In this document: piece after piece, positions 1 through 64,000 of the stretch
Numbering within the stretch: the stretch's first letter is position 1
Layout: each line of letters opens with the position of its first letter
Assembly: GCA_903840315.1 (NCBI GenBank)
Contig: CAIMFK010000011.1
Location: 1 to 64,000 of the forward strand
Reading direction: 5' to 3'
Source of the DNA: an uncultured Candidatus Saccharibacteria bacterium
Lineage (GTDB): Bacteria; Patescibacteriota; Saccharimonadia; Saccharimonadales; UBA4665
DNA: 64,000 nucleotides
Made by a program: the position numbers and the translations under genes
The notes under the pieces: generated by a model
What the model was told of the DNA's origin: nothing
Databases searched by the model: none
What the model saw: the letters and a program-made list of their open reading frames with translations, nothing else

Positions 1-141
1 CACCAATGGGTGACGCATCAGCTCCAGTAGCAATGCCAACTGAAACTCCTGCAGCCACACCTGCAGAGCCTACTATGGATAATGCTCCAGCAATGCCTGA
101 AGCACCAGTAGCACCAATGGGTGACGCATCAGCTCCAGTAG
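1..141 (+). repeat. 30-bp direct repeat within the coding tail
   Basis: Bases 1-30 and 112-141 are identical, with a period of 111 bases, which keeps the reading frame (37 codons). The repeat encodes PMGDASAPV within the Pro/Ala-rich tail. Perfect nucleotide identity over 30 bases suggests a recent internal duplication or ongoing slippage, so this protein probably varies in length between strains. Confidence 0.85.
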
Positions 142-170
142 ATGACAGTACTCAAAATCCAATGGTCTAA
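1..170 (+). CDS. C-terminal end of a Pro/Ala/Met-rich protein (5' truncated)
   Basis: The window opens inside a plus-strand reading frame that ends with TAA at 168-170. The visible 55 residues are low complexity, made of Pro, Ala, Met, Thr and acidic residues, and contain the block PMGDASAPV twice. The tail looks disordered, like the end of a surface-exposed or linker-rich protein. The N-terminal part lies outside the window, so the family cannot be named. A strong hairpin terminator follows 24 bases after the stop. The frame is supported by the in-register amino-acid repeat and the terminator, but function is unknown. Confidence 0.6.
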   Translation, partial: PMGDASAPVAMPTETPAATPAEPTMDNAPAMPEAPVAPMGDASAPVDDSTQNPMV

Positions 171-188
171 AAAAGATTTTATCTTTTT

Positions 189-220
189 AAAAAACCGTCG
201 ATTATTTCGACGGTTTTTTT
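189..220. terminator. Bidirectional rho-independent terminator
   Basis: A 7-bp perfect stem (195-201 with 207-213) with a 5-base loop is flanked by an A-tract (189-194) and a T-tract (214-220). It can therefore stop transcription from both sides. It serves the partial plus-strand gene ending at 170 and the minus-strand gene whose stop codon is at 219-221. Confidence 0.85.
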
Positions 221-1052
221 AATCTACAATATCTAGAAGTTTTTCTTTTCTGCTATTTAAATTAGGGGTAGCAGTTATTGTGCTCTTAGGATAGTTTAAC
301 TCCAAAAAACATTCTCTTATCACTATTTCTGAAATGTTCTTTTCGAAACTATTTATTCTAATATCCGGGTCAACCTCAACTAATATAATATCTTTTTTGC
401 GGACAGCATCAATGTGAGCATGCCTTGAATTTTTAACCTGTATTTTATGTGAAGGCATTTTTACGCCCCAATAATCAGAAAATATACTGATATCCCAGCC
501 TCGGTCAACTGAGCTTCCATGCCTGTTTTTTCTATCCTGACTTATTAAAGATAGAGTTGGATACCAATTTTCAGAACCAATTTCTTGAATTGAAATTCTT
601 TCTAGAAGAGATAGTATAGCAAACTCACCAAGAACACCCTTTAAATCACAGGTATCTTTTTCTGGTTGAGTACGATGCATTTCTTGTCTTGCAAGCGCTA
701 AATCTTGTGATATTTGTATTGTTTGTTTATAAACAGTTTCCGCTAATGACTTTGGTGGCAGTGCCTGATCCATAATCATAATTCCATCAACTGGCAGGTG
801 GGCACTTCTGATTTTTGCTTTTGCTACTAGTTCAGGGTTTTTACCACTAACTGCCAGTGATCCCAGAGCTCTCTCGTAAGAAATTTGCGCATCATCTAAA
901 TAATCGAGGCTATTATATTTATGCGCTTTTTCTAAAGCGATTTCACCAGCCCAAAACTGACCTTGAGCAGTTGAATTGTTCAAATGGCTCCGGGCTTGCT
1001 TATAATTACTCTTATTGTCAAGATAAGTTCTTAATACCGCTAAATCACTCAT
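219..1052 (-). CDS. Hypothetical protein with a PD-(D/E)XK nuclease-like C-terminal half
   Basis: A 277-residue soluble protein that I do not recognise by family. The N-terminal half is helical. The C-terminal half carries an ordered set of residues resembling a PD-(D/E)XK fold: a Glu in the helix GVLGEFAILSLLER, an Asp in DRGWDISIF, and a following strand with KIQVKNS, i.e. the E ... D ... QxK arrangement. This is a pattern match by eye, not a domain search. Start ATG at 1052; a plausible promoter lies just upstream on the minus strand (TTGTAA at 1090-1085, 17-base spacer, CATAAT at 1067-1062), leaving only 9 bases before the start. It is divergent from the dioxygenase gene. Possible roles include DNA repair or restriction. 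Confidence 0.6.
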   Translation of the reverse strand: MSDLAVLRTYLDNKSNYKQARSHLNNSTAQGQFWAGEIALEKAHKYNSLDYLDDAQISYERALGSLAVSGKNPELVAKAKIRSAHLPVDGIMIMDQALPPKSLAETVYKQTIQISQDLALARQEMHRTQPEKDTCDLKGVLGEFAILSLLERISIQEIGSENWYPTLSLISQDRKNRHGSSVDRGWDISIFSDYWGVKMPSHKIQVKNSRHAHIDAVRKKDIILVEVDPDIRINSFEKNISEIVIRECFLELNYPKSTITATPNLNSRKEKLLDIVD

Positions 1053-1131
1053 AAAGATAGTATTATGCCACTTTAGCTTATATTTTACAATCCTTAATAT
1101 AGGTGGCGGTAATTGTTATATACTTTATTCA

Positions 1132-1947
1132 ATGGAAAAAATCACGAGACTTGAAAAAATTCTCACCCCCAGCCCCAGAATGCCTGTAATTTTTGTAGGC
1201 CATGGCAATCCAATGAATGCTATTGCAGATAATAATTTTACTAGAAACTGGAAAAAATTAGGGAATCAATTACCCGATGCTCAAGCCATAGTAGTAATAA
1301 GTGCTCATTGGCTGACGAGGGGAACCCATGTTACTAATGCTCCTAAACAAGAGATAATTTATGACTTCTATGGTTTTCCTGAGGAGTTATACAACGTCAA
1401 ATTTGAAGCTAATGGTGACCCCAAAATTGCCAAATTATTAAAGGAGTACTTAATTAAATATGAGGCCAAACTAGACAACACCTGGGGTCTTGATCACGGC
1501 ACTTGGTCGGTATTGAATCACTTAAATCTTAATAAAAAAATTCCAGTTCTCCAAATAAGCCTAGACGTTGGCGCAACACTTGAGCAGGTTGTAGATACAT
1601 TTAAGCTGTTAAGACCGTTAAGAGACAAAGGTGTAATATTTATTGGGAGCGGAAATATTGTTCATAACTTGGGAATGGTAGATTTTGGTGGTAAACCTCA
1701 GGATTGGGCTATGAAATACGATGATAAAATAAAAGACGTTATCATCAACAAAGATATTAAGAGCCTTGTTAATCCATTGAAAATTGACTACACGGGTAAA
1801 TTTGCAATACCGACTGATGATCACTACAGGCCAATGCTGGCATCGATGGGGCTTCTTTATGAAGGCGAGATGATTAACTACTTTAATGAAGAGATAGATT
1901 TGGGAAGCATAGGCATGAGATCGTTTTTAACCGGTAGTGTTAATTAG
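1132..1947 (+). CDS. ygiD: DODA-type extradiol dioxygenase, LigB/YgiD family
   Basis: A 271-residue member of the LigB-like extradiol ring-cleavage dioxygenases (4,5-DOPA dioxygenase group). The N-terminus has the typical opening MPVIFVGHGNPMNAI (His24) followed by VVISAHW (His59). Further conserved stretches GSGNIVHNLG and DDHYRPML supply the other expected metal-binding or catalytic His residues. The length matches YgiD (about 260-270 aa). In this family a divalent metal opens catechol rings; the natural substrate here is unknown and may not be DOPA. A TATACT box at 1119-1124 sits 7 bases before the ATG and no Shine-Dalgarno is visible, so the mRNA may be leaderless. Its stop overlaps the convergent neighbour by 4 bases. 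Confidence 0.88.
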   Translation: MEKITRLEKILTPSPRMPVIFVGHGNPMNAIADNNFTRNWKKLGNQLPDAQAIVVISAHWLTRGTHVTNAPKQEIIYDFYGFPEELYNVKFEANGDPKIAKLLKEYLIKYEAKLDNTWGLDHGTWSVLNHLNLNKKIPVLQISLDVGATLEQVVDTFKLLRPLRDKGVIFIGSGNIVHNLGMVDFGGKPQDWAMKYDDKIKDVIINKDIKSLVNPLKIDYTGKFAIPTDDHYRPMLASMGLLYEGEMINYFNEEIDLGSIGMRSFLTGSVN

Positions 1948-2423
1948 CCTTCTGCTTTGGAAAATGGTTGAAGGGTAGGGTTCCATCCTATTTCTTGTCG
2001 CATATTATTGAGCTCTCTTACTAAAAGCTCATTATTATCATCAATCTTATTGTTCTGCAGAAGCTTAGTTTTGGTAAAACTACAATATGCAGAAACTAGC
2101 ACCAACGAGTGATCTAAAATGTCTCCTTCCTTATCAACCTTGACCAAATAGTAGTCATCTTCACCGCCAAAATTACATGTAGATTTATGAGCAATAATAG
2201 GCAATTCGGCATTTAAGCTTGTTTTTAGGCCAGCCAAAATTAAGTGATCATAACTTGTTCCCGGCACAAAATCTTCTCTTTTTCTAAGATCAATTAATGT
2301 TTTTATTTCGCTATTATAAATACCCATTAAACCTGATTCATAAATTGCTTTGTAAGAAAATCTTAAATAGTCTGCAATTACAGGATCAGATAATATATTT
2401 CTAGTAGGTTCAGATTCAAACAT
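1944..2423 (-). CDS. Hypothetical protein, 159 aa
   Basis: A soluble, acidic protein with no motif I can assign. It has no signal peptide or membrane segment. The start ATG lies 12 bases downstream of the CCA end of tRNA-Glu on the same strand, so the two may be transcribed together and the mRNA released by tRNA 3' processing. Its 3' end overlaps the convergent dioxygenase gene by 4 bases. The protein has scattered Cys (KSTCNFGG, SAYCSF), not in a recognisable metal-binding pattern. Confidence 0.6.
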   Translation of the reverse strand: MFESEPTRNILSDPVIADYLRFSYKAIYESGLMGIYNSEIKTLIDLRKREDFVPGTSYDHLILAGLKTSLNAELPIIAHKSTCNFGGEDDYYLVKVDKEGDILDHSLVLVSAYCSFTKTKLLQNNKIDDNNELLVRELNNMRQEIGWNPTLQPFSKAEG

Positions 2424-2435
2424 GGCAAATAATAA

Positions 2436-2512
2436 TGGTGATCCTGGCGGGATTCGAACCCGCGATCTTCTGGATGAGAACCAGATATCCTAAACCGCTA
2501 GACGACAGGACC
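2436..2512 (-). tRNA. tRNA-Glu (anticodon CTC)
   Basis: Read on the minus strand, the sequence folds as a complete cloverleaf. The 7-bp acceptor stem pairs 2512-2506 with 2446-2440 and includes one G-U pair. The anticodon arm is TCTGG / loop TTCTCAT / CCAGA, giving anticodon CTC (codon GAG, Glu). The T-arm contains GGTTCGAATCC, followed by discriminator A at 2439 and an encoded CCA at 2438-2436. Confidence 0.95.
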
Positions 2513-2527
2513 GATTAAAACATATTA

Positions 2528-2546
2528 TAACAGATTATATCTGTTA
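2528..2546. promoter_or_regulatory. Perfect 8-bp-arm palindrome upstream of tRNA-Glu
   Basis: TAACAGAT (2528-2535) and ATCTGTTA (2539-2546) form a perfect inverted repeat with a 3-base spacer. It overlaps two TATAAT-like hexamers on the minus strand, just upstream of the tRNA-Glu gene. It may be an operator or simply an overlapping set of -10 elements. No regulator is identified. Confidence 0.45.
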
Positions 2547-2657
2547 ATTCATTGGTGACATTCATTACCCTATATCTAATCTAAACTATACATAAAATAT
2601 TCCTGCTTATGTTACAATAACCTTAGATAGAAAAGTCACGAAAGGATAAGATAAAAA

Positions 2658-3236
2658 ATGGCAAAGGTACTGCTGGTCGAAGACGACAACAACCTTAGAG
2701 AAATTTACCAGGCACGACTTAGTGCTGAAGGCTATCAGATCATCACCGCCAGGGATGGTGAGGAAGGCCTAGCTCAAGCCGTAAAAGAAAAGCCGGATCT
2801 TATCATTTGTGACGTTATGATGCCAAAAGTAAGTGGTTTTGAAATGTTAGACATTTTAAGGTCCACTCAGGGTATTCAAAACACAAGAGTTATCGTGATG
2901 ACAGCATTATCTCAAGCCGAGGATAAAGCTAGGGCAGAGAAATTGGGTGCAGATATGTATCTGGTAAAATCTCAAGTTACCCTTGAAGATATGGCCAGAT
3001 CAGTTAGGAATATCTTGAATCAGGATGGACACTCATTGCCTAAAACAACTGCCACTGAACCAGTAAAAGCAGAAACTACTCCAACAGCACCTGCAGAAGC
3101 ACCTGATAAGCTAGAGACTTTAATAGGCCAAGAACAAACTCGTGAAGAGGAGGATAAATCTCAACCAGAGTTATTAACTCCAGACCAAGTATCTTCAGAA
3201 GCCACAAAAGACGAATCGAATAGTCAGAACCAATAG
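2658..3236 (+). CDS. Response regulator, receiver domain with a disordered acidic tail
   Basis: Residues 1-120 form a standard CheY-like receiver: acidic pair D9/D10, phosphoacceptor D52 (ICDVMMPK), T82 and K104. The lysine is followed by Ser instead of the usual Pro. Residues 125-192 are a Pro/Glu/Thr/Ala-rich, probably disordered tail, with no DNA-binding output domain. It therefore likely acts by protein-protein contact. No partner kinase is adjacent. An extended -10 (TG-T-TACAAT, 2610-2618) and a modest ribosome site (AAAGGA at 2641-2646) precede the ATG. The next gene starts 3 bases after the stop, indicating cotranscription. A close paralogue is at 29908-30300. Confidence 0.85.
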   Translation: MAKVLLVEDDNNLREIYQARLSAEGYQIITARDGEEGLAQAVKEKPDLIICDVMMPKVSGFEMLDILRSTQGIQNTRVIVMTALSQAEDKARAEKLGADMYLVKSQVTLEDMARSVRNILNQDGHSLPKTTATEPVKAETTPTAPAEAPDKLETLIGQEQTREEEDKSQPELLTPDQVSSEATKDESNSQNQ

Positions 3237-3239
3237 CTC

Positions 3240-3887
3240 ATGAGACTAAATCAGTTTTTAGCTAAGACAACTGATCTTTCGAGGCGTAGTGCAGATCAGG
3301 CAATTGCAGATGGTCGAGTTTTGGTTAATGAACAATTAGCCAAAGTTGGTCAATCGGTGGAAGAATCAGACTCAGTAAGACTTGACGGCAAATTGCTCAG
3401 CAGCTCCATAGAAACAAAAACAATCCAACTAAATAAGCCATATGGTTATGTCGTAAGCAAGGACGGCCAAGGAAGCAAAACCATATATGAACTTCTTCCT
3501 GATGAACTTCAAAATTTAAAACCCATTGGAAGACTTGACCGAAACTCAACTGGACTTTTACTCCTAACTAATGATGGCCATTTAAACCAGACACTAAGTC
3601 ACCCGTCCCACCAAAAGGACAAGGTTTACAAAGTTTTATTGCATAAAGAATTAAGCCCTGAAGATAAAATTAAAATCGAAATGGGAGTTGAACTGGAAGA
3701 TGGCTTAAGTAGACTTAAGCTCCTCGGAGGAGGTCAAAAATGGCAAGTTACAATGGCTGAAGGCCGCAATAGACAAATAAGAAGAACTTTTGACCTATTA
3801 GGCTATAAAGTCATAAAACTCCACCGAACAAATTTTGGTGAATATCATTTAGATGATCAGAAAAGTGGAAGCTGGATTTTTGTTTAA
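3240..3887 (+). CDS. rRNA pseudouridine synthase, RsuA/RluB/RluE/RluF family
   Basis: A 215-residue protein with an N-terminal S4 RNA-binding domain (about residues 1-45, MRLNQFLAKTTDLSRRSAD) and a catalytic domain carrying the family signature GRLDRNSTGLLLLTNDG. D100 in this motif is the catalytic Asp. The later motif GRNRQIRR is also conserved. These enzymes isomerise a specific uridine of 16S or 23S rRNA; which site is modified cannot be decided here, although RluB (23S helix 89) is the most widespread in Gram-positive lineages. It follows the receiver gene by 3 bases and precedes der, so a translation-related operon is likely. Confidence 0.9.
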   Translation: MRLNQFLAKTTDLSRRSADQAIADGRVLVNEQLAKVGQSVEESDSVRLDGKLLSSSIETKTIQLNKPYGYVVSKDGQGSKTIYELLPDELQNLKPIGRLDRNSTGLLLLTNDGHLNQTLSHPSHQKDKVYKVLLHKELSPEDKIKIEMGVELEDGLSRLKLLGGGQKWQVTMAEGRNRQIRRTFDLLGYKVIKLHRTNFGEYHLDDQKSGSWIFV

Positions 3888-3907
3888 AAATCTGACATAA
3901 TATATTA

Positions 3908-5278
3908 ATGAAAAGTTTGCCTATTGTAGCAATTGTCGGAAGAGCCAATGTTGGAAAGTCCAGTCTTTTTAATTCCATACTTTCTAAAAGAGAGGTAATT
4001 GTAGCAAGAGAGTCTGGAACCACAAGAGACTCAATCAGCTCTAAAGCAAGCTGGAAGAATCAGGATTTCTGGATTGTTGATACAGCCGGAATGAAAGATG
4101 CGGAAGATGACTTCGAATTAACTATTCAGGATCAAATTACCCAAGCGGTTGATGGTGCCGATGTAATAGTTGTTGTGACTGAAGCTGGAGCCACTATAAG
4201 TGAAGAAGACAGAAGAGTTGCTAAGATGGCCCTCCGGAGCAAAAAACCTGTCATATTGGCAGTAAATAAGTCCGACGACATCAATAACAGCAGGGTTCCT
4301 GAATTTATGAAGCTTGGAATAAAAGACATCATCGAGACTTCTGCTGCTCAAAACAGAAATATACATGTATTGCTCGATTCAATTATAAAACTAATTCCTG
4401 AAGCAAAAGCTGATGCTCCTGATAATCTGCTTAGGGTAGCGCTTATAGGGAGGCCAAATGTCGGAAAATCCCATCTATTCAATAGTCTTTCTAAAAAACA
4501 ACAGGCAATTGTGGCCAACGTTGCCGGTACCACCAGAGATATTAACCGAAACGTAGTTAGATATCATGATAGGGATATAGAAATTCTTGATACGGCTGGT
4601 ATTAGAAAAGCAAGCAAGATAGAGAAGGGAATTGAATACTTTAGCTATTTGAGAACTTTACACGCCATTGATCAGGCTGATATCTGTCTACTCCTTATGA
4701 CTGCTGATGAACTTAATGTTGCCGTGGATCAAAAAATTGCCGGCATGATAAAAGAAGCGGGCAAGGGGCTTATTCTAGTCGTTTCAAAGTGGGATGCAGT
4801 TGAGGAAAAAACTCCATTCACCAGAGACGAATTAGCGGCTCAGATTTCGCATACTTTTGATTTTATAGCTTGGGCACCATTAATCTTTACAAGTTCGGTT
4901 ACTGGACAGAACGTTACAAAGATTTTTGAAATAGTTACTCAAGTTGAAGAAACCAGAAAGCAAAGAATTGCTACTAAGGACCTAAATAGATGGCTTCAAG
5001 ATGTTATCGAGAAGCATCCTCCCGCAGGACTCAAAAACAGGATGCCAAAATTGAACTACATGGTTCAGGAGTCGGATAATGAATGTCCTAGCTTCAAAAT
5101 CTTTGGTAGTAGTACTAAATTCATCCACTGGAGCTATAGAAGATACATGGAAAAAAACCTGAGATACAAATATGACTTTACTGGAACTCCAATACAGCTA
5201 TGGTTCATTGAGAAGCACGTTGCTCATAAACACGGCCAAAGTCCAACTTATGGTAAGGAAAAAATACCAAAAAAATAA
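3908..5278 (+). CDS. der: Ribosome biogenesis GTPase Der (EngA)
   Basis: A 456-residue GTPase with two tandem G domains, the hallmark of Der. The P-loops are GRANVGKSS near residue 11 and GRPNVGKSH near residue 181. Both G domains carry DTAG, and NKSD and SKWD serve as the base-recognition motifs. A KH-like domain occupies the C-terminal 115 residues. Der is required for maturation of the large ribosomal subunit. A CATAAT/TAATAT element lies 4-6 bases before the ATG and no Shine-Dalgarno is seen, so a leaderless transcript is possible, or translation may follow from the upstream gene 20 bases away. Confidence 0.96.
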   Translation: MKSLPIVAIVGRANVGKSSLFNSILSKREVIVARESGTTRDSISSKASWKNQDFWIVDTAGMKDAEDDFELTIQDQITQAVDGADVIVVVTEAGATISEEDRRVAKMALRSKKPVILAVNKSDDINNSRVPEFMKLGIKDIIETSAAQNRNIHVLLDSIIKLIPEAKADAPDNLLRVALIGRPNVGKSHLFNSLSKKQQAIVANVAGTTRDINRNVVRYHDRDIEILDTAGIRKASKIEKGIEYFSYLRTLHAIDQADICLLLMTADELNVAVDQKIAGMIKEAGKGLILVVSKWDAVEEKTPFTRDELAAQISHTFDFIAWAPLIFTSSVTGQNVTKIFEIVTQVEETRKQRIATKDLNRWLQDVIEKHPPAGLKNRMPKLNYMVQESDNECPSFKIFGSSTKFIHWSYRRYMEKNLRYKYDFTGTPIQLWFIEKHVAHKHGQSPTYGKEKIPKK

Positions 5279-5366
5279 AAAGATAGCTATACTCTAAATA
5301 GATATGGCCTTATTTCAAAGAAAACAACCCGACGTTCAATCTAGTGCTCCTTTATATACTTTAAGC

Positions 5367-5942
5367 ATGTCTAAAGCGTTTTTGATTGTCGGATTAGGTA
5401 ATGTTGGTGCCGAATTCGATAACACTAGGCACAACATAGGGTTTCGGGCTATAGATAAGTTCTTTGAAGATCAAGAATTCAGTAATTGGATTAATAAGAA
5501 AGACATGAATTGTCTCATCGCCGATAAAAATATTGCTGATACAAAGGTATACCTTATTAAGCCAACTACTATGATGAATCTAAGTGGTGAAGCAGTCCAA
5601 AAGATTAGTAACTTTTATAAAATTGATAATTCAAAAATAGTAGTTGTCTATGACGAACTAGATATAAATTTTGGTAATATTCGAATAACAAGGGGAGGAT
5701 CTAGCGCCGGTCATAATGGAGTAAAGTCACTAATTCAACATATTGGAGAGGATTTCGGAAGGATCAGAATTGGTGTAGGGCCAAAAAATCCACCTCAAAT
5801 CGATAGTGCAGATTTTGTTCTTGGAAGATTCTCAAATAATGAAGAAGATCTAATGAAAGCTCTATTAAATGAAACCTCTAGCCTCATAACCGAAACTATT
5901 TTTAGTGACACTCTACCTAGCGAAACAAGAAAGTTTATTTGA
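5367..5942 (+). CDS. pth: Peptidyl-tRNA hydrolase
   Basis: Pth releases tRNA from peptidyl-tRNAs that drop off the ribosome. The core begins KAFLIVGLGNVG and continues with NTRHNIGF, which holds the catalytic His, then KPTTMMNLSGEAV, VVYDELDINFG and GGSSAGHNGVKS, all typical. The start is ambiguous. An in-frame ATG at 5304 would add a 21-residue low-complexity extension. ATG 5367 gives 191 residues, the usual family length, and has a TATACT box exactly 6 bases upstream (5355-5360), the spacing seen before several other genes here. I therefore prefer 5367. A second TATACT at 5288-5293 precedes the longer form. Confidence 0.93.
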   Translation: MSKAFLIVGLGNVGAEFDNTRHNIGFRAIDKFFEDQEFSNWINKKDMNCLIADKNIADTKVYLIKPTTMMNLSGEAVQKISNFYKIDNSKIVVVYDELDINFGNIRITRGGSSAGHNGVKSLIQHIGEDFGRIRIGVGPKNPPQIDSADFVLGRFSNNEEDLMKALLNETSSLITETIFSDTLPSETRKFI

Positions 5943-5943
5943 A

Positions 5944-6432
5944 TTAATTGGCCAGAAAATCTTGGGTAGTTAGATCGATTGGCAACTTAGTCTTATTATC
6001 GTAGTAAATAGGTATTTCGATTTGAGCCGGGTGAGGAGTCTTAATTAGATTTGTGGTGTTCAGATAATAATTTATTGCGTTTGAATTATTTGTTTCGAGT
6101 AATTTTTTGATCTCATATTGTGAGGATAACAATAATCGGTTACATGTATTATCTGATGTGTCAGTTAAATAAACTGGGTAGAAATCTATGCCGCTAACAT
6201 TTGTAGTTGAACCGACTGAAGTTTTCTGTTTATTTAAATAATTACCACATGTATTATTCAAGAATACTCCCGTAGATAAAGTGGTTAATTTGCCTGCACT
6301 ACTTTGCTGGATTGTTAACAAAATCACACCAATAAAAGCTATATTTAGTGCTACTGATAATATTATTCCAGTCCTAATTAAATTTACCTTATTTAAATAG
6401 ACTATTTTGTTATTTGATTTTTTATTTTTCAT
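5944..6432 (-). CDS. Hypothetical single-pass membrane protein, 162 aa
   Basis: A basic N-terminus is followed by one hydrophobic segment at about residues 18-43 and then an exported, Asn/Thr-rich domain of roughly 115 residues. The exported part contains two Cys (NNTCGNYLN and DNTCNRLL) that could form a disulfide. The topology is an N-in signal anchor. It has no recognisable enzymatic motif. It is convergent with pth, with its stop 1 base from that gene's end. A ribosome site (AAAGG) lies upstream of the ATG, and TATAAT-like boxes are present further out. Confidence 0.65.
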   Translation of the reverse strand: MKNKKSNNKIVYLNKVNLIRTGIILSVALNIAFIGVILLTIQQSSAGKLTTLSTGVFLNNTCGNYLNKQKTSVGSTTNVSGIDFYPVYLTDTSDNTCNRLLLSSQYEIKKLLETNNSNAINYYLNTTNLIKTPHPAQIEIPIYYDNKTKLPIDLTTQDFLAN

Positions 6433-6518
6433 ATTTGTAACCTTTTATAATATTCATAAACATTATATACCAATGATGTTTAAGTTTATATGGTTCGATA
6501 AATAACGAATTTAATAAC

Positions 6519-6863
6519 AAAAAAATGCCCAGAAATGAACAAACCTCCAGAGGGGGTGGGCACCGCTGGAGGTTTGATAACACCCTTCAACCCACCACAG
6601 CAGAAGCATCGAGCGCTACAAATAATGTCGTCGTGCCGGTCATAATGACCATCTTTTGGACTCGCTGACCCACATAGGGTCCTCTGTAACCAGAGGGAAG
6701 TTAAAGGGATTAGTTTACTTTAGAGAGTTATGTTTTTTTACGAACATAGCCGATTCATCAGTGGAGGGTAACAACTTTTGTAAAGGCACTCTCTAAAGCA
6801 ATCTAACAAATTGTTAGAATAGGGGTTATAAGGTACGAAGCTTTAGAAATATAAAGCTTACGA
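6519..6863 (-). ncRNA. Structured RNA gene of unidentified family, about 345 nt
   Basis: This otherwise gene-free stretch has its own near-consensus minus-strand promoter (6870-6898) and ends in a run of seven T (read on minus) at 6525-6519. Between them lie many perfect helices: 6838-6845/6852-6859 (8 bp), 6802-6808/6812-6818 (7 bp), 6718-6728/6788-6798 (11 bp, enclosing 6729-6734/6743-6748), 6681-6686/6691-6696, 6668-6671/6677-6680, 6638-6642/6646-6650 and 6540-6550/6566-6576 (11 bp). It lacks the tRNA-like end of tmRNA, the paired P4 core of RNase P RNA and the SRP RNA apical motif. The 5' end is estimated from promoter spacing. Strand and existence are well supported; the function is unknown. 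Confidence 0.75.
6526..6576 (-). terminator. 3' hairpin/pseudoknot terminator of the structured RNA
   Basis: An 11-bp perfect stem (6540-6550 with 6566-6576) has a 15-base loop. Six loop bases (6557-6562) are perfectly complementary to 6526-6531, which directly precede the T7 run on the minus strand. This gives either an H-type pseudoknot or two mutually influencing helices, one of which abuts the U-tract as an intrinsic terminator would. Confidence 0.65.
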
Positions 6864-6869
6864 ATTGCA

Positions 6870-6898
6870 ATATTATCAAATAAGTGTTCAAATGTCAA
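6870..6898 (-). promoter_or_regulatory. Promoter of the structured RNA
   Basis: Read on the minus strand: TTGACA (6898-6893), a 17-base spacer, and TAATAT (6875-6870). The -35 is a perfect sigma-70 consensus and the spacing is optimal. This is one of the strongest promoters in the window. Initiation is expected near 6863. Confidence 0.85.
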
Positions 6899-6965
6899 TA
6901 CTTTTATATATATTTGTAATCTTGTCAAATTGGTAATGCTAGCACTTTATTAGTAATATATAGGT

Positions 6966-7139
6966 ATGAACTCAAAATTTGTAATATATACACTAATTTT
7001 TTTATTTTCGAGCCTATTCTTCTGGATTGGAAGTAAATTATTTGGAGGTGGTGTTTTTGGACTATGGAGCAATGTTTTTGGATTCATTGGTTGTTTTATA
7101 GGTATATATGTATGGTATAAATTCATTAAGGACTTGTAA
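6966..7139 (+). CDS. Small hydrophobic membrane protein, 57 aa
   Basis: An open frame of 57 codons from ATG 6966 to TAA 7137-7139. The product is almost entirely hydrophobic, with two predicted membrane segments (about residues 5-21 and 28-50), a Gly-rich turn (LFGGGVFG) and a basic C-terminus (WYKFIKDL). Codon use and composition look like genuine coding sequence, and nothing else explains the stretch. No family is recognised. It stands between the structured RNA gene (divergent) and topA (same strand, 80 bases downstream). The ribosome site is weak (TATAGG directly upstream). Confidence 0.6.
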   Translation: MNSKFVIYTLIFLFSSLFFWIGSKLFGGGVFGLWSNVFGFIGCFIGIYVWYKFIKDL

Positions 7140-7219
7140 TCAAAAGCTTGCATTTCTTGAATTCCTAAAGTAACCTTACATTCTATATATATAAATTAAC
7201 CATAAGCTAAAGAGATTTA

Positions 7220-9505
7220 ATGAAGCAACAGCTAGTAATAGTAGAGAGTCCAGCAAAAGCAAAGACCATAGAAAAGTTTCTTGGAAAAGATTTCAAAGTT
7301 CTTAGTAGCTTTGGACATGTAAGAGATCTTCCTAAAAAAGGTCTTAATATAGATGTTGCAGATAATTTTAAGCCCACCTATGCTGTATCTCCGGATAAGA
7401 CTAAAGTTATCAGGGAATTAAAATCTGCTGTAGCAAATTCCTCAGATATTTGGCTTGCAAGTGATGAAGACCGTGAAGGTGAGGCAATAGCGTGGCATTT
7501 GGCCAATGCACTAAAATTGGACATCAATAAGACAAAACGTATAGTTTTCCATGAAATTACAAAAACTGCGCTAGAAAAGGCTCTACAGCATCCTAGAACG
7601 ATAGATATTAATCTAGTTAATGCTCAGCAAGCTAGACGAATTCTTGATCGATTGGTTGGTTATGAGTTAAGTCCAGTTCTTTGGAAAAAAATTAGAACGG
7701 GGTTAAGTGCCGGAAGAGTTCAGTCTGTATCGGTAAGACTAATTGTTGAAAGAGAAAGAGAAATTAAAGATTTCGAATCCGCTAGCTATTATAAAGTTAG
7801 CGCTTTATTTAAAGGAGATAATGGAGAGGTCCTTGCAAATCTGGATAAGAATATCGATTCATTGGAAGATGCTAAGAAATTCCTAGAATGTTTGAACGAT
7901 TCAATCTTCACTGTTTCGAGTGTAAGCAAAAAACCCGGCAAGAGAAACTCTAGTCCACCATTTACTACAAGTACATTACAGCAGGAAGCTTCAAGAAAAT
8001 TCGGATATAGTCCTAGACAGACAATGAGTCTGGCGCAAAGATTATATGAGTCCGGTCACATTACTTATATGCGTACCGACAGCACGACTCTATCAAGCCT
8101 TGCCCTAGAAATGGCCAATAACTATATTGTCAATAATTTCGGGAAAGAGTACTCAAATCAGACTCAGTATAAAACTAAAAATGATTCGGCGCAGGAAGCT
8201 CACGAAGCAATAAGACCAACCGACTTCAATAATGAATCTATTTCTGGCGAAGAGCAGCAGAAAAAGCTATACAAGCTAATTTGGGAAAGAGCCTTAGCTA
8301 GTCAAATGGCTCCCGCTCAAGTTGAACGCACAGAACTTAAGATTGACATATCTAATTCAAAGAATTATTTCCTAGCCAAGGGTGAAGTTTTAGTTTTTCC
8401 AGGTTTTTATAAAGTTTATGGAAATATAAAAGACGATACTATATTACCTCCAATTAAAGAAGGTGAGAAATTAGATCTCATTGAAAGTACAGCCAATGAA
8501 GCATTCTCAAAACCACCCGCAAGATATTCCGAAGCTAGTCTAGTGAAAAAACTTGAAGAGCTTGGAATTGGTAGACCAAGTACTTATGCTCCTACAGTAT
8601 CCACGATTCAGACAAGAGGCTATGTAGAGAAAGTTGACGTTGAAGGTAAGCCAAAAATACTAAAAGTATTAAGACTTTCCAATAAAGTGGTTTCCGAAGA
8701 GGAAGAACAAGTCATTACTGGTGCAGATAAGAATAAGTTAGTTCCAACATCAGTTGCAGATGTTACTACCGATTTTTTAACTAAATATTTTGCCGATGTA
8801 TTGGATTACAAGTTTACTGCAAAAGTCGAAGATAGTTTCGACAAGATTGCCGATGGTAAAGAAGATTGGGTTAAAATGCTCGATAAATTCTATTCTGGCT
8901 TCCATCCACTAGTAGAAAAATCTGGGGCGGCAACTAGAGAAGAGGTTTCTAAAGCTAAGCATCTTGGTGATGATCCAAAATCTGGAAAACCTATTATTGC
9001 ACGCTTTGGAAGATATGGATTAATGCTGCAAAGAGGAGAGACAGAAAGTGAAGAAAAACCAGACTTCGCACCATTTCCAGAAGGTTATACTCTAGATAAT
9101 ATAGATCTAGATGCCGCTCTAATTATGTTCAGCTTACCAAGAGTAGTGGGAAAAACTAAGGATGGAGAAGAAATTACCGCAAATATTGGACGATTCGGCC
9201 CATACATAAAGGTAAAGTCTACATTTGTTTCCATTAAAGACAATGATCCGTTCAAGATTACTCTAGAAGAGGCACAAGAGCTTTATAATCAAAAACTAGA
9301 GCAAATTGCCAACAAATATATAGCTGAGTTTAAAAGCGGAATTAAGATAGCTAATGGGCCATACGGGCCATATATTACTGATGGCAAAAAGAATGCCAGA
9401 ATTAGTAAAGACACAGATCCAAAGACCATAACAGAGAAGGAAGCAGCAGCAATTCTCAAAAATGCGCCCGCAAAAAAGAAGTTTAAAAGAAAAACTAAAA
9501 AATAA
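7220..9505 (+). CDS. topA: DNA topoisomerase I
   Basis: A 761-residue type IA topoisomerase that relaxes negative supercoils. The N-terminal Toprim domain has ESPAKAKTIEKFLG and the acidic triad SDEDREGEAIAWH (D82, D84, E86). The strand-cleaving tyrosine is Y283 in SGHITYMRTDST. The catalytic core runs to about residue 560. Instead of Cys4 zinc fingers, the C-terminal part carries repeated glycine-rich topoisomerase C-terminal repeats (FGRYGLML, IGRFGPYIK, NGPYGPYITDG) and ends in a Lys-rich tail (KKKFKRKTKK) suited to DNA binding. A ribosome site AAAGAGA lies 4 bases before the ATG. Confidence 0.97.
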   Translation: MKQQLVIVESPAKAKTIEKFLGKDFKVLSSFGHVRDLPKKGLNIDVADNFKPTYAVSPDKTKVIRELKSAVANSSDIWLASDEDREGEAIAWHLANALKLDINKTKRIVFHEITKTALEKALQHPRTIDINLVNAQQARRILDRLVGYELSPVLWKKIRTGLSAGRVQSVSVRLIVEREREIKDFESASYYKVSALFKGDNGEVLANLDKNIDSLEDAKKFLECLNDSIFTVSSVSKKPGKRNSSPPFTTSTLQQEASRKFGYSPRQTMSLAQRLYESGHITYMRTDSTTLSSLALEMANNYIVNNFGKEYSNQTQYKTKNDSAQEAHEAIRPTDFNNESISGEEQQKKLYKLIWERALASQMAPAQVERTELKIDISNSKNYFLAKGEVLVFPGFYKVYGNIKDDTILPPIKEGEKLDLIESTANEAFSKPPARYSEASLVKKLEELGIGRPSTYAPTVSTIQTRGYVEKVDVEGKPKILKVLRLSNKVVSEEEEQVITGADKNKLVPTSVADVTTDFLTKYFADVLDYKFTAKVEDSFDKIADGKEDWVKMLDKFYSGFHPLVEKSGAATREEVSKAKHLGDDPKSGKPIIARFGRYGLMLQRGETESEEKPDFAPFPEGYTLDNIDLDAALIMFSLPRVVGKTKDGEEITANIGRFGPYIKVKSTFVSIKDNDPFKITLEEAQELYNQKLEQIANKYIAEFKSGIKIANGPYGPYITDGKKNARISKDTDPKTITEKEAAAILKNAPAKKKFKRKTKK

Positions 9506-9592
9506 TATCTTTTCCACAAGTTGCACTCCTTGCAAGTTATTATAAGGAGATATTTCTACAACATGTAATATGCTATTTCGTCCATTTCGTGA

Positions 9593-9631
9593 TACTATAT
9601 GTATAGTAAATACTATATTTGACTTATAGTA
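9593..9631. promoter_or_regulatory. Four-half-site operator-like array
   Basis: TACTATA at 9593-9599 and 9611-9617 and its complement TATAGTA at 9602-9608 and 9625-9631 form two inverted repeats (spacers 2 and 7). The second pair straddles the -35 element of the downstream promoter. The first three half-sites are spaced exactly 9 bases apart. This is what a repressor-binding region of a dimeric regulator would look like; the regulator may be the downstream HTH protein itself. Confidence 0.6.
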
Positions 9632-9647
9632 GTTTAGATTATATAAT
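9619..9647 (+). promoter_or_regulatory. Sigma-70 promoter of the HARE-HTH regulator gene
   Basis: TTGACT (9619-9624), a 17-base spacer and a perfect TATAAT (9642-9647). The expected start is near 9654, 17 bases before the ATG at 9671, leaving room for the AAAGAGA ribosome site. An upstream in-frame TTG at 9647 overlaps the -10 and so cannot be the translation start. Confidence 0.88.
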
Positions 9648-9670
9648 TGTATAAGAGAACTAAAGAGAAT

Positions 9671-10741
9671 ATGGCAAGTACAAAATCCAAAATTGACTCC
9701 GAAAATCTAGATATCAAGACTTTTGTTAATGATGTCCTCGGCACTATCGATCAAGAAAGAGAGAAAGAGATTATCTCTAGAAGATTTGGCCTATTCGACC
9801 GAAAAGAAACACTTGAACAAATTGGCGAATTACTCGGAATTACCAGAGAAAGAGTAAGACAATTAGAAAAGTCTATTATAGCTAAACTTAGATCTAAAGC
9901 AGAGCAGGCCAAAATACCTCACCTCAATGAATTCGAAGATTTAGTTTTAGAAAAATTGAGCAGAGTAGGGGAGTTATCAAGAGTAACTTCATTATCTCTG
10001 GCCCTCAATAAAGATGCTACTAAAATTGATCAATCAAGAGTCGCATTTCTTGCTGAACTTTCTCAAAAATTAATAGTTTTAGAGGAAAGTGATTTTATTT
10101 ATTTATCAGTAGGGAATTCAGCGATTTTTGATGAAAAATCAATTAAAGAGAGTATCTCAAAGGTAATTAAAGCCGTTACTAAATTAGGTGAGCCTACCGA
10201 CATTGAAAAATTATCTCAGGAGGCAAAAATAGCCGATTCTAAGCGTTCTGAAGCGATATCTAGTATATCTAAGCAACTTGCATCATTAAACGGCAAATGG
10301 GGCCTCGTAAAATGGCCAATGGTTAATCCTAAGAACATCCGAGACAAGATATATGTGATCTTAAAAGAAAACAATAAACACATGCATTTTAACGAAATTG
10401 CCGATGCTATTCAGAAATCCGACTTCAAAAGGAAAAATGTAACAACCCAAGCTATTCACAACGAACTCATCAAAGATAAGAGATTTGTTCTTATTGGTAG
10501 AGGTATATATGCGCTTAAGGAATGGGGCTACAAGAAAGGAACTGTTTCAGATATCATTTCAGAAGTTCTTAGAAAAGAAGGCAAAGCACTACATAGAGAT
10601 GAAATTGTAAAAAAAGTTCTTGAGAGTCGCTACGTTAAAGAAACTACAATTCTACTTAACCTACAAGGCAAAGATCAGTTCAAAAGAGTAGCCAAGGCTA
10701 CATATGAGTTAGATGAATCAAATCTTGCAGTAGCAGAATGA
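9671..10741 (+). CDS. Sigma-region-4 / HARE-HTH domain transcription regulator
   Basis: A 356-residue DNA-binding protein. Residues about 25-80 match sigma-70 region 4 with its helix-turn-helix (SRRFGL...TLEQIGELLGITRERVRQLEKSI). The sigma region 2 domain needed for a complete sigma factor is absent. The C-terminal half has one or two HARE-HTH winged-helix domains (around residues 215-285 and 290-350; HMHFNEIADAI and ALHRDEIVKKVL), the module found in the RNA polymerase delta subunit and in chromatin proteins. The combination suggests an RNA-polymerase-associated regulator. ATG 9671 is chosen over TTG 9647 because of the promoter position and ribosome site. An operator-like array lies upstream and a terminator follows. 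Confidence 0.82.
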   Translation: MASTKSKIDSENLDIKTFVNDVLGTIDQEREKEIISRRFGLFDRKETLEQIGELLGITRERVRQLEKSIIAKLRSKAEQAKIPHLNEFEDLVLEKLSRVGELSRVTSLSLALNKDATKIDQSRVAFLAELSQKLIVLEESDFIYLSVGNSAIFDEKSIKESISKVIKAVTKLGEPTDIEKLSQEAKIADSKRSEAISSISKQLASLNGKWGLVKWPMVNPKNIRDKIYVILKENNKHMHFNEIADAIQKSDFKRKNVTTQAIHNELIKDKRFVLIGRGIYALKEWGYKKGTVSDIISEVLRKEGKALHRDEIVKKVLESRYVKETTILLNLQGKDQFKRVAKATYELDESNLAVAE

Positions 10742-10794
10742 ACTGAACATTTTACGAACAAAGATAAAAGTCACAAATTATACATAAAAAAGAG

Positions 10795-10820
10795 AAAATG
10801 CCATAAAAAGGCATTTTTTT
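10795..10820 (+). terminator. Rho-independent terminator after the HARE-HTH gene
   Basis: An 8-bp stem (10795-10802 with 10810-10817), a 7-base A-rich loop and a T-run through 10820. It lies 53 bases after the stop codon at 10741. The A/T symmetry could allow some activity in both directions. Confidence 0.85.
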
Positions 10821-10924
10821 ATTTGTGAATAGAAGAGTAGAGCAATATAAAAAATATTAAAAAAATTTCAGAGAATTCGGGGTGCCGGGGGAATAATAAC
10901 TTAGAACAAGGCAACATAGACATC

Positions 10925-10952
10925 ATGTCGCACAATGTATATTTTGCGACTC
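10925..10952. other. dif: dif-like XerC/XerD recombination site (candidate)
   Basis: This 28-mer has the dif architecture: an 11-bp arm (10925-10935), a central hexamer TGTATA (10936-10941) and an 11-bp arm (10942-10952). The hexamer is identical to the proteobacterial dif centre, and the left arm plus centre match a dif consensus at 15 of 17 positions. The arms form an inverted repeat GTCGCA...TGCGAC. It sits at the convergent strand switch, as expected for a replication terminus. No xer gene is in the window, so this is an inference. Confidence 0.5.
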
Positions 10953-11119
10953 TAATATGGTATATATAGTTGATTAATGATACCCCTACAATAGGGTACT
11001 ATCTCGTAAATAATCTAAAATTAACTAGTAAAATTGTTTTTATTTTGTACATTTAACAGATTAGTTTTACGTCTTTATGTGTCAGCTACCGATCTTGCTG
11101 TATTATGCAATCATTTGAC

Positions 11120-11128
11120 TTATCCACA
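11120..11128 (+). promoter_or_regulatory. DnaA box
   Basis: A perfect TTATCCACA consensus in the convergent gap. It is single, so it is not an origin by itself. Confidence 0.5.
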
Positions 11129-11332
11129 GTTATGTCGTGAAGTATTTGCTTTTTAGTGATTTCCATTACCTTGTATCGTTTTTTTTATAATTCCCTTATT
11201 TACGCCCCTCTCCCCTATTTTTGACTTTTTTTTATTTTTTTATTGTAATATGTTTTTCTTATAAATTTACATATTATTTATATGTGAACATTTTACGAAC
11301 ATGAGAGTAGTGGAGTGGGGGGGTATTAATTC

Positions 11333-12226
11333 TTATTTATAATAGGCCCTACCAATAACTCTCACGTCGATGTATTGAGCTGGGTTGATCTTATTGGTAT
11401 TTAGATATTTTTTCAAAGCTAGGTAGCTACCCACCTGCTCCTTTGAACTATTTTCAAGATTGTATTTAACTAGATAGCTATCTGATGCTAGTTTGACGTC
11501 TAGCTCTCTAGAGTTAGGAACTAAAGTATACGTAACAGTTTCAATTGAATGTGCATTTAATTCCTTGTAAGCATAGGTAATAAAAGAAAGATCCTGAACC
11601 GAAAGAACTTGATGGTTGATCTTAATATCTTTGTAGGGGCTTATAATATATGGAATTTTCGAAGTGTAGTTAGACATTTCAGTGCTACTAGCATCACACA
11701 TAACAACACCATTACTTTTGACTAAATAAACCTTATTATCAGATGCCGCAACTATAGCTACAGGAACTGACTGAGAAATATTGAGAGTAAGCTCATGTCC
11801 AACAAATGGAACAGTTACAGAGACTCTATTTAGCTCAGGGAAATTATTCTCCATATAATTCTCTAATCCGGTACTATTTACAGTTATTTTGGAAATATTT
11901 GCGACAGAATGCGAGAGATATAATGAAGCGGATTTACTATAAACTGATGCTGGTTTTAACAGATCTGATCCTGAGCTTTTATCTACGTTTAAATTTATTC
12001 CTGTACTTAAATATAGGATATAGCCAGAAATAACTACAAACAATATAAGGGTAAGGGCGGCAAAAAACCTATTACCCCCCTGCTCTTTTGAATCCAATTC
12101 TGAAATTCTAGCGTCTCTTTGAGTAGCTAAATCAGTTTGCTTATTGTAGTAATTATAATTCTTAGATCTCTCATTGGGATTAACCCTGGAACTTCTAGAT
12201 TGTATATTTTTTTTCTTAAAGAACAT
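11333..12226 (-). CDS. ftsQ: Cell-division protein FtsQ/DivIB
   Basis: A 297-residue bitopic division protein. A long basic, Asn/Arg-rich cytoplasmic tail (about 55 residues) is followed by one membrane helix (FFAALTLILFVVISGYILYL). Then come a POTRA-like domain (ISKITVNSTGLENYMENNFPELNRVSV) and a beta domain ending in the typical YIDVRVIGRAYYK. It links early and late divisome proteins. It is the last gene of the dcw cluster, placed after murG as is common. ATG 12226 is preferred over a TTG one codon upstream; a GGGAAG ribosome site overlaps the region. Sequence divergence is high, so the assignment rests on topology, C-terminal motif and context. Confidence 0.82.
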   Translation of the reverse strand: MFFKKKNIQSRSSRVNPNERSKNYNYYNKQTDLATQRDARISELDSKEQGGNRFFAALTLILFVVISGYILYLSTGINLNVDKSSGSDLLKPASVYSKSASLYLSHSVANISKITVNSTGLENYMENNFPELNRVSVTVPFVGHELTLNISQSVPVAIVAASDNKVYLVKSNGVVMCDASSTEMSNYTSKIPYIISPYKDIKINHQVLSVQDLSFITYAYKELNAHSIETVTYTLVPNSRELDVKLASDSYLVKYNLENSSKEQVGSYLALKKYLNTNKINPAQYIDVRVIGRAYYK

Positions 12227-12240
12227 CAACTTCCCTACCC

Positions 12241-13401
12241 TTAAATTCCATCAATAATCAATTTTGCTAGATCCTTAGAAGCATTTAATTTTGCTATTTT
12301 ATGCAGACTATTGCTCAACTCTTCCCTTTTAGAATGTGATCCTAAAAGTTCAATAATTTTATCCAACAGTATCTTGGGGTTATTTTGTAATTCAACTTCA
12401 CCAATAACTTCTATAGCTTTAATTTTTTCCAAAGATTCTGCATTTTTTATTTGATGTCCGCCGACCAAATATGGACTTGGAATAATAATACATGGCTTTG
12501 CTTGAGCAGCAAATTCTGCCACGTTAGTTGCTCCAGCTCTGGAAATGATTAAATCAGCGGCACCACTATAATTGTGGAGATCAGTTACAAAACCTTTTAT
12601 AGTTATTCTGCTTATTTCATCTTTACTTAATTTATCTTGTAATGCCTTTCGAACTTGTTCAACATTCTCGTTACCCGCTACATTAATAAGGTTAATTTTC
12701 TTATCTGATGATAGTAATTCTGGAGCTATAGCCATTAAGGAATCATTCAAAACTTTTGAACCCAAGCCACCGCCCGTGAAAAGAACTATCTTATCAGAAT
12801 CATCAAAACCTAACTTCTTCTTAAAAGCTTTTTGAGTTTTTTCATCAACTCTTGAGTACTCTGTTGAAATTGGCACACCAACATATGTAGTTTTTTCTTT
12901 GGGATAGTCATAAAATTCGGATGGCATACCAGTTGCATGCATCAGAGCCCATTTAGCGATAATTCTATTTGCCAATCCCGGCATAGTGTCTGAATCATGA
13001 GTAATGTATTTAATTTTGCGCATTGCAGCAGCAAGTCCAACTGGTACACCAATATAACCACCTTTTATGAAGATAATATCTGGTTTAATTTTGCCCAGAA
13101 CCGAATAAGCCTGTATTGAGCCGATTAAAAACTTAAAGAAATCCAAAAAATTTTTAAATAAGGTTGGAACGTCTAATAATTGCTTCCAGCCCTCACCGTG
13201 ATATCGTCTAAACTTTCCTGCACTGATAAAAATAGATTCATCAATGATCTGAGATCCTTCCAGTCTCATACCGAAGGGATCACCTTTCTGACCAATAAAC
13301 ACAATATTGGCAGTATTGTCGATTTTTCTAATTTCTTCAGCGACGGCCAGTAACGGGGTTACGTGACCCCCCGAGCCTGCGCCCGTTATGACTATTTTCA
13401 T
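12241..13401 (-). CDS. murG: UDP-GlcNAc:lipid I N-acetylglucosaminyltransferase MurG
   Basis: MurG converts lipid I to lipid II at the inner face of the membrane. The N-terminus MKIVITGAGSGGHVTPLLAV holds the donor/acceptor glycine loop, and the second domain has FTGGGLGSKVLNDS and ISRAGATNVAEFA for UDP-GlcNAc binding. Length is 386 aa from ATG 13401, which is preceded by an AAAGGA ribosome site. A 22-codon upstream extension lies within the end of ftsW and is not expected to be translated. The start overlaps ftsW by 65 bases. A loop insertion before the membrane-associated patch makes it slightly longer than E. coli MurG. Confidence 0.96.
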   Translation of the reverse strand: MKIVITGAGSGGHVTPLLAVAEEIRKIDNTANIVFIGQKGDPFGMRLEGSQIIDESIFISAGKFRRYHGEGWKQLLDVPTLFKNFLDFFKFLIGSIQAYSVLGKIKPDIIFIKGGYIGVPVGLAAAMRKIKYITHDSDTMPGLANRIIAKWALMHATGMPSEFYDYPKEKTTYVGVPISTEYSRVDEKTQKAFKKKLGFDDSDKIVLFTGGGLGSKVLNDSLMAIAPELLSSDKKINLINVAGNENVEQVRKALQDKLSKDEISRITIKGFVTDLHNYSGAADLIISRAGATNVAEFAAQAKPCIIIPSPYLVGGHQIKNAESLEKIKAIEVIGEVELQNNPKILLDKIIELLGSHSKREELSNSLHKIAKLNASKDLAKLIIDGI

Positions 13402-14593
13402 AGTAATTCCTTTCTGCAATATTGCTTGGAACTGTGTAGTTGGTATACCTAGATATATGGAAAACAATACCTACAGCTGCCGTAACAAACATTATACTTG
13501 TTCCACCGTAGCTAATAAATGGTAGAGTAATTCCCTTCAATGGTATTAGACCAATCATTGCGCCAATGTTAATGAATGACTGTACCGCAAACCATACTAA
13601 TATACCTGTAGCAAGTAATCTACTGAAGTTGTTGGGCGCTCTCTCAATTATGTTTTTTATTCTCGAAAACAATATTGCAAATAAACCTATTAAAATAGTA
13701 GTTCCAATAAATCCAAATTTCTCAGCATAAATTGCGAAAATAGAATCATTAGCTGCTTCAGGCAAATAACCGTAAGCCTGAACACTATTACCCAAACCAA
13801 GACCAATCATTCCCCCTGAACCAACAGCTATTAATGCCTGGCAGGTCTGGTATCCTGTTGTCTGACAATTACTCGATGGATGCAAATAGGTTAAGATTCT
13901 TTGCTGTCTATAGCTACTCGTTGCTACCGCTAAAATAACTGCTATCGAGACTACACCAAAGAAAATCAAAATCTTTTTTAAAGGTAGCGAAGCCACAATA
14001 GCCATTGCAGCCATCATGCACATAATAACGCTTGTTGTACCTAAATCACTTTCAATTCCAGCCACAACAAAGCCTACGGATGCTAAGACGACAATTAATG
14101 GTAGTAAAGTTTTTTTGAAGTCTCCCATTTGATTAGACTTAATCCTATCTGCAAGAAAACCTGCTAGCCATATCAGTAGAGCAAATTTAATAAGCTCATC
14201 GGCCTGAAATGAGAGTCCACCTATTTGAATCCATCTCCAGGCACCGTTAACCTCTTGACCGAATAATCTCACAGCAATTGCCGCAACAACAGCACCAATT
14301 ATCAAGGGCTTTTCAACTGTTCGCCATTTTTTTAGTGGCATGAATGCGGCAATTAAAAATCCAATGATACCCATAAACACGGAAATCATTTGTCTATTGA
14401 TATAGTAGTTACTGCTAACCTTGCTGTTTACGCTAAGCCCAGGACCTATCGAATAAATGACTATTAATCCAATAGCCAATAACAATATTGAGACAATTAG
14501 TAGTATATAGTCGGGTTTATGTCTTCTGGGTAGCCCGCTTGAACTAATAACTGAAGGGCTTCGTCTTTCTCTGGCCAGCGAACTTGGCCTCAT
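13337..14593 (-). CDS. ftsW: Lipid II polymerase FtsW (SEDS family)
   Basis: A 418-residue SEDS glycosyltransferase with about ten membrane segments beginning at residue 28. Typical motifs include QADELIKFALLIWLAG, the large extracellular loop with SSYRQQRILTYLHPSSN, and near the end IPLKGITLPFISYGGTS. It polymerises septal glycan with the transpeptidase encoded upstream. The start overlaps the mraY stop by 4 bases (ATGA), indicating translational coupling. The C-terminal 35 residues extend into the murG start region. Confidence 0.95.
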   Translation of the reverse strand: MRPSSLARERRSPSVISSSGLPRRHKPDYILLIVSILLLAIGLIVIYSIGPGLSVNSKVSSNYYINRQMISVFMGIIGFLIAAFMPLKKWRTVEKPLIIGAVVAAIAVRLFGQEVNGAWRWIQIGGLSFQADELIKFALLIWLAGFLADRIKSNQMGDFKKTLLPLIVVLASVGFVVAGIESDLGTTSVIMCMMAAMAIVASLPLKKILIFFGVVSIAVILAVATSSYRQQRILTYLHPSSNCQTTGYQTCQALIAVGSGGMIGLGLGNSVQAYGYLPEAANDSIFAIYAEKFGFIGTTILIGLFAILFSRIKNIIERAPNNFSRLLATGILVWFAVQSFINIGAMIGLIPLKGITLPFISYGGTSIMFVTAAVGIVFHISRYTNYTVPSNIAERNYYENSHNGRRLGGSRNPVTGRR

Positions 14594-15636
14594 AGGTATT
14601 TACCGAGTAAAAAGACTATTAATCCTAGTACTGCAGCTACCTGTCCCAGCACCCAAAATCTCATAGTAATCTTTGTTTCTGGCCAACCAACAGCTTCAAA
14701 ATGATGGTGTATTGGCGCTATACGAAATATCTTCTTACCATTTCGCAGCTTTTTAGAAGCTACCTGTAAAATTGTAGACCCAGCCTCAACAACAAACATT
14801 AGTCCAATTATTGGCAGCAATAGAACAGTATTAGTGAGCATTGCAACAACACCAAGTGCCGTTCCAAGAGCAAATGATCCAACATCTCCCATGAAGAATC
14901 TAGCTGGGTAAATATTGAACCAAGTGTAGCTAAGTAGTGAACCTACAATTGCTAAACAAAATCCTGCAACGCCGTATCTACCTTCAAGTAACGCTATAAT
15001 TGAATAAACTAAAAATGCTGTCGATGCTAATCCACCAGCTAATCCATCGAGACCATCGGATATATTTACTGCATTGGCTGTAGCCACAACTACAAGCACA
15101 AACAATGGCACAATTAGCCAGCCTATGTGGAATTGACCATATACACCTGGAATATGAATACTGCTAACATCTAGTTTGAAATAAAAGAAAAGTCCCCCTA
15201 CTAAAGCAACGATAGTAACCAATAGAAATTTTAGTTTCGATGGCAGTCCAGCTACACCCAATCCAGATCCATTTATATTAATTATGTCATCAACTAAGCC
15301 AATAAGTGCTGCTCCCGTAAATGCTGCAAGCGGTAGCCATGTTTCACTTCTACTTAAGTTAAATAATAAAGTTACTATACATACAGAAAGAACAAATATA
15401 ATCCCCGCCATCGTTGGAATATGTCTTTTATGCTTGGCGGCGTGCAATTGATTAAATACTTTTGCCGTTTCACCAGTTACCGCCGTCTCTCTAGGCTTCT
15501 TCCACCACTGCCATCTGTAAGATAAAGTCGTATAAATTGGGGTAATTATCATTGAAAGTACAAAACCAAGAAATCCCAGACTTAAAATGCGAATAAGCGT
15601 GTTAGTCTCTACGGAAAAATTTATAATTTGTAGCAT
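14590..15636 (-). CDS. mraY: Phospho-N-acetylmuramoyl-pentapeptide transferase MraY
   Basis: An integral membrane enzyme that makes lipid I from UDP-MurNAc-pentapeptide and undecaprenyl phosphate. It has 348 residues and about ten helices. Diagnostic motifs are AKHKRHIPTMAGIIF, FTGAALIGLVDDIININ with the Asp pair, NAVNISDGLDGLAGG, FMGDVGSFALGTALG, and the His triplet IAPIHHHFEAVGW. A ribosome site GAGAGGA lies 6 bases before the ATG. It sits between the transpeptidase and ftsW in the classic dcw order. Confidence 0.97.
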   Translation of the reverse strand: MLQIINFSVETNTLIRILSLGFLGFVLSMIITPIYTTLSYRWQWWKKPRETAVTGETAKVFNQLHAAKHKRHIPTMAGIIFVLSVCIVTLLFNLSRSETWLPLAAFTGAALIGLVDDIININGSGLGVAGLPSKLKFLLVTIVALVGGLFFYFKLDVSSIHIPGVYGQFHIGWLIVPLFVLVVVATANAVNISDGLDGLAGGLASTAFLVYSIIALLEGRYGVAGFCLAIVGSLLSYTWFNIYPARFFMGDVGSFALGTALGVVAMLTNTVLLLPIIGLMFVVEAGSTILQVASKKLRNGKKIFRIAPIHHHFEAVGWPETKITMRFWVLGQVAAVLGLIVFLLGKYL

Positions 15637-15662
15637 TTTTTATCCTCTCTATATTATACATA

Positions 15663-17450
15663 CTATGAGCCTTTTGGACTCACAAATGATTCATTAATTA
15701 ACATGTGAACTATGCTTCCAAAAATTGGCTGAGCGGCATAAGATCCTGCATATCCATTAACTGTTGGAGTGGTTACAAATATTGCTATTGCATATTGTGG
15801 TTTATCTCCGCCGACAAATCCTAAATAAGTACCATTATATTCATTTTCAAGATACCCACCTTTTGGATTCGCAATCTGTGCGGTTCCAGTCTTTCCACCG
15901 ACTACGTAATTTGATGGAAAATTAAGATAAGAAAATCCTGACTGATAATGCTTGGTAACCACTTGTTGAAGCAAAGAAACCATAGAGTTTGAAGTCTTAG
16001 AAGATACAACATTAGAATCAATTAATTTTGGCTTGTTATATGCAACATTACCTTGAGCATCAATGACTCCGTCCGTTAAATAAGGCCTGTAGTATTTGCC
16101 TCCATTTACTATAGAAGACAATGCGCTCGCCATTTGAACAGCTGTAACAGTTAGGCCTTGACCAAATGAAGTATTAGCATAATTTAAATCCTGTTGATCA
16201 CCAGATTGATTTGGAATATTTGGCTTAGGTACTATACCTGGTGAGTCATAACCCTGCTCTATCCCGGTAGAACTTCCTAATTTAAAATGATTCGTCATAT
16301 ATCCATACCAAGCCTGACGAGCTTTTTGGTTAACTTCGCCGCCGCCCATTTGCATAAGCATCCAAGTTGCTCCAGTATTTAATGAAAGATTCAATACATC
16401 CTCAACGCTTTTTACGCCCGCACCCCCATCCTCTTCAATATTTGTAATATTGAACCCGTCAATTATCCAGTGAGCTGGGTCGTTATATGTTGTATTATCT
16501 TGAATGACATTTTGATCAAGCGCAGCAGCTGCTGTTAAAGTTTTCATTATAGATCCAGGTTCTATCGCGTTAGAAATGGCAGCATTATTAAACACTCCAG
16601 GATTTGTTACATCAAAATAATTTGATGGATTATATGTTGGATAATTAGCCATTGCTTTTACGGCGCCTGAATTTACATCCATTACAACTGCGCTCACTAA
16701 TGGAGATTTTTCCTGTACAGCTGCATTTTTTATAATGTCTTCGAGTTGTTTTTGTATAGCAATATCCAATGTTAGGACTAAGTTTTTGCCATCTGTAGGA
16801 GCTATTTCAATATTATCTTTACTTGCAGCCAATGGCACTCCGTTAATATCGGTTATTGCCTTAAGATAGCCAGGAGTACCTGCAAGCTCATCATTTAGGG
16901 CTTGCTCGATGCCATACGTTCCTTGACCGTCATTATTAACAAAACCTAATATTTGAGATGCGAGTTCTTGCTGAGGATAAACCCTATAGTCTTGACCAAC
17001 CGTACCAAGTCCAGGAATCTTTAGACTTATAATTTTATCCGATTGATCTTGTGATATTTTTTTTGCAAGAACTACATATCTTGTTTTTGGAGTCTTTAGT
17101 TTTGCCAAAATATCGTCATAGGAACCCCCCATAATAGAAACTAATTTTTCTGATGCGGACTGAGGATTCTTAACCAAGGATGGATCTGCGTATAGTGTGA
17201 AAAGTTGTTGATTGAGGACGACTGGAATAATTTGATTTCCCTGATGAGCCTCAATAAGACCCCTTGTTGCAGGAATTTTTGATTGCTGCAATTGATCGCT
17301 CAGTGCACTCTTTTTATAAAAATCGTATTTGATTACTTGCACATAAAACAGGCGAATCATAAAGATTCCCATAACTACAAGCATGATCCAATAAATTATA
17401 TTTATATTTCGAACTGCTTTGAAATCGTAACGCTTGTCCGAATTATTCAT
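15663..17450 (-). CDS. ftsI: Septal peptidoglycan transpeptidase (class B PBP, FtsI/PBP2)
   Basis: A 595-residue class B penicillin-binding protein. It has a short cytoplasmic tail, one membrane helix (residues about 17-38), a dimerisation domain and a transpeptidase domain. The active-site serine is S300 in EPGSIMK with K303. SLN follows near residue 358 and KTGTAQI near residue 515. It cross-links glycan strands at the septum, working with FtsW. It is encoded between ftsL and mraY, the standard division-cluster position. There are no C-terminal PASTA repeats. Confidence 0.94.
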   Translation of the reverse strand: MNNSDKRYDFKAVRNINIIYWIMLVVMGIFMIRLFYVQVIKYDFYKKSALSDQLQQSKIPATRGLIEAHQGNQIIPVVLNQQLFTLYADPSLVKNPQSASEKLVSIMGGSYDDILAKLKTPKTRYVVLAKKISQDQSDKIISLKIPGLGTVGQDYRVYPQQELASQILGFVNNDGQGTYGIEQALNDELAGTPGYLKAITDINGVPLAASKDNIEIAPTDGKNLVLTLDIAIQKQLEDIIKNAAVQEKSPLVSAVVMDVNSGAVKAMANYPTYNPSNYFDVTNPGVFNNAAISNAIEPGSIMKTLTAAAALDQNVIQDNTTYNDPAHWIIDGFNITNIEEDGGAGVKSVEDVLNLSLNTGATWMLMQMGGGEVNQKARQAWYGYMTNHFKLGSSTGIEQGYDSPGIVPKPNIPNQSGDQQDLNYANTSFGQGLTVTAVQMASALSSIVNGGKYYRPYLTDGVIDAQGNVAYNKPKLIDSNVVSSKTSNSMVSLLQQVVTKHYQSGFSYLNFPSNYVVGGKTGTAQIANPKGGYLENEYNGTYLGFVGGDKPQYAIAIFVTTPTVNGYAGSYAAQPIFGSIVHMLINESFVSPKGS

Positions 17451-17465
17451 ATCTATTAATTATAA

Positions 17466-17834
17466 CTAATTATTAATAGTTGTGCTTGGAGTAGAAGGAA
17501 CAAGATTCTTGCTAACAGGACTATTTTGCACATTATTGAGAGACTGAAGTTGAGCTGATGCAACCTCAAGATCATTGTACTGATTTTGCAACTTTGATTG
17601 TTGTTGTTGCAAAGAGTAGGCCTTTGAACCATAGCTGTTAGTTTTTGTTACTTGGGTTAAATATAGAAGGCCTAAAAGACAAGCAAGTACAACTAGTATG
17701 ATTGTATTGCTAACTGGTCCTAGAACTTTTTCACGACTTCTAAAGCTAACTGCGTTTTGATTTTTTCTTGAATAATTTTGCCTATTCACTGCTATTGAAC
17801 TTGAATATGTCATATTTTTATTTTTTTTCCGCAT
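17466..17834 (-). CDS. ftsL: FtsL-like divisome protein
   Basis: A 122-residue bitopic protein with a basic N-terminus, one membrane helix (about residues 40-63, NTIILVVLACLLGLLYLTQV) and a Gln/Leu-rich coiled coil (residues 72-105). The end is Ser/Thr/Pro-rich. Sequence alone is weak, as usual for FtsL, but size, topology, coiled coil and position between rsmH and the transpeptidase gene fit FtsL. FtsL pairs with DivIC/FtsB and FtsQ to activate septal synthesis. Confidence 0.8.
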   Translation of the reverse strand: MRKKNKNMTYSSSIAVNRQNYSRKNQNAVSFRSREKVLGPVSNTIILVVLACLLGLLYLTQVTKTNSYGSKAYSLQQQQSKLQNQYNDLEVASAQLQSLNNVQNSPVSKNLVPSTPSTTINN

Positions 17835-17932
17835 GGGTACCTTTGATATAATCTCCAGTACCCTTGCTGCTTCGCCTACTAGGCGAGTGAAAGTTTTAAA
17901 TTACTTTCACTCTTACTTTGTAGGTTCGGGAG
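17835..17932 (-). other. rsmH-ftsL spacer with tandem hairpins
   Basis: The spacer contains a 10-bp inverted repeat (GAGTGAAAGT...ACTTTCACTC, about 17885-17912), an adjacent short palindrome (CGCCT ACT AGGCG) and a 6-bp repeat GGGTAC...GTACCC near the ftsL start. There is no U-run, so these look like RNA-processing or stability elements, not terminators. Confidence 0.45.
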
Positions 17933-18856
17933 CTACTTTTTACCTGTATTGGCATCGTACTCCCCTTTCTTTTTGTTATTTATTTTTGCTGCGGCTCGTA
18001 ATTTTGCACTACGCGCTCGCGGATTAAAAACTAATTCGTCTTTGGTGGCTAATATCGGCTTATTGGTAAGTTCAGTAAATTCTGAATCTAGTCTGTTGCC
18101 ACCAACTTCTCTCAAGGCTCTCTTGACCAAACGATCTTCAAGACTGTGGAAGCTTATTATTACTATCCTTCCTTCAGGGCTTAACATTTTAAGCCATAGT
18201 GGAATACTTTTCTTTATAAGTCCAAGCTCGTCGTTGACGGCTATCCTTATTGCTTGAAAAGTTCTCGTAGCTGGATGAGTCCTTGAATGTCCCGGCCATG
18301 CCTTAGAAACTATTTTTGCTAACTCGGTGGTTGTATTTATTGGCCTATTCGACACAATTAAATGTGCAATTTTGACATACTTAGGTTCTTCGCCATAATC
18401 TTTCAAAATTTTTGCTAATTGTTTTTCCGAATAGTTGTTAACTACTTTTCTCGCTGTAAGAGTCTGATTGGTGTCCATTCTCATGTCGAGTGGACCCTCA
18501 TTCTCTATCGAGAAACCACGGTTAGGCTCGTTAAGGTGCGGTGATGACACTCCGAGATCTGCCATAATCAAATCGAATTGATGGCCACTTTCATACAATT
18601 CTTCGCTAGCTGATAGGAAATCCTTATTTATTAGTCGAACATCTTTATTCTTGAACTTTTCGTCTAAGAATGTGATTGCCGATGGATCTCTATCTACCAA
18701 GCAGCTTCCTTTGTATTGTCCGGTGATATCTAAAATAACCTTTGCATGCCCACCATATCCAGCTGTTAAGTCTAAGTACTTATCACCCTTCTTTGGATTT
18801 AAATAATGCAAAGTTTCATCTATTAATACCGGTTTGTGTTTTTGATCTTGGTGCAT
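17933..18856 (-). CDS. rsmH: 16S rRNA (cytosine1402-N4)-methyltransferase RsmH
   Basis: RsmH (MraW) methylates N4 of C1402 in the 16S rRNA decoding centre. The N-terminal motif HKPVLIDETLHYL and the SAM-binding loop YLDLTAGYGGHA are typical. So are DLGVSSPHL, RGFS, MRMD, and the C-terminal FHSLEDRLVKRAL and NPRARSAKLRAA. The length is 307 aa from ATG 18856. A GTG at 18886 would add 10 basic residues but has no better ribosome site. The gene follows mraZ after a 258-base gap, longer than usual in this cluster. Confidence 0.95.
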   Translation of the reverse strand: MHQDQKHKPVLIDETLHYLNPKKGDKYLDLTAGYGGHAKVILDITGQYKGSCLVDRDPSAITFLDEKFKNKDVRLINKDFLSASEELYESGHQFDLIMADLGVSSPHLNEPNRGFSIENEGPLDMRMDTNQTLTARKVVNNYSEKQLAKILKDYGEEPKYVKIAHLIVSNRPINTTTELAKIVSKAWPGHSRTHPATRTFQAIRIAVNDELGLIKKSIPLWLKMLSPEGRIVIISFHSLEDRLVKRALREVGGNRLDSEFTELTNKPILATKDELVFNPRARSAKLRAAAKINNKKKGEYDANTGKK

Positions 18857-18886
18857 TTTTCTTGTTTTTATTTTTTGCAAGATCAC

Positions 18887-19144
18887 CTAATTAGCAGCCA
18901 ACTTTTTGTTTTTTTGTTGTTTTTGTTTTTATAGATAATCACTTACCGTACTAGACTGTAAGCAATTAAGAAAGTTTCTTTTTGAGAGACTTATGTGTGA
19001 GGTGGAGTTTTGGGAGGTGTTTTTTGATAAATGTACTAGGGTTTTTAAAATGGTGCCCTCGTTCCATTTGTTGACTGCCAATTAGCTGATCTCGAGCCTT
19101 TTAAGTTTTTATATTTTTAAAGAACTACTCAACGAATTACCATT
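18887..19144 (-). other. mraZ-rsmH leader region with anti-SD-like tracts
   Basis: No gene is seen here. Read on the minus strand it contains CACCTCC and CCACCTC tracts (about 18999-19022), resembling the 3' end of 16S rRNA and complementary to the AGGTG just before the rsmH start. An A/C-rich, unstructured run of about 35 bases ahead of the start codon follows. A small hairpin ACCAT/ATGGT lies at 19139-19151, just at the end of mraZ. Regulation of rsmH translation is possible. Confidence 0.35.
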
Positions 19145-19501
19145 TTATGGTGATTGTATTCGCCAGTATTTACCTACTCTTACGGCTACAACTTCATGCT
19201 TTATTCCTGCATAATCTAGCAAATGCTGATCAATTGTTATCCGACCTTGTTTTTGGTCTATAACACTTTCCTCTTTACCCATTCGGAATTGCACATTCAG
19301 ATCCGCAATTTTCTCATCAAGCATATTGCCTTCGAGTAACGGTTCTATCTGCTTATCCCATACTACTTTTGGATAAAGATGCAGGTATTTTTTAAAGCCC
19401 CTAGTAACTACTGCGCCTGTTTTGAACTCGGCACGAACTTCAGTCGGTATGGTTAACCGCCGCTTCTCGTCGAGTTTGCGCTGGAAGTAGTCTGTAGCCA
19501 T
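19145..19501 (-). CDS. mraZ: Transcriptional regulator MraZ
   Basis: A 118-residue double AbrB-fold protein, shorter than the usual 140-150 residues. Both signature repeats are visible: LDEKRRLTIPTEVR near the N-terminus and IDQKQGRITIDQHLLDYAGI near the C-terminus. MraZ binds TGGG repeats upstream of its own operon and represses the dcw genes; four such repeats lie just upstream here. It is the first gene of the division cluster. Confidence 0.93.
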   Translation of the reverse strand: MATDYFQRKLDEKRRLTIPTEVRAEFKTGAVVTRGFKKYLHLYPKVVWDKQIEPLLEGNMLDEKIADLNVQFRMGKEESVIDQKQGRITIDQHLLDYAGIKHEVVAVRVGKYWRIQSP

Positions 19502-19540
19502 ATTATTTTTTTAAGTAAGTGGTTTTTGTTTTATCGTGTT

Positions 19541-19587
19541 ACCCACGACTACCCACTGACATGAATAATACTACCCACAGCTACCCA
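19541..19587 (-). promoter_or_regulatory. Four MraZ boxes in the mraZ promoter
   Basis: Read on the minus strand, TGGGT occurs at 19587-19583, 19577-19573, 19555-19551 and 19545-19541. The boxes come as two pairs, each with a 10-base period (TGGGT-N5-TGGGT), which is the arrangement known for MraZ binding. A possible promoter (TTGTAT, 18 bases, TATTAT at 19570-19565) encloses the upstream pair in its spacer, so binding should block RNA polymerase. Confidence 0.85.
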
Positions 19588-19628
19588 CATACAAGTCTTT
19601 TTTTACATAAAAAACCATAATAAGACCC

Positions 19629-19689
19629 ACTTATCCACAGTTTCTTTTGAAATAAAAAATATCCACAACATCTGGTGCTGTGGATAAGT
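19629..19689. promoter_or_regulatory. Inverted DnaA boxes and terminator hairpin upstream of mraZ
   Basis: TTATCCACA (19631-19639) and TGTGGATAA (19679-19687) lie within a 12-bp perfect inverted repeat (19629-19640/19678-19689), and a near-match ATATCCACA sits at 19659-19667. On the minus strand, ATCCACA...TGTGGAT followed by ATTTTTTATT also makes a rho-independent terminator for the upstream gene ending at 19712. The same bases may therefore serve two purposes. Confidence 0.6.
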
Positions 19690-19711
19690 TTTTAAACACT
19701 ATTATCTCAGG

Positions 19712-20296
19712 TTAGTTAGCTGGTAGTATTTCGGCTGTGCTTGCCTGTTCAAACTTACCATCTGAATTTTTGAACATATATATATTGTTCTCAACCTTAG
19801 TCTCAGCAAGACCGCTACTCGTATTTGAGGAGTTATCCATGGTTACAATATTAGCTAATCCTTGTCTCATTAAATCTGATTCATCAAACCAAACATAGCT
19901 TGTTGAGCCTGGTAGTTTAGCCCCAATCATAGTTACACTACCTGCATTGGTCAAAGCCGTGGCTTCTACAGGGTTTGTTATACGTATAACTTGGCCTTCA
20001 GGAACAGTTCCAATAACATTTGTGGATCCATCACCTTTGTCGGCAATCAAAGCTGGAGAATCATGCTCATTTGAACCAGCGTAGATGTCTACAACAGAAA
20101 TGTTAGTACCATCTACTGAAGGCAAAGTATCGTTGCCAAACATTTTTTCAGCACCAAATAGCGCTAAACTTGCAAGTAACGTAGCACCTACGAGCTTCTT
20201 TACTCTTCCAGTGTAAAGTTTGTGGTCTGGATGGCTAGGGTCCAATAATGGTCTAGTTGTTTTTCTTGAATCTACGTGCGAATCTAATTTATTCAT
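19712..20296 (-). CDS. Hypothetical membrane-anchored protein, 194 aa
   Basis: An N-terminal cytoplasmic tail of about 33 residues is followed by one short hydrophobic segment (about 34-48, KLVGATLLASLALFGAEKMF) and an exported beta-rich domain of about 140 residues. The exported domain contains a stretch (VIGTVPEGQVIRITNPVEA) reminiscent of an SH3-like fold, but this is only suggestive. It lies directly upstream of mraZ on the same strand, separated by a terminator-like hairpin. Function unknown. Confidence 0.6.
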   Translation of the reverse strand: MNKLDSHVDSRKTTRPLLDPSHPDHKLYTGRVKKLVGATLLASLALFGAEKMFGNDTLPSVDGTNISVVDIYAGSNEHDSPALIADKGDGSTNVIGTVPEGQVIRITNPVEATALTNAGSVTMIGAKLPGSTSYVWFDESDLMRQGLANIVTMDNSSNTSSGLAETKVENNIYMFKNSDGKFEQASTAEILPAN

Positions 20297-20334
20297 ACGT
20301 TGTATTATAGCACTAATTACCTAAATGGTCAAGC

Positions 20335-21606
20335 TTATTTTCTAAGCTGTTTTATCTTATCTGAGTACCAAATAGCGCTTGGTCTTATGGTTCTTTTCAT
20401 ATTATTTTTGCGGTCAACGTGTATAAGTCCGAATTCAGGCCACCATCCATATGCCCATTCAAAATTGTCTAGTAAGCTCCAGTGCATATAGCCCTTAACC
20501 TCAACTCCTTCGCTAATCGCCTTCTCCATTGCGATAATTGTCTCTTCGATCCACCATCTCCTATATTCGTCTTTTGAATCGGCTAAGCCATTTTCGGTCA
20601 CAATTATTGGTTTTTTAAATCTTGTCCAGGCTCTTAAGATTATCGGATAAAGACCTTCCGGCTCCATATACCACCCAAGATCATTGACTGGATACTCTGG
20701 GTTCTTTTTTATAAAGCTACCGTAATAATAATCTGTGAAATAGTAGTTGATGCCAACAAAATCCTGATAGTTGCGAATCCTTTCGTAATACCACCAATTC
20801 CAAAAATATCTCATAAGCTTGGTTGCCATCTCATCAAAGATATTGTGGGGTCTTTTTGCCTGAATATTACCAACCTGATTAGCAACGCCAACTTGAATTT
20901 TATTATTTATTTTCTTAATAATTTTATAGGCATTTTTGTGAGCCTTAACTAGATTAAACATAACCTTAACATAGATAAGAGGATTTTTGATCTGAGGAGG
21001 CCAAGTGCCAAGCAAATAACTAAAACTAGAATAGACATTCGGCTCATTTATAGTAATTACATATTCCAATTTATGGCCATATTCACTCATGACCTTTTCG
21101 GTAAATTTATCAAAATATTTAATATTAGATGATTTAGCAAATCCACCTCGGTCAGTAAACCATGTTGGCATGGTCCAATGCCACAAATTCAAAATTGGCT
21201 TTATGCCCCTATCAATTAATTCATTGATATATTCATGGTAATGATTTATCTCCTTTTGATTCCAGACTCCTTCTTGGGGCTCAATTCTAGACCATTCAAT
21301 GCCGAATCGAAACGAATTAAGATTTAATGATTTTGCTAAATCGAAATCTTCTTTGAATCTACGATAATGGTCAACTCCTTCGCCAGAAACATAATTTGCG
21401 GGATTTTCCACCTTATATTTTATTTCGTTCCAGTTGCTTAGTTTTTTCAATTTTTTATCCGGATGTTTCGCCAAATGATTTGCGTTTTCGAGTTCCCAAA
21501 CAGACCACTGATTTTCAGTTCTGCCCTCTACCTGATGACTTGCAGTAGAAGCTCCCCATAAAAAATCCTTACTGAACATTTTTTCTGAATTTCTGTCTTC
21601 TTCCAT
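20335..21606 (-). CDS. Glycoside hydrolase family 1 (beta-glucosidase type)
   Basis: A 423-residue GH1 enzyme hydrolysing beta-linked glycosides, cytoplasmic (no signal peptide). The N-terminal signature FLWGASTASHQVEG, the acid/base Glu188 in TINEPNV and the nucleophile Glu338 in IVTENGL are all present, as are the aglycone-site tryptophans (WSLLDNFEWAYGWWPEFGL). ATG 21606 starts 9 bases after glyQS; an internal ATG at 21579 would give MFSKDFLWGA, the more usual family start. A free-standing sugar hydrolase fits a host-dependent scavenger or fermenter. Substrate not determinable. Confidence 0.92.
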   Translation of the reverse strand: MEEDRNSEKMFSKDFLWGASTASHQVEGRTENQWSVWELENANHLAKHPDKKLKKLSNWNEIKYKVENPANYVSGEGVDHYRRFKEDFDLAKSLNLNSFRFGIEWSRIEPQEGVWNQKEINHYHEYINELIDRGIKPILNLWHWTMPTWFTDRGGFAKSSNIKYFDKFTEKVMSEYGHKLEYVITINEPNVYSSFSYLLGTWPPQIKNPLIYVKVMFNLVKAHKNAYKIIKKINNKIQVGVANQVGNIQAKRPHNIFDEMATKLMRYFWNWWYYERIRNYQDFVGINYYFTDYYYGSFIKKNPEYPVNDLGWYMEPEGLYPIILRAWTRFKKPIIVTENGLADSKDEYRRWWIEETIIAMEKAISEGVEVKGYMHWSLLDNFEWAYGWWPEFGLIHVDRKNNMKRTIRPSAIWYSDKIKQLRK

Positions 21607-21615
21607 GAGTTTAAG

Positions 21616-22917
21616 TCAAAGCTTTATGTATTTTGATATTTCAGATATTTTCACACGTTCTTGTTTTGTGTCATCTCTGTGTCTTATTGTGACCGATTGA
21701 TCCTCTAAGCTATCGAAATCTATCACGACACAATAAGGTGTTCCGATTTCATCCTGACGCCTATATCTTTTGCCTATATTTCCGTTATCGTCCCACATAA
21801 CAGCACCATATTTTTTCTTCAACTCTGAATACACTTCCCTGGCCTTATCTACGAGTTCAGGCTTATTTTTAAGAAGTGGACTAACGCATATCTTAACTGG
21901 CGCTAACTGTACTGGGAGCTTAAGAAATACTCTCTTTTCACCGTTCACTTCATCTTCAGTATATGCCTCCGACAACACCGCCATAATAGTTCTCTCTAAG
22001 CCAAAAGAGGGCTCAATAACATGGGGAATAAACTTCTTATTAGTTCCTTTAACAAGGTATTCCATAGATTTACCACTTTTTTTATCAATGTTATTTAAAT
22101 CAAAATCAGTTCTATAAGCCAAGCCCAGAAGCTCTTCTTTACCAATTGGAAAATCGTATTCAAAATCTACGGTTCTCATACTGTAATGAGCTCTTTCTGA
22201 CTCTTCAACTTCAAGTTCATGGACTTTATTTTTATTTAGACCTATTAAATCTAGCCAGTTATGAATTCTCTTTATCCATTCTTCGAATTCATTCTCCCAA
22301 TTCTCAGGATCAACAAAATATTCAATTTCCATCTGTTCAAATTCTCTCATTCTGAATATAAAATCTCGAGGGCTAATTTCATTCCTGAATGCCTTACCGA
22401 CTTGAGCTAAACCGAATGGTAAATCGGGATAAATAGTATCGACGACATTCTTGTAATTAGTAAAAATTCCTTGTGCTGTTTCAGGTCTCAAATAGGCTAG
22501 TGCGTTATCGTCATCGATTGGACCTACTTGAGTTCTAAACATCATATTGAACTGGCGCTCTTCACCGAAACTATCTTTTGCACCACAATTTGGGCAAGTT
22601 TTTTTATCTATCTTGTCAGCTCTAAATCTATTGTGGCATTTCGAACATTCAACCATAGGGTCTGTAAAAGTATCTACGTGACCGCTGGCCTGCCAAACTT
22701 TAGGATTCATAATTATTGCAGCGTCTATTCCAAACATATTTTCGGCGTCTTCCACGAATGTCTTCCACCAAAGATTAACTACATTTCGTTTTAGTGCGAC
22801 TCCTAATGGACCGTAGTCATAAAATCCAGAAATACCACCGTATACTTCACTTCCTTGAAATATAAAACCGCGTCTTTTTGCTAAACTTACTATATTTTCT
22901 AGTTTATTTTTATCCAT
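21616..22917 (-). CDS. glyQS: Glycyl-tRNA synthetase (homodimeric, class II)
   Basis: A 433-residue alpha2-type GlyRS. It opens with the family motif RRGFIFQGSEVYGGISGFYDYGP, holds a Cys pair set (CSKCHNRF...CPNCGAKD) like the bacterial and archaeal homodimeric enzymes, and has class II motifs 2 and 3 (FRNEISPRDFIFRMREFEQMEIEYF, FGLERTIMAVL). A TATAAT (22933-22928) lies 10 bases before the ATG with no Shine-Dalgarno, so translation may be leaderless. The gene heads a short unit with the GH1 gene. Confidence 0.96.
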   Translation of the reverse strand: MDKNKLENIVSLAKRRGFIFQGSEVYGGISGFYDYGPLGVALKRNVVNLWWKTFVEDAENMFGIDAAIIMNPKVWQASGHVDTFTDPMVECSKCHNRFRADKIDKKTCPNCGAKDSFGEERQFNMMFRTQVGPIDDDNALAYLRPETAQGIFTNYKNVVDTIYPDLPFGLAQVGKAFRNEISPRDFIFRMREFEQMEIEYFVDPENWENEFEEWIKRIHNWLDLIGLNKNKVHELEVEESERAHYSMRTVDFEYDFPIGKEELLGLAYRTDFDLNNIDKKSGKSMEYLVKGTNKKFIPHVIEPSFGLERTIMAVLSEAYTEDEVNGEKRVFLKLPVQLAPVKICVSPLLKNKPELVDKAREVYSELKKKYGAVMWDDNGNIGKRYRRQDEIGTPYCVVIDFDSLEDQSVTIRHRDDTKQERVKISEISKYIKL

Positions 22918-22958
22918 GTTGTAACAGATTATAAATCAAACTAGTCCAGCAGTACAGT

Positions 22959-23648
22959 TTATATATCCAGAGTTACCCTTGAGACATCTCTTACTAGTGA
23001 ATAAAGTAATTCACAAATAGGCACAATGTCTTTAATGTTCGTCATTTTCGTAGGAGTAAACTGATTGGCTAATTTGAGCACCTTGATGTGTTGAGCAAAA
23101 TACTTTCCACTATCATCAGGATAAAATGACATTGATTCTAGGTCAAAACTATACCTGCCCGTTTCAGAATAATCCCCACCGTCTTTGTCATTATTTAGAT
23201 TTGGGGTATGTCCAGTCAACTTAAAAATATTTAGATAGTACCAAATTCTTATTAGATTAATATCTATAATTGAGTTGTCTAGATACTTGAATGAATTTGT
23301 TAATAAATCAAACCATTGCTCATCGACTTCATCCTCGGTGACTTTATTTATGACTTTAATAAAATCATATCCCGAATTAGCTCTTTCTAAATCTTTAGAT
23401 ATGTTGCTAAAATGCTGTTTTAGTCTAGCGGTAATTAGTCGATTTATACTACCTCTTCCAGGTATATATGTTACGTCTATAGTGCTGAAAAGCTCGATGC
23501 TTCCAGCTAATTTAGAATTAACCTTTCTAACCCCTTTAGCCATAAGACTCATTTTTCCCTGATCCGGTGTAATTACCTGGATTATTCTATCTGCCTCTCC
23601 ATAATTAGTTCTTTTCAAAACAATTGCGGATGACACTAGTTGTTTCAT
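22959..23648 (-). CDS. recO: DNA repair protein RecO
   Basis: A 229-residue RecO-like protein. The N-terminal OB fold is clear (SSAIVLKRTNYGEADRIIQVITPDQGKMSLMAKGVRKVNSKLAG), followed by a helical domain. The C-terminal zinc-finger cysteines of many RecO proteins are missing. RecO loads RecA on SSB-coated gaps with RecR. The start overlaps the stop of the receiver-like gene by 4 bases, so it is in one transcription unit with the degenerate kinase/receiver pair. Confidence 0.87.
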   Translation of the reverse strand: MKQLVSSAIVLKRTNYGEADRIIQVITPDQGKMSLMAKGVRKVNSKLAGSIELFSTIDVTYIPGRGSINRLITARLKQHFSNISKDLERANSGYDFIKVINKVTEDEVDEQWFDLLTNSFKYLDNSIIDINLIRIWYYLNIFKLTGHTPNLNNDKDGGDYSETGRYSFDLESMSFYPDDSGKYFAQHIKVLKLANQFTPTKMTNIKDIVPICELLYSLVRDVSRVTLDI

Positions 23649-24031
23649 ATTTTAGTCTCTGAAATAATTTCATTTATTTCATTGTATAGCTCACCTAATT
23701 TAACTTTAGGTTTATACAAATATTTCACCACCCCTAGTTGGCGCCATGTATTATCGTCCAATGGAAATTCTTTCTTGGGTATCATTGAATATATCAATAT
23801 TGGTATTTTATGCCACTCTGGGTAACTACGAAATTCATGAATAAAATCTATACCATTATGATGTTTAAGTTGTATCTCAAGAATAACTAATTCTGGCTCA
23901 TTTTTATCGGCTAAATTTACTGCTTCCTGGGCACTCTCAGCTATTTGAATATCTAAATCTCTGCCCTGCAAATAATCATGCGCAACTATAGATAATGTTT
24001 TATCTGGCTCAATGAGTAGTATTTTTTTCAT
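23645..24031 (-). CDS. Degenerate receiver-domain protein (phosphoacceptor Asp replaced by Glu)
   Basis: A single CheY-like receiver domain, 128 residues from ATG 24031. The fold markers are present: KKILLIEPDKT (E8, D10), PELVILEIQLKHHNGIDF, ILIYSMI (S82) and YLYKP (K107). At the phosphoacceptor position the codon is GAG, giving Glu52 where Asp is expected, which in characterised receivers mimics or abolishes phosphorylation. There is no output domain. It overlaps recO by 4 bases and follows the kinase-like gene with almost no gap. It is likely a constitutive or phosphorylation-independent signalling partner. Confidence 0.8.
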   Translation of the reverse strand: MKKILLIEPDKTLSIVAHDYLQGRDLDIQIAESAQEAVNLADKNEPELVILEIQLKHHNGIDFIHEFRSYPEWHKIPILIYSMIPKKEFPLDDNTWRQLGVVKYLYKPKVKLGELYNEINEIISETKI

Positions 24032-24033
24032 AA

Positions 24034-24753
24034 TCAAACTAATTGAAGCTGTTGACTGAGAGGAAAGCCAGCCGCTAGACCTTTATTGCCATGAAATTTA
24101 CTTGGGCCAAGTTCTAAAGACATAGCTTCTAATATCGATGATGCAACAAAAAATCCGGAACCGTTTATATGTGAAAATTCAGGCATTTTCTGCCTTGATT
24201 TCTCAAAATTATTAATTGATTTTTCCCATACGTTTTTATTAATATCTAAATTGTTTGAATAAATGCCGGCCATATTTTTAGGTCCTCTATTATAAACAGC
24301 AAAGACTAATGAACTGCGGCGATTATTTTCATTCTTTGAGCTTCCCGTAATTATGGTGTGGGCTATGTTTAGATAGGCCATTTTTATTGCCTCATAATTT
24401 CCCATAACTGGATGAGCAGATTTAACTGAAAGCTCTATATCATAATTATTTGCTGTGGCTAATTTATTTACTTGATGTGCTACGTCATTTAAGACGGCTC
24501 CAATCGTAATTGGGCTGAGTTCAATTTCGGTTTGCCTATCACTATACTCAACTCCAAGAATAAAACTTTCGAGTAATTGAATGGCTAGGTCGGCACTACT
24601 TTCCATTTTTTTGATATCTGTTTGGTCGATTTTTTGATTTTGCATGTTTAGTTCTGCCAATCTGGAGATTTGAATCAAAGGTAGCCTTAGCTCCTCAGCT
24701 ATGGACTTCAATAAATATTGATCTACCTCGACTAAACTATCAGTACCTTTCAC
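24034..24753 (-). CDS. Degenerate histidine-kinase-like protein (catalytic His replaced by Glu)
   Basis: A 239-residue soluble protein with a HisKA-like dimerisation region (KSIAEELRLPLIQISRLAEL) and a reduced HATPase-like region (AYLNIAHTIITG as N-box equivalent; GSGFFVASSILEAM as G-box equivalent). In the H-box the pattern HELRxPL reads EELRLPL, so Glu20 replaces the phosphoacceptor His; the DNA reads GAG GAG CTA AGG. The ATP-lid motifs are eroded. It has no sensor domain or membrane segment. GTG start with an AGGGG ribosome site 6 bases upstream. It is encoded immediately before the degenerate receiver. Confidence 0.75.
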   Translation of the reverse strand: MKGTDSLVEVDQYLLKSIAEELRLPLIQISRLAELNMQNQKIDQTDIKKMESSADLAIQLLESFILGVEYSDRQTEIELSPITIGAVLNDVAHQVNKLATANNYDIELSVKSAHPVMGNYEAIKMAYLNIAHTIITGSSKNENNRRSSLVFAVYNRGPKNMAGIYSNNLDINKNVWEKSINNFEKSRQKMPEFSHINGSGFFVASSILEAMSLELGPSKFHGNKGLAAGFPLSQQLQLV

Positions 24754-24825
24754 TTCAACCCCTATTCCAAAATAATTATAGCATCAAATTATATGACACA
24801 TCATAAACTATTTTTTATATAAAAA

Positions 24826-25488
24826 TTATGGTGAGAATGTTAAATTAGGTAGAATTATATTTTCAAAATCACTCTGGTAATCCGTACCCATAGTAAACAC
24901 TTCAATCGTATTTCCTCTTAAAGGAAGAACTACCATCTCACCAGTCTGATTATTTCCAATCTGACCAGTAACCTTTACTCCAACTACGCTAGGAAGCAAG
25001 GGTAATGAATATGGAGAAATTTTTGCTTGATTTTGCTGACTCGATGATGTAATTCCACTGAGTACGTCTGAGTACGACTGATTAAGAACCTGTACCCTTA
25101 ATGCGAATACTGATGACTGAGCCGAAATTGACGGAACATATCCTGGATTAAAGTAGCCATCAATTAATGCCTGACCATTACCCGAGTCATCTATATAAGA
25201 ACTCCATGTATTGGGATATTTCAAGCTAATCCCCCCATACTGAGACGGGCCCGAATAACTTCTGTATGGATTTTTTAGCTGTTCATTATACTTCACAGCA
25301 TCTTGTTGTTGAGCAACCTGAACAGCTTGCTGAGCAGCTTGATCAGAAATTGCTTGAACGTTATTTTTATACTTTTGCCGACCGGAAAATGCCCAGAAAC
25401 TAAAAACTATAAAAATCAATAGAAGTATCGTTAAGCCAACTATAGCAAGCGTTGAACTGTTGCCTCTTTGGTCATTTTTTAAATTCAT
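24826..25488 (-). CDS. Hypothetical membrane-anchored exported protein, 220 aa
   Basis: One N-terminal membrane helix (residues about 13-35, TLAIVGLTILLLIFIVFSFWAF), a Gln/Ala-rich coiled-coil-like stretch (about 40-70) and an exported domain of 145 residues. The exported domain includes GGISLKYPNTWSSYIDDSG, resembling the start of PsbP-like domains. There is no catalytic motif. It is the next gene upstream of the kinase-like gene on the same strand, with a 72-base gap, so a functional link is possible but not shown. Confidence 0.62.
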   Translation of the reverse strand: MNLKNDQRGNSSTLAIVGLTILLLIFIVFSFWAFSGRQKYKNNVQAISDQAAQQAVQVAQQQDAVKYNEQLKNPYRSYSGPSQYGGISLKYPNTWSSYIDDSGNGQALIDGYFNPGYVPSISAQSSVFALRVQVLNQSYSDVLSGITSSSQQNQAKISPYSLPLLPSVVGVKVTGQIGNNQTGEMVVLPLRGNTIEVFTMGTDYQSDFENIILPNLTFSP

Positions 25489-25551
25489 TTAAGATAATAT
25501 TAACCTAAAAACATAACAATAATCAAGTTTCGACTGTTCCCTTTTTCTCTA

Positions 25552-26031
25552 TTAGTTATATTTATATAAGAAAACGCCATTTTTCTGTTTTAATATTTTT
25601 TTGTTAGGTATTTTAAATGCAAAGCTAGCCAATTTTACTGGCTTAAAAATGTATTTTTTCAATTTATTATCTAACCTCTCCATTTGTCTTTTTAATAGAA
25701 AGGTATATATTGCATCAGCTTGTGGCAATTCTATGTTCCAGAAATTTCGACAATATATTTTAATGTTTTTTCTATAAGGAAATGCTCTAATAGTTGATAA
25801 TAAAAATAGTACGGGATTAAGCTCATACCCTATTGCTTTGTATCCCTTACGGGCTGCAGAGATTAAAATTTTTCCATCTCCTGAACCAAGTTCTATGAGT
25901 GTGTCACCTTTTTTTAATTCTAAGATATCGAATGCTGAATCAATTTGTTTATTCATGGTGGGTAGATATGGAGGGCCAAATAACAAAACAAAGCTAAAGC
26001 AAAAAATCAAAATCAGAATTAGATATATCAT
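25552..26031 (-). CDS. Membrane-anchored class I SAM-dependent methyltransferase
   Basis: A 159-residue protein with an N-terminal hydrophobic anchor (residues 1-20) followed by a compact Rossmann methyltransferase. Motif I is LIELGSGDGKILISAARKG and motif II is AIGYELNP. It is short and lacks an obvious substrate-binding domain, similar to small methyltransferases annotated as hypothetical in many bacteria. The substrate (lipid, protein or small molecule) is unknown. It follows xseB by 3 bases and is probably cotranscribed with xseA-xseB. Confidence 0.78.
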   Translation of the reverse strand: MIYLILILIFCFSFVLLFGPPYLPTMNKQIDSAFDILELKKGDTLIELGSGDGKILISAARKGYKAIGYELNPVLFLLSTIRAFPYRKNIKIYCRNFWNIELPQADAIYTFLLKRQMERLDNKLKKYIFKPVKLASFAFKIPNKKILKQKNGVFLYKYN

Positions 26032-26034
26032 TTC

Positions 26035-26235
26035 TTATTTAGAATTAATCTTGGTGATTGAATTTTCTGCATTTTTTAAGTACTCAGTCAGTAGGTTTAT
26101 AATCTCTTTCCCTCTTTCATATTTTATCAATGATTCGTCAACGTCAATATTATCGCTTTGCATGCTAGACAATATGCCTTCGAGCTCAGCCTTTAGCTCT
26201 TTATAATTAACTTCATTATTACTGTTTTTTTTCAT
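26035..26235 (-). CDS. xseB: Exodeoxyribonuclease VII small subunit
   Basis: A 66-residue two-helix protein matching XseB: NYKELKAELEGILSSMQSDNIDVDESLIKYERGKE, where the family has ELE.IV..LE.G...LE.SL..YE.G. Several small subunits surround each large subunit. It is encoded 12 bases after xseA on the same strand, the classical arrangement. Confidence 0.9.
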   Translation of the reverse strand: MKKNSNNEVNYKELKAELEGILSSMQSDNIDVDESLIKYERGKEIINLLTEYLKNAENSITKINSK

Positions 26236-26247
26236 AAAATTTCTCCA

Positions 26248-27360
26248 TTATTTAAGTTCATCAATAATTACTTTAACTTCAGAATCGTAGAACTGTATGT
26301 CTAGAGCAGCTCCCTTTTTTATTTGACCAGCGTTCTTAACAATCTCATTTTTCAACTTAATAATAGAATAGCCCCTCTTTAAAATTTGTTTAGGGTTAAG
26401 GGCTTCAAGCAAACTTGAATGGCCAGAAATTAGTGTTGATGATTTTTGTATTTTATCTCTAACTTCTTTCTCTAAGCTATCAGCAATTTGTAAAATTTCT
26501 TTTTTGAATTGAACAAAAATATTCCTCAATAGGTAATCTATTTGATCATAATTTTGAGTTAGGTTATTTATAGAATCTTTTTTATCAGGAACTAATATTT
26601 CAGCTGCATTACTAGGAGTGCTTGCCCTTTTATCTGCAGCTTTTTCAGCAAGCGACAGATCAATCTCGTGACCAATGGCGACTAGCGTAGGAACTCTACT
26701 TGCAGCTACAGCTCTGGTCACTTCTTCAGTGCTAAATGCCAGTAAATCCTCACTAGATCCGCCACCCCTTGTTATAACCAAAACTTCGGGTGCTTCAGCT
26801 AATTCGTTAAAATATTTTATTGCAGCACAAATTTCTCCCGGGGCCTTATCGCCTTGTACGAGGACACTGTAGAGAACTATTTCTAGGCCAACCCATCTAG
26901 AATTAATTATCTTAATAAAATCTGCATATGCTGCTGATTCGGATGAAGTTATAAGCCCAATTTTTTTAGGAGGATAAGGCAGCGGTCGTTTTCGCTTCTC
27001 ATCAAATAACCCCTCAGCCATTAATTTCTTTTCTAGCAAATCAATTGCTTTTTTAATTGCCCCTTCACCAACAGGCTGTATAGATTGAACATTAAAACTA
27101 AAGCCGTAGTTGTTATGCAGCTTTGGCTGGCCCACTACCTTAATCACCATTCCATCTTCAACAGGAAAATTTAGCTTATAAATACTTGTAAAACATCTAA
27201 TACTTGAATTGTCATCTTTGAGATCAAAGTAGACCCATGTGCCCTTGCTTATCTTAAAATTAGCCACTTCTCCAACAACTGATATGATTGGGTAAGCAAA
27301 TTCAAAAGTCTGATTAATTGAATCTACAAACTGACTAACGCTTAATTCAACTAGCTCCAT
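26248..27360 (-). CDS. xseA: Exodeoxyribonuclease VII large subunit
   Basis: A 370-residue XseA, a single-strand-specific exonuclease acting in both directions. The N-terminal OB domain (SVVGEVANFKISKGTWVYFDLKDDNSSIRCF) is followed by the catalytic domain with KKIGLITSSESAAYADF, ITRGGGSSEDLLAFSTEEVTRAV and VATIGHEID-type VAIGHEIDLSLAEKAADKRASTP. The coiled-coil region is short, making the protein smaller than the E. coli form (456 aa). The start overlaps the upstream membrane-protein gene by 14 bases. Confidence 0.95.
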   Translation of the reverse strand: MELVELSVSQFVDSINQTFEFAYPIISVVGEVANFKISKGTWVYFDLKDDNSSIRCFTSIYKLNFPVEDGMVIKVVGQPKLHNNYGFSFNVQSIQPVGEGAIKKAIDLLEKKLMAEGLFDEKRKRPLPYPPKKIGLITSSESAAYADFIKIINSRWVGLEIVLYSVLVQGDKAPGEICAAIKYFNELAEAPEVLVITRGGGSSEDLLAFSTEEVTRAVAASRVPTLVAIGHEIDLSLAEKAADKRASTPSNAAEILVPDKKDSINNLTQNYDQIDYLLRNIFVQFKKEILQIADSLEKEVRDKIQKSSTLISGHSSLLEALNPKQILKRGYSIIKLKNEIVKNAGQIKKGAALDIQFYDSEVKVIIDELK

Positions 27361-28405
27361 CTATTGAACCGCCTACATCAAACTTAGATCTCCTGTGCCA
27401 CAAAATATAGCCCGGAGGAAGCTGTATAAGCGTATTAAGAACTCGGTACATAATAGTCACAGAAAGACTTAAATTAGCTGGTACACCTGCAGCCACCATA
27501 ACAGCCACCATCATAGCTTCATATACACCAATACCACCCGGTAGAACGGCTATAAGGCCAGCGAAGTTAGCAATTGCATAAGCTAAAATTATAGCTCCTG
27601 GGTTAACCCAGTGACCAAAGGCTAAATAGACTACATATATTGATAGAAGCTCAGTAATGTTGTTTAGGAATCCGTAATAAATTGGTGTCCTTAATTCATT
27701 CTTTTTAGATCTAAGAATATTGTAATTATGATGAAAGTCTACGAATACCTCTTTTGCTTTTTCAAGGTTAATAATTTCGGGATGCTTAGGCAAGACAACT
27801 CCAATTATTTTATTCAAAACTCTAGTTAAATAAGTAAACGTTGCAGTAATTCTACTTTGACTCCCGATTATGTATATGAATAGGAAAATTCCAACAATAA
27901 TTAAGGCCGATGAAAATGAAGCAACAAAAATAACAAACTGATTTACATTACCGTGCATGGCAAGCATAAAAACACCAAGCAGTACTAGAAATTGGAATGA
28001 TACGAATATCATGGCTAATTTCATAACATATGTGAATGTAGCCCTTCCGAGGCTAATATCTGACGATCTAACTCTAGCTGCAAAATAGGAAGCTCCCGAA
28101 ACTCCTCCGCTTGGAAAGACATTATTAACAAAGTTTAGTTCCAAAGATAAAATAAAAAGACGAGTTGCCTTTAACTTGCTTCCAAGTAGACTGAAGATAG
28201 ATTGAAAAAGTCTGGATTGGGCGTAGTAATTCCAGCCCTGGATCGGAATCATTAAAAGTAGCCAAGCGGCATTAACGTGCTTCAAGTTATCAAAAGTTTG
28301 AGCAAGCTGGTGCCTTAAAGCTATGGCCAATACCACAAGAGCAATAATGGTAAGATAATTGATTATTAGTTTCCATCGCTTTTTTAACAAACTTTTTTCA
28401 CCCAT
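27347..28405 (-). CDS. Lysylphosphatidylglycerol synthase TM-region (UPF0104/YbhN) protein
   Basis: A 352-residue polytopic protein with about eight membrane helices. It has the family landmarks NFVNNVFPSGGVSGASYFAARVR and AYAIANFAGLIAVLPGGIGVYEAMMVAVMVAAGVP. This is the flippase-like domain of MprF without its catalytic aminoacyl-transfer domain. Such stand-alone proteins are linked to lipid translocation or glycolipid synthesis, but substrate is unknown. It overlaps xseA by 14 bases and is divergent from the TRM11-like gene. Confidence 0.88.
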   Translation of the reverse strand: MGEKSLLKKRWKLIINYLTIIALVVLAIALRHQLAQTFDNLKHVNAAWLLLMIPIQGWNYYAQSRLFQSIFSLLGSKLKATRLFILSLELNFVNNVFPSGGVSGASYFAARVRSSDISLGRATFTYVMKLAMIFVSFQFLVLLGVFMLAMHGNVNQFVIFVASFSSALIIVGIFLFIYIIGSQSRITATFTYLTRVLNKIIGVVLPKHPEIINLEKAKEVFVDFHHNYNILRSKKNELRTPIYYGFLNNITELLSIYVVYLAFGHWVNPGAIILAYAIANFAGLIAVLPGGIGVYEAMMVAVMVAAGVPANLSLSVTIMYRVLNTLIQLPPGYILWHRRSKFDVGGSIDGAS

Positions 28406-28458
28406 AATATGTTTTTTATTATACCTAAAAAACTATTTAAGGCGCTATACTTATTACA

Positions 28459-29628
28459 ATGAAGAGTTTATTTCTACTTGGTCGACAAAAAGACATAGCG
28501 CTTGCAGAGCTTGAAAGTTTATATGGATATGAGAATTTCAACTTAATCTCAAATGACATTGTAGGCTCTAATATTGATGTCGATAAAATTGACTTCAATC
28601 GATTGGGTGGTAGCGTTAAACTTGCAAAAATTATTTCAACCCTCCCTTATGGTGACTGGAATCAAGTAGAGAGATATATAGAAGATAATATAGCCTCAAT
28701 GACTAATTCTCCTCATGAAGGCAAGCTTCAATTAGGCTTTAGTACTTTTGGTTTTAATATTAGAATTGAGCAATTGAAAAAACTTAGCTTGAATGCCAAG
28801 AAAAAATTAAGAAATGCTAAACAATCCGTACGAATGATCCCAAATCAATCACTGCAATTAAATAGCGCTCAAATAATCCACAATAAATTGACTGGCCCTA
28901 GAGGAATGGAATTATTGATAATAAGAACTCGGGAAGGCTCTATTATTGGACAAACCGTTCAAGAGCAAAATATCGATGCTTACTCACAACGAGACTACAA
29001 TCGCCCATACAGAGATGCAAGAGTTGGCATGCTGCCTCCGAAGCTCGCTCAAGTATTAATTAATTTAGCCAATCCAAAAGAGGATGCCATAATTCTCGAT
29101 CCTTTTTGTGGTACAGGAGTGCTACTGCAAGAAGCATTACTCGATGGTTTTCAAGCATACGGAACTGATTTGGAACCCAGAATGATCGAATACTCTAAGG
29201 GAAACTTAGACTGGTTGAGGAACTTGTATCAAATAAGGCATGATTCAGTAGTAGAGGTTGGTGATGCATTAGAATATGAGTGGACAGATTTTGATGCGGT
29301 TGCATGTGAAACATATCTAGGACAAGCCTACAGCACCTACCCTGATTCTGCACGACTAAAAACGAATATTCAGAATTGTGACACGATTATCAAAAAGTTT
29401 CTAAGAAATATACATGATCAATTACCCAAAAATGGAAAAATGGTTCTAGCTTTACCTGCGTGGGAAGACAGAATAAATAGAAATTTTATTACCCTTCCAC
29501 TTCTTGACCAGCTCGATGAATTGGGTTATAATCGATTAAGTTTTTCAATTATTAATAACAATAATTTGTTTTATCATCGCCAAGGGCAAATAGTTGCTCG
29601 GCAAATAATAGTTTTAACTAGGAATTAA
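28459..29628 (+). CDS. TRM11-like RNA methyltransferase (THUMP-type)
   Basis: A 389-residue protein with an N-terminal ferredoxin/THUMP-like region (residues 1-150) and a C-terminal Rossmann methyltransferase. SAM motif I is ILDPFCGTGVLLQEALLDG and the acidic motif II is YGTDLEPRMI. It resembles tRNA guanine-N2 methyltransferases (TRM11/TrmG10 group). The catalytic (D/N)PPY motif expected after strand 4 is not present; the equivalent position reads AVACETYLGQAY. A TATACT (28446-28451) lies exactly 7 bases before the ATG, suggesting a leaderless transcript. rpmA follows 5 bases downstream. Confidence 0.82.
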   Translation: MKSLFLLGRQKDIALAELESLYGYENFNLISNDIVGSNIDVDKIDFNRLGGSVKLAKIISTLPYGDWNQVERYIEDNIASMTNSPHEGKLQLGFSTFGFNIRIEQLKKLSLNAKKKLRNAKQSVRMIPNQSLQLNSAQIIHNKLTGPRGMELLIIRTREGSIIGQTVQEQNIDAYSQRDYNRPYRDARVGMLPPKLAQVLINLANPKEDAIILDPFCGTGVLLQEALLDGFQAYGTDLEPRMIEYSKGNLDWLRNLYQIRHDSVVEVGDALEYEWTDFDAVACETYLGQAYSTYPDSARLKTNIQNCDTIIKKFLRNIHDQLPKNGKMVLALPAWEDRINRNFITLPLLDQLDELGYNRLSFSIINNNNLFYHRQGQIVARQIIVLTRN

Positions 29629-29633
29629 TATAT

Positions 29634-29906
29634 ATGTCACACGTCAAAGCTGGTGGAGCAGCCAAAAATACTAGAGATAGCCAAGGAAAAAGACTTGGTG
29701 TTAAACTTTATGCTGGTCAAAAAGTAACTGTTGGTCAAATTATTGTTAGACAAGTTGGCCTTACTAAAAGAGCTGGTAAAGGCACTATGCTAAGTCGCAA
29801 TTATACAATTCATGCTGCTAAAGATGGTGTGGTTGGCTTTAGAACTCGTAAAGTTACTAGATTTACTGGTCGTTCAGTTCGAAGAACTGAAGTCTTTGTA
29901 GACTAA
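29634..29906 (+). CDS. rpmA: 50S ribosomal protein L27
   Basis: A 90-residue bL27, recognised by KNTRDSQGKRLGVKLYAGQKVTVGQIIVRQ and the basic centre. The N-terminus MSHVKAGGAAKNTRD reaches the peptidyl-transferase centre in the family. There is no N-terminal extension of the kind cleaved in Firmicutes. It is unusually placed after a methyltransferase, while rplU, its usual partner, lies 31 kb away at 60919-61233. Confidence 0.97.
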   Translation: MSHVKAGGAAKNTRDSQGKRLGVKLYAGQKVTVGQIIVRQVGLTKRAGKGTMLSRNYTIHAAKDGVVGFRTRKVTRFTGRSVRRTEVFVD

Positions 29907-29907
29907 G

Positions 29908-30300
29908 TTAAACTAAACTCTCAATTCTCTTAATAACTTCGTTAGTTGCTATTTGTGATTTAACTAAATAATCATCTGCGCCCAAGTCTTTGGCTTTTTT
30001 CTGATCCGTTTCTTGACCAAGGGCTGTTAGCATCATCACTTTAATCTGAGCAGTAGCCGGAGTATTTTTCAAAATATCTAAAACTTCGAATCCAGAAATT
30101 TTTGGCATCATTACATCTAAGACAATTAAATCTGGATGGAACTCTACTGCGTTGGCTAGAGCATCTTCACCATTATCCACTCTTCTTACGTCAAAACCTT
30201 CGGCAGTTAATCGATTCACATAAACACCAGCCAAAGCATTGTCATCCTCAACTAGTAGGATCTTTTTTTTATTTTTGGTATCCATTTGATTAGTTTCCAT
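29908..30300 (-). CDS. Stand-alone response regulator receiver domain
   Basis: A 130-residue CheY-like receiver with an intact active site: D19/D20, phosphoacceptor D62 (IVLDVMMPK), T92 and K114. As in the paralogue at 2658-3236, the Lys is followed by SQ instead of Pro. The first 13 residues are a short Lys-rich leader; Met6 is an alternative start. It has no output domain. It lies 27 bases downstream of pyrG on the same strand. No kinase is adjacent, and the only kinase-like gene in the window lacks its catalytic His. Confidence 0.88.
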   Translation of the reverse strand: METNQMDTKNKKKILLVEDDNALAGVYVNRLTAEGFDVRRVDNGEDALANAVEFHPDLIVLDVMMPKISGFEVLDILKNTPATAQIKVMMLTALGQETDQKKAKDLGADDYLVKSQIATNEVIKRIESLV

Positions 30301-30327
30301 TAAGTATAAGCTATATGAATTTAACTG

Positions 30328-31929
30328 TTATTGCAACATGCTCTTGATGAATCCATCAAACATAGGATGGACTCTATTTGGCCTAGAAGTAAATTCAGGG
30401 TGAAATTGACTCGCTAAAAAGAATTTATGTTCTGGCGCTTCTATAATCTCTACTAGCTTGCCGTTTGGAGACAATCCGGAGGCTTTTATGCCCCATTTAT
30501 CATACTTAGCCCTATATTTATTATTGCATTCGTATCTATGCCTGTGACGCTCCAGAATAGTTTTCTTGGAATATAATTTAGAAGCCAATGATCCTTTTTC
30601 TAGTTCACAAGGATAATTGCCTAATCTCATTGATCCACCTGTATTTTCTTTACCTTTTTGACCTCTCATAGTTGAAACAACAAGATTTTTAGATTTTGGA
30701 TTAAACTCTTCGCTATTAGCATCCTTGATACCTGAATTCCTGGCCGCCGCTATAACAGCAACTTGAAGGCCCAGACATAATCCCAAATAAGGAAGATTAT
30801 TATGCAATGAGTATTGAGCTGCGGCTATCTTACCTTCAACACCCCTACTACCAAATCCACCAGGAACCAATATTCCATCAACATCGTTTAATAGTTGTTC
30901 GCATTTATTTTTTTTAGTAAGTATTTCTGCATCTATCCATCTTATTTCTAAAGAGCAATTATTATTCCAGGCCGCAGTTCTTAGTGCCTCGAATACAGAC
31001 ATATAAGTATCAGCATTATCTAAATACTTTGCTATAAGCCCAACAGTTAATTTTTTGTCATATTTTGCTAGAGCTTGCTTAACTACCGATTCCCAAGGCT
31101 TAATGTTTATCTTCTTATTTTTTAGACCTAACTTTCCAATAATTTCATTGATTAGGCCTGTTTTCTCTAAAGTAAGTGGAACCTTATAAATAGTGCTTTC
31201 ATTCGGAACTAGGGCGATTGCTTTTTCACTTATACCACAGAACATGCTCAATTTTTTCTTGATTGAATCTTGAGATGGCGACTCGCTTCTTGCAACTAAT
31301 ATATCTGGAATTATTCCTAAACTTCTTAGGTCTCTCACCGAATTTTGAGCAGGCTTAGTCTTTATTTCTTGTGATGCTCCCAGGTAAGGCAAATATACTA
31401 CGTGTACATAAGCACAATTTTCTCTACCTGCGCGTATAGAGAACTCTCTAATGGCTTCTATAAAACTCAAAGATTCATAGTCTCCAACAGTACCTCCAAT
31501 TTCAACGATATGAACATCGAATCCCTTGCCCGCTGCTTCAATGTAGTCTTGTATTTTACCTGTTACATGAGGAATAATTTGAATTGAATGCCCACCAGAC
31601 TTACCGTCTCTCTCATCTTGAATTACATTCATGAGAACTCTACCGCTCATCAAGCTACTGGACTGAGTTAATTCCTGATCTAGAAATCTTTCGTAATGAC
31701 CAAGATCTAGATCGGTCTCAGCACCATCTTTTGTCACGAAACATTCACCATGTTCTCTAGGATTTAAGGTTCCAGCATCAATATTCAAGTAGGGATCGCA
31801 CTTTTGAATATTCACCTTAAGTCCTCTTGCTTTTAAGAGGTTACCAATTGAGGCGGCAGTTATACCCTTGCCAAGTCCAGACAAGACTCCACCGGTTACA
31901 AATATATACTTAGTCGGCTTAATCGACAC
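30328..31929 (-). CDS. pyrG: CTP synthase
   Basis: A 533-residue two-domain enzyme making CTP from UTP, ATP and glutamine. The N-terminal synthetase domain starts KYIFVTGGVLSGLGKGI (P-loop) and has CDPYLNIDAGTL. The C-terminal class I glutamine amidotransferase has GGFGSRGVEGK, the nucleophile Cys in YLGLCLGLQ, and the His-Glu pair in SQFHPEF. The GTG start at 31929 is preceded by AGAGGT, a usable ribosome site. This shows that pyrimidine interconversion, at least, is retained. Confidence 0.97.
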   Translation of the reverse strand: MSIKPTKYIFVTGGVLSGLGKGITAASIGNLLKARGLKVNIQKCDPYLNIDAGTLNPREHGECFVTKDGAETDLDLGHYERFLDQELTQSSSLMSGRVLMNVIQDERDGKSGGHSIQIIPHVTGKIQDYIEAAGKGFDVHIVEIGGTVGDYESLSFIEAIREFSIRAGRENCAYVHVVYLPYLGASQEIKTKPAQNSVRDLRSLGIIPDILVARSESPSQDSIKKKLSMFCGISEKAIALVPNESTIYKVPLTLEKTGLINEIIGKLGLKNKKINIKPWESVVKQALAKYDKKLTVGLIAKYLDNADTYMSVFEALRTAAWNNNCSLEIRWIDAEILTKKNKCEQLLNDVDGILVPGGFGSRGVEGKIAAAQYSLHNNLPYLGLCLGLQVAVIAAARNSGIKDANSEEFNPKSKNLVVSTMRGQKGKENTGGSMRLGNYPCELEKGSLASKLYSKKTILERHRHRYECNNKYRAKYDKWGIKASGLSPNGKLVEIIEAPEHKFFLASQFHPEFTSRPNRVHPMFDGFIKSMLQ

Positions 31930-31991
31930 CGCTTGTTACCTCTTTTTATTGATTAGATACTACCCTATTTAAAGTTGATAAGGCAAGTTTT

Positions 31992-33215
31992 TTATTGATT
32001 TTGCAATATCTGTTTGGCTGAATCTAATTGAGAATCGGTCCCCGCGCTAATCTGATCTTTGCTATTAGTGATAGTTTTATCGGGGGTTATTCCGATATGT
32101 TGAATATTTTTGCCGTTTGGCCTGTACCACTTTGCAACTGTAATCTTAGCCTCTGCTCCACCGCTTAAATTAAATATTTGTTGAACGACTCCCTTTCCAA
32201 AAGTTTTCTCTCCCACGATGGTTGCAGCGTTATTGTCATGTAAAGCACCTGCGGTTATCTCACTCGCACTTGCACTTCCACCATCAACCAAAACTACCGT
32301 TGGAACACCATTTAGTATATTGCTATTTCCATCAGCGTAGTAAGTATTGACTACTTCATTGCCTTTTTTCTCCTGCATAATCATCTGGCCATTCTTGAGC
32401 CAAAGATTGCAAATACCGACTGCAGCATTTACAAGGCCACCGGGATTACCTCTTAGGTCTAATACTATTCCCTTAACATTCTGACTCTTAAATTGCTGTG
32501 CTGCCTTCGTGGCTAAATCGGTCGTATCATCGGTAAACTGATTTATCGAAATATAGCCAATATTGCCATCGAGAGTCTTGCTCTTAACACTTGGTAGTGT
32601 TATTTTTTCTCTTTTTATGTCAAAGCTTTGTTGTTGATTACCACCTCTTAAAATATTCAGCTTTACGTTCGTATTTGCAGGTCCCCGAATCTTGCTAACA
32701 GCAGTATCCACAGACATGCCCGAAGTACTTTCTCCGTTTATGGTAGTGATTATATCTTGCTCTTTAAGTCCAGCCTTATCTGCAGGAAAACCAGATATAG
32801 GAGAAACAATGATAATTTGATTATTTGAATTCTTTCCCATTTCAGCACCTATACCACTGAATGACTCATTCAATTGATTATTGAAATCAGAAGCCTGTGA
32901 AACACTAAAATATTCGGTATATGGATCGTTGGTCGAATTAGCTAAGCCTGTTTTTAATCCATCCAACACCTGGCCATCGTTTAGACTGCCATCATAATTA
33001 TCTCTCAGAAGCCCATAGAGCTGGTTAACTGAACTGTAATCAATTTTTGAACTTAATTGCTCATTCAAAGGCTTGCCAGTGCCTAGTCCTATATTTCCAT
33101 TTCCTACATTTACTCCCAGCAAATAAACTATCACAAAAGTTAATAAGATCATGATTTTAGAAAAATGAATTTTTTTGGTAATTTTCTGAAAATTAAAACT
33201 ATGTTTTTTTGACAC
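31992..33215 (-). CDS. C-terminal processing peptidase, S41 family (CtpA-like)
   Basis: A 407-residue exported protease with an N-terminal signal anchor (IMILLTFVIVYLLGVNVG), a PDZ domain (about residues 120-200, SGFPADKAGLKEQDIITTINGES) and an S41 catalytic core. The core has LDLRGNPGG, the serine in DGGSASASEITAGAL and the lysine in GEKTFGKG. It degrades or trims envelope proteins. GTG start with GAGGGGAG 8 bases upstream. It follows the CHAP-hydrolase gene and may control that protein or its neighbours; Ctp proteases often regulate peptidoglycan hydrolases. Confidence 0.93.
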   Translation of the reverse strand: MSKKHSFNFQKITKKIHFSKIMILLTFVIVYLLGVNVGNGNIGLGTGKPLNEQLSSKIDYSSVNQLYGLLRDNYDGSLNDGQVLDGLKTGLANSTNDPYTEYFSVSQASDFNNQLNESFSGIGAEMGKNSNNQIIIVSPISGFPADKAGLKEQDIITTINGESTSGMSVDTAVSKIRGPANTNVKLNILRGGNQQQSFDIKREKITLPSVKSKTLDGNIGYISINQFTDDTTDLATKAAQQFKSQNVKGIVLDLRGNPGGLVNAAVGICNLWLKNGQMIMQEKKGNEVVNTYYADGNSNILNGVPTVVLVDGGSASASEITAGALHDNNAATIVGEKTFGKGVVQQIFNLSGGAEAKITVAKWYRPNGKNIQHIGITPDKTITNSKDQISAGTDSQLDSAKQILQNQ

Positions 33216-33302
33216 CTAATCGGCTCCCCTCTTTTACTTATATTTTAATTATAGCTAAGTTTATTTCATTAAGCTAAATTTTAAATGTCTGGGCAATATG
33301 TT

Positions 33303-34454
33303 TTAGCCACCAAAATATATAAATGTTAGGCTAGACGAATTGACATAATGATCATAGAAATTTCCATCATAGTTATCATTATATGAAAGTACATGCACTT
33401 GACTTCCCTCGATACCCACAACCCACATTGCATGGCCATAGGTACCACCTGTATAAATTGCAACGGATCCAATTTTTGGTGTACTACCAACAGGAATTCC
33501 AATTCTTTGGGCACTAAAAATCCAGTCTTTAGCATTGCCGAACCCATTGGTGCTAATTCCATAATTACTATATACCATCCAAGCCGTATAGCTTACGCAC
33601 TCCCTATTGCACATACCCCAATTATCACTATAGTCACAACCAGGAACAAAATCACTAGAATGAGCATAGTTACAGCCCCAGGATCCGAATATACCAGTTG
33701 CAATAGATGGATAAGTCCCTCCACACGATCCACTTGTTGTTAAAGATCCTGTCGAATCTAATTTCTTATTGGCTGCTAGTTGCTCTTGTCTCAATAAGAC
33801 TATCTTTGATTGGTTTGACTGGATTTGTTGGTTATACGCATCTTGCTGACTTTGGTTATAGCCCAACATAGATTGTTGCTTTTGTTGATCACTAGCCAAT
33901 TGAGCGTTCTGAACCTGCTGGAGATTTAAGGTCTGTTGAACCTGAGCCTTTTGAGAATTTAATTGATTTTGTAACTGTGCAATATCGGTTAATGTCTTCT
34001 GAATCTTACCCTCAACTGCTTTTTGATATGTCTGTTGGTCTACAAAAACATTCATGTTCTTGCTAGAAGCGAGCTGCTCTATCGTGCTTACCGAACCTCC
34101 AACATAAATGGCTCTAACATCTGAGGCCAAAACTGACTTTTGGTAATCTAAATCAGCTTGCGCCTTAACAATCTTATTTTGTAAATCTGATATTCTTTGT
34201 TGATTGGCTGATATTGCAATTTGCATTGCATTTATCTGGCTTTGCAATATGTTTATTGCATCTTGGAAGCTTTTAGCCTCTGTCTGGAGGGAATCAACGT
34301 TTCCTTGTGCGACAGCATTTTGATTTTGTAGATTATTGATTTGTTGCTGGAGAGTATCTGCCCTTACAAGCGGTGATAAAATCAAAATCAAGGCACCAAT
34401 AATAAAGAATGAAGCTCTATGATTAATTTTTATTTTGTTTGTATATTTATTCAT
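33303..34454 (-). CDS. Coiled-coil CHAP-domain peptidoglycan hydrolase (PcsB-like)
   Basis: A 383-residue exported protein with a signal peptide (about residues 14-32, SFFIIGALILILSPLVRA), a long Gln-rich coiled coil (about 33-240) and a C-terminal CHAP amidase/endopeptidase domain (about 245-383). The catalytic Cys is in NRECVSYTAW and the His in GTYGHAMWVVG. This layout is that of PcsB and related hydrolases, whose coiled coil is held inactive until FtsEX changes conformation. The gene directly follows ftsX, which strongly supports that role in separating daughter cells. Confidence 0.9.
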   Translation of the reverse strand: MNKYTNKIKINHRASFFIIGALILILSPLVRADTLQQQINNLQNQNAVAQGNVDSLQTEAKSFQDAINILQSQINAMQIAISANQQRISDLQNKIVKAQADLDYQKSVLASDVRAIYVGGSVSTIEQLASSKNMNVFVDQQTYQKAVEGKIQKTLTDIAQLQNQLNSQKAQVQQTLNLQQVQNAQLASDQQKQQSMLGYNQSQQDAYNQQIQSNQSKIVLLRQEQLAANKKLDSTGSLTTSGSCGGTYPSIATGIFGSWGCNYAHSSDFVPGCDYSDNWGMCNRECVSYTAWMVYSNYGISTNGFGNAKDWIFSAQRIGIPVGSTPKIGSVAIYTGGTYGHAMWVVGIEGSQVHVLSYNDNYDGNFYDHYVNSSSLTFIYFGG

Positions 34455-34524
34455 GTTTATTTCAGAGTAGTTATCCTATATAAATAATAGCATAACCTCT
34501 TTATTTGTGTAAATGGCGAATTTA

Positions 34525-35475
34525 TTATTTAGATGTACGAAGCTTTAAATATCTTGCAGTTGCAATGATCGAGAATAATGCTCCCAAACTGAATCCAAGA
34601 ACAATTTGTGCAAGTAAAATGAGCCAAATATATTGATTGAAATACCTTGATGCATATCCTATATTTAACAGGCCCAGACTACTTGCTTCTAGTGCTGAAG
34701 AAAATATTGAGAACATGATCTTAATCACTCCAATTGAGATTAATGCTGATATTACACCGTAGAAAGAAGCCTCAACTACGAATGGGCCCCTAATAAACCA
34801 CGGTTTCGCACCCAATAGTCTCATAATGGTAATCTCATCTTTTCGGTTAAATATTGCCATCCTTAAAGTATTAAAAATAATTAGCGCTGATACTAAGGCA
34901 AAAACTCCAATACCTATTAATCCGGCTTCTCTCAAAACTTTTGTAGCTTTAGCTATACGATCAATCGCCTGCTTTCTGTCACCAGAATAAGATGTTCCGA
35001 GCTGTGAATCTTGTAGCGCTAAATATTGTTTTTGGTTTATAAAATTCTTGATATCTTGAATCTTGTTTATGTCGAATGGGGTGATGTTGATGCTTGCTGG
35101 CAAGGGATTGCTTGTCTCATCTACTGCATTCAAAAGATTTTGATTTCCTGCGTTCTCAGTTTTATATATGGCCAAAGCCTCATCTTTAGATATGTATTCA
35201 ACTTTTTTAACATTAGGAAAATTTCTCAAATTGTTTTCAAAATCATTCAACTGTCGGGTAGTTGTTTTGTCGGATAGATATACTGTTATATTTATTTTAT
35301 TACTTATCTGATTAATTGTATTGCTGAAGGTAATGTTTGCAATGTATAGGAACAAGCTAATAAATAACGTCACAGTCATAACGGCGATTGCGGGTAATGC
35401 CAATGAAAGATTTCTGAAAAAGTTTACGAAACCTGATTTAATTACTCTAGTAAAAGTTATCCAGGATCTTTTCAT
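34525..35475 (-). CDS. ftsX: Cell-division ABC transporter permease FtsX
   Basis: A 316-residue membrane protein with four helices. One helix is near the N-terminus (about residues 22-47), followed by a large extracellular domain (about 50-165) that in the family contacts the hydrolase. Three C-terminal helices carry the motif IFNTLRMAIFNRKDEITIMRLLGA typical of FtsX. It overlaps ftsE by 4 bases. FtsEX does not transport substrate but transmits ATP hydrolysis to a periplasmic or wall hydrolase. Confidence 0.95.
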   Translation of the reverse strand: MKRSWITFTRVIKSGFVNFFRNLSLALPAIAVMTVTLFISLFLYIANITFSNTINQISNKINITVYLSDKTTTRQLNDFENNLRNFPNVKKVEYISKDEALAIYKTENAGNQNLLNAVDETSNPLPASINITPFDINKIQDIKNFINQKQYLALQDSQLGTSYSGDRKQAIDRIAKATKVLREAGLIGIGVFALVSALIIFNTLRMAIFNRKDEITIMRLLGAKPWFIRGPFVVEASFYGVISALISIGVIKIMFSIFSSALEASSLGLLNIGYASRYFNQYIWLILLAQIVLGFSLGALFSIIATARYLKLRTSK

Positions 35476-36152
35476 AGTCTATAGCTCGCATTTGTTCTAT
35501 CGCTAACAATTTTACCGTTCTCAATAACGACCACTCTTCTTTTTAGCTTATTAACTATTTCCTGATTGTGTGTCGTCAAAAGTACAGTTGTTCCGAACTT
35601 ATTGATTTTTTCTAAAACCTTAATTACATCCCAAGCGAATTTAGGATCAAGATTTCCCGTAGGTTCGTCAGCGATTAAAATTTTAGGCTGTCTCACAATC
35701 GCCCTCGCAATAGCAACTCTTTGTCTTTCCCCACCCGATAGTTCATATGGCATGTTATTTGCCTTATTTTTCAGATTCACAATATCAAGGACTTTTGGAA
35801 CAGTATTTTGAATTTCTTTATTGCCCATACCCACAATTTCAAGAGCAAATGCAACATTCTCGAAAACCGTTCTATTTGGAAGTAGCTTAAAATCTTGAAA
35901 TACTACACCTATTTTTCTTCTTAGTAAAGGAATGTCTTTATCCTTTAATTTGTCATAATCGATTCCACCTACAACGATTTTACCCGAAGTTGGCTTCTCT
36001 TCTCTTGTGAGCAATCTTAATAATGTAGTCTTGCCCGCACCACTTTGACCAACAACAATAACAAATTCTTTTGGCTCGATATGAAGATTTATTCTCTCAA
36101 GTGCTGTTGCTTTTCGGTTGTATATTTTTGATACTCTATCTAACAAAATCAT
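35472..36152 (-). CDS. ftsE: Cell-division ATP-binding protein FtsE
   Basis: A 226-residue ABC ATPase with Walker A (GQSGAGKTTLLRLL), Q-loop (VVFQDFKLLP), the signature LSGGERQRVAIARA, and Walker B (ILIADEPTGNLDP). The gene heads the ftsE-ftsX-CHAP hydrolase-ctp unit. A TATAAT at 36169-36164 lies 11 bases before the ATG; no ribosome site is visible, so the transcript may be leaderless or nearly so. Confidence 0.96.
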   Translation of the reverse strand: MILLDRVSKIYNRKATALERINLHIEPKEFVIVVGQSGAGKTTLLRLLTREEKPTSGKIVVGGIDYDKLKDKDIPLLRRKIGVVFQDFKLLPNRTVFENVAFALEIVGMGNKEIQNTVPKVLDIVNLKNKANNMPYELSGGERQRVAIARAIVRQPKILIADEPTGNLDPKFAWDVIKVLEKINKFGTTVLLTTHNQEIVNKLKRRVVVIENGKIVSDRTNASYRL

Positions 36153-36206
36153 ATTATGAATATATTATAGCAAAAGCGGTTTTATACTTGAACTAGATTA
36201 GCAGGA

Positions 36207-37283
36207 TTATTCTAAATCAATAAAAGCTTCGATGAGTTGATCAATGTTACCATCTAATATTGACTCAACATCACTTGTCTCAAAACTGGTTCTTAGATCT
36301 TTAACCATTTTATATGGGTGGAGAACATATGATCGAATTTGACTACCCCACTCAGCAGACTGATTTGGGCCTTTCAAGTCAGACAAATTATCTTTATGCT
36401 GTTCAATTTGAAGCTGGACTAATTTGGACCTAATAATTGTCATGGCTACTTCTTTGTTTTGTGCTTGGCTTCTTTCATTTTGAATCGCAACATTGATTCC
36501 TGTTGGAATATGGGTAATTCTTACTGCTGAATCAGTTGTATTGACTGACTGGCCACCATGCCCACCGGCTCTATATACATCAATCTTTAAATCCTTGGGA
36601 TCAATTTCTAGTCTCTCTGGTTGATTAATTTCTGGGAGCACTTCTACCTTTGCGAAACTAGTTTCTCGAAGATTATTAGAATTGAATGGACTAAGTCTAA
36701 CCAATCTGTGAACCCCATGCTCACCCTTGAGACGACCATAGATGTCTGAACCTTTAATCTCAACAGTGGCGCTCTTTAAGCCCGCTTCTTCACCTGGAGA
36801 TTCGTTAATTACTGAAACTTTAGCACGCTCTTTATCTGCCCAACGGCTATACATTCTGAGTAACATTTGTGTCCAGTCTTGAGCATCAGTTCCACCAGCT
36901 CCAGCATAAATACTAACTATTGCGTTATTGGAATCATAGGGGCCGGATAATCTAGTCTGTAGCCTAAGCTCATCCATATCGGACTTTATGCTCTCTATAA
37001 GTTCGCTAATATCTTGTTCTATTTTATTGTCATTGAGCTCAATTAACTCTTTCAAGTATTCAAAGTCACCGAGAATTGTGTCCCACGGTTCAACTTTTCT
37101 TTGTAAATCAGATAATTCCTGCATTACTATTTGAGCATGTTGTGAATTGTCCCAAAAATCATTTTGTTGTGATTGTTCCGTCAGATTTTTAAGCTGTGCT
37201 TTTAATGAATCATAGTTAATCTTATCCAATGATTTCTTGATTTCATCGGATAATTCATAGGTTAATTTTTTTAATTTATCCAT
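36207..37283 (-). CDS. prfB: Peptide chain release factor 2
   Basis: RF2 (358 aa) terminates at UGA and UAA. It has the anticodon-like SPF motif (VRLSPFNSNN) and the GGQ loop ([15 protein letters not shown]). The programmed +1 frameshift typical of many prfB genes is absent: the frame is open from the ATG at 37283 with no in-frame UGA. The presence of RF2 supports use of UGA as a stop codon. Its position after an M16-like gene is not informative. Confidence 0.96.
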   Translation of the reverse strand: MDKLKKLTYELSDEIKKSLDKINYDSLKAQLKNLTEQSQQNDFWDNSQHAQIVMQELSDLQRKVEPWDTILGDFEYLKELIELNDNKIEQDISELIESIKSDMDELRLQTRLSGPYDSNNAIVSIYAGAGGTDAQDWTQMLLRMYSRWADKERAKVSVINESPGEEAGLKSATVEIKGSDIYGRLKGEHGVHRLVRLSPFNSNNLRETSFAKVEVLPEINQPERLEIDPKDLKIDVYRAGGHGGQSVNTTDSAVRITHIPTGINVAIQNERSQAQNKEVAMTIIRSKLVQLQIEQHKDNLSDLKGPNQSAEWGSQIRSYVLHPYKMVKDLRTSFETSDVESILDGNIDQLIEAFIDLE

Positions 37284-37290
37284 TTTAAAC

Positions 37291-38583
37291 TTATTTCAAT
37301 CGCCAGAGACCTTTTAGTTGATTTTTTAACTCTAAGGCAACGTCGTCATTGATATTACCTAAAATGCCCAGCCCCCAAATGCCATCCTCAAACATGGCTC
37401 TAGATACTGCGATAATTGTATCTTTTTCTATTTTTTTAATTCTATCTGGAACCTGATAATAATCTTCAATAACGCCATCAAAAAAATATCTATTAGAATA
37501 TCCAGACATAATTCCAGCTACAGTCTGAGCGCTTCTTTGGAATCTACCAAGAGAATATTGCTTGGCTTCGGCAACATCATCATTTGCAAGTTCACCATTG
37601 AAAACTTTAGTCAATTCTTCTTTTATAATTTGAAAAAGTGGCACGATGTTTTCTTTCATTACTTGCGAACCAAACCACCAATTTGAACTTTCATAGGATT
37701 GGCCATATCCTGAGTTCATCCCATAAACAAGCCCTCTTTCTCTTGCAGTACCCAATATTTTTGAATAAAGAGTTTCGGTCAACATGGTATTTACTAGGCC
37801 AAGCGCATCAGCCTCAGGATCAGTGAGTTTCCTTTTCAAAAAACTATCAATGTAAAAGTAAATTGTATCTACAGAAGTGTTTTTTATTAGTAAAGGACTT
37901 GTAAGTTTTTTAGGCACTTCGTGAGGCAATTTAGGCCTTCCATTACCTTTTGGGAGATCCAAGCTTTCAATAAGTGCTTTCACTATTTTTTGACGATTTG
38001 GGGTTATTTTTCCAGCAATCACAAATCTTAGGTTTGTGAGAGTGTGGGTTTTATTGTAGTGATCCCAAATATCTGCTAATTTAACATTCTTCATGAGCTT
38101 TAGTCGCTCTTGGTCTGTTTTCGCAACGTAACCATATTTTTCTTTTAGAGCTAAGCTTAGATGCCTAAAATGATTGTTAGATCTCGAGGCAAGCTCTTCC
38201 TTAACATTTCCCGATTCAGCAATAAATTCGTCTTCAAGAAACAACGGCTTACTAATAGATACTAGAAGTAGATGCAAGATTCTTTCCCATTCAAAATCTG
38301 CGCATTCAGCTTCATAGGTAATATCGTATGCATTGGTTGAGGCATTATTATATGCTCCATTTTTTTCAAATTCTGCCTGAAAAGCCCTTGCCTTTGGGAT
38401 GAATTGATTAGCGCCAAGAAGTAAGTGCTCCATTAAATGGGGAGTTTCCCATTTACTATCTTCAACCAAATATTCTCCAGCCCTGAAGCTCAATTCAAAT
38501 GTCATAACACTAGCATCAGGGACATTAATTAAAAGTCCCTCAGCTCCACTATCTAATTTTAACTGGCTTACGGTATGCTTCAT
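37291..38583 (-). CDS. M16-family zinc peptidase-like protein
   Basis: A 430-residue cytoplasmic protein of the pitrilysin/processing-peptidase family. It retains the inverted zinc motif HLMEH (HxxEH) near residue 49 and a distal Glu in the helix ESGNVKEELASR, so it is likely an active metallopeptidase. A second, inactive-like half follows (about 220-430). It has no signal peptide. The start is 7 bases after secA, so the two are probably cotranscribed, perhaps for clearing signal peptides, which is inference. Confidence 0.88.
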   Translation of the reverse strand: MKHTVSQLKLDSGAEGLLINVPDASVMTFELSFRAGEYLVEDSKWETPHLMEHLLLGANQFIPKARAFQAEFEKNGAYNNASTNAYDITYEAECADFEWERILHLLLVSISKPLFLEDEFIAESGNVKEELASRSNNHFRHLSLALKEKYGYVAKTDQERLKLMKNVKLADIWDHYNKTHTLTNLRFVIAGKITPNRQKIVKALIESLDLPKGNGRPKLPHEVPKKLTSPLLIKNTSVDTIYFYIDSFLKRKLTDPEADALGLVNTMLTETLYSKILGTARERGLVYGMNSGYGQSYESSNWWFGSQVMKENIVPLFQIIKEELTKVFNGELANDDVAEAKQYSLGRFQRSAQTVAGIMSGYSNRYFFDGVIEDYYQVPDRIKKIEKDTIIAVSRAMFEDGIWGLGILGNINDDVALELKNQLKGLWRLK

Positions 38584-38590
38584 TTATTAA

Positions 38591-41197
38591 CTATCTTTTC
38601 TTGCGTCCTTTTAGTTTTCTTTGTCGTTCAGCTTTTCGAGTTTTCTTTTTTGCTACATGCTTCTTCTTAACTTCTTCGTTCTCAGTCTTCTTTGACACAA
38701 AGTCATCCTCACCAAAATCTTCGGCAGTAGTTATTTTATCAGCGTTGGAAACTGAGTTTCTTGCAGCTTTTGTAAGCTCAGTGTCCATAGGTGCTTCCGC
38801 AAGATTGGGCTCTGCATGGTAAAGAGACGCAACTATGTCATGCCTTAGAACTGACTGCATTGACTGGAAAATAATTTGAGATTGTCTTCGGTATTCTACC
38901 AATGGATCTCGTTGACCGACACTCATCCAGTGGATACCTTCTCGAAGATGATCCATATTTTCTAAATGCTGCATCCATAAATTATCCAGTACTTGAAGAT
39001 ACACTTCTCTTTCAATTTTTCGCATTATATCTTTGCCGAATGCAGTTTCACGGCCCTCGTACACTTCCATAGCTTCTGCAAGTAAAGTGGCACCAAACTT
39101 ATCGGGACTAGAACTAAATAATCTCTCCATGCTTTCTGGTGATAATGGGAGAACTTCATTTATGACCGATTTGTGATCATCAACTGAATCAAACTTTAAT
39201 TCTGACAAAGCCTTCATCTGCTCTTCGATAACAATTTTGATTCGCTTACTTATATCAGTAGCTAAGAGAATTTCCCGTCTCATACTATAAACAGCTTTTC
39301 TGTGCCTATTCATTACATCATCATATTGAACGACATTTTTTCTTTGGTCGAAATGAAAACCTTCAACTTTTTTCTGGGCACCCTCTAGGCTTTTAGAAAT
39401 TAATCTATTCTCGATTGGAGTATCATCATCAACCTTTAACCGGCTCATTAGGCCAGCTATTCTATCTCCACCAAATATTCTCATCAAATCATCTTCTGTG
39501 CTCACGAAAAATTGAGTCAATCCTGGATCTCCCTGTCGACCAGCTCTACCCCTTAGCTGGTTATCTATTCTTCTGCTTTCATGTCTTTCAGAGCCCAGTA
39601 CGAATAATCCACCGAGTTTCTTAACATCATCACCAAGTACGATGTCGGTTCCTCGACCGGCAATGTTGGTAGCTAAAGTTACTGCACCTTTTTCTCCTGC
39701 CTTAGCAATAATTTGAGCTTCCTTTTCATTGTTCTTTGCATTGAGAACTTTGTGGGGTACTCCGGCTTTATTAAGCGCGGCGCTTAACATTTCATTTTTT
39801 TCAATCGAAACAGTACCTATGAGTACTGGCTGACCTTTTTCATAACAAACTCTAACTTCTTTGGCTATTGCTGCAAATTTACCTTTTTCGCTTCTGTAAA
39901 TTCGGTCAGGCCTGTCTATTCTGTTAATAATTCGATTAGAAGGAATTTCGACTACATCCAATTTATAAATTTGATGGAATTCTTCACTTTCAGTCAAAGC
40001 AGTACCCGTCATGCCTCCAAGCTTTTCGTACAGTCTAAAGAGGTTCTGAAAAGATATAGATGCAAGCGTCATCGATTCTTGCTGAACTTCTACATTTTCT
40101 TTAGCTTCAATAGCCTGATGCAATCCTTCATTGTAGCGCCTACCTTTCAGTAGCCTACCCGTGAATTCATCCACAATAACAATTTCTCCTTCACGAGTCA
40201 CAACATAATCTTTATCTCTTTTGAACAGGGCGTGTGCTTTAAGTGCCTGCTCAAGATGATAAATAGTTCTAATGTTATCGGATGAGTAAAGATTATCTAC
40301 CCCAAGTATGGATTGTACTTTTTCGATTCCCTTATCCGTTAAAATTACAGTCTTCCTTTTTTCATCGGTTTCAAAATGTTCTTCACTATTCAATTGCCTT
40401 GCGACTTTCGAAAATTGTGAATAGGCATTTGCGCTTGTAACTGATGGAGCGGAAATAATTAGCGGGGTTCTGGCTTCATCGATTAAAATTGAATCTACTT
40501 CATCTACGATGGCATAATGAAGGTCTCTTTGTCTAAGCTGATCAGTCTCCCTAACCATGTTATCCCTAAGATAATCAAAGCCAAATTCATTATTTGTTCC
40601 ATATGTAATGTCGGCTTTGTATGCTTCCTGTCGGGATATTGGTCTTAAGTGCTTAAATCTATTGTCGCTGTGATCCTTGTTTATGTAAGTTTCATCATAG
40701 ATAAATGACTCATCTGGAATAATTACAGCTGTTGTCATGCCAAGAAAACTATAGACCTGGGCCATCCATCCAGCATCTCTTTGAGCGAGATAATCATTCA
40801 CAGTAACAACATGAACGCCCTTGCCTGTTAATGCATTTAAGAATACTGGCAAAGTTGCAACCAAGGTTTTCCCTTCACCGGTTTTCATTTCGGCAACATT
40901 ACCCTCATGCAAAACCATTCCACCAATAAGCTGTACATCAAAATGTCTTTGTCCCAAAGTTCTTGTTGCTGCCTCCTTAACGAGAGCAAATGCATCTGGC
41001 AGGATTTGATCTAAACTTTCTTTTGCCAATCTCTCTTTCAAAAAATTTGTCTGTTTTTTTAATTGAGAATCAGTCATTTTAGAATATTTATCAGCAAGAG
41101 AATTTATATCCTGAACTCGCTTTTTGAGTCTTTTAACTGTTTTTATCTGAGGGTCACCAAGTACACGCTTAATAATTTTTTTCACTGAATACTCCAC
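38591..41197 (-). CDS. secA: Preprotein translocase ATPase SecA
   Basis: An 868-residue motor that drives proteins through SecYEG. It has Walker A (MKTGEGKTLVATLP), the DEAD-like segment IVDEVDSILIDEARTPLIIS, the preprotein cross-linking region, and motif VI (GRAGRQGDPGLTQFFVSTEDDL). The C-terminal Cys/His zinc-binding tail is absent; instead the end is Lys/Arg-rich (KKKHVAKKKTRKAERQRKLKGRKKR region). GTG start at 41197; TACAAT lies about 20 bases upstream. Confidence 0.97.
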   Translation of the reverse strand: MEYSVKKIIKRVLGDPQIKTVKRLKKRVQDINSLADKYSKMTDSQLKKQTNFLKERLAKESLDQILPDAFALVKEAATRTLGQRHFDVQLIGGMVLHEGNVAEMKTGEGKTLVATLPVFLNALTGKGVHVVTVNDYLAQRDAGWMAQVYSFLGMTTAVIIPDESFIYDETYINKDHSDNRFKHLRPISRQEAYKADITYGTNNEFGFDYLRDNMVRETDQLRQRDLHYAIVDEVDSILIDEARTPLIISAPSVTSANAYSQFSKVARQLNSEEHFETDEKRKTVILTDKGIEKVQSILGVDNLYSSDNIRTIYHLEQALKAHALFKRDKDYVVTREGEIVIVDEFTGRLLKGRRYNEGLHQAIEAKENVEVQQESMTLASISFQNLFRLYEKLGGMTGTALTESEEFHQIYKLDVVEIPSNRIINRIDRPDRIYRSEKGKFAAIAKEVRVCYEKGQPVLIGTVSIEKNEMLSAALNKAGVPHKVLNAKNNEKEAQIIAKAGEKGAVTLATNIAGRGTDIVLGDDVKKLGGLFVLGSERHESRRIDNQLRGRAGRQGDPGLTQFFVSTEDDLMRIFGGDRIAGLMSRLKVDDDTPIENRLISKSLEGAQKKVEGFHFDQRKNVVQYDDVMNRHRKAVYSMRREILLATDISKRIKIVIEEQMKALSELKFDSVDDHKSVINEVLPLSPESMERLFSSSPDKFGATLLAEAMEVYEGRETAFGKDIMRKIEREVYLQVLDNLWMQHLENMDHLREGIHWMSVGQRDPLVEYRRQSQIIFQSMQSVLRHDIVASLYHAEPNLAEAPMDTELTKAARNSVSNADKITTAEDFGEDDFVSKKTENEEVKKKHVAKKKTRKAERQRKLKGRKKR

Positions 41198-41275
41198 TAG
41201 TTTTTTCCAATAAATATATTGTAGCTTGTTATTTAATAAAATGCGACTACAAAAATACTAATTAACAGATTAAAT

Positions 41276-41638
41276 TTAGTTCTTTGATTTGTTTCTTAAT
41301 AAATTTATTTTATGTCTAATTATCGAAGTCCCATGTAATTCTTTGTATTTCAAAATCTGATTCTTTAGCTTTGCTTCTACTATGTCTATTGCAGCATATA
41401 TATTCAATGTTGATTCTTTGGTAACCAATACCTCGTTTGGTAAAGTCATCTTAACTTCACATGTTAAAATTCTCTTAGTTTTTGACTTTGATTCCTTTAA
41501 CCATACTTCCGCATACGCACTTTCTCGTACATGTCTGGACATGTACTTATCTAAGTTAGCAATTTTTTTTAATGCATATTTTGATAAATCCTCGTCCACG
41601 GTTAAGTGGACTCCGTTTATAGTAATGTTTTCAATCAT
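41276..41638 (-). CDS. hpf: Ribosome hibernation promoting factor (HPF/RaiA, short form)
   Basis: A 120-residue protein with the beta-alpha-beta-beta-beta-alpha fold of the HPF/YfiA family. Key segments are ITINGVHLTVDEDLSKYALKKIANLDKYM, AEVWLKE and YAAIDIVEAKLKNQILKYK. It lacks the C-terminal dimerisation domain of long HPF, so it would stabilise inactive 70S particles instead of forming 100S dimers as long HPF does. Its start overlaps the serS stop by 4 bases, linking it to translation genes. Confidence 0.9.
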   Translation of the reverse strand: MIENITINGVHLTVDEDLSKYALKKIANLDKYMSRHVRESAYAEVWLKESKSKTKRILTCEVKMTLPNEVLVTKESTLNIYAAIDIVEAKLKNQILKYKELHGTSIIRHKINLLRNKSKN

Positions 41639-42930
41639 AGCCTTTCCATGCCCCCTATATAGCCCTTAAGTATATCAGGGACTAATATCTGGCCATCTTC
41701 TGTTTGATAATTCTCCATTATAGCTGCAAGAATTCTAGAAAATGCAAACACGGTAGCATCATTAGTATGGACAAACTCCACACTGTTATCTGCTTTTCGA
41801 TATCTAGTCTTTAATGATCGAGCCTGATAGTCAGTCATATAATCTGCGCTATGAGTTTCTCGATACTTCTTTTGTCCTGGAAACCAAACCTCTATGTCCA
41901 TTCCCTTAGCATTTGGTTTACCTATGTCTGCAGTACATTTCTCCAGAAGCTGATATGGTAGTTTTAAAGAATTTACGAAATATTCTTCAATAGCTACCAT
42001 TAATTTGTGCTCATCAAGCCCAGTATTTGGCGTAGAAAAAACTTCCATTTCCAACTTATCAAATTGATGAAGACGAATTATACCTTCAGTGTCCTTTCCA
42101 TAGGAACCAGCCTCTCTACGATAAGAAGTAGCGTAGCCCAAATATCTAATAGGTAATTGAGATTCTAATAAAATTTCATTCTGATACATATTGCATAGAC
42201 TGTGCTCAGCACTTGCATTCATCCACATATCATCATAAGCAAGTTTATATGTAACTTCCTCGGCATCGAGTCTCGTTGTTGCATGATAAGAAGCTGTGTT
42301 TACGATTCCTGGTGGTAATACTGGAACAAAAGGTTTTGATGAAATATTTAAATTATTTTCAGCAATCAATTGTTTGATAAATTCTTCGTCAGATAATTTA
42401 TCCATTACCCAGTTAATAATGGCAAATTGTAGACGAACCAATCCGCCCTTCAAATATACAAATCTAGATCCTGCAACTTTAGAAGCCCTAGTTTTGTCTA
42501 TTAAACTATCCTCATCGACAATCTCCCAATGGTTTTTTGCTTCGAAATTTAATTCCAATGGTTCAATTTTCTTAACAACTTGATTATCGTCTTCGCTGCT
42601 TCCTAGAGGCACCATTCCAAGTGGCATATTTGGAACGCCTGAAATTAAAGTTTGTAATTGTTTTTTTAAGTCATTTATTTCAGATTCCATAACTGAAGCC
42701 TGTTCTTTTAGAGACCTACCTTGCTCTATTTGATCCTGAGTTGGAGTGGAGTTGGAAAATTGTGATGCAAGTTGGTTTCTTTGCTTAAGAATTTCTTCTA
42801 TAGCGGGAATTTTACTTCTTATTTGATCATCGAGACTAATAATAGAGTCAACATCTACTTCATAACCCTTTTGCTGAGATTTCTCCCTGACTAGTTCTTT
42901 GTTGTCGCGAATATACTGAATATCTATCAT
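41635..42930 (-). CDS. serS: Seryl-tRNA synthetase
   Basis: A 431-residue class II synthetase with the long N-terminal coiled-coil arm that holds tRNA-Ser (residues about 25-105). The catalytic core has motif 2 (TSYRREAGSYGKDTEGIIRLHQFDKLEMEVF) and motif 3 near the end (AFSRILAAIMENYQ). A TATAAT at 42945-42940 lies 9 bases before the ATG, overlapping the end of the upstream nuclease gene. serS may therefore have its own leaderless promoter in addition to read-through. Confidence 0.96.
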   Translation of the reverse strand: MIDIQYIRDNKELVREKSQQKGYEVDVDSIISLDDQIRSKIPAIEEILKQRNQLASQFSNSTPTQDQIEQGRSLKEQASVMESEINDLKKQLQTLISGVPNMPLGMVPLGSSEDDNQVVKKIEPLELNFEAKNHWEIVDEDSLIDKTRASKVAGSRFVYLKGGLVRLQFAIINWVMDKLSDEEFIKQLIAENNLNISSKPFVPVLPPGIVNTASYHATTRLDAEEVTYKLAYDDMWMNASAEHSLCNMYQNEILLESQLPIRYLGYATSYRREAGSYGKDTEGIIRLHQFDKLEMEVFSTPNTGLDEHKLMVAIEEYFVNSLKLPYQLLEKCTADIGKPNAKGMDIEVWFPGQKKYRETHSADYMTDYQARSLKTRYRKADNSVEFVHTNDATVFAFSRILAAIMENYQTEDGQILVPDILKGYIGGMERL

Positions 42931-42945
42931 ATAGCCTTAATTATA

Positions 42946-43728
42946 CTATTTAACCTTCTTATTTTTAATTAAATATTTAAGAGTTAAGTCGGTTCTGGAT
43001 TTTGCATACTCACAATACTGGCAATCTCGTCCGGATGGCGGCATATCTTCTTGCTCTAGGCATTCCTTAATATTTTTAACAGTTTCAGCAATCCATGAAT
43101 CGTTACCTTCGTATGCTATAACCTTAGTCCTAAACTCAACTCTATCATTGAAGCCATCTAAGTCTAATCTGCCATTTGTATAAACAAAGTATCCGGTATT
43201 ACTTACCTTGAAATCATTTTTTCTGAGAAGCCATTGATACACTTCCATCTGGCGCTTATACGAAATTTGCCAATCCGCATCCAAACTTACTTCACTCTTC
43301 TTGGCTGTTGCTTTGTAATCAACTACTATCAATTCTCCGTTCTTGTTGACCCAAACATCATCAACAGCCCCAAACAGAATTAAATTTGTTTCTTTATCCA
43401 AATATTGAACCCCCACAAAGTTCTCTCTCCATTTATCTAAATCATCATGAGAATAAGGAATTGCATCTACCTTAAATTGAATCATTAACGGATGAGGCTT
43501 TTTATCATTTCTATACTTATCGAATTCTTTTTTGAAAAGCTCATCGACTGCTTTATTGATTTGAAATGGTGGAGTATCTGGCTTAGATATCTTTAGCCTT
43601 CTGTCTATCCAAAAACACCGGGGGCAATTTATGAAATCTTCTATTTTACTTCGACTGAGCTTATAGGGAGTAGTTTGCCCTGGTTTATACGGAGCGGTTC
43701 TATATCTGCTATATGGAGTGTATGCCAT
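42946..43728 (-). CDS. RecB-like PD-(D/E)XK nuclease with a probable Fe-S cluster
   Basis: A 260-residue stand-alone nuclease of the RecB/Cas4-like type. The active-site residues are visible as FGAVDDVWVN (Asp) and ELIVVDYKAT (DxK), followed by the QxxxY-like QMEVYQWLL. Two Cys pairs flank the domain: C35-x2-C38 and C236-x2-C239, the arrangement that coordinates a 4Fe-4S cluster in Cas4 and AddB-type nucleases. No cas, addA or helicase genes are near. It lies between a HAD phosphatase and serS on the same strand. A DNA-repair role is likely. Confidence 0.85.
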   Translation of the reverse strand: MAYTPYSRYRTAPYKPGQTTPYKLSRSKIEDFINCPRCFWIDRRLKISKPDTPPFQINKAVDELFKKEFDKYRNDKKPHPLMIQFKVDAIPYSHDDLDKWRENFVGVQYLDKETNLILFGAVDDVWVNKNGELIVVDYKATAKKSEVSLDADWQISYKRQMEVYQWLLRKNDFKVSNTGYFVYTNGRLDLDGFNDRVEFRTKVIAYEGNDSWIAETVKNIKECLEQEDMPPSGRDCQYCEYAKSRTDLTLKYLIKNKKVK

Positions 43729-43744
43729 TAAGGCATTATAACAG

Positions 43745-44365
43745 CTATTGGTATAGGAATTTGATTATATCTTGTGGCTTATCAGCTACTAAATCGGGGT
43801 TTTCCTTATTCATAATATTTTTGCCGTTATAGCCCCAGGTAACCCCAATAGAAAAAATTCCAGCTTTCTTAGCAGCCTTTATATCTCTAACTTCGTCGCC
43901 AACATAATATGTCTCTGAATAATCTAACCTATTCTTTTCGATGACTTTTTTCAAAGCCTTTGCTTTACCCAAAATACCAACTCCACCATAAACTCGCTGG
44001 AATTTGCTTCTAGCGTTTTTTAGCTTTAGGTATTTATTGATGTTCCTTGCACTGTTCGAGCTCAATATGTACAAACGAGCATCGTGCTCTTTTAAAACGT
44101 CAATTAACTCTAAGACCCCAGGTATTGCATCGAGTTTATCAATGTTTTTATTCATTTCCATTCTACCCCTAATAATTAACGCCGGGACTTTCCATGGCCT
44201 AATTCTTAGCTCTTCAATAACTCCTGTGATGGGCATATTTCTCAGCTTATCCTTATCTATATTTTTTAGATGCTGGCTATTGGGATACCATCCCTCATAC
44301 ATGTTTATGACAAATTCTAGGCTGTCGACAATTGTGCCGTCAAAATCAAAAATTATATTTTTCAT
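43745..44365 (-). CDS. HAD-superfamily hydrolase (phosphoglycolate phosphatase-like)
   Basis: A 206-residue HAD phosphatase. Motif I is IIFDFDGTIVDS with the nucleophile and acid Asp, motif II is LYILSSNSA, the conserved Lys lies in GILGKAKALKKVI, and motif IV is YYVGDEVRDIKAAKKAG. The C1 cap is small and helical, as in Gph. The substrate is not determinable. It begins 6 bases after the heliorhodopsin stop and is likely expressed from the heliorhodopsin promoter. Confidence 0.9.
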   Translation of the reverse strand: MKNIIFDFDGTIVDSLEFVINMYEGWYPNSQHLKNIDKDKLRNMPITGVIEELRIRPWKVPALIIRGRMEMNKNIDKLDAIPGVLELIDVLKEHDARLYILSSNSARNINKYLKLKNARSKFQRVYGGVGILGKAKALKKVIEKNRLDYSETYYVGDEVRDIKAAKKAGIFSIGVTWGYNGKNIMNKENPDLVADKPQDIIKFLYQ

Positions 44366-44371
44366 AATTTG

Positions 44372-45175
44372 CTACGGTCTCAATATTCCAAAAAATACCT
44401 GCCATGCTAGTAGAGTTTTGGCAACTAAGCTCAAAATCATATACATTTTTTCACCAAATAAATAATCTTTCCATGGGCCAATTTTCTTGTACTGCAAGTA
44501 CATATTAATAGCAAAACAATTAAAGCTCACAAAAATTGTTCCATAGATGAAATAAACAAATGTTGGAATTCCGCCACCTCCGTAGATCTCAACACCTACT
44601 GTATATATAACAAAAACAATCCATGGCAGTATTCCAGATAAACAACCAATCACGTAACTTATCCAGTTGACCTTTTTTGTTTTCTGGTTGTGAATCTCCA
44701 TAACCAAACCTAGAAGGTTCATGATAGCAATAAGGCCAAAAATCATTATTAGGCTTGATAAATCTGTAATGCCGGACAAGAAACTTATCGCTACCATCAT
44801 TGTGCTTGCGCTCAATGAATACTCAAACCATCTGAATTTGTTGATACCTTGCTTAAGGTCTTCTTCATACCTTTTTCTAAAATATGTAGCGGCCAATAAA
44901 TGAGCGATTGCTGATAGGAAAAAGAAGAGAGCTATCACGTATGACATCCTCACATCAAATAAGTGTCTTTGTGCGGTTATCAATACTGGATGCTCAGGAG
45001 TTGAGGTTAGAGTATTTAAGGTTAGAAAGCTAGTTGTTACTGGGAAAGCTCTATTTTGGCTGAGAATTAAAATTAATAGACCAAATGTTGCATGCATCGC
45101 TGCCAAACTTTTATTCCACTTGTTAAGGCTCGGTAAAGTTATTTTAGTTTCGATAAATTTATTTATTATTTTCAT
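44372..45175 (-). CDS. Heliorhodopsin
   Basis: A 267-residue seven-helix retinal protein of the heliorhodopsin family. Diagnostic stretches are RWFEYSLSASTMMVAIS in the third helix, giving the Schiff-base counterion Glu118, and MYMILSLVAKTLLAWQVFFG in the last helix, giving the retinal lysine Lys253. H28 and H92 lie near the expected His positions. Heliorhodopsins are inverted in the membrane, pump no ions and occur in monoderm microbes; function is debated (photosensing or oxidative-stress control). No retinal synthesis gene is in the window, so retinal may be imported. It has its own promoter and follows msrA. Confidence 0.93.
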   Translation of the reverse strand: MKIINKFIETKITLPSLNKWNKSLAAMHATFGLLILILSQNRAFPVTTSFLTLNTLTSTPEHPVLITAQRHLFDVRMSYVIALFFFLSAIAHLLAATYFRKRYEEDLKQGINKFRWFEYSLSASTMMVAISFLSGITDLSSLIMIFGLIAIMNLLGLVMEIHNQKTKKVNWISYVIGCLSGILPWIVFVIYTVGVEIYGGGGIPTFVYFIYGTIFVSFNCFAINMYLQYKKIGPWKDYLFGEKMYMILSLVAKTLLAWQVFFGILRP

Positions 45176-45182
45176 TAGTTCA

Positions 45183-45210
45183 ATTATAGCAACTAACAGG
45201 ATCTAAGCAA
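45183..45210 (-). promoter_or_regulatory. Promoter of the heliorhodopsin gene
   Basis: On the minus strand: TTGCTT (45210-45205), a 16-base spacer and a perfect TATAAT (45188-45183). The -10 lies 7 bases before the ATG at 45175, so the transcript should begin at or next to the start codon. The -35 overlaps the end of msrA. Confidence 0.7.
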
Positions 45211-45685
45211 CCGGACTGTATTCAATATGGCACATCCCTCTACCAGTTTTTTCAGCATATTTTTGATGATAGTCTTCAGCTACAAAAAATTCTTTAGCTG
45301 GCAAAATTTCGGTCACTATCTTATTAATAAATTTTTTCTGAACTTCTTCGAGAGTCTTAATAGCTAGTTCGTGTTGATTTTCATCGTAATAATATATAGC
45401 TGATCTATAATTGTCTCCAACATCTGGGCCTTGCCTGTTAAATTGTGTTGGGTCATGCATTCTAAAAAATTGTTTGAGTAAAGTCTGTGTAGAAATTTTC
45501 TTATCATCATATTCTAAATAGACCACTTCAGCATGTCCCGTTGTATGAGAACAGACTTCTTCATATGTAGGGTTATCTTTATGGCCTCCGCTATATCCTA
45601 CAAGTGTTTTTGTGACTCCTGGAACCTGATCAAAATAAAACTGCACCCCCCAAAAACATCCACCGCCAAACATTATCTTATTCAT
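45203..45685 (-). CDS. msrA: Peptide methionine-(S)-S-oxide reductase MsrA
   Basis: A 160-residue MsrA repairing oxidised methionine. The catalytic Cys is in GGGCFWGVQFYF near residue 10. The typical GYSGGHKDNPTYEEVCSHTTGHAEVV and FFRMHDPTQFNRQGPDVGDNYRSAIYY follow. A C-terminal Cys (GRGMCHIEYSP) may serve in thioredoxin-linked recycling. It lies 1 base after lysS and is followed by heliorhodopsin. Heliorhodopsin genes have been reported near oxidative-stress genes, which this pairing fits. Confidence 0.96.
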   Translation of the reverse strand: MNKIMFGGGCFWGVQFYFDQVPGVTKTLVGYSGGHKDNPTYEEVCSHTTGHAEVVYLEYDDKKISTQTLLKQFFRMHDPTQFNRQGPDVGDNYRSAIYYYDENQHELAIKTLEEVQKKFINKIVTEILPAKEFFVAEDYHQKYAEKTGRGMCHIEYSPVA

Positions 45686-45686
45686 A

Positions 45687-47207
45687 TTATTTTACTAAAT
45701 CACCATATAATTCAGGATATATAGTTTTTGTAACCTGATCATCTTCCTGTCTAAGCTGAGGGAATGGAACCCCCTCTCTTGCAGTTACTCCCTCAAGAAC
45801 CCAAAAAACTCTTTCTGAGTAGCCCCAACCACAAGTAGGTGGCATTCCATATTCAAGCATTTCAACAAAATCTATGTCCAACATCATTGCTTCTTTGTCG
45901 CCGTCTTTTCGGAGGTCTTGCTGTTCTTTAAACCTATCGAGCTGTTCGAGCGGATCATTTAATTCACTCCAACCATTCCCAAATTCAGTTCCTGCAATTA
46001 TTGGCTGGAATCTTTCTACAGTCTGAGGCCTTGTTGGATCTACTTTAGCCAATGGACTTATTAAAAGCGGAGTATTTATTAGCCATGCTGGTCCAGCAAT
46101 ATTTTTTCTTAAGTTTTTCCAAAGCTTATCTATTCCTCTAGCAATATTATCAGTTTGCTCAACTTCAAGTTTATTATCTCTCAATGCCTTCTTAACATCA
46201 TCTAAGGTGCAGTTAAATACGTCGACGGAATATCTTTTTTTAATTTGCTCTCCGTAATCTAGGATTTCCCAATCTTTTGATAAATCTACATCAAAACCAC
46301 GAATTTTAAACTTATGAGTGCCGAATGTTTTCATTGCGACATCCTTATACATTTTTGTCATGAAATTCATTCCATCTTTCCAGTCAGCATATGCCCAATA
46401 CCATTCCATAGCTATGTGTTCTGGAAGATGCTCCTCAGTGTAATTTTCATTTCTAAATCTTGGGCCAATATCGAAAACTTTCTCGTATCCACCGCCAATA
46501 AGACGTTTTAATGGTAGCTCATGGCTTATTCTTAAATAAAAATCCTGATCAAGTGCGTCCATATGAGTCACAAATGGATTAGCATCAGCACCTCCAGTGG
46601 TATGCTCCAATACCGGGACATTTACTTCTAAAAATCCGTTCTCAAGCAAAAAATCTCTGGTATATTGCCAAAACTTACTTCTTCTAATGAATCGATCATG
46701 GACTTCTTTGTTTACATTAAAATCAACATAACGTCTTCTCAGTCTTTCTTCTTTGTTAGTGAAACCATCCCATGACGTTGGCATCGGCCTTAAGCTTTTT
46801 GATAAGATTCTAAGACTTTGAACCTCTAAACTCATTTCACCAGTTTGAGTTTTTATCAGCTTACCGGACGCCTGAATAAAGTCTCCTGCATCTAATAGAT
46901 TGATATCTGAATAATTTAACTCACTCTCTGCATAGTTTGCATTTTTGATGTTTTCAGATTTTAAAAATAATTGTATTTTGTTAGATTCATCGCGAATAAC
47001 AACAAATGCTATTTTGCCTATTTTTCGGAGAGTAACAATTCTTCCTACAATAGTAGCCTCTTTATCTAAAAATTTTTCGAAGCTTGATACGATCGAGTTT
47101 ATATCAGAAGTTTTTTTAGAATTAGCAGGATAAGGGTTAACGCCCTTATTTCTAAGCTCTTCTAATTTGCGTAATCGTTCTGATCTAAGTTCTAAAAGTG
47201 TTGCCAT
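45687..47207 (-). CDS. lysS: Lysyl-tRNA synthetase (class II)
   Basis: A 506-residue class IIb enzyme with an N-terminal OB-fold anticodon-binding domain (residues about 50-150, TIVGRIVTLRKIGKIAFVVIRD) and the catalytic domain. Motif 2 is FDIGPRFRNENYTEEHLPEHIAMEWYWAY. The class-II motif 3 stretch is somewhat divergent (MPPTCGWGYSERVFWVLEGVTAREGVPFPQ). Family members close to AspRS/AsnRS share motif 2, but overall layout and the RRRYVDFNVNKEVHDRFIRRS segment indicate LysRS. Confidence 0.93.
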   Translation of the reverse strand: MATLLELRSERLRKLEELRNKGVNPYPANSKKTSDINSIVSSFEKFLDKEATIVGRIVTLRKIGKIAFVVIRDESNKIQLFLKSENIKNANYAESELNYSDINLLDAGDFIQASGKLIKTQTGEMSLEVQSLRILSKSLRPMPTSWDGFTNKEERLRRRYVDFNVNKEVHDRFIRRSKFWQYTRDFLLENGFLEVNVPVLEHTTGGADANPFVTHMDALDQDFYLRISHELPLKRLIGGGYEKVFDIGPRFRNENYTEEHLPEHIAMEWYWAYADWKDGMNFMTKMYKDVAMKTFGTHKFKIRGFDVDLSKDWEILDYGEQIKKRYSVDVFNCTLDDVKKALRDNKLEVEQTDNIARGIDKLWKNLRKNIAGPAWLINTPLLISPLAKVDPTRPQTVERFQPIIAGTEFGNGWSELNDPLEQLDRFKEQQDLRKDGDKEAMMLDIDFVEMLEYGMPPTCGWGYSERVFWVLEGVTAREGVPFPQLRQEDDQVTKTIYPELYGDLVK

Positions 47208-47241
47208 ATCTAATAATTGTATCTGATATGGAAACTTTTGA

Positions 47242-47706
47242 CTAGGAAATGCTTACAATCTTGTAGATATTGGTTTCTGCTGGTGTAGATATTTCGACTT
47301 CTTCACCCTCTTTTTTGCCCAAAAGATTCTTACCAATTGGAGATTCGTCAGATATTTTTCCATTCAAAGGATCTGCTTCGACTGTTCCAACCACCTGAAA
47401 TTCCTTTGTTTCGCCTGATTCATTTTTGAGCTTAACAGTTGAACCAAGCTTAACATCATTACTATTTTTTGGAGCGATAATTAGTTCAAGATTCTTCAAT
47501 ATATTATCTATTTCAGCGATTCTATTTTCGCTTCTTTCCTGATCTTGTCGGGCGATACTGTATTCAGCGTTTTCGGCAAGGTCACCAAACTCTCTTGCAG
47601 TCTTAATTCTATCTGATACAGCTTTCCTTTGAGAAATAAGTTCTTCTTGCTCTAATCTTAGCTCCTCTGCTCCTTCTTTTGTCATTCTATAAGTCTTTTT
47701 CATCAT
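47242..47706 (-). CDS. greA: Transcription elongation factor GreA
   Basis: A 154-residue Gre factor that stimulates transcript cleavage by stalled RNA polymerase. The N-terminal coiled coil includes the conserved acidic tip region EFGDLAENAEYSIARQDQERSENRIAEIDNIL. The C-terminal domain has SPIGKNLLGKKEGEEVEISTP. It lies between proS and lysS on the same strand, a common pairing with lysS. Confidence 0.96.
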   Translation of the reverse strand: MMKKTYRMTKEGAEELRLEQEELISQRKAVSDRIKTAREFGDLAENAEYSIARQDQERSENRIAEIDNILKNLELIIAPKNSNDVKLGSTVKLKNESGETKEFQVVGTVEADPLNGKISDESPIGKNLLGKKEGEEVEISTPAETNIYKIVSIS

Positions 47707-47751
47707 ATCTCCTTTTGAATTATCTGATTTTGTAAATACTGGTTTTTTTGA

Positions 47752-49023
47752 TTAAGTATTATCTTTCTGCATTTTCTCGATGAGCTTATTTAACTCATCC
47801 ATTTTTATATAGTGGCTTGTCTTTTCTGATCGTTTCTTTATTTCAAGCTCACCGTTCTTGATATTTTTTACGCTTATAACTACCCTAAGCGGAATTCCGA
47901 GCAGATCAGCGTCGGCAAATTTTTCACCAGGCCTAATGTCTCGGTCATCATATAGTACCTCAATGCCATTAGCAGTCAAGCTTTTATACACTTTCTCGGC
48001 TTCTTTTGTAACTTCTGATTCATTGCCAATTGTTGATATCAAAACCTTATAAGGTGCAACTGAATAAGGCCAATTAAGACCATTCTCATCAGCATAATAC
48101 TCGACAATAACGCCCATTAGTCTTGCAATGCCTATTCCATATGATCCCATAACAACAGGCCGATTAGTGCCTTCTTTATCAGTGAAATAAATCCCTAATG
48201 CTTCAGACTTAGTTGTACCAAAACTGAATATGTTGCCAACTTCAGCCGCTACTGCTTCATTAAAATCTTTTTTCTCTAAATCAAGAAGATCTAAAACGTC
48301 ATCATTGAATACTTCTTTATTTAGAGCTACTTTTTTATCCTTATTTATAAAGACTATGTCCTCCCCTGCGCCTACAAGAGTTTGAAATTCGTGGCTAAAT
48401 TTATCTGTGAAAGCTCCACCTGATGCAAATGTAAAATAAGTATCATTTCCTAGTCCCACGCGTTCAAATACTTTATGATAGGCTTTAGTGACTTTATCGT
48501 AGAATTCTTTATGCTGCTCTTCGCTCTCGGAAAAAGAATACATATCTTTCATAATAAATTCTCGGGTTCTCAAAATACCATTTTTAGCCCTTGTCTCATT
48601 TCTTAACTTATTCTGAAATTGATAGACTGACATTGGCAAATCCCTGTAAGAATTTATATATTCCTTAGCCATATTACCTACTTGCTCTTCATGCGACCAA
48701 CCGAATCCGACTTCAGTACCGTTCTTCAGCTCCGATTTGAACCATATATCTACATTATCGTCGTTCCATCTATCCGTTTTTTCCCAGAGCTCTTTGTCCT
48801 GAAGAGTCGTCATAGTTAACTCTTGAGAATCAAGAGCATTCATTTCTTCCCTAACTATATTCTTTATGTTTTCTATTACCTTTATTCCTAATGGTAGGTA
48901 GGAATAAACACCTGCCATTTCTTTGTGTATATAGCCTGCCTTTATTAATAATTGCGCGTTTAAGGCAACTTCATCGGATGGATGAGTTTTTCTAGTTTTC
49001 GAGAACAGTTTAGACATTTTCAT
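47752..49023 (-). CDS. proS: Prolyl-tRNA synthetase, short form without editing insertion
   Basis: A 423-residue class II ProRS. Motif 1 region is MAGVYSYLPLGIKVIENI, motif 2 is RNETRAKNGILRTREFIMKDMYSF, and motif 3 is GSYGIGIARLMGVIVEY; the anticodon-binding domain is at the end (EVLYDDRDIRPGEKFADADLLGIPLRVVIS). The roughly 180-residue INS editing domain between motifs 2 and 3 found in E. coli ProRS is absent, as in the alphaproteobacterial form. Clearance of Ala-tRNA-Pro would need a separate YbaK-type enzyme, not seen here. Confidence 0.95.
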   Translation of the reverse strand: MKMSKLFSKTRKTHPSDEVALNAQLLIKAGYIHKEMAGVYSYLPLGIKVIENIKNIVREEMNALDSQELTMTTLQDKELWEKTDRWNDDNVDIWFKSELKNGTEVGFGWSHEEQVGNMAKEYINSYRDLPMSVYQFQNKLRNETRAKNGILRTREFIMKDMYSFSESEEQHKEFYDKVTKAYHKVFERVGLGNDTYFTFASGGAFTDKFSHEFQTLVGAGEDIVFINKDKKVALNKEVFNDDVLDLLDLEKKDFNEAVAAEVGNIFSFGTTKSEALGIYFTDKEGTNRPVVMGSYGIGIARLMGVIVEYYADENGLNWPYSVAPYKVLISTIGNESEVTKEAEKVYKSLTANGIEVLYDDRDIRPGEKFADADLLGIPLRVVISVKNIKNGELEIKKRSEKTSHYIKMDELNKLIEKMQKDNT

Positions 49024-49047
49024 ATTAATAACATTGTATCAATAGAT

Positions 49048-49842
49048 TTAGTGTATTAGAAATAATCCGACAAAGGCGACACCATTCTTAAACGAATGAA
49101 GCAGTATGGATGACCAAAGACTTCTGGTTTTCTCTCTTAAAGCGGATGAAACCATTGAGAGGATGAAAGTATCCAAGCCTGCTATCCATAAAATTCCACC
49201 ATCTTTACTTTCTATTAGATGAGGCAAGGCAAAGATTAGACTAGTTAGTATTGCAGCATATATAAATTTCATTTTAGTTCTTAGACCACTAAACAAATAG
49301 CCTCGGAAAATTATCTCTTCAGCAATTGGGGGAAGCACTACTAGGCTAATAAAAGCTAATATCAATCCGAAATTGCCATTCACAGACTGAAAACCTACAT
49401 TTTGCTCCTGATTAATATTGAATGACTTTATCAAGGCACCAAGTATCAAAGCTAAGGAATAAAAAGAAACCATATAAATTAGAAAACCGGTTAGTGCAGT
49501 GAAAACATCTTTGAGATTTATCTTGACGAGACCTATTTTTTTAAAGCTGGTTTTTTTCCATCTAAGAAAAGCATAAATAGTTCCTAGAGATAAAAATTCT
49601 ACTAACAAAACTGAAAAAAATTGACCAACTACTGAACTCGAAAGCCAGTCGTTAGATTTTTTGCTAGACCAATGCATAAAATGAAAAATCAAAGACAGTA
49701 TAAAAATTGTGATTATTTGACTAACGAAATAGATTAGAACTGTTAGAAAAATACTCCATATTGGGCCCCAATGAATATTTTCTTTATAATAATCATCCGG
49801 ATTTTTCCAGATTATATCTTTGCTAGAAGAATCTTTTGACAT
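49048..49842 (-). CDS. CPBP-family intramembrane metalloprotease
   Basis: A 264-residue protein with about eight hydrophobic segments and the CPBP (CAAX protease and bacteriocin-processing) motif PPIAEEIIFRGYLFSGLR with the tandem Glu, followed by FALPHLIES and LHSFKNGVAF supplying His residues. Likely a membrane-embedded protease; in bacteria these serve bacteriocin self-immunity or protein processing. ATG 49842 is preferred over TTG codons just before it. It overlaps the RseP-like gene by 20 bases. Confidence 0.88.
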   Translation of the reverse strand: MSKDSSSKDIIWKNPDDYYKENIHWGPIWSIFLTVLIYFVSQIITIFILSLIFHFMHWSSKKSNDWLSSSVVGQFFSVLLVEFLSLGTIYAFLRWKKTSFKKIGLVKINLKDVFTALTGFLIYMVSFYSLALILGALIKSFNINQEQNVGFQSVNGNFGLILAFISLVVLPPIAEEIIFRGYLFSGLRTKMKFIYAAILTSLIFALPHLIESKDGGILWIAGLDTFILSMVSSALREKTRSLWSSILLHSFKNGVAFVGLFLIH

Positions 49843-50956
49843 CAACAAATGAAATTAATACTACTAAAAGCATGAGAGCTAGAAACCCAAGGCCATGAAC
49901 TGCATCCTCGGTTTTTGGACTCAATTGCTTCTTGCCAAAGAGCCTTGAACCCAACATTAGAAATAGTCTCCCTCCATCAAGTGCCGGAATTGGTAAAATG
50001 TTCATTATAGCCAAAGTCAATGAAATGATTGCGATGATTATTAGTATGAATTGATATCCTAGTGCTGATCCGTTCTTAAGTATGAAGAATATTCCAATTG
50101 GGCCTGAAACTTGCGATGTTGCTTGAGTGGTATTTCCAACTGCGAGTCCTGACACTAATTTCCAAAGTCCCTGAAATGTAAGTACCGTAAACTGTTTTAT
50201 TAGACCTAGAGCAACAATTGGAGCGGACCAAGTAGATTGCTGAAGAACAAAAGGCTGATCGCTCACGCCTAAGTAGCCAATCGGATTGGACGTTTTTTCA
50301 GAAGCCAAAACAGCAGCTTTAGAATTCAGGGTAGTTTGTTTTACAAAGGTTTGCGATCCTCGCTTAAATTCAATCGTAACTTTTTCTCCGGCATATTGAC
50401 TTGTAATTTTGCGAGTGTCATTCGCACCTGATAAATATACTTTCTGATTGTCGCCGTCCTTTGTAACTGATACGAATTGATCATTCAGTTTCATGCCTAT
50501 TAGAGAGGCTGGAGAATTTTTTTCAACGTTACTAATTAATACTTTATCTGCAATAATTTTAGTGTCGTTCTTGACGGTAAACTGATTATCTACAAGTTTT
50601 GGCATGCCCAGCCAAGCAATCACAGTAAACAATACGAATGCCGTTAAAAGGTTCATAAATACTCCCGCAACCATTATTTTTGATTTTACCCATGTAGAGG
50701 CCGCTCCGAAATCACCTTTTTCCGTATCGCCATCATGCTCACCTTTTAACCTAACAAATCCCCCTAATGGTAATGCATTTATACTAAAAATAAATTTTGA
50801 TTTTGTTACTTTACTCCAGACTTTTGGTGGAAAACCTAGGCCGAATTCTAAAACCTTAACACCATTTCGTCTAGCGACAAAAAAATGTCCAAGTTCATGA
50901 ACAACAACAAGTCCTGTAAATAATATTAACGCAAGAATTAATAGATAAATATTCAT
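49823..50956 (-). CDS. rseP: Site-2 protease, M50 family (RseP-like)
   Basis: A 377-residue intramembrane zinc protease. H20-E21-x2-H24 in VVHELGHFFVARR is the zinc motif. A PDZ domain spans about residues 125-215 (VEKNSPASLIGMKLNDQFVSV), and the third zinc ligand is in NILPIPALDGGRL. It cleaves transmembrane substrates such as anti-sigma factors or remnant signal peptides. No anti-sigma factor lies nearby. It lies 4 bases after uppS in the order frr-uppS-rseP, typical of bacteria although cdsA and dxr are missing between them. Confidence 0.94.
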   Translation of the reverse strand: MNIYLLILALILFTGLVVVHELGHFFVARRNGVKVLEFGLGFPPKVWSKVTKSKFIFSINALPLGGFVRLKGEHDGDTEKGDFGAASTWVKSKIMVAGVFMNLLTAFVLFTVIAWLGMPKLVDNQFTVKNDTKIIADKVLISNVEKNSPASLIGMKLNDQFVSVTKDGDNQKVYLSGANDTRKITSQYAGEKVTIEFKRGSQTFVKQTTLNSKAAVLASEKTSNPIGYLGVSDQPFVLQQSTWSAPIVALGLIKQFTVLTFQGLWKLVSGLAVGNTTQATSQVSGPIGIFFILKNGSALGYQFILIIIAIISLTLAIMNILPIPALDGGRLFLMLGSRLFGKKQLSPKTEDAVHGLGFLALMLLVVLISFVDVKRFF

Positions 50957-50959
50957 ATG

Positions 50960-51670
50960 TTATTTTCCAAAGTTCCTTTTAATTTTTTTATATTTTCTAA
51001 TAACTGAATCGAAATTCGCTTCAGTAAAATCTGGCCAAAGCTTATTCACGAAAAATAGCTCACTGTAGGCAGACTCCCAAAGCATGAAGTTTGATAACCT
51101 TTGCTCTCCGGATGTTCGAATAATTAAATCTAATGGCGGAACTTCTGGAGCATCAAGATTATCTGCAATTAATTCTGGAGTGATATCCTCAGGTGGTATT
51201 CCACTTCTGATTATTTTTTTAGTAGCTTCGACAATTTCTTGTTGGCCGCCATAGTCTAGACACAAAAGCAATGTGCCCTTGTCATTATTTTTAGTCTTCT
51301 CTTCTGCATCATGAATGGCTTTTACTAACGCCTTACCAATTCTTACTTTAGAGCCAATTACCCTTAACCGAATACCCTCTTTACTAATTTCATTAACTTC
51401 ATGCTTAAGAATCCACAAAAAAAGCTTCATCAGATTCTTCACCTCATCCTTGCCTCTTCTCCAATTTTCATTAGAAAACACATAAGCAGATATATATTCA
51501 ATATCATGCTTTTTAGCGGCTTTAACAATGCGCCTTAGGTTTAAATAGCCCTGCCTGTGGCCTTCGATTGTTTCGAGATTATTTTGTTTTGCCCAACGGC
51601 GATTGCCGTCAAGAATTAGGCCAACATGAACAGGATGATTATTGTTATTTTTAGTTGTCATATTATTCAT
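50960..51670 (-). CDS. uppS: Undecaprenyl diphosphate synthase
   Basis: A 236-residue cis-prenyltransferase making the C55 carrier lipid for wall synthesis. Motifs include VGLILDGNRRWAKQNNLETIEGHRQGY (catalytic Asp in DGNRRW), AYVFSNENWRR, LLLCLDYGGQQEI, and the C-terminal RTSGEQRLSNFMLWESAYSELFFVNKLWPDF. It feeds MraY and MurG. It follows frr by 31 bases. Confidence 0.96.
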   Translation of the reverse strand: MNNMTTKNNNNHPVHVGLILDGNRRWAKQNNLETIEGHRQGYLNLRRIVKAAKKHDIEYISAYVFSNENWRRGKDEVKNLMKLFLWILKHEVNEISKEGIRLRVIGSKVRIGKALVKAIHDAEEKTKNNDKGTLLLCLDYGGQQEIVEATKKIIRSGIPPEDITPELIADNLDAPEVPPLDLIIRTSGEQRLSNFMLWESAYSELFFVNKLWPDFTEANFDSVIRKYKKIKRNFGK

Positions 51671-51701
51671 TTATTGTATCAACAATAAATGAACATTAAA
51701 A

Positions 51702-52265
51702 CTAAACCGTGACTATATCGTGCTCTTTAGCCTTAGCCAATTTTTCAATTTCAGCTTTTTGATCGTTCATTAACTCATCAATTTTTTTGACTATTCTTTT
51801 ATGGTCATCTTCGCCAATTTTTTTATCAGATTTTAGCTTATCTGCATCTTTAAGACTTTCATGTCTAGAATTGCGCATGCCAATCATAGCATCCTCAAAT
51901 TTTTCATTGAGCTGCTTTACGATTTGCTGTCTTCTTTCTGCATTTAAAGCTGGAATAGGTACTCGAACGATTCTTCCGTCATCCGTTGGATTTAAGCCAA
52001 GTGACTGATTGTCTCTAATGGCACTTACTATTGCTTGGATATTGGAGCCATCAAATGGAGTAATTTGAATTAATTGTGATTCAGGTACAGTTATTGTTGC
52101 AACTTGTATTAAAGGCATGACTGAGCCATAGGCTTCAACCATTACCCCATCAAGCATGCTTGAATGAGCTCTTCCAGTTCTCAAGCTTTTTAAATCTTCG
52201 ATAAAATGGTTTTTATTCTTAGAAAGTTTATCCGAAAAATCATTTATTATATGCTGTTCGTCCAT
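51702..52265 (-). CDS. frr: Ribosome recycling factor
   Basis: A 187-residue RRF that splits post-termination ribosomes with EF-G. The N-terminal helix and SLRTGRAHSSMLDGVMVEAYGSVMPLIQVATITVPESQLIQITPFD are canonical, and the C-terminal three-helix bundle is intact (RIVRVPIPALNAERRQQIVKQ). Encoded after tsf with no pyrH between them. Confidence 0.97.
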   Translation of the reverse strand: MDEQHIINDFSDKLSKNKNHFIEDLKSLRTGRAHSSMLDGVMVEAYGSVMPLIQVATITVPESQLIQITPFDGSNIQAIVSAIRDNQSLGLNPTDDGRIVRVPIPALNAERRQQIVKQLNEKFEDAMIGMRNSRHESLKDADKLKSDKKIGEDDHKRIVKKIDELMNDQKAEIEKLAKAKEHDIVTV

Positions 52266-52315
52266 GAGTAAGTTCCCTTTTTTAGAGTTAATTTCGCTCT
52301 ACTAAGATTATATTC

Positions 52316-52909
52316 TTATTGGGTAACTTCCCCAAGAGCCATTCTTGAGAATCTTTTCACTACGATATTTTCACCAAGCTTTGCAATGTTCTCCTTAATA
52401 AAGGTGGCAACATCTTGATCAGGGTTTTTGATATATGGCTGAGAAAGTAAAGCTTTTTCTTGGAAATATTTAGACACTTGGCCATCTACAATTTTAGCAA
52501 TCATGTCTGCTGGCCTATTGTCATGCTTCGCCTTTTCAGTAAACTCTGCTACTATTTTCTGCTTAATTTCATCGCTTACTTCATCTGAACTAACGTATTC
52601 AGGATTAGATGCAGCTATATGCATAGCAATATTTTTTACTAAATCAGTAAAGATTTCGTTTCTTGCAACGAAATCAGTTTCACAGTTAACTTCAACTAAA
52701 ACACCGATTCTTGAGTCATGAAGATAACTACCTATAATGCCGGCACGAGCTTCTCGTTCCGAACTTTTCTCAGCTTTTGTCATGCCTTTTTTGCGCATAG
52801 CCTCAAGTGCTTTGTCGAAATCACCCTTAGACTCGACTAAAGCCTTTTTTGCGTCAGTCATTCCGACACCAGTTAGTTCTCTTAATCTTTTAATATCTTT
52901 TATATCCAT
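52316..52909 (-). CDS. tsf: Elongation factor Ts
   Basis: A 197-residue EF-Ts that exchanges GDP on EF-Tu. The N-terminal UBA-like domain (IKRLRELTGVGMTDAKKALVESKGDFDKALEAMRKKGM) and the core with VLVEVNCETDFVARNEIF are conserved. It is short compared with the 283-residue E. coli protein, having a single core subdomain like the shorter Gram-positive and thermophile forms. It lies 2 bases after rpsB. Confidence 0.96.
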   Translation of the reverse strand: MDIKDIKRLRELTGVGMTDAKKALVESKGDFDKALEAMRKKGMTKAEKSSEREARAGIIGSYLHDSRIGVLVEVNCETDFVARNEIFTDLVKNIAMHIAASNPEYVSSDEVSDEIKQKIVAEFTEKAKHDNRPADMIAKIVDGQVSKYFQEKALLSQPYIKNPDQDVATFIKENIAKLGENIVVKRFSRMALGEVTQ

Positions 52910-52911
52910 AT

Positions 52912-53646
52912 TTACTTATCCTCCACCTTATCGTTATTTTCGCTTTTGACTTTTTGCCCAGCTTTGCCTAGTTCAATTGCTTCTTTTACATAACTTGCCA
53001 TTAATTGGATAGTTTTTATTGCATCATCATTTGATGGGATAGCATATGTTGCTAGTGTTGGATCGGCATTAGTATCTGCAAGAGCAACTACTGGAATGTT
53101 GATTTTGCGAGCTTCCTTAATTGCATTAGCTTCATTGACCATATCTACAACAAATAGAGCACCAGGCTTACCGTTAAGATTCTTAATACCGCCAAAAGTG
53201 ATATTCATATCATCAATCTCTTCTTGGAACCTCTGCAATTCAAGCTTGTTGTATTTAGCAGCTAATTGACCAGATTCCATTTTCTGCTCCTGGTCCTTTA
53301 GGTACTTAACTCTACCACTTATAGTCTGCCAGTTAGTTAGTGTTCCACCAAGCCATCTCTCAGTAACGTAAGGCATGCCAGTATCTTCAGCTAATTGCTT
53401 TAAGATGTCCTTAGCCTGTCTCTTGGTTCCAACCAATAATACTTGCCTACCAGACTGAACAGTTTCAGTAATAAATGATAGAGCCTCATCCAACTTAACA
53501 ATTGTTTTTGTTAGGTCGATGATGTGATTTCCATCTTTTTTACTGTGTATGTACTCTGACATCTTTGGATGCCATTTACTTGTTTTGTGCCCAAAATGTG
53601 CACCTGCATTTAGCAGTTTCTTAATATCGACTTCTACTTTAGCCAT
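52912..53646 (-). CDS. rpsB: 30S ribosomal protein S2
   Basis: A 244-residue uS2 from ATG 53646. Landmarks are LLNAGAHFGHKTSKWHPKMSEYI, VGTKRQAKDI, ERWLGGTLTNW, and IPVVALADTNADP. A frame extension upstream to 53679 would add 11 basic residues but ATG 53646 has an AAGGA site 6 bases upstream and gives the family N-terminus MAKVEVDIKKLL. The roughly 100 bases upstream may form an RNA leader, as rpsB often has autoregulation, but no known motif was identified. Confidence 0.96.
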   Translation of the reverse strand: MAKVEVDIKKLLNAGAHFGHKTSKWHPKMSEYIHSKKDGNHIIDLTKTIVKLDEALSFITETVQSGRQVLLVGTKRQAKDILKQLAEDTGMPYVTERWLGGTLTNWQTISGRVKYLKDQEQKMESGQLAAKYNKLELQRFQEEIDDMNITFGGIKNLNGKPGALFVVDMVNEANAIKEARKINIPVVALADTNADPTLATYAIPSNDDAIKTIQLMASYVKEAIELGKAGQKVKSENNDKVEDK

Positions 53647-53776
53647 AAAATCCTTCTTTCTCGGTTTGGCGTTCCGCAATTGGCCTACACGGTTACAATT
53701 ACAGAGGACTTAATTCCCAAACTGTTTAATTTATATTAAAGATATTATATATTGAAAACATTATTTAATCAAGCTA

Positions 53777-53805
53777 TTGACCAGATACCAACAGATGTGT
53801 ATAAT
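53777..53805 (+). promoter_or_regulatory. Consensus sigma-70 promoter of rpmE2
   Basis: TTGACC (53777-53782), a 17-base spacer and a perfect TATAAT (53800-53805), matching 11 of 12 consensus positions. It lies inside an upstream TTG-initiated extension of the L31 frame, so the true start must be downstream at ATG 53818. Confidence 0.9.
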
Positions 53806-53817
53806 TCAGCTCTGATT

Positions 53818-54165
53818 ATGAACAAGAAATTACACCCTAAAAGTTATAGACATGTTGTCTTTCAAGACATCAACAACGATTTTAGTTTTTTGACTAGATC
53901 AACTGCTGATTCTGAAGAAACTATTAAGTGGACTGATGGTAATGAATACCCCTTAGTCAAGATGTACATAAGCAGTGCTTCTCACCCGTTCTTTACAGGT
54001 GAAGAGAGAATTGTTGACATCGAAGGACGTGTAGATAAGTTTAAAGCACGTGCCGAAGCTGCTAAAAAAGCTCAAGAAAGCAGAAAAAAATCTGCTGCCA
54101 AAAAAGTTAGTAGAAAAAAAGCTAGTTCTGACAAATCAGAAGACGAAGCTACAGAATCTAAATAA
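53818..54165 (+). CDS. rpmE2: 50S ribosomal protein L31, type B, with basic extension
   Basis: A 115-residue bL31 without the zinc-binding Cys pairs, so type B. Conserved portions are KLHPKSYRHVVFQDINNDFSFLTRSTADSEETI, YPLVKMYISSASHPFFTGEERIVDIEGRVDKF. A tail of about 35 residues rich in Lys, Ala, Ser and acidic residues follows and is not part of the usual domain. The frame is open from TTG 53752, but the consensus promoter at 53777-53805 lies inside that stretch, so ATG 53818, 12 bases after the -10, is the start. No Shine-Dalgarno is present. A terminator follows. Confidence 0.93.
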   Translation: MNKKLHPKSYRHVVFQDINNDFSFLTRSTADSEETIKWTDGNEYPLVKMYISSASHPFFTGEERIVDIEGRVDKFKARAEAAKKAQESRKKSAAKKVSRKKASSDKSEDEATESK

Positions 54166-54180
54166 CTAACAAAATAATAG

Positions 54181-54207
54181 ACCACTATCAAATTTAGTGG
54201 TTTTTTT
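54181..54207 (+). terminator. Rho-independent terminator after rpmE2
   Basis: Stem ACCACT (54181-54186) with AGTGGT (54196-54201), 9-base loop, then a T-run to 54207. It ends 21 bases before the prfA start, so prfA needs its own promoter. Confidence 0.85.
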
Positions 54208-54228
54208 ATTTACTGATAAAGTAATTAT

Positions 54229-55287
54229 ATGAACAACCAAGAGCCCAGCCTAAGACTAGAATTCGAAGAAATTGAGAATAAACTCCAAGATCCGGCCATA
54301 TTCTCTTCTAAAGAATACCCAAAATTAGCCAAAAGGCGCCAGGAGTTAAGTGATGTAATTGAATTATTCAATAAAAAAAATAGTTTAGAAAAAGAATTAA
54401 TCGATACCGAGGCACTGCTTAGCAATTCAGATGCTGAAATGGTTGAACTGGCAAAAGAAGAAATTCCTAGAATTCAAAATGAAATAGAGCAAAATCTTGA
54501 AGGGCTTAGATCTGCTCTCATACCCAAGGACGAAAACGATTCAAGAGATGTAATAATTGAAATTAGAGCTGCCGCTGGTGGTGATGAGTCATCTCTATTT
54601 GCTGCAGAGCTATACAGGATGTATGTTAGGTGGTCTGAAAATCATAATTATAAAGTTGAGCTAATTAACGAAAACCCGAGCGATGCTGGTGGGTTCAAAG
54701 AAATTGTCTTTTCAGTAAAAGGACACGATATTTATAAGTCTTTAAAATTTGAAGCTGGAGTTCATAGAGTGCAAAGAATACCAGTAACCGAAAGTAGTGG
54801 AAGAATTCATACATCAACTACTACTGTGGCAGTTTTGCCAGAAGCTGAAGAAACTGACGTAGAAATAGATCCAAAAGACATTAGAGTTGATGTATATAGA
54901 GCTAGTGGTCATGGTGGCCAATCAGTTAACACTACCGATTCTGCAGTAAGAATTACACACGTTCCAACCGGTATTGTAGTCACCTGTCAGGATGAAAAAT
55001 CTCAACTAAAGAACAAAGACAAAGCCATGAATGTGCTTAGATCCAGACTTCTGTCAATGAAAATAGAGGAAGAACAAAAAAAATTAAGTGAATCTAGGCT
55101 AAAATTAATTGGTTCAGGAGATAGATCCGAAAAAATAAGAACCTATAACTTCCCTCAAGATAGGATTACAGATCACAGAATTGGATACTCTAGAAGCAAC
55201 ATCCCAGCAGCACTAAATGGTGAGATAGATGATTTAATTGAAGAGCTCCAAAAATATGAACACGAACTTCTCGTCAACAATTCATGA
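54229..55287 (+). CDS. prfA: Peptide chain release factor 1
   Basis: RF1 (352 aa) terminates at UAA and UAG. The recognition tripeptide is PVT in [18 protein letters not shown] (PAT in E. coli), and the catalytic GGQ is in [19 protein letters not shown]. It is the usual partner of prmC, which methylates the Gln of GGQ and whose reading frame starts inside the 3' end of prfA. A TAAAGT element lies 6 bases before the ATG. Confidence 0.97.
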
Positions 55288-56083
55288 ATGGTTGATTAGC
55301 TCGAAAAAGTTATTATCACATGGAGGCATCGATTCTGCACGGATAGACTCGTTGTTGATGCTAGAAATGGTTACCAAAATGGATCGAGCAAAGATTCTTG
55401 CAAACCCAAATCACCAACTAAGTAAAAAAGAATTAAGTAAATTAAGTAAGATTTTAGCTTTAAGACTTAGTCATTATCCAATGCCATATATAACTGGCAA
55501 AACTGAATTTTACGGTAATGATTTTTTAGTCAACAAGAATGTATTAATTCCAAGACCAGAAACTGAAGAGATTATTCATCAGGTTTCGATTCTGAATCTT
55601 GATAGTAAAAGTAAAATTGCTGATATAGGTACTGGTTCGGGATGTATAGGAATAACTATAAAATTATTAATGCAAAACGCAATAATTGACCTTTATGATA
55701 TTAGTATAAAGGCATTATCTGTGGCGCGAAAAAATTCAAAAAATCTCAATGCTGATGTAGGAATTTATAAGTCTAATCTTCTAAAAAATTTAAGAACCGA
55801 CTATGACGTAGTAATTGCGAATCTTCCCTATGTACCTAAAGAAATAGCTACAGGAAAAGAAATAGAATTCGAGCCCAAAAAAGCTATTTTTGCTGATAAT
55901 AATGGAATGGTAATACTGGAAGAATTCTGGCTGCAAATCAAAAAATTGGAAAAAAAACCAAAATACATAATTACAGAATCACTAGACTTCCAGCATGATT
56001 TAAATAACCTACTTGCAACTATTTGTGGTTATTCACAATTGAAAAAATCTAATTTAACCCAGGTTTTTATTGTGCAGGTTTAG
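55256..56083 (+). CDS. prmC: Release factor glutamine-N5 methyltransferase PrmC
   Basis: PrmC methylates the GGQ glutamine of RF1 and RF2. Motif I is [18 protein letters not shown], the catalytic motif is VIANLPYVP (NPPY with Leu for the first Pro), and the N-terminal helical domain is present. The start ATG 55256 overlaps prfA by 32 bases; a TTG at 55238 would add six residues. The 3' end overlaps the convergent HtrA gene by 17 bases. Length is 275 aa, the normal size. Confidence 0.93.
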
Positions 56084-57311
56084 CTCCGACAACAATTGGT
56101 ACTGAAATTGTCTTTCCACCTCTTATTACAGTGAGATTAATTTTTGTACCAACGCTGTAAGTGTCTACAAGTGATGTTAATGTATTCTTTGAATTAATGT
56201 CCTTGCCATTCACTTGCGTAATAATATCGCCCTCTTTTAATCCAGCGGCAGATGCTGGGCTGTCATTCATTATTCCTGATTGACCAGAGACAGAATATGG
56301 CAAGATGTAAGCACCATTATTGGTACTTAAATTATATTCAGTCTCAGTGGCTGAATCGATTGGCGCATACAATACACCAAGATAAGGTCTCTCAAATTTT
56401 CCGGTTGCCTCTAGGTTGCTAACCATCCCCTTTATATCATTAATAGGAATTGAGAATCCAATACTGTTTGCCGAAGCCGCCGTAGCAACATTAATCCCAA
56501 TTACTTGTGAGTTAAAATTAACCAAAGGACCACCCGAATTTCCCTCATTTATTGCAGCATCAGTTTGGAGAAGCCCATCTAAGTTCTCACTACTATTTCC
56601 ACTACTATCGCTAGCTTTTATGCTTCTTCCGTAGCCAGAAATAATCCCTGATGTTACCGTATTTTGGAATTGACCTAAAGCATTGCCAATTGCTACGACC
56701 CCATCTCCTACTTGAACATCATTCGAATCACCCAATTGAGCAGCCACCAACTTTTGACCATTCAAATTATTTATTTTAAGAATAGCTATATCTAGAGTAT
56801 CGTTTGCGGATGTCCTACCGATAACCGAAACATCGTTCAGAACCACACCATTGGAAAGCGTAACGCTAACATTGGTGGTGCCATCCGGCACTACATGACG
56901 ATTAGTCACTACATACCCTGAAGTTGTTAGAATAATACCCGTACCCGCGGCCTGTTGTGTCGATGAGCCTTGCTGAGGAAAACTAAAAAACGAATTTGAA
57001 ACAGACGTGTCTGACATTTGAGTATCATTAATAGAAACAACGCTTTGCCCCACCTGAGAAGCAATATTTCTTATTATATCTCCCTGCTGACTAACAATTT
57101 GTTTTTGTATGCCTTGCCCATTGTTATTAAGTTCGTATCTTGATCCTATCCAACCACCAAAAAAACCCAAGCCCAGACTTATCATAAAAACTAGAGCAGT
57201 ACTTAAATATTGTACTTTTCTAAGATGACTTCTTGATGACACAGGATTAGAATTAATATTTTTTCTCTGGCTAATATTTTCACGATCAGAAGAGTTATCT
57301 AAATCTACCAC
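56067..57311 (-). CDS. HtrA/DegP-family serine protease with one PDZ domain
   Basis: A 414-residue membrane-anchored protease. An N-terminal anchor (about residues 34-55, LSTALVFMISLGLGFFGGWIG) is followed by a trypsin-like domain with catalytic His in GYVVTNRHVV, Asp in DTLDIAILKI, and Ser in NEGNSGGPLV. A single PDZ domain follows (about 330-410, SAAGLKEGDIITQVNGKDI). It handles misfolded exported proteins. GTG start with an AGGGGG ribosome site. Ser-rich linkers are conspicuous. Confidence 0.93.
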   Translation of the reverse strand: MVDLDNSSDRENISQRKNINSNPVSSRSHLRKVQYLSTALVFMISLGLGFFGGWIGSRYELNNNGQGIQKQIVSQQGDIIRNIASQVGQSVVSINDTQMSDTSVSNSFFSFPQQGSSTQQAAGTGIILTTSGYVVTNRHVVPDGTTNVSVTLSNGVVLNDVSVIGRTSANDTLDIAILKINNLNGQKLVAAQLGDSNDVQVGDGVVAIGNALGQFQNTVTSGIISGYGRSIKASDSSGNSSENLDGLLQTDAAINEGNSGGPLVNFNSQVIGINVATAASANSIGFSIPINDIKGMVSNLEATGKFERPYLGVLYAPIDSATETEYNLSTNNGAYILPYSVSGQSGIMNDSPASAAGLKEGDIITQVNGKDINSKNTLTSLVDTYSVGTKINLTVIRGGKTISVPIVVGAKPAQ

Positions 57312-57329
57312 TAAATAGTCCCCCTTTTA

Positions 57330-58082
57330 TTAAGCTATATTGTCGCCTAAGCGTATTATCCCAAACGCCAATATAGCAAGTATTACTATAACCATTATAA
57401 TTATGAATTGTTTTTGTAGCAAACTATTCAATCTATTCTTTTTCTGAAGATAATATAGCGATGCTATAGAGTATCCAATAATTGTAAGTATAAGAGTTGG
57501 CTGAGCTATGCTGCCATAAAAAAGCAACCAGTACGAGAGAATCCAACCAAGACCTGCTCCAAAATATCCCCAAGTGTATGACATCAATCTTGCATGAGGC
57601 TCATCGAAATTATCAAAAAAATGACGTGCAGAAAGGAAGCAAACTATACCGGTTAGTAGTGTTAGTTCCAAATTATTGGCAGATGACCAGCTGTATATCG
57701 CCATCAACCCAAACAACTGAGCTACAAGTGACTGGACAGACACTAAAAATGGGGTTTCAGCTGGCTTAATAATGACCAACCAGATTCCATAAATTACAGC
57801 CCATAATATTTGCCACCATGAGTTAGAACTTTCAACCATAAACACAATTGTTGATATGCCGACAATTATATCAACCGAGTTAGCCCTAATGTTTGCCGGC
57901 CAAAACCTTGGCTTAACTGCAAACATTCTCCATTTACTTAGAATAATCACAAATACAGATATTTCAATAAAATTTAACCTGACAAGAATCAATACAACTA
58001 TTGGTAGAAGTATATTTAAACCAACATGAAAGTAATGCGAGAACCCAGAAATTGGTTTTAATCTTTTGAATAGATTTTTCAT
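57330..58082 (-). CDS. Hypothetical polytopic membrane protein, 250 aa
   Basis: Seven or eight hydrophobic segments with short loops; the only distinctive stretch is SARHFFDNFDEPHARLMSYTWGYFGAGLGW, which keeps several charged residues and His between helices 5 and 6. I do not recognise the family. It lies 18 bases upstream of the HtrA gene on the same strand, so coexpression is likely. A TM transporter-like or enzymatic role cannot be decided. Confidence 0.65.
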   Translation of the reverse strand: MKNLFKRLKPISGFSHYFHVGLNILLPIVVLILVRLNFIEISVFVIILSKWRMFAVKPRFWPANIRANSVDIIVGISTIVFMVESSNSWWQILWAVIYGIWLVIIKPAETPFLVSVQSLVAQLFGLMAIYSWSSANNLELTLLTGIVCFLSARHFFDNFDEPHARLMSYTWGYFGAGLGWILSYWLLFYGSIAQPTLILTIIGYSIASLYYLQKKNRLNSLLQKQFIIIMVIVILAILAFGIIRLGDNIA

Positions 58083-58123
58083 TTAATAATCTAATTATAC
58101 CAAAATTTTATATATTGCCCCAC

Positions 58124-58546
58124 TTAACCAATATTTTTTTGGTATAAATCAATCAAGTTTGGCAGGAATTTTATTACCATTACTGCTAAAAATATAATCA
58201 ATGCAAAAATAATGAAATATTTAATTTTCTTTTTCAAAGAATGCTTTGGTTTCTTACTTCTAATTATTTTATTTTTTTGCATCAATTGACTCAGATCTTC
58301 AGAAGAATTTGTTTTACTGAATAGATTTTCGCTTTTTGTATTTGAATGATGATTATCCGGAGCAATTTGATTATTTATATTCGGTAGCGACGAATGATAA
58401 CCATTTGGTCTACTAAAGTCATCAATCCTTCTGGTTGAGTTATTGAATGGAGAATATTTATTGGCTTCAGGCTTTACGGTATTCCTGCCGATTCTTTTTG
58501 GATTAGATGAATCGCTAGCTGGGATGTTATTTTTTTTGAATCTCAT
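58124..58546 (-). CDS. Hypothetical tail-anchored protein, 140 aa
   Basis: The first 105 residues are hydrophilic, disordered and rich in Asn, Ser and Lys. A single C-terminal membrane helix follows (about residues 108-130, KIKYFIIFALIIFLAVMVIKFL), with about 10 residues outside. Cytoplasmic-tail function is unknown. It is divergent from lepB, with a 64-base gap between the two starts. Confidence 0.6.
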   Translation of the reverse strand: MRFKKNNIPASDSSNPKRIGRNTVKPEANKYSPFNNSTRRIDDFSRPNGYHSSLPNINNQIAPDNHHSNTKSENLFSKTNSSEDLSQLMQKNKIIRSKKPKHSLKKKIKYFIIFALIIFLAVMVIKFLPNLIDLYQKNIG

Positions 58547-58610
58547 ATTTATTATTATACTTTAATTTATATGCTTATTTCTCAGAAATAAGTTATAGTC
58601 TAGTTATAGT

Positions 58611-59225
58611 ATGGAAAATAATTCAGAAAATAGTCCTAATAAAATTTGGCTTAAAATAAATACTTTTATTAATAAAAATTCCACCTTTGGAGTTATTGGA
58701 GCTTCCTTTTTTGCTGCTATATTAATCATAGTTTTCGTTTTTCAATCATATCAAGTTGACGGACCTAGTATGGACCCGTCCCTGAAAAACGGCGACAGAC
58801 TGATAGTCTGGAAATTGCCAGTTACTTGGTCGCATATTACAGGTCACCCTTACACTCCCAATGTTGGTGATATTGTTATATTTAACGCTCCTACTTTAGG
58901 CAAACAACTTGTGAAGCGAGTAGTTGCGCTTCCTGGTGATAGAGTTCTTATAAATGATGGAAAGATTACCGTTTTCAATAAAGAGCATCCTAACGGATAC
59001 AATCCAGACACTACGCTTGCATATGGTTCGTCTACTAAAATACCCTACACTTTCAATGAGGGTATCCCTATTGACGAAGTTCTTGGCGCTAATCAGATTT
59101 TCGTTTGTGGCGATAATCGACCAGTCTCGGAAGATTCAAGACTTCTAGGGCCAATATACCTTAATCAATTAGTCGGAAAATTAGTGCTAAGAATAATGCC
59201 AGTTAATAAAGCAACAATTTACTAA
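58611..59225 (+). CDS. lepB: Signal peptidase I
   Basis: A 204-residue type I signal peptidase with a single N-terminal membrane anchor (about residues 28-46). The catalytic Ser53 is in QVDGPSMDPSL, the general-base Lys102 in GKQLVKRVVALPGD, and box E is CGDNRPVSEDSR. It removes signal peptides after Sec export. A TATAGT at 58594-58599 is 11 bases before the ATG and no ribosome site is present. An inverted repeat CTTATTT/AAATAAG lies just upstream (about 58574-58592). It overlaps the end of parB by 4 bases. Confidence 0.95.
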   Translation: MENNSENSPNKIWLKINTFINKNSTFGVIGASFFAAILIIVFVFQSYQVDGPSMDPSLKNGDRLIVWKLPVTWSHITGHPYTPNVGDIVIFNAPTLGKQLVKRVVALPGDRVLINDGKITVFNKEHPNGYNPDTTLAYGSSTKIPYTFNEGIPIDEVLGANQIFVCGDNRPVSEDSRLLGPIYLNQLVGKLVLRIMPVNKATIY

Positions 59226-60091
59226 ATTAATTTATCAATTATTCTTTTCAAGTCTTCCTCATCCTTAAAGGATATCTCTAGTCTTCCGCCTTTGGCAGTT
59301 CTTTTAACAGCAACTGGCGCCTCTATTATATTTCCTAATTTTTTAGTAAGCGGGTTTTCGGTCTTAATTCTTTCATGGGCTGTTTTCGAATCTAATCCTA
59401 TTTTTTTCAAGGCAACGACCCACCTCTCCGCCTGCCTCACCGACCAACCATTCTTGATAATAAACTCCAGTAACTCTTTCTGTCTTTCTGGAGTCTCAGA
59501 TAACGACAATATTGACCTTGCATGACCTTCAGTTATGTCATTTCGGTTGAGCGCGTCAATCGCTTCTTTTGGCAACTGTAGTAGACGTGCATTATTGGCA
59601 ATAGTTTTTCCAGACTTACCGAGTCTCTTACCTATTTCATCATATGTAACGTTGAAATTTTTGTGCAGTTCGTAAACAGATTTGGCTTGCTCTAGCGGTG
59701 ACAGGTCTACTCTTTGGATGTTTTCAATTAATGCTATTTCTAGCTTATTTCTTTCTTCTTCGTTTCTAACTATAACCGGTAGAGTCTTTAAGTTAGCAAG
59801 CTTAGAAGCTCTCCACCTTCTTTCTCCAGCAATAATTGTATATATACCATTTACTGGTTTTGTAACGATAAGTGGCTGCAATACACCGTGCACACTAATT
59901 GATTCTGATAAATCTTTGAGTGATTGTTGGTTAAATTCTTTTCGGGGCTGATTTTTGTCGGGCTGAATCGATTCAATTGAAACCTTATTTATTCGTTCGT
60001 TTTCGCTTGTTAGTATAGATTTATCAAAATCCTTTGGAAGGAGTGATTCCATTCCTCTTCCTAAAGCGCTTTTCTTATTATTTCCCAACAC
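59222..60091 (-). CDS. parB: Chromosome-partitioning protein ParB
   Basis: A 289-residue ParB CTPase that loads on parS sites and spreads. It opens KSALGRGMESLLP, the segment that stimulates ParA. The nucleotide-binding part has QPDKNQPRKEF and TIIAGERRWRASKLA, followed by the HTH region (YDEIGKRLGKSGKTIANNARLL) and a C-terminal dimerisation domain. The GTG at 60091 is chosen: AAGGAGG lies at 60107-60101, 9 bases before it, one of the few consensus Shine-Dalgarno sites here. The frame is open 33 codons further. It overlaps parA by 14 bases. No parS sequence was seen in the window. Confidence 0.95.
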   Translation of the reverse strand: MLGNNKKSALGRGMESLLPKDFDKSILTSENERINKVSIESIQPDKNQPRKEFNQQSLKDLSESISVHGVLQPLIVTKPVNGIYTIIAGERRWRASKLANLKTLPVIVRNEEERNKLEIALIENIQRVDLSPLEQAKSVYELHKNFNVTYDEIGKRLGKSGKTIANNARLLQLPKEAIDALNRNDITEGHARSILSLSETPERQKELLEFIIKNGWSVRQAERWVVALKKIGLDSKTAHERIKTENPLTKKLGNIIEAPVAVKRTAKGGRLEISFKDEEDLKRIIDKLI

Positions 60092-60839
60092 GATCAATAA
60101 CCTCCTTGGTGAGCTGCTTATAAGCCCTAGCCCCTTTTGACCACTTGTCATGATCAAAAATAGTTTTTCCAAAACTCGGAGCCTCTGCAAGTCTAATATT
60201 TCTAGGAATCGTGGCGTTAAAAACCTTCTCTCCGAAATGCTTCTTTATTTCAGACAGAACTTGTTCGGATAAACTGGTTCTCTTGTCATACATCGTAATA
60301 ATAACGCCCAAAATTTCCAGCTGAGCGTTTACTCCCTCTCGTACTCTTTGAATAACATTTAGGAGCTGGCTTAGGCCTTCTAGTGCATAATATTCAGCCT
60401 GTACGGGAATCAAAACATATTCTGATGCTGTGAGTGCATTTATGGATAATAGGCCAAGCGCTGGTGGGCAGTCAATCAAAATATAGTCATGGGTAGAAGA
60501 CGAAAGAGCTTCTTTGAGCTTAAATTCCCTGCCAATCATTGTGCTTAAATCAATTTCAGCACCAGCAAGATTAGGATTAGCTGGAATTATATATAAACCC
60601 TCAATATATGTCTCTTGAATTGCGTGATCTATGGTTTTTTTACCAACTAATACATCATATGTCGTCGCCTCAAATGAATCACCATAAAGCCCAAGTCCAC
60701 TAGTTGCATTTCCCTGAGGATCTGCATCAACAATTAACACTTTATATCCATTACTCGCAAGTTGAGCGCCCATATTAATAGTGGTAGTTGTTTTACCGAC
60801 CCCTCCCTTTTGATTAACAATGGAAATTATGTGTGACAT
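60078..60839 (-). CDS. parA: Chromosome-partitioning ATPase ParA (Soj)
   Basis: A 253-residue deviant Walker ATPase. HIISIVNQKGGVGKTTTTINMG is the P-loop with the signature lysine, DADPQGNATSGLG and DYILIDCPPALGLLS follow. ParA forms a nucleoid-bound gradient that segregates ParB-bound origins. ATG 60839 is chosen over an upstream TTG at 60869. A TATAAT (minus strand) lies about 40 bases before the ATG, giving a short leader. It probably makes one transcript with parB. Confidence 0.95.
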   Translation of the reverse strand: MSHIISIVNQKGGVGKTTTTINMGAQLASNGYKVLIVDADPQGNATSGLGLYGDSFEATTYDVLVGKKTIDHAIQETYIEGLYIIPANPNLAGAEIDLSTMIGREFKLKEALSSSTHDYILIDCPPALGLLSINALTASEYVLIPVQAEYYALEGLSQLLNVIQRVREGVNAQLEILGVIITMYDKRTSLSEQVLSEIKKHFGEKVFNATIPRNIRLAEAPSFGKTIFDHDKWSKGARAYKQLTKEVIDRVGK

Positions 60840-60918
60840 TTTTTTGTTATATACCCCTATATTTAACAATAATTATAACACCCTACTCTACCAATAAATA
60901 GGTTTTAAGATTCTAATG

Positions 60919-61233
60919 TTATTTAGAAGTGATGCTTGTGATTTTGATGTTTGAAAGATGCTGTCTGTGACCGTGAACTGTGTGTACACGCTTTTTAGCC
61001 TTGTATCTAATAGAAGTAACTTTTTTATCCTGGAAGTCTGCATCTAAGATTTCAGCAGTAACTTTTGCGCCTTCTACTATAGGCTGACCAACCTTAATAT
61101 TGTCACCATCAATAATTAGCAAGCTGTCAAAATTAACTGTCTTTTTATCTGTATTTAAAAGCTCTACGTTAAGAGTTGTTCCTTCGCTGACTAAATATTG
61201 TTTAGAACCGGTTGATATTACTGCTTTTTTCAT
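60919..61233 (-). CDS. rplU: 50S ribosomal protein L21
   Basis: A 104-residue bL21 (KKAVISTGSKQYLVSEGTTLNVELLN, then KVTSIRYKAKKRVHTVHGHRQHLSNIKI, the C-terminal rRNA-binding motif). It is complete and of normal length. It stands alone between parA and ileS and not beside rpmA, its common partner. Confidence 0.96.
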   Translation of the reverse strand: MKKAVISTGSKQYLVSEGTTLNVELLNTDKKTVNFDSLLIIDGDNIKVGQPIVEGAKVTAEILDADFQDKKVTSIRYKAKKRVHTVHGHRQHLSNIKITSITSK

Positions 61234-61309
61234 TAAATTATTATGACCTTAAATAAATATTATTAGATAATTCTATCAGATAATGACCCCTATTGTCAAA
61301 GTGATAAAT

Positions 61310-64000
61310 CTAAGCAAAGTATTTACTTAGATAAACATCAACTTCGAGCCCCTCAATCTTAAGGCTAGAATGATGAGCATCGGACAAAACTTCACCATAT
61401 TCCTGAGTCAGCGTCTCATCTTTAATTAATGGTAGATGTTGCTCAATTGCATTATTTATTTCCGGACTATCACTTTCAATTAACAGAGATATTCTATCTT
61501 CCACTTCAAGTCCTGATTGCTTTCTTTCGTTTTGAATGTATCGAATTAACTCCCTAACAATTCCTTCTGCTCGCAATTCTTCAGTAATATTCATATCTAG
61601 CTCGGCGGTAATATCAGTGTTATTTTCAGTAACTTTTATAATTACTTCCTTAACGTTTAGCTCATCTTTAACTATTTCTATTAGCTCATCAGTTAAATCA
61701 TTAGAGGTCGTTAAGGCCACAGATTGAAGTGGTTGCCTCACCTTGAGCCCATTCTTTGCCCTAATCGACAATCCCTGAGCAATTAATTCTCTAACTTCTG
61801 ACATTTGCTCGACAACTTCCAAGTTTATTTTTTGAACTTTAGGCCAATCTAAAAGATGAACTGATTCCTGGCCAGTCAAATTTCTAAATAATTCTTCGGC
61901 AAGAAAAGGTGTAAAAGGAGCTAATACTATGGATAGCTTAACTAGTACATAGTATAGAGTTCTATATGCATCATTTTTATCTTTGTCATCACCACTCTTC
62001 CAAAAACGTCTTCTCGATCGTCTCACATACCAATTTGAGGCATCATCAATAAAGCCAAACACCGGCTTAAGAGCTTTTTGTAAATCATAGTTTTGCATAT
62101 TTTCATCAATCGATTTAGTCAATTCATTGATTCTGGATGCAATCCAAATGTCTAATGGATTAGATAAGTCATCAATCGAAGTCTCATAATTCTCTGATGG
62201 CTCCCAATTATCCACGGAGGCATAGAGAGTAAAGAAATCATACATATTCCATATCATAGATAGTTTTCTACTCGTATCGGCAATATCTTTTTCAATTAGC
62301 GAAAAATCTTCTCCACTTATTACCGGCGATGAAAGTAATAAAAACCTAACTGCGTCAGCACTATATTTATCAATTGTAATATTAGGATCTGTGTAGTTAT
62401 TCAATGATTTACTTAACTTACGACCATCTTCGCCAAGAACTGTGCCTGTAACAATAACATTTTTAAACGATTTTTCGCCAAAAAGTCCGATTGAAATTGC
62501 ATGAAGATAATAAAACCAAGCCCTGACTTGACCAACATATTCTGCTATAAAATCACCAGGGAAATTATTTTCGAATTTTTCTTTATTTTCAAATGGATAG
62601 TGAAATTGAGCAAATGGCATAGATCCTGACTCAAACCAACAATCTAATACTTTTTCGATTCTGGTGTATTGATTTCCATCAATTTCAAATTTAATGTCAT
62701 CAATCCAAGGCCTATGGTAGTCTTCTAGCTTAATTCCTGAAAGCTCTTCAAGTTCAGCATAACTACCTATTACCTTTATTAGCTCCTTACCATCCTTGTC
62801 TTTTGCTTTCCATACAGGAATAGGGGTTGCCCAGAATCTATCTCTTGAAAGGTTCCAGTCTGGAGCAGTTTCAATAGTCTTTGCAAATCTCCCATTCTTA
62901 ATATGTTCTGGGTACCAACCAATATTCTTGTTTCCCTCAACCATTTCTTGTTTTTGCGATTGTATATCCATAAACCAACTCGGATGAGCCCTGTACATAA
63001 GCTTCGTTCCGCAGCGATGACAATGAGGATAACTATGCCTAATATACTCAATCTTCCAGACAACTTTTTTCTCATGAAGATTTTTAGCTATTATCTTATT
63101 GCATTCCCAGATTTGCTGACCACTCCAATCTCCCGAAGTATATATACCGTTGTCATCGATAATGTTAATTATTGGAAATTTGCACTTTACGGCCAATTCA
63201 TAATCTTCCTCACCGTAAGATGGGGCAATATGAACAATCCCCGATCCATCGTCCAAGTTAACGTAGTCAGCATGCCAAATTTTAAAACTATTATCGCCAA
63301 GATTATCTTCGAATAGGGGCTCATAAGCCATTCCAACCAGATCCTCGCCCTTAAGTTCTCTTTTTATTTTAAATTCAAGTGGCTGATGCTTTTCATCTCG
63401 AAACACTGAATCCATTCTTTCTGAAGCTAATATTAAATTAATTCCATCAATCTCCACTTCAGTGTATGATTCATTTTTATTAACAGCTACAGCCGTATTA
63501 GCTGGTAGCGTCCATGGAGTTGTAGTCCATGCCAGCAAAAATGCTTCACTATCTTTAAGTTTGAATTTTACAAATACAGATGGATCAGTTACATCTTGAT
63601 ATGAATTATCCATTGCAACTTCAGCTTTAGATATTGGGGTTGCGTCACGAGTGCAGTAAAGGAGTACCTTTTCACCTTCGTAAATCTTTTTCTTGTCGTA
63701 AAGCTCTTTAAATGCCCACCAAACAGATTCCATGTAATCCTTATCCATGGTCTTATAGGCACCCTTAAACTCTACCCATCTTCCAATTCTATCGATTGTA
63801 TCTTCCCAAAGGTTTCCAGTCTGAACCATGTTGTCGCGGCAAGTCTTTATATATTCCTCTAAAGATATTTTGGTGCCAATGTCTCTCTTATCTTTTATGC
63901 CAAGTTTCTTTTCGGTAAATACTTCAGCTGGCAGACCATGACAATCCCATCCCCATGTTCTTTCTACTTTCTTCCCCTTCATAGTCCAATATCTAGGTAC
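61310..64000 (-). CDS. ileS: Isoleucyl-tRNA synthetase (N-terminus beyond the window)
   Basis: The visible 896 residues run off the right edge in frame; the first codons seen read VPRYWTMKGKKVERTWGWDCHGLPAEV, so roughly the first 50-70 residues, including the HIGH motif, are missing. The editing domain (WTTTPWTLPANTAVAV) and the KMSKS equivalent (GRKLSKSLNNYTDP) are present. Residues before the anticodon domain (DASNWYVRRSRRRFW) are typical. The C-terminal end lacks Cys zinc ligands and has the long extension of the eukaryote/archaeal-like IleRS type. A complete gene is expected outside the window. Confidence 0.95.
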   Translation of the reverse strand, partial: VPRYWTMKGKKVERTWGWDCHGLPAEVFTEKKLGIKDKRDIGTKISLEEYIKTCRDNMVQTGNLWEDTIDRIGRWVEFKGAYKTMDKDYMESVWWAFKELYDKKKIYEGEKVLLYCTRDATPISKAEVAMDNSYQDVTDPSVFVKFKLKDSEAFLLAWTTTPWTLPANTAVAVNKNESYTEVEIDGINLILASERMDSVFRDEKHQPLEFKIKRELKGEDLVGMAYEPLFEDNLGDNSFKIWHADYVNLDDGSGIVHIAPSYGEEDYELAVKCKFPIINIIDDNGIYTSGDWSGQQIWECNKIIAKNLHEKKVVWKIEYIRHSYPHCHRCGTKLMYRAHPSWFMDIQSQKQEMVEGNKNIGWYPEHIKNGRFAKTIETAPDWNLSRDRFWATPIPVWKAKDKDGKELIKVIGSYAELEELSGIKLEDYHRPWIDDIKFEIDGNQYTRIEKVLDCWFESGSMPFAQFHYPFENKEKFENNFPGDFIAEYVGQVRAWFYYLHAISIGLFGEKSFKNVIVTGTVLGEDGRKLSKSLNNYTDPNITIDKYSADAVRFLLLSSPVISGEDFSLIEKDIADTSRKLSMIWNMYDFFTLYASVDNWEPSENYETSIDDLSNPLDIWIASRINELTKSIDENMQNYDLQKALKPVFGFIDDASNWYVRRSRRRFWKSGDDKDKNDAYRTLYYVLVKLSIVLAPFTPFLAEELFRNLTGQESVHLLDWPKVQKINLEVVEQMSEVRELIAQGLSIRAKNGLKVRQPLQSVALTTSNDLTDELIEIVKDELNVKEVIIKVTENNTDITAELDMNITEELRAEGIVRELIRYIQNERKQSGLEVEDRISLLIESDSPEINNAIEQHLPLIKDETLTQEYGEVLSDAHHSSLKIEGLEVDVYLSKYFA

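Follow-up and report, generated by a model that had tools for sequence, protein, structure and literature searches.

What is encoded by a stretch of some 350 bases in the genome of a Saccharibacteria bacterium that combines a strong promoter, many perfect helices and no protein gene? The initial annotation of the window, the 64,000-nucleotide stretch of DNA analysed here, took it for an unidentified structured RNA gene, either lineage-restricted or a very divergent form of a housekeeping RNA. The near-perfect minus-strand promoter that it described, TTGACA-N17-TAATAT, is confirmed at exactly 6898-6870 (minus strand, as are all RNA features below), with the -35 box TTGACA at 6898-6893 and an extended -10 element, TGATAATAT, at 6878-6870 that adds a TG. 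Promoter-like matches are no commoner in this AT-rich region than in its shuffles (5 observed versus 10.1), and so the match alone is no proof. Conservation among relatives argues that this sigma-70-type promoter is real: their consensus reads TTGACA..TTTGCTANAAT, an exact TTGACA occurs in 107 of 123 full-length relatives (a set chosen through loop and promoter), and an alignment of homologues retrieved without using the promoter conserves its block as well. With the start estimated from the -10 box and the end, also an estimate, set at a run of seven U, the RNA gene spans 6519-6868, about 350 nt. The minus strand folds at -109.5 kcal/mol (z = -5.57), a stability equalled by none of 100 shuffles, and the predicted perfect helices are present, most of them backed by covariation. 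The longest open reading frame in the transcript stretch has a median of 35 aa in relatives versus 43 aa in their shuffles, bearing out the reported lack of protein genes; a coding gene is ruled out by these lengths together with indels and covariation.

The search of Rfam by covariance models suggested at the outset gives the RNA no known name. At gathering score there was no match in the window or in divergent members of the family, the raiA motif and all other Rfam families included, and at permissive thresholds nothing in the window was significant, the best weak match having E = 0.16. No paper on a saccharibacterial structured RNA was found in the literature. The idea of a very divergent SRP RNA, 6S RNA, tmRNA or RNase P draws on the RNA being core, single-copy and strongly promoted, and on the fact that neither SRP RNA nor 6S RNA was found in this genome; 6S RNA had no covariance match in the window or elsewhere in the roughly 742 of 751 kb read. 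The same genome inventory argues against it. Where the initial annotation missed a tmRNA tRNA-like end and an RNase P P4 core, the stretch also matches neither tmRNA (RF00023 or ARAGORN) nor the RNase P covariance model; the genome encodes both at other places, tmRNA at G000:C12:187915-188320 (70 bits) and RNase P at G000:C3:20417-20759 (234 bits). SRP RNA had no covariance match in the stretch or the genome, and RF00169 was absent from 60 of 60 genomes of the order, with 11 of 14 control genomes positive. In the fetched genome tblastn with approximate query sequences (E. coli Ffh; EF-Tu) found EF-Tu and no Ffh. The SRP pathway seems, from these searches, to be missing from this genome and order. 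With Ffh not found and RF00169 missing in all 60 genomes, one would not expect an SRP RNA here, and a divergent one was rejected. Because RNase P and tmRNA are encoded elsewhere and the SRP pathway is seemingly absent, and with no significant Rfam match even at permissive thresholds, we regard a divergent housekeeping RNA as very improbable. What Rfam does annotate in the genome comprises rRNAs, tRNAs, RNase P, tmRNA, SAM and cobalamin riboswitches, an L10 leader and a DUF3800-IX RNA.

The distribution of the RNA is that of a core gene. Within the family, nucleotide searches retrieved homologues from 83 of 93 genomes, representing 40 of 41 genera, and their alignment conserves the RNA blocks and the promoter but not the flanking sequence. 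Across the order, a search under strict filters with a covariance model built on the 5' domain finds the RNA in at least 175 of 247 genomes (106 of 129 genera). Among 35 genomes that seemingly lacked the RNA or lay outside the order, weak matches appeared in 13, and 12 of these sit in loci showing the features of the RNA. For f2, another large family, a strict pattern picked up the RNA in 90 of 150 genomes, always as one copy. It is single-copy in 84 of 92 genomes, a backwards control giving no matches, and the 742 of 751 kb read of the own genome hold no second real copy of the loop hairpin. Outside the order the exact terminal loop had one chance-like match; 19-mer matches in Streptomyces, Salinarimonas, Akkermansia and others were dismissed as chance, with no RNA around them. 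Most of the genomes surveyed are metagenome bins.

The genomic surroundings are equally stable. Nearly all of the 82 loci compared keep the order topA/dprA-[RNA]-pth-der, with those genes on the opposite strand and pth convergent to the RNA gene; window neighbours were named by Pfam, and dprA by reading the sequence of its cluster. With the flanking conserved genes on the opposite strand, a riboswitch or other cis-acting leader was rejected. Directly downstream, on the same strand, the window encodes a small protein without a Pfam match (5944-6432) that was not recovered among the conserved neighbours in relatives. A protein with a sigma-70 region 4 and a HARE-HTH domain lies at 9647-10741, and its cluster recurs beyond topA in the loci of many relatives.

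The collection of homologous regions and the covariation test that the initial annotation had proposed were carried out on 116 non-redundant sequences, with a home-made, tree-based null rather than R-scape. Several helices covary, and the RNA thus has the conserved, covarying helices of a structured non-coding RNA. At the 5' end the hairpin P1 (CGTAAGCTTTA / TAAAGCTTCG, 6836-6862) differs in its stem between relatives yet re-pairs. A conserved single strand, ACCUUAUA(A)CCCC (6822-6834), follows in both the f1 and f2 families. The next helix, P2 (UCUAAC / GUUAGA, 6802-6819), has an alternative: its GUUAG also pairs with CUAAY at 6713-6709. The two pairings are mutually exclusive and both are conserved, each with 92-99% standard pairs in 111-114 sequences and few double changes. 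A GUUAG that chooses between two CUAAC strands would be a possible conformational switch. The 13-bp helix P3 (6715-6801; 6801-6789 with 6727-6715) encloses the hairpins P3a and P3b and changes on both sides at 10 of its 13 pairs, with p down to 1e-5 against the tree-based null. Further on, the long-range helix P4 joins CCCUUUAAC (6700-6708) to GUUGAAGGG (6583-6591) and shows the compensatory sets AAC/GUU, AAG/CUU, CAC/GUG and GAC/GUC across families. Absence from Rfam, conservation, synteny and covariation all uphold the original proposal of a lineage-restricted structured RNA gene. On these comparative grounds the window contains one member of a previously undescribed RNA family, structured, non-coding and present in single copy, which belongs to the core gene set of the surrounding order of Saccharibacteria.

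Loop 1 of P3a, UGUUACCCUCC (6763-6773), is a nearly invariant, C-rich 11-nt loop with invariant columns. It reads UUACCCUCC, or UUACCUCC in some lineages. In the window and at loci noted alongside it (L465, L467, L469, L471 and L473), loop 1 is similar to the 16S rRNA 3' terminus of this genome, GGAUUACCUCCUUU, which holds the anti-Shine-Dalgarno sequence. We take from this likeness a lead only, namely that the loop may be linked to translation initiation or 16S maturation. Loop pairing with 16S, part of 23S, 5S, RNase P and tmRNA gave no clear excess over shuffled loops, the lowest value being 0.05 among 20 comparisons. In another order of the class, locus L472 (about 1450-1720) holds a likely divergent homologue with P4 and a loop 1 of the form CACCCUCC; its terminal loop is unrelated to that of the order studied here.

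At the 3' end, the terminal hairpin (6540-6576) pairs 6576-6567 with 6549-6540. Its core pairs are 100% paired in the 116 sequences while using all four Watson-Crick types. Several exceed every pair of the tree-based null (p about 0), and the stem has 135 double-change cells versus 28 in shuffles. The loop that it closes, GCGGUGCCCACCCCCUC (6550-6566, core UGCCCACCC at 6562-6554), is exact in 80 of 83 homologues retrieved without using it, and each of the 63 loci that the 5' domain retrieved has a CCCACCC-loop hairpin downstream. Two clade-specific loop classes exist, GCGGUGCCCACCCCCUC and GYGAWGCCCACCCUURC, so that the core is flanked by GCGG..CCUC or by GYGA..UURC according to clade. Just upstream, the G-rich strand GUGGUGGGU (6590-6598) can pair with GCCCACCCC of the terminal loop (6561-6553), and GGGUG precedes the hairpin in 54 of the 63 loci. 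We propose that the GGGGUGGGU strand and the loop form a pseudoknot; it lacks covariation support because the strand is nearly invariant in most families. Loci L103, L121 and L268 have lost the G-rich strand and retained the loop. The conserved U tract directly follows the terminal stem in most relatives. The U7 run (6525-6519) on which the transcript end was first placed is real; in this species it begins about 14 nt past the stem and not directly at it. Within 6562-6525 the loop's UGCCCA could also pair with the UGGGCA right before U7 in this species, an alternative terminator that could compete with the other roles of the loop.

What could this loop be for? A scan of IMG/VR by exact loop, in which a hairpin required a stem of at least 4 bp directly outside the loop, shows that about 70 viral contigs carry the terminal hairpin alone, with an identical loop on unrelated, self-complementary stems. 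The f1 loop was found in 26 viral contigs, with hairpin stems at 26 of 27 sites, and the f2 loop in 63, of which 44 have hairpin stems. Reversed-loop controls gave 0 contigs for one pattern and, for the other, 19 contigs with 0 hairpins, which rules out a chance origin. Stems are unrelated between phage lineages and to those of the hosts, and the clade-specific flanks of the core are copied along with it. Judged by these sequences, the isolated viral hairpins come in both clade-specific loop versions of the RNA and are phage-encoded copies of the host element proposed to be recognised. For most viral contigs the host was assigned by loop type, which makes the tracking of hosts partly circular.

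Of 65 unique contexts, the viral hairpin lies between genes in 61. The hairpins are oriented in sense to their neighbours (46:9 for upstream genes, p = 2e-7; 42:12 for downstream genes). A U tract follows in 16 of 65 versus 3% of random places, and promoter-like sequence lies upstream of 46% versus 11%. Some copies stand inside reading frames, and positions vary between lineages. One site recurs, between a small post-portal gene and a downstream acidic, scaffold-like gene on contigs with terminase and portal. Here homologous phages whose portals are 62% identical carry the first loop (L228-like) or the second (L353), so that the loop difference within a phage lineage at one site parallels the difference between host clades. 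In a second phage lineage the hairpin lies between two large conserved protein genes. A search for further portal relatives yielded one new phage, L460, with a portal 48% identical; at the same site between the small and the scaffold-like gene it has a different long hairpin (about 4160-4240), perhaps a copy of the loop of another host clade.

One reading is that the viral sites are DNA elements, for attachment, packaging or replication origin, that match the 3' end of the host gene by accident. Each phage has about one copy, and attachment sites are often found at the 3' end of an RNA gene. This reading sits badly with stems that are self-complementary yet related neither to one another nor to the stems of the hosts, and with the 46:9 strand bias. 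On contig L232, one of the 26 with the f1 loop, an f1-type prophage hairpin adjoins a host stretch with a full f1-type RNA, and the two copies are in opposite orientation, not the direct repeats of attL and attR. We consider an accidental DNA element the least probable of the readings discussed. The L232 region (54-6900 and 7911-8393) has prophage genes with their own hairpin next to the full host copy, and these genes include DNA methylases and an FtsK-like protein fused to an exonuclease-like domain.

We favour, with a probability of roughly 55%, the view that the 3' hairpin is the binding handle of a ribonucleoprotein and that the phage RNAs mimic it as a decoy or hijack element. A host factor, most likely a protein judging from the conservation pattern and possibly acting with the RNA's own G-rich strand, would read the whole terminal loop, and phage-made hairpins would compete for or recruit this partner. 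The loop is exact while stems drift in both host and phage, it is kept where its cis partner is lost, and clade-specific flanks are copied, all of which points to a handle that is read as a whole; L103, L121 and L268, together with 63 of 63 loci found by the 5' domain alone, illustrate its retention. The hairpin is absent from host mRNAs and present in phages, which suggests that phages either recruit the partner or compete for it; this would explain exact phage loops on freely drifting stems.

The main rival makes the hairpin a cis-acting element of RNA stability or processing, through which a host factor protects or trims RNA ends without any decoy. The core RNA would simply end with this hairpin, and phages would set it at gene ends or transcript starts to stabilise structural mRNAs. 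In its favour, the sense-oriented phage hairpin often starts 0-20 nt past a stop codon or directly behind a -10 box, and it turns up repeatedly where portal and scaffold genes join. Two observations sit uneasily with a decoy: many phage hairpins occupy constant positions between structural genes, as an mRNA element acting in cis would too, and single mRNA hairpins may be too few for a sponge unless very abundant. A cis element has its own difficulties, as host mRNAs go without the hairpin (one copy in 742 kb of the own genome, one per family genome) and some phage copies lie within reading frames at positions that differ between lineages. On balance we hold it to be unlikely, though still a serious competitor.

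A further alternative is antisense-type mimicry, in which the phage CCCACCC loop pairs in trans with the host GGGUGGGUU strand and breaks the host pseudoknot. The GGGUG found upstream of the hairpin in most loci retrieved by the 5' domain would supply the target, and L214-type phages, read closely, have no partner strand adjoining their hairpin. Simple pairing would not need the clade-specific flanks that phages copy, however, and the pseudoknot itself is without covariation support and its partner lost in some hosts. Antisense mimicry is distinctly improbable in our estimation.

How does the proposed handle relate to known systems? OLE, ROOL and GOLLD are large orphan bacterial RNAs. Another large structured bacterial RNA is the raiA motif RNA, ModT (PMC11706538). 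Like these, the saccharibacterial RNA comes from a conserved non-coding gene of large size, is extensively structured, and has long-range helices together with a proposed pseudoknot. It differs in having no covariance-model match, in lineage, architecture and conserved motifs, and in a terminal hairpin that is copied by phages. Bacterial 6S and Ms1 RNAs are single-copy, promoter-driven and a few hundred nucleotides long. The RNA resembles them in copy number, own promoter and size, and 6S was not found in the window genome, but it gives no 6S covariance match and lacks a long rod with a central bubble. For the viral side, the closest parallel is Racr, solitary repeat units that act as RNA-based anti-CRISPRs by phage RNA mimicry (PMC10651486). 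In both cases phage genomes encode single copies mimicking a host RNA element; here the end hairpin of a core RNA is copied rather than a CRISPR repeat, and the mimicry is putative. The hairpins of CsrB-type sponge RNAs and pseudo-ToxI have invariant loops, bind protein and can be decoys. By analogy, our hairpin with its invariant loop would be a candidate decoy, although it is one specific hairpin and not a set of repeats, has no CsrA-type GGA motif and adjoins no toxin gene.

Taken one step further, and with the odds slightly short of even, Saccharibacteria may possess a core ribonucleoprotein built on a class of RNA unknown elsewhere, which phages would block or hijack with clade-matched mimics of its 3' hairpin; that the mimicry is of a core, non-CRISPR host RNA is a joint part of this reading and equally tentative. 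Saccharibacteria are epibionts, and human mouths are among their habitats. With the covariance models and loop patterns used here, the gene and candidate phages can be annotated at once. If the reading is true, one of the largest groups of the candidate phyla, with organisms seemingly without SRP, would have a hitherto undescribed core RNA machine; the phage-copied loop would mark the working part of this RNA and serve as a ready probe for its partner; and phage RNA mimicry, so far a matter of CRISPR repeats and type III antitoxins, would extend to a core cellular RNA.
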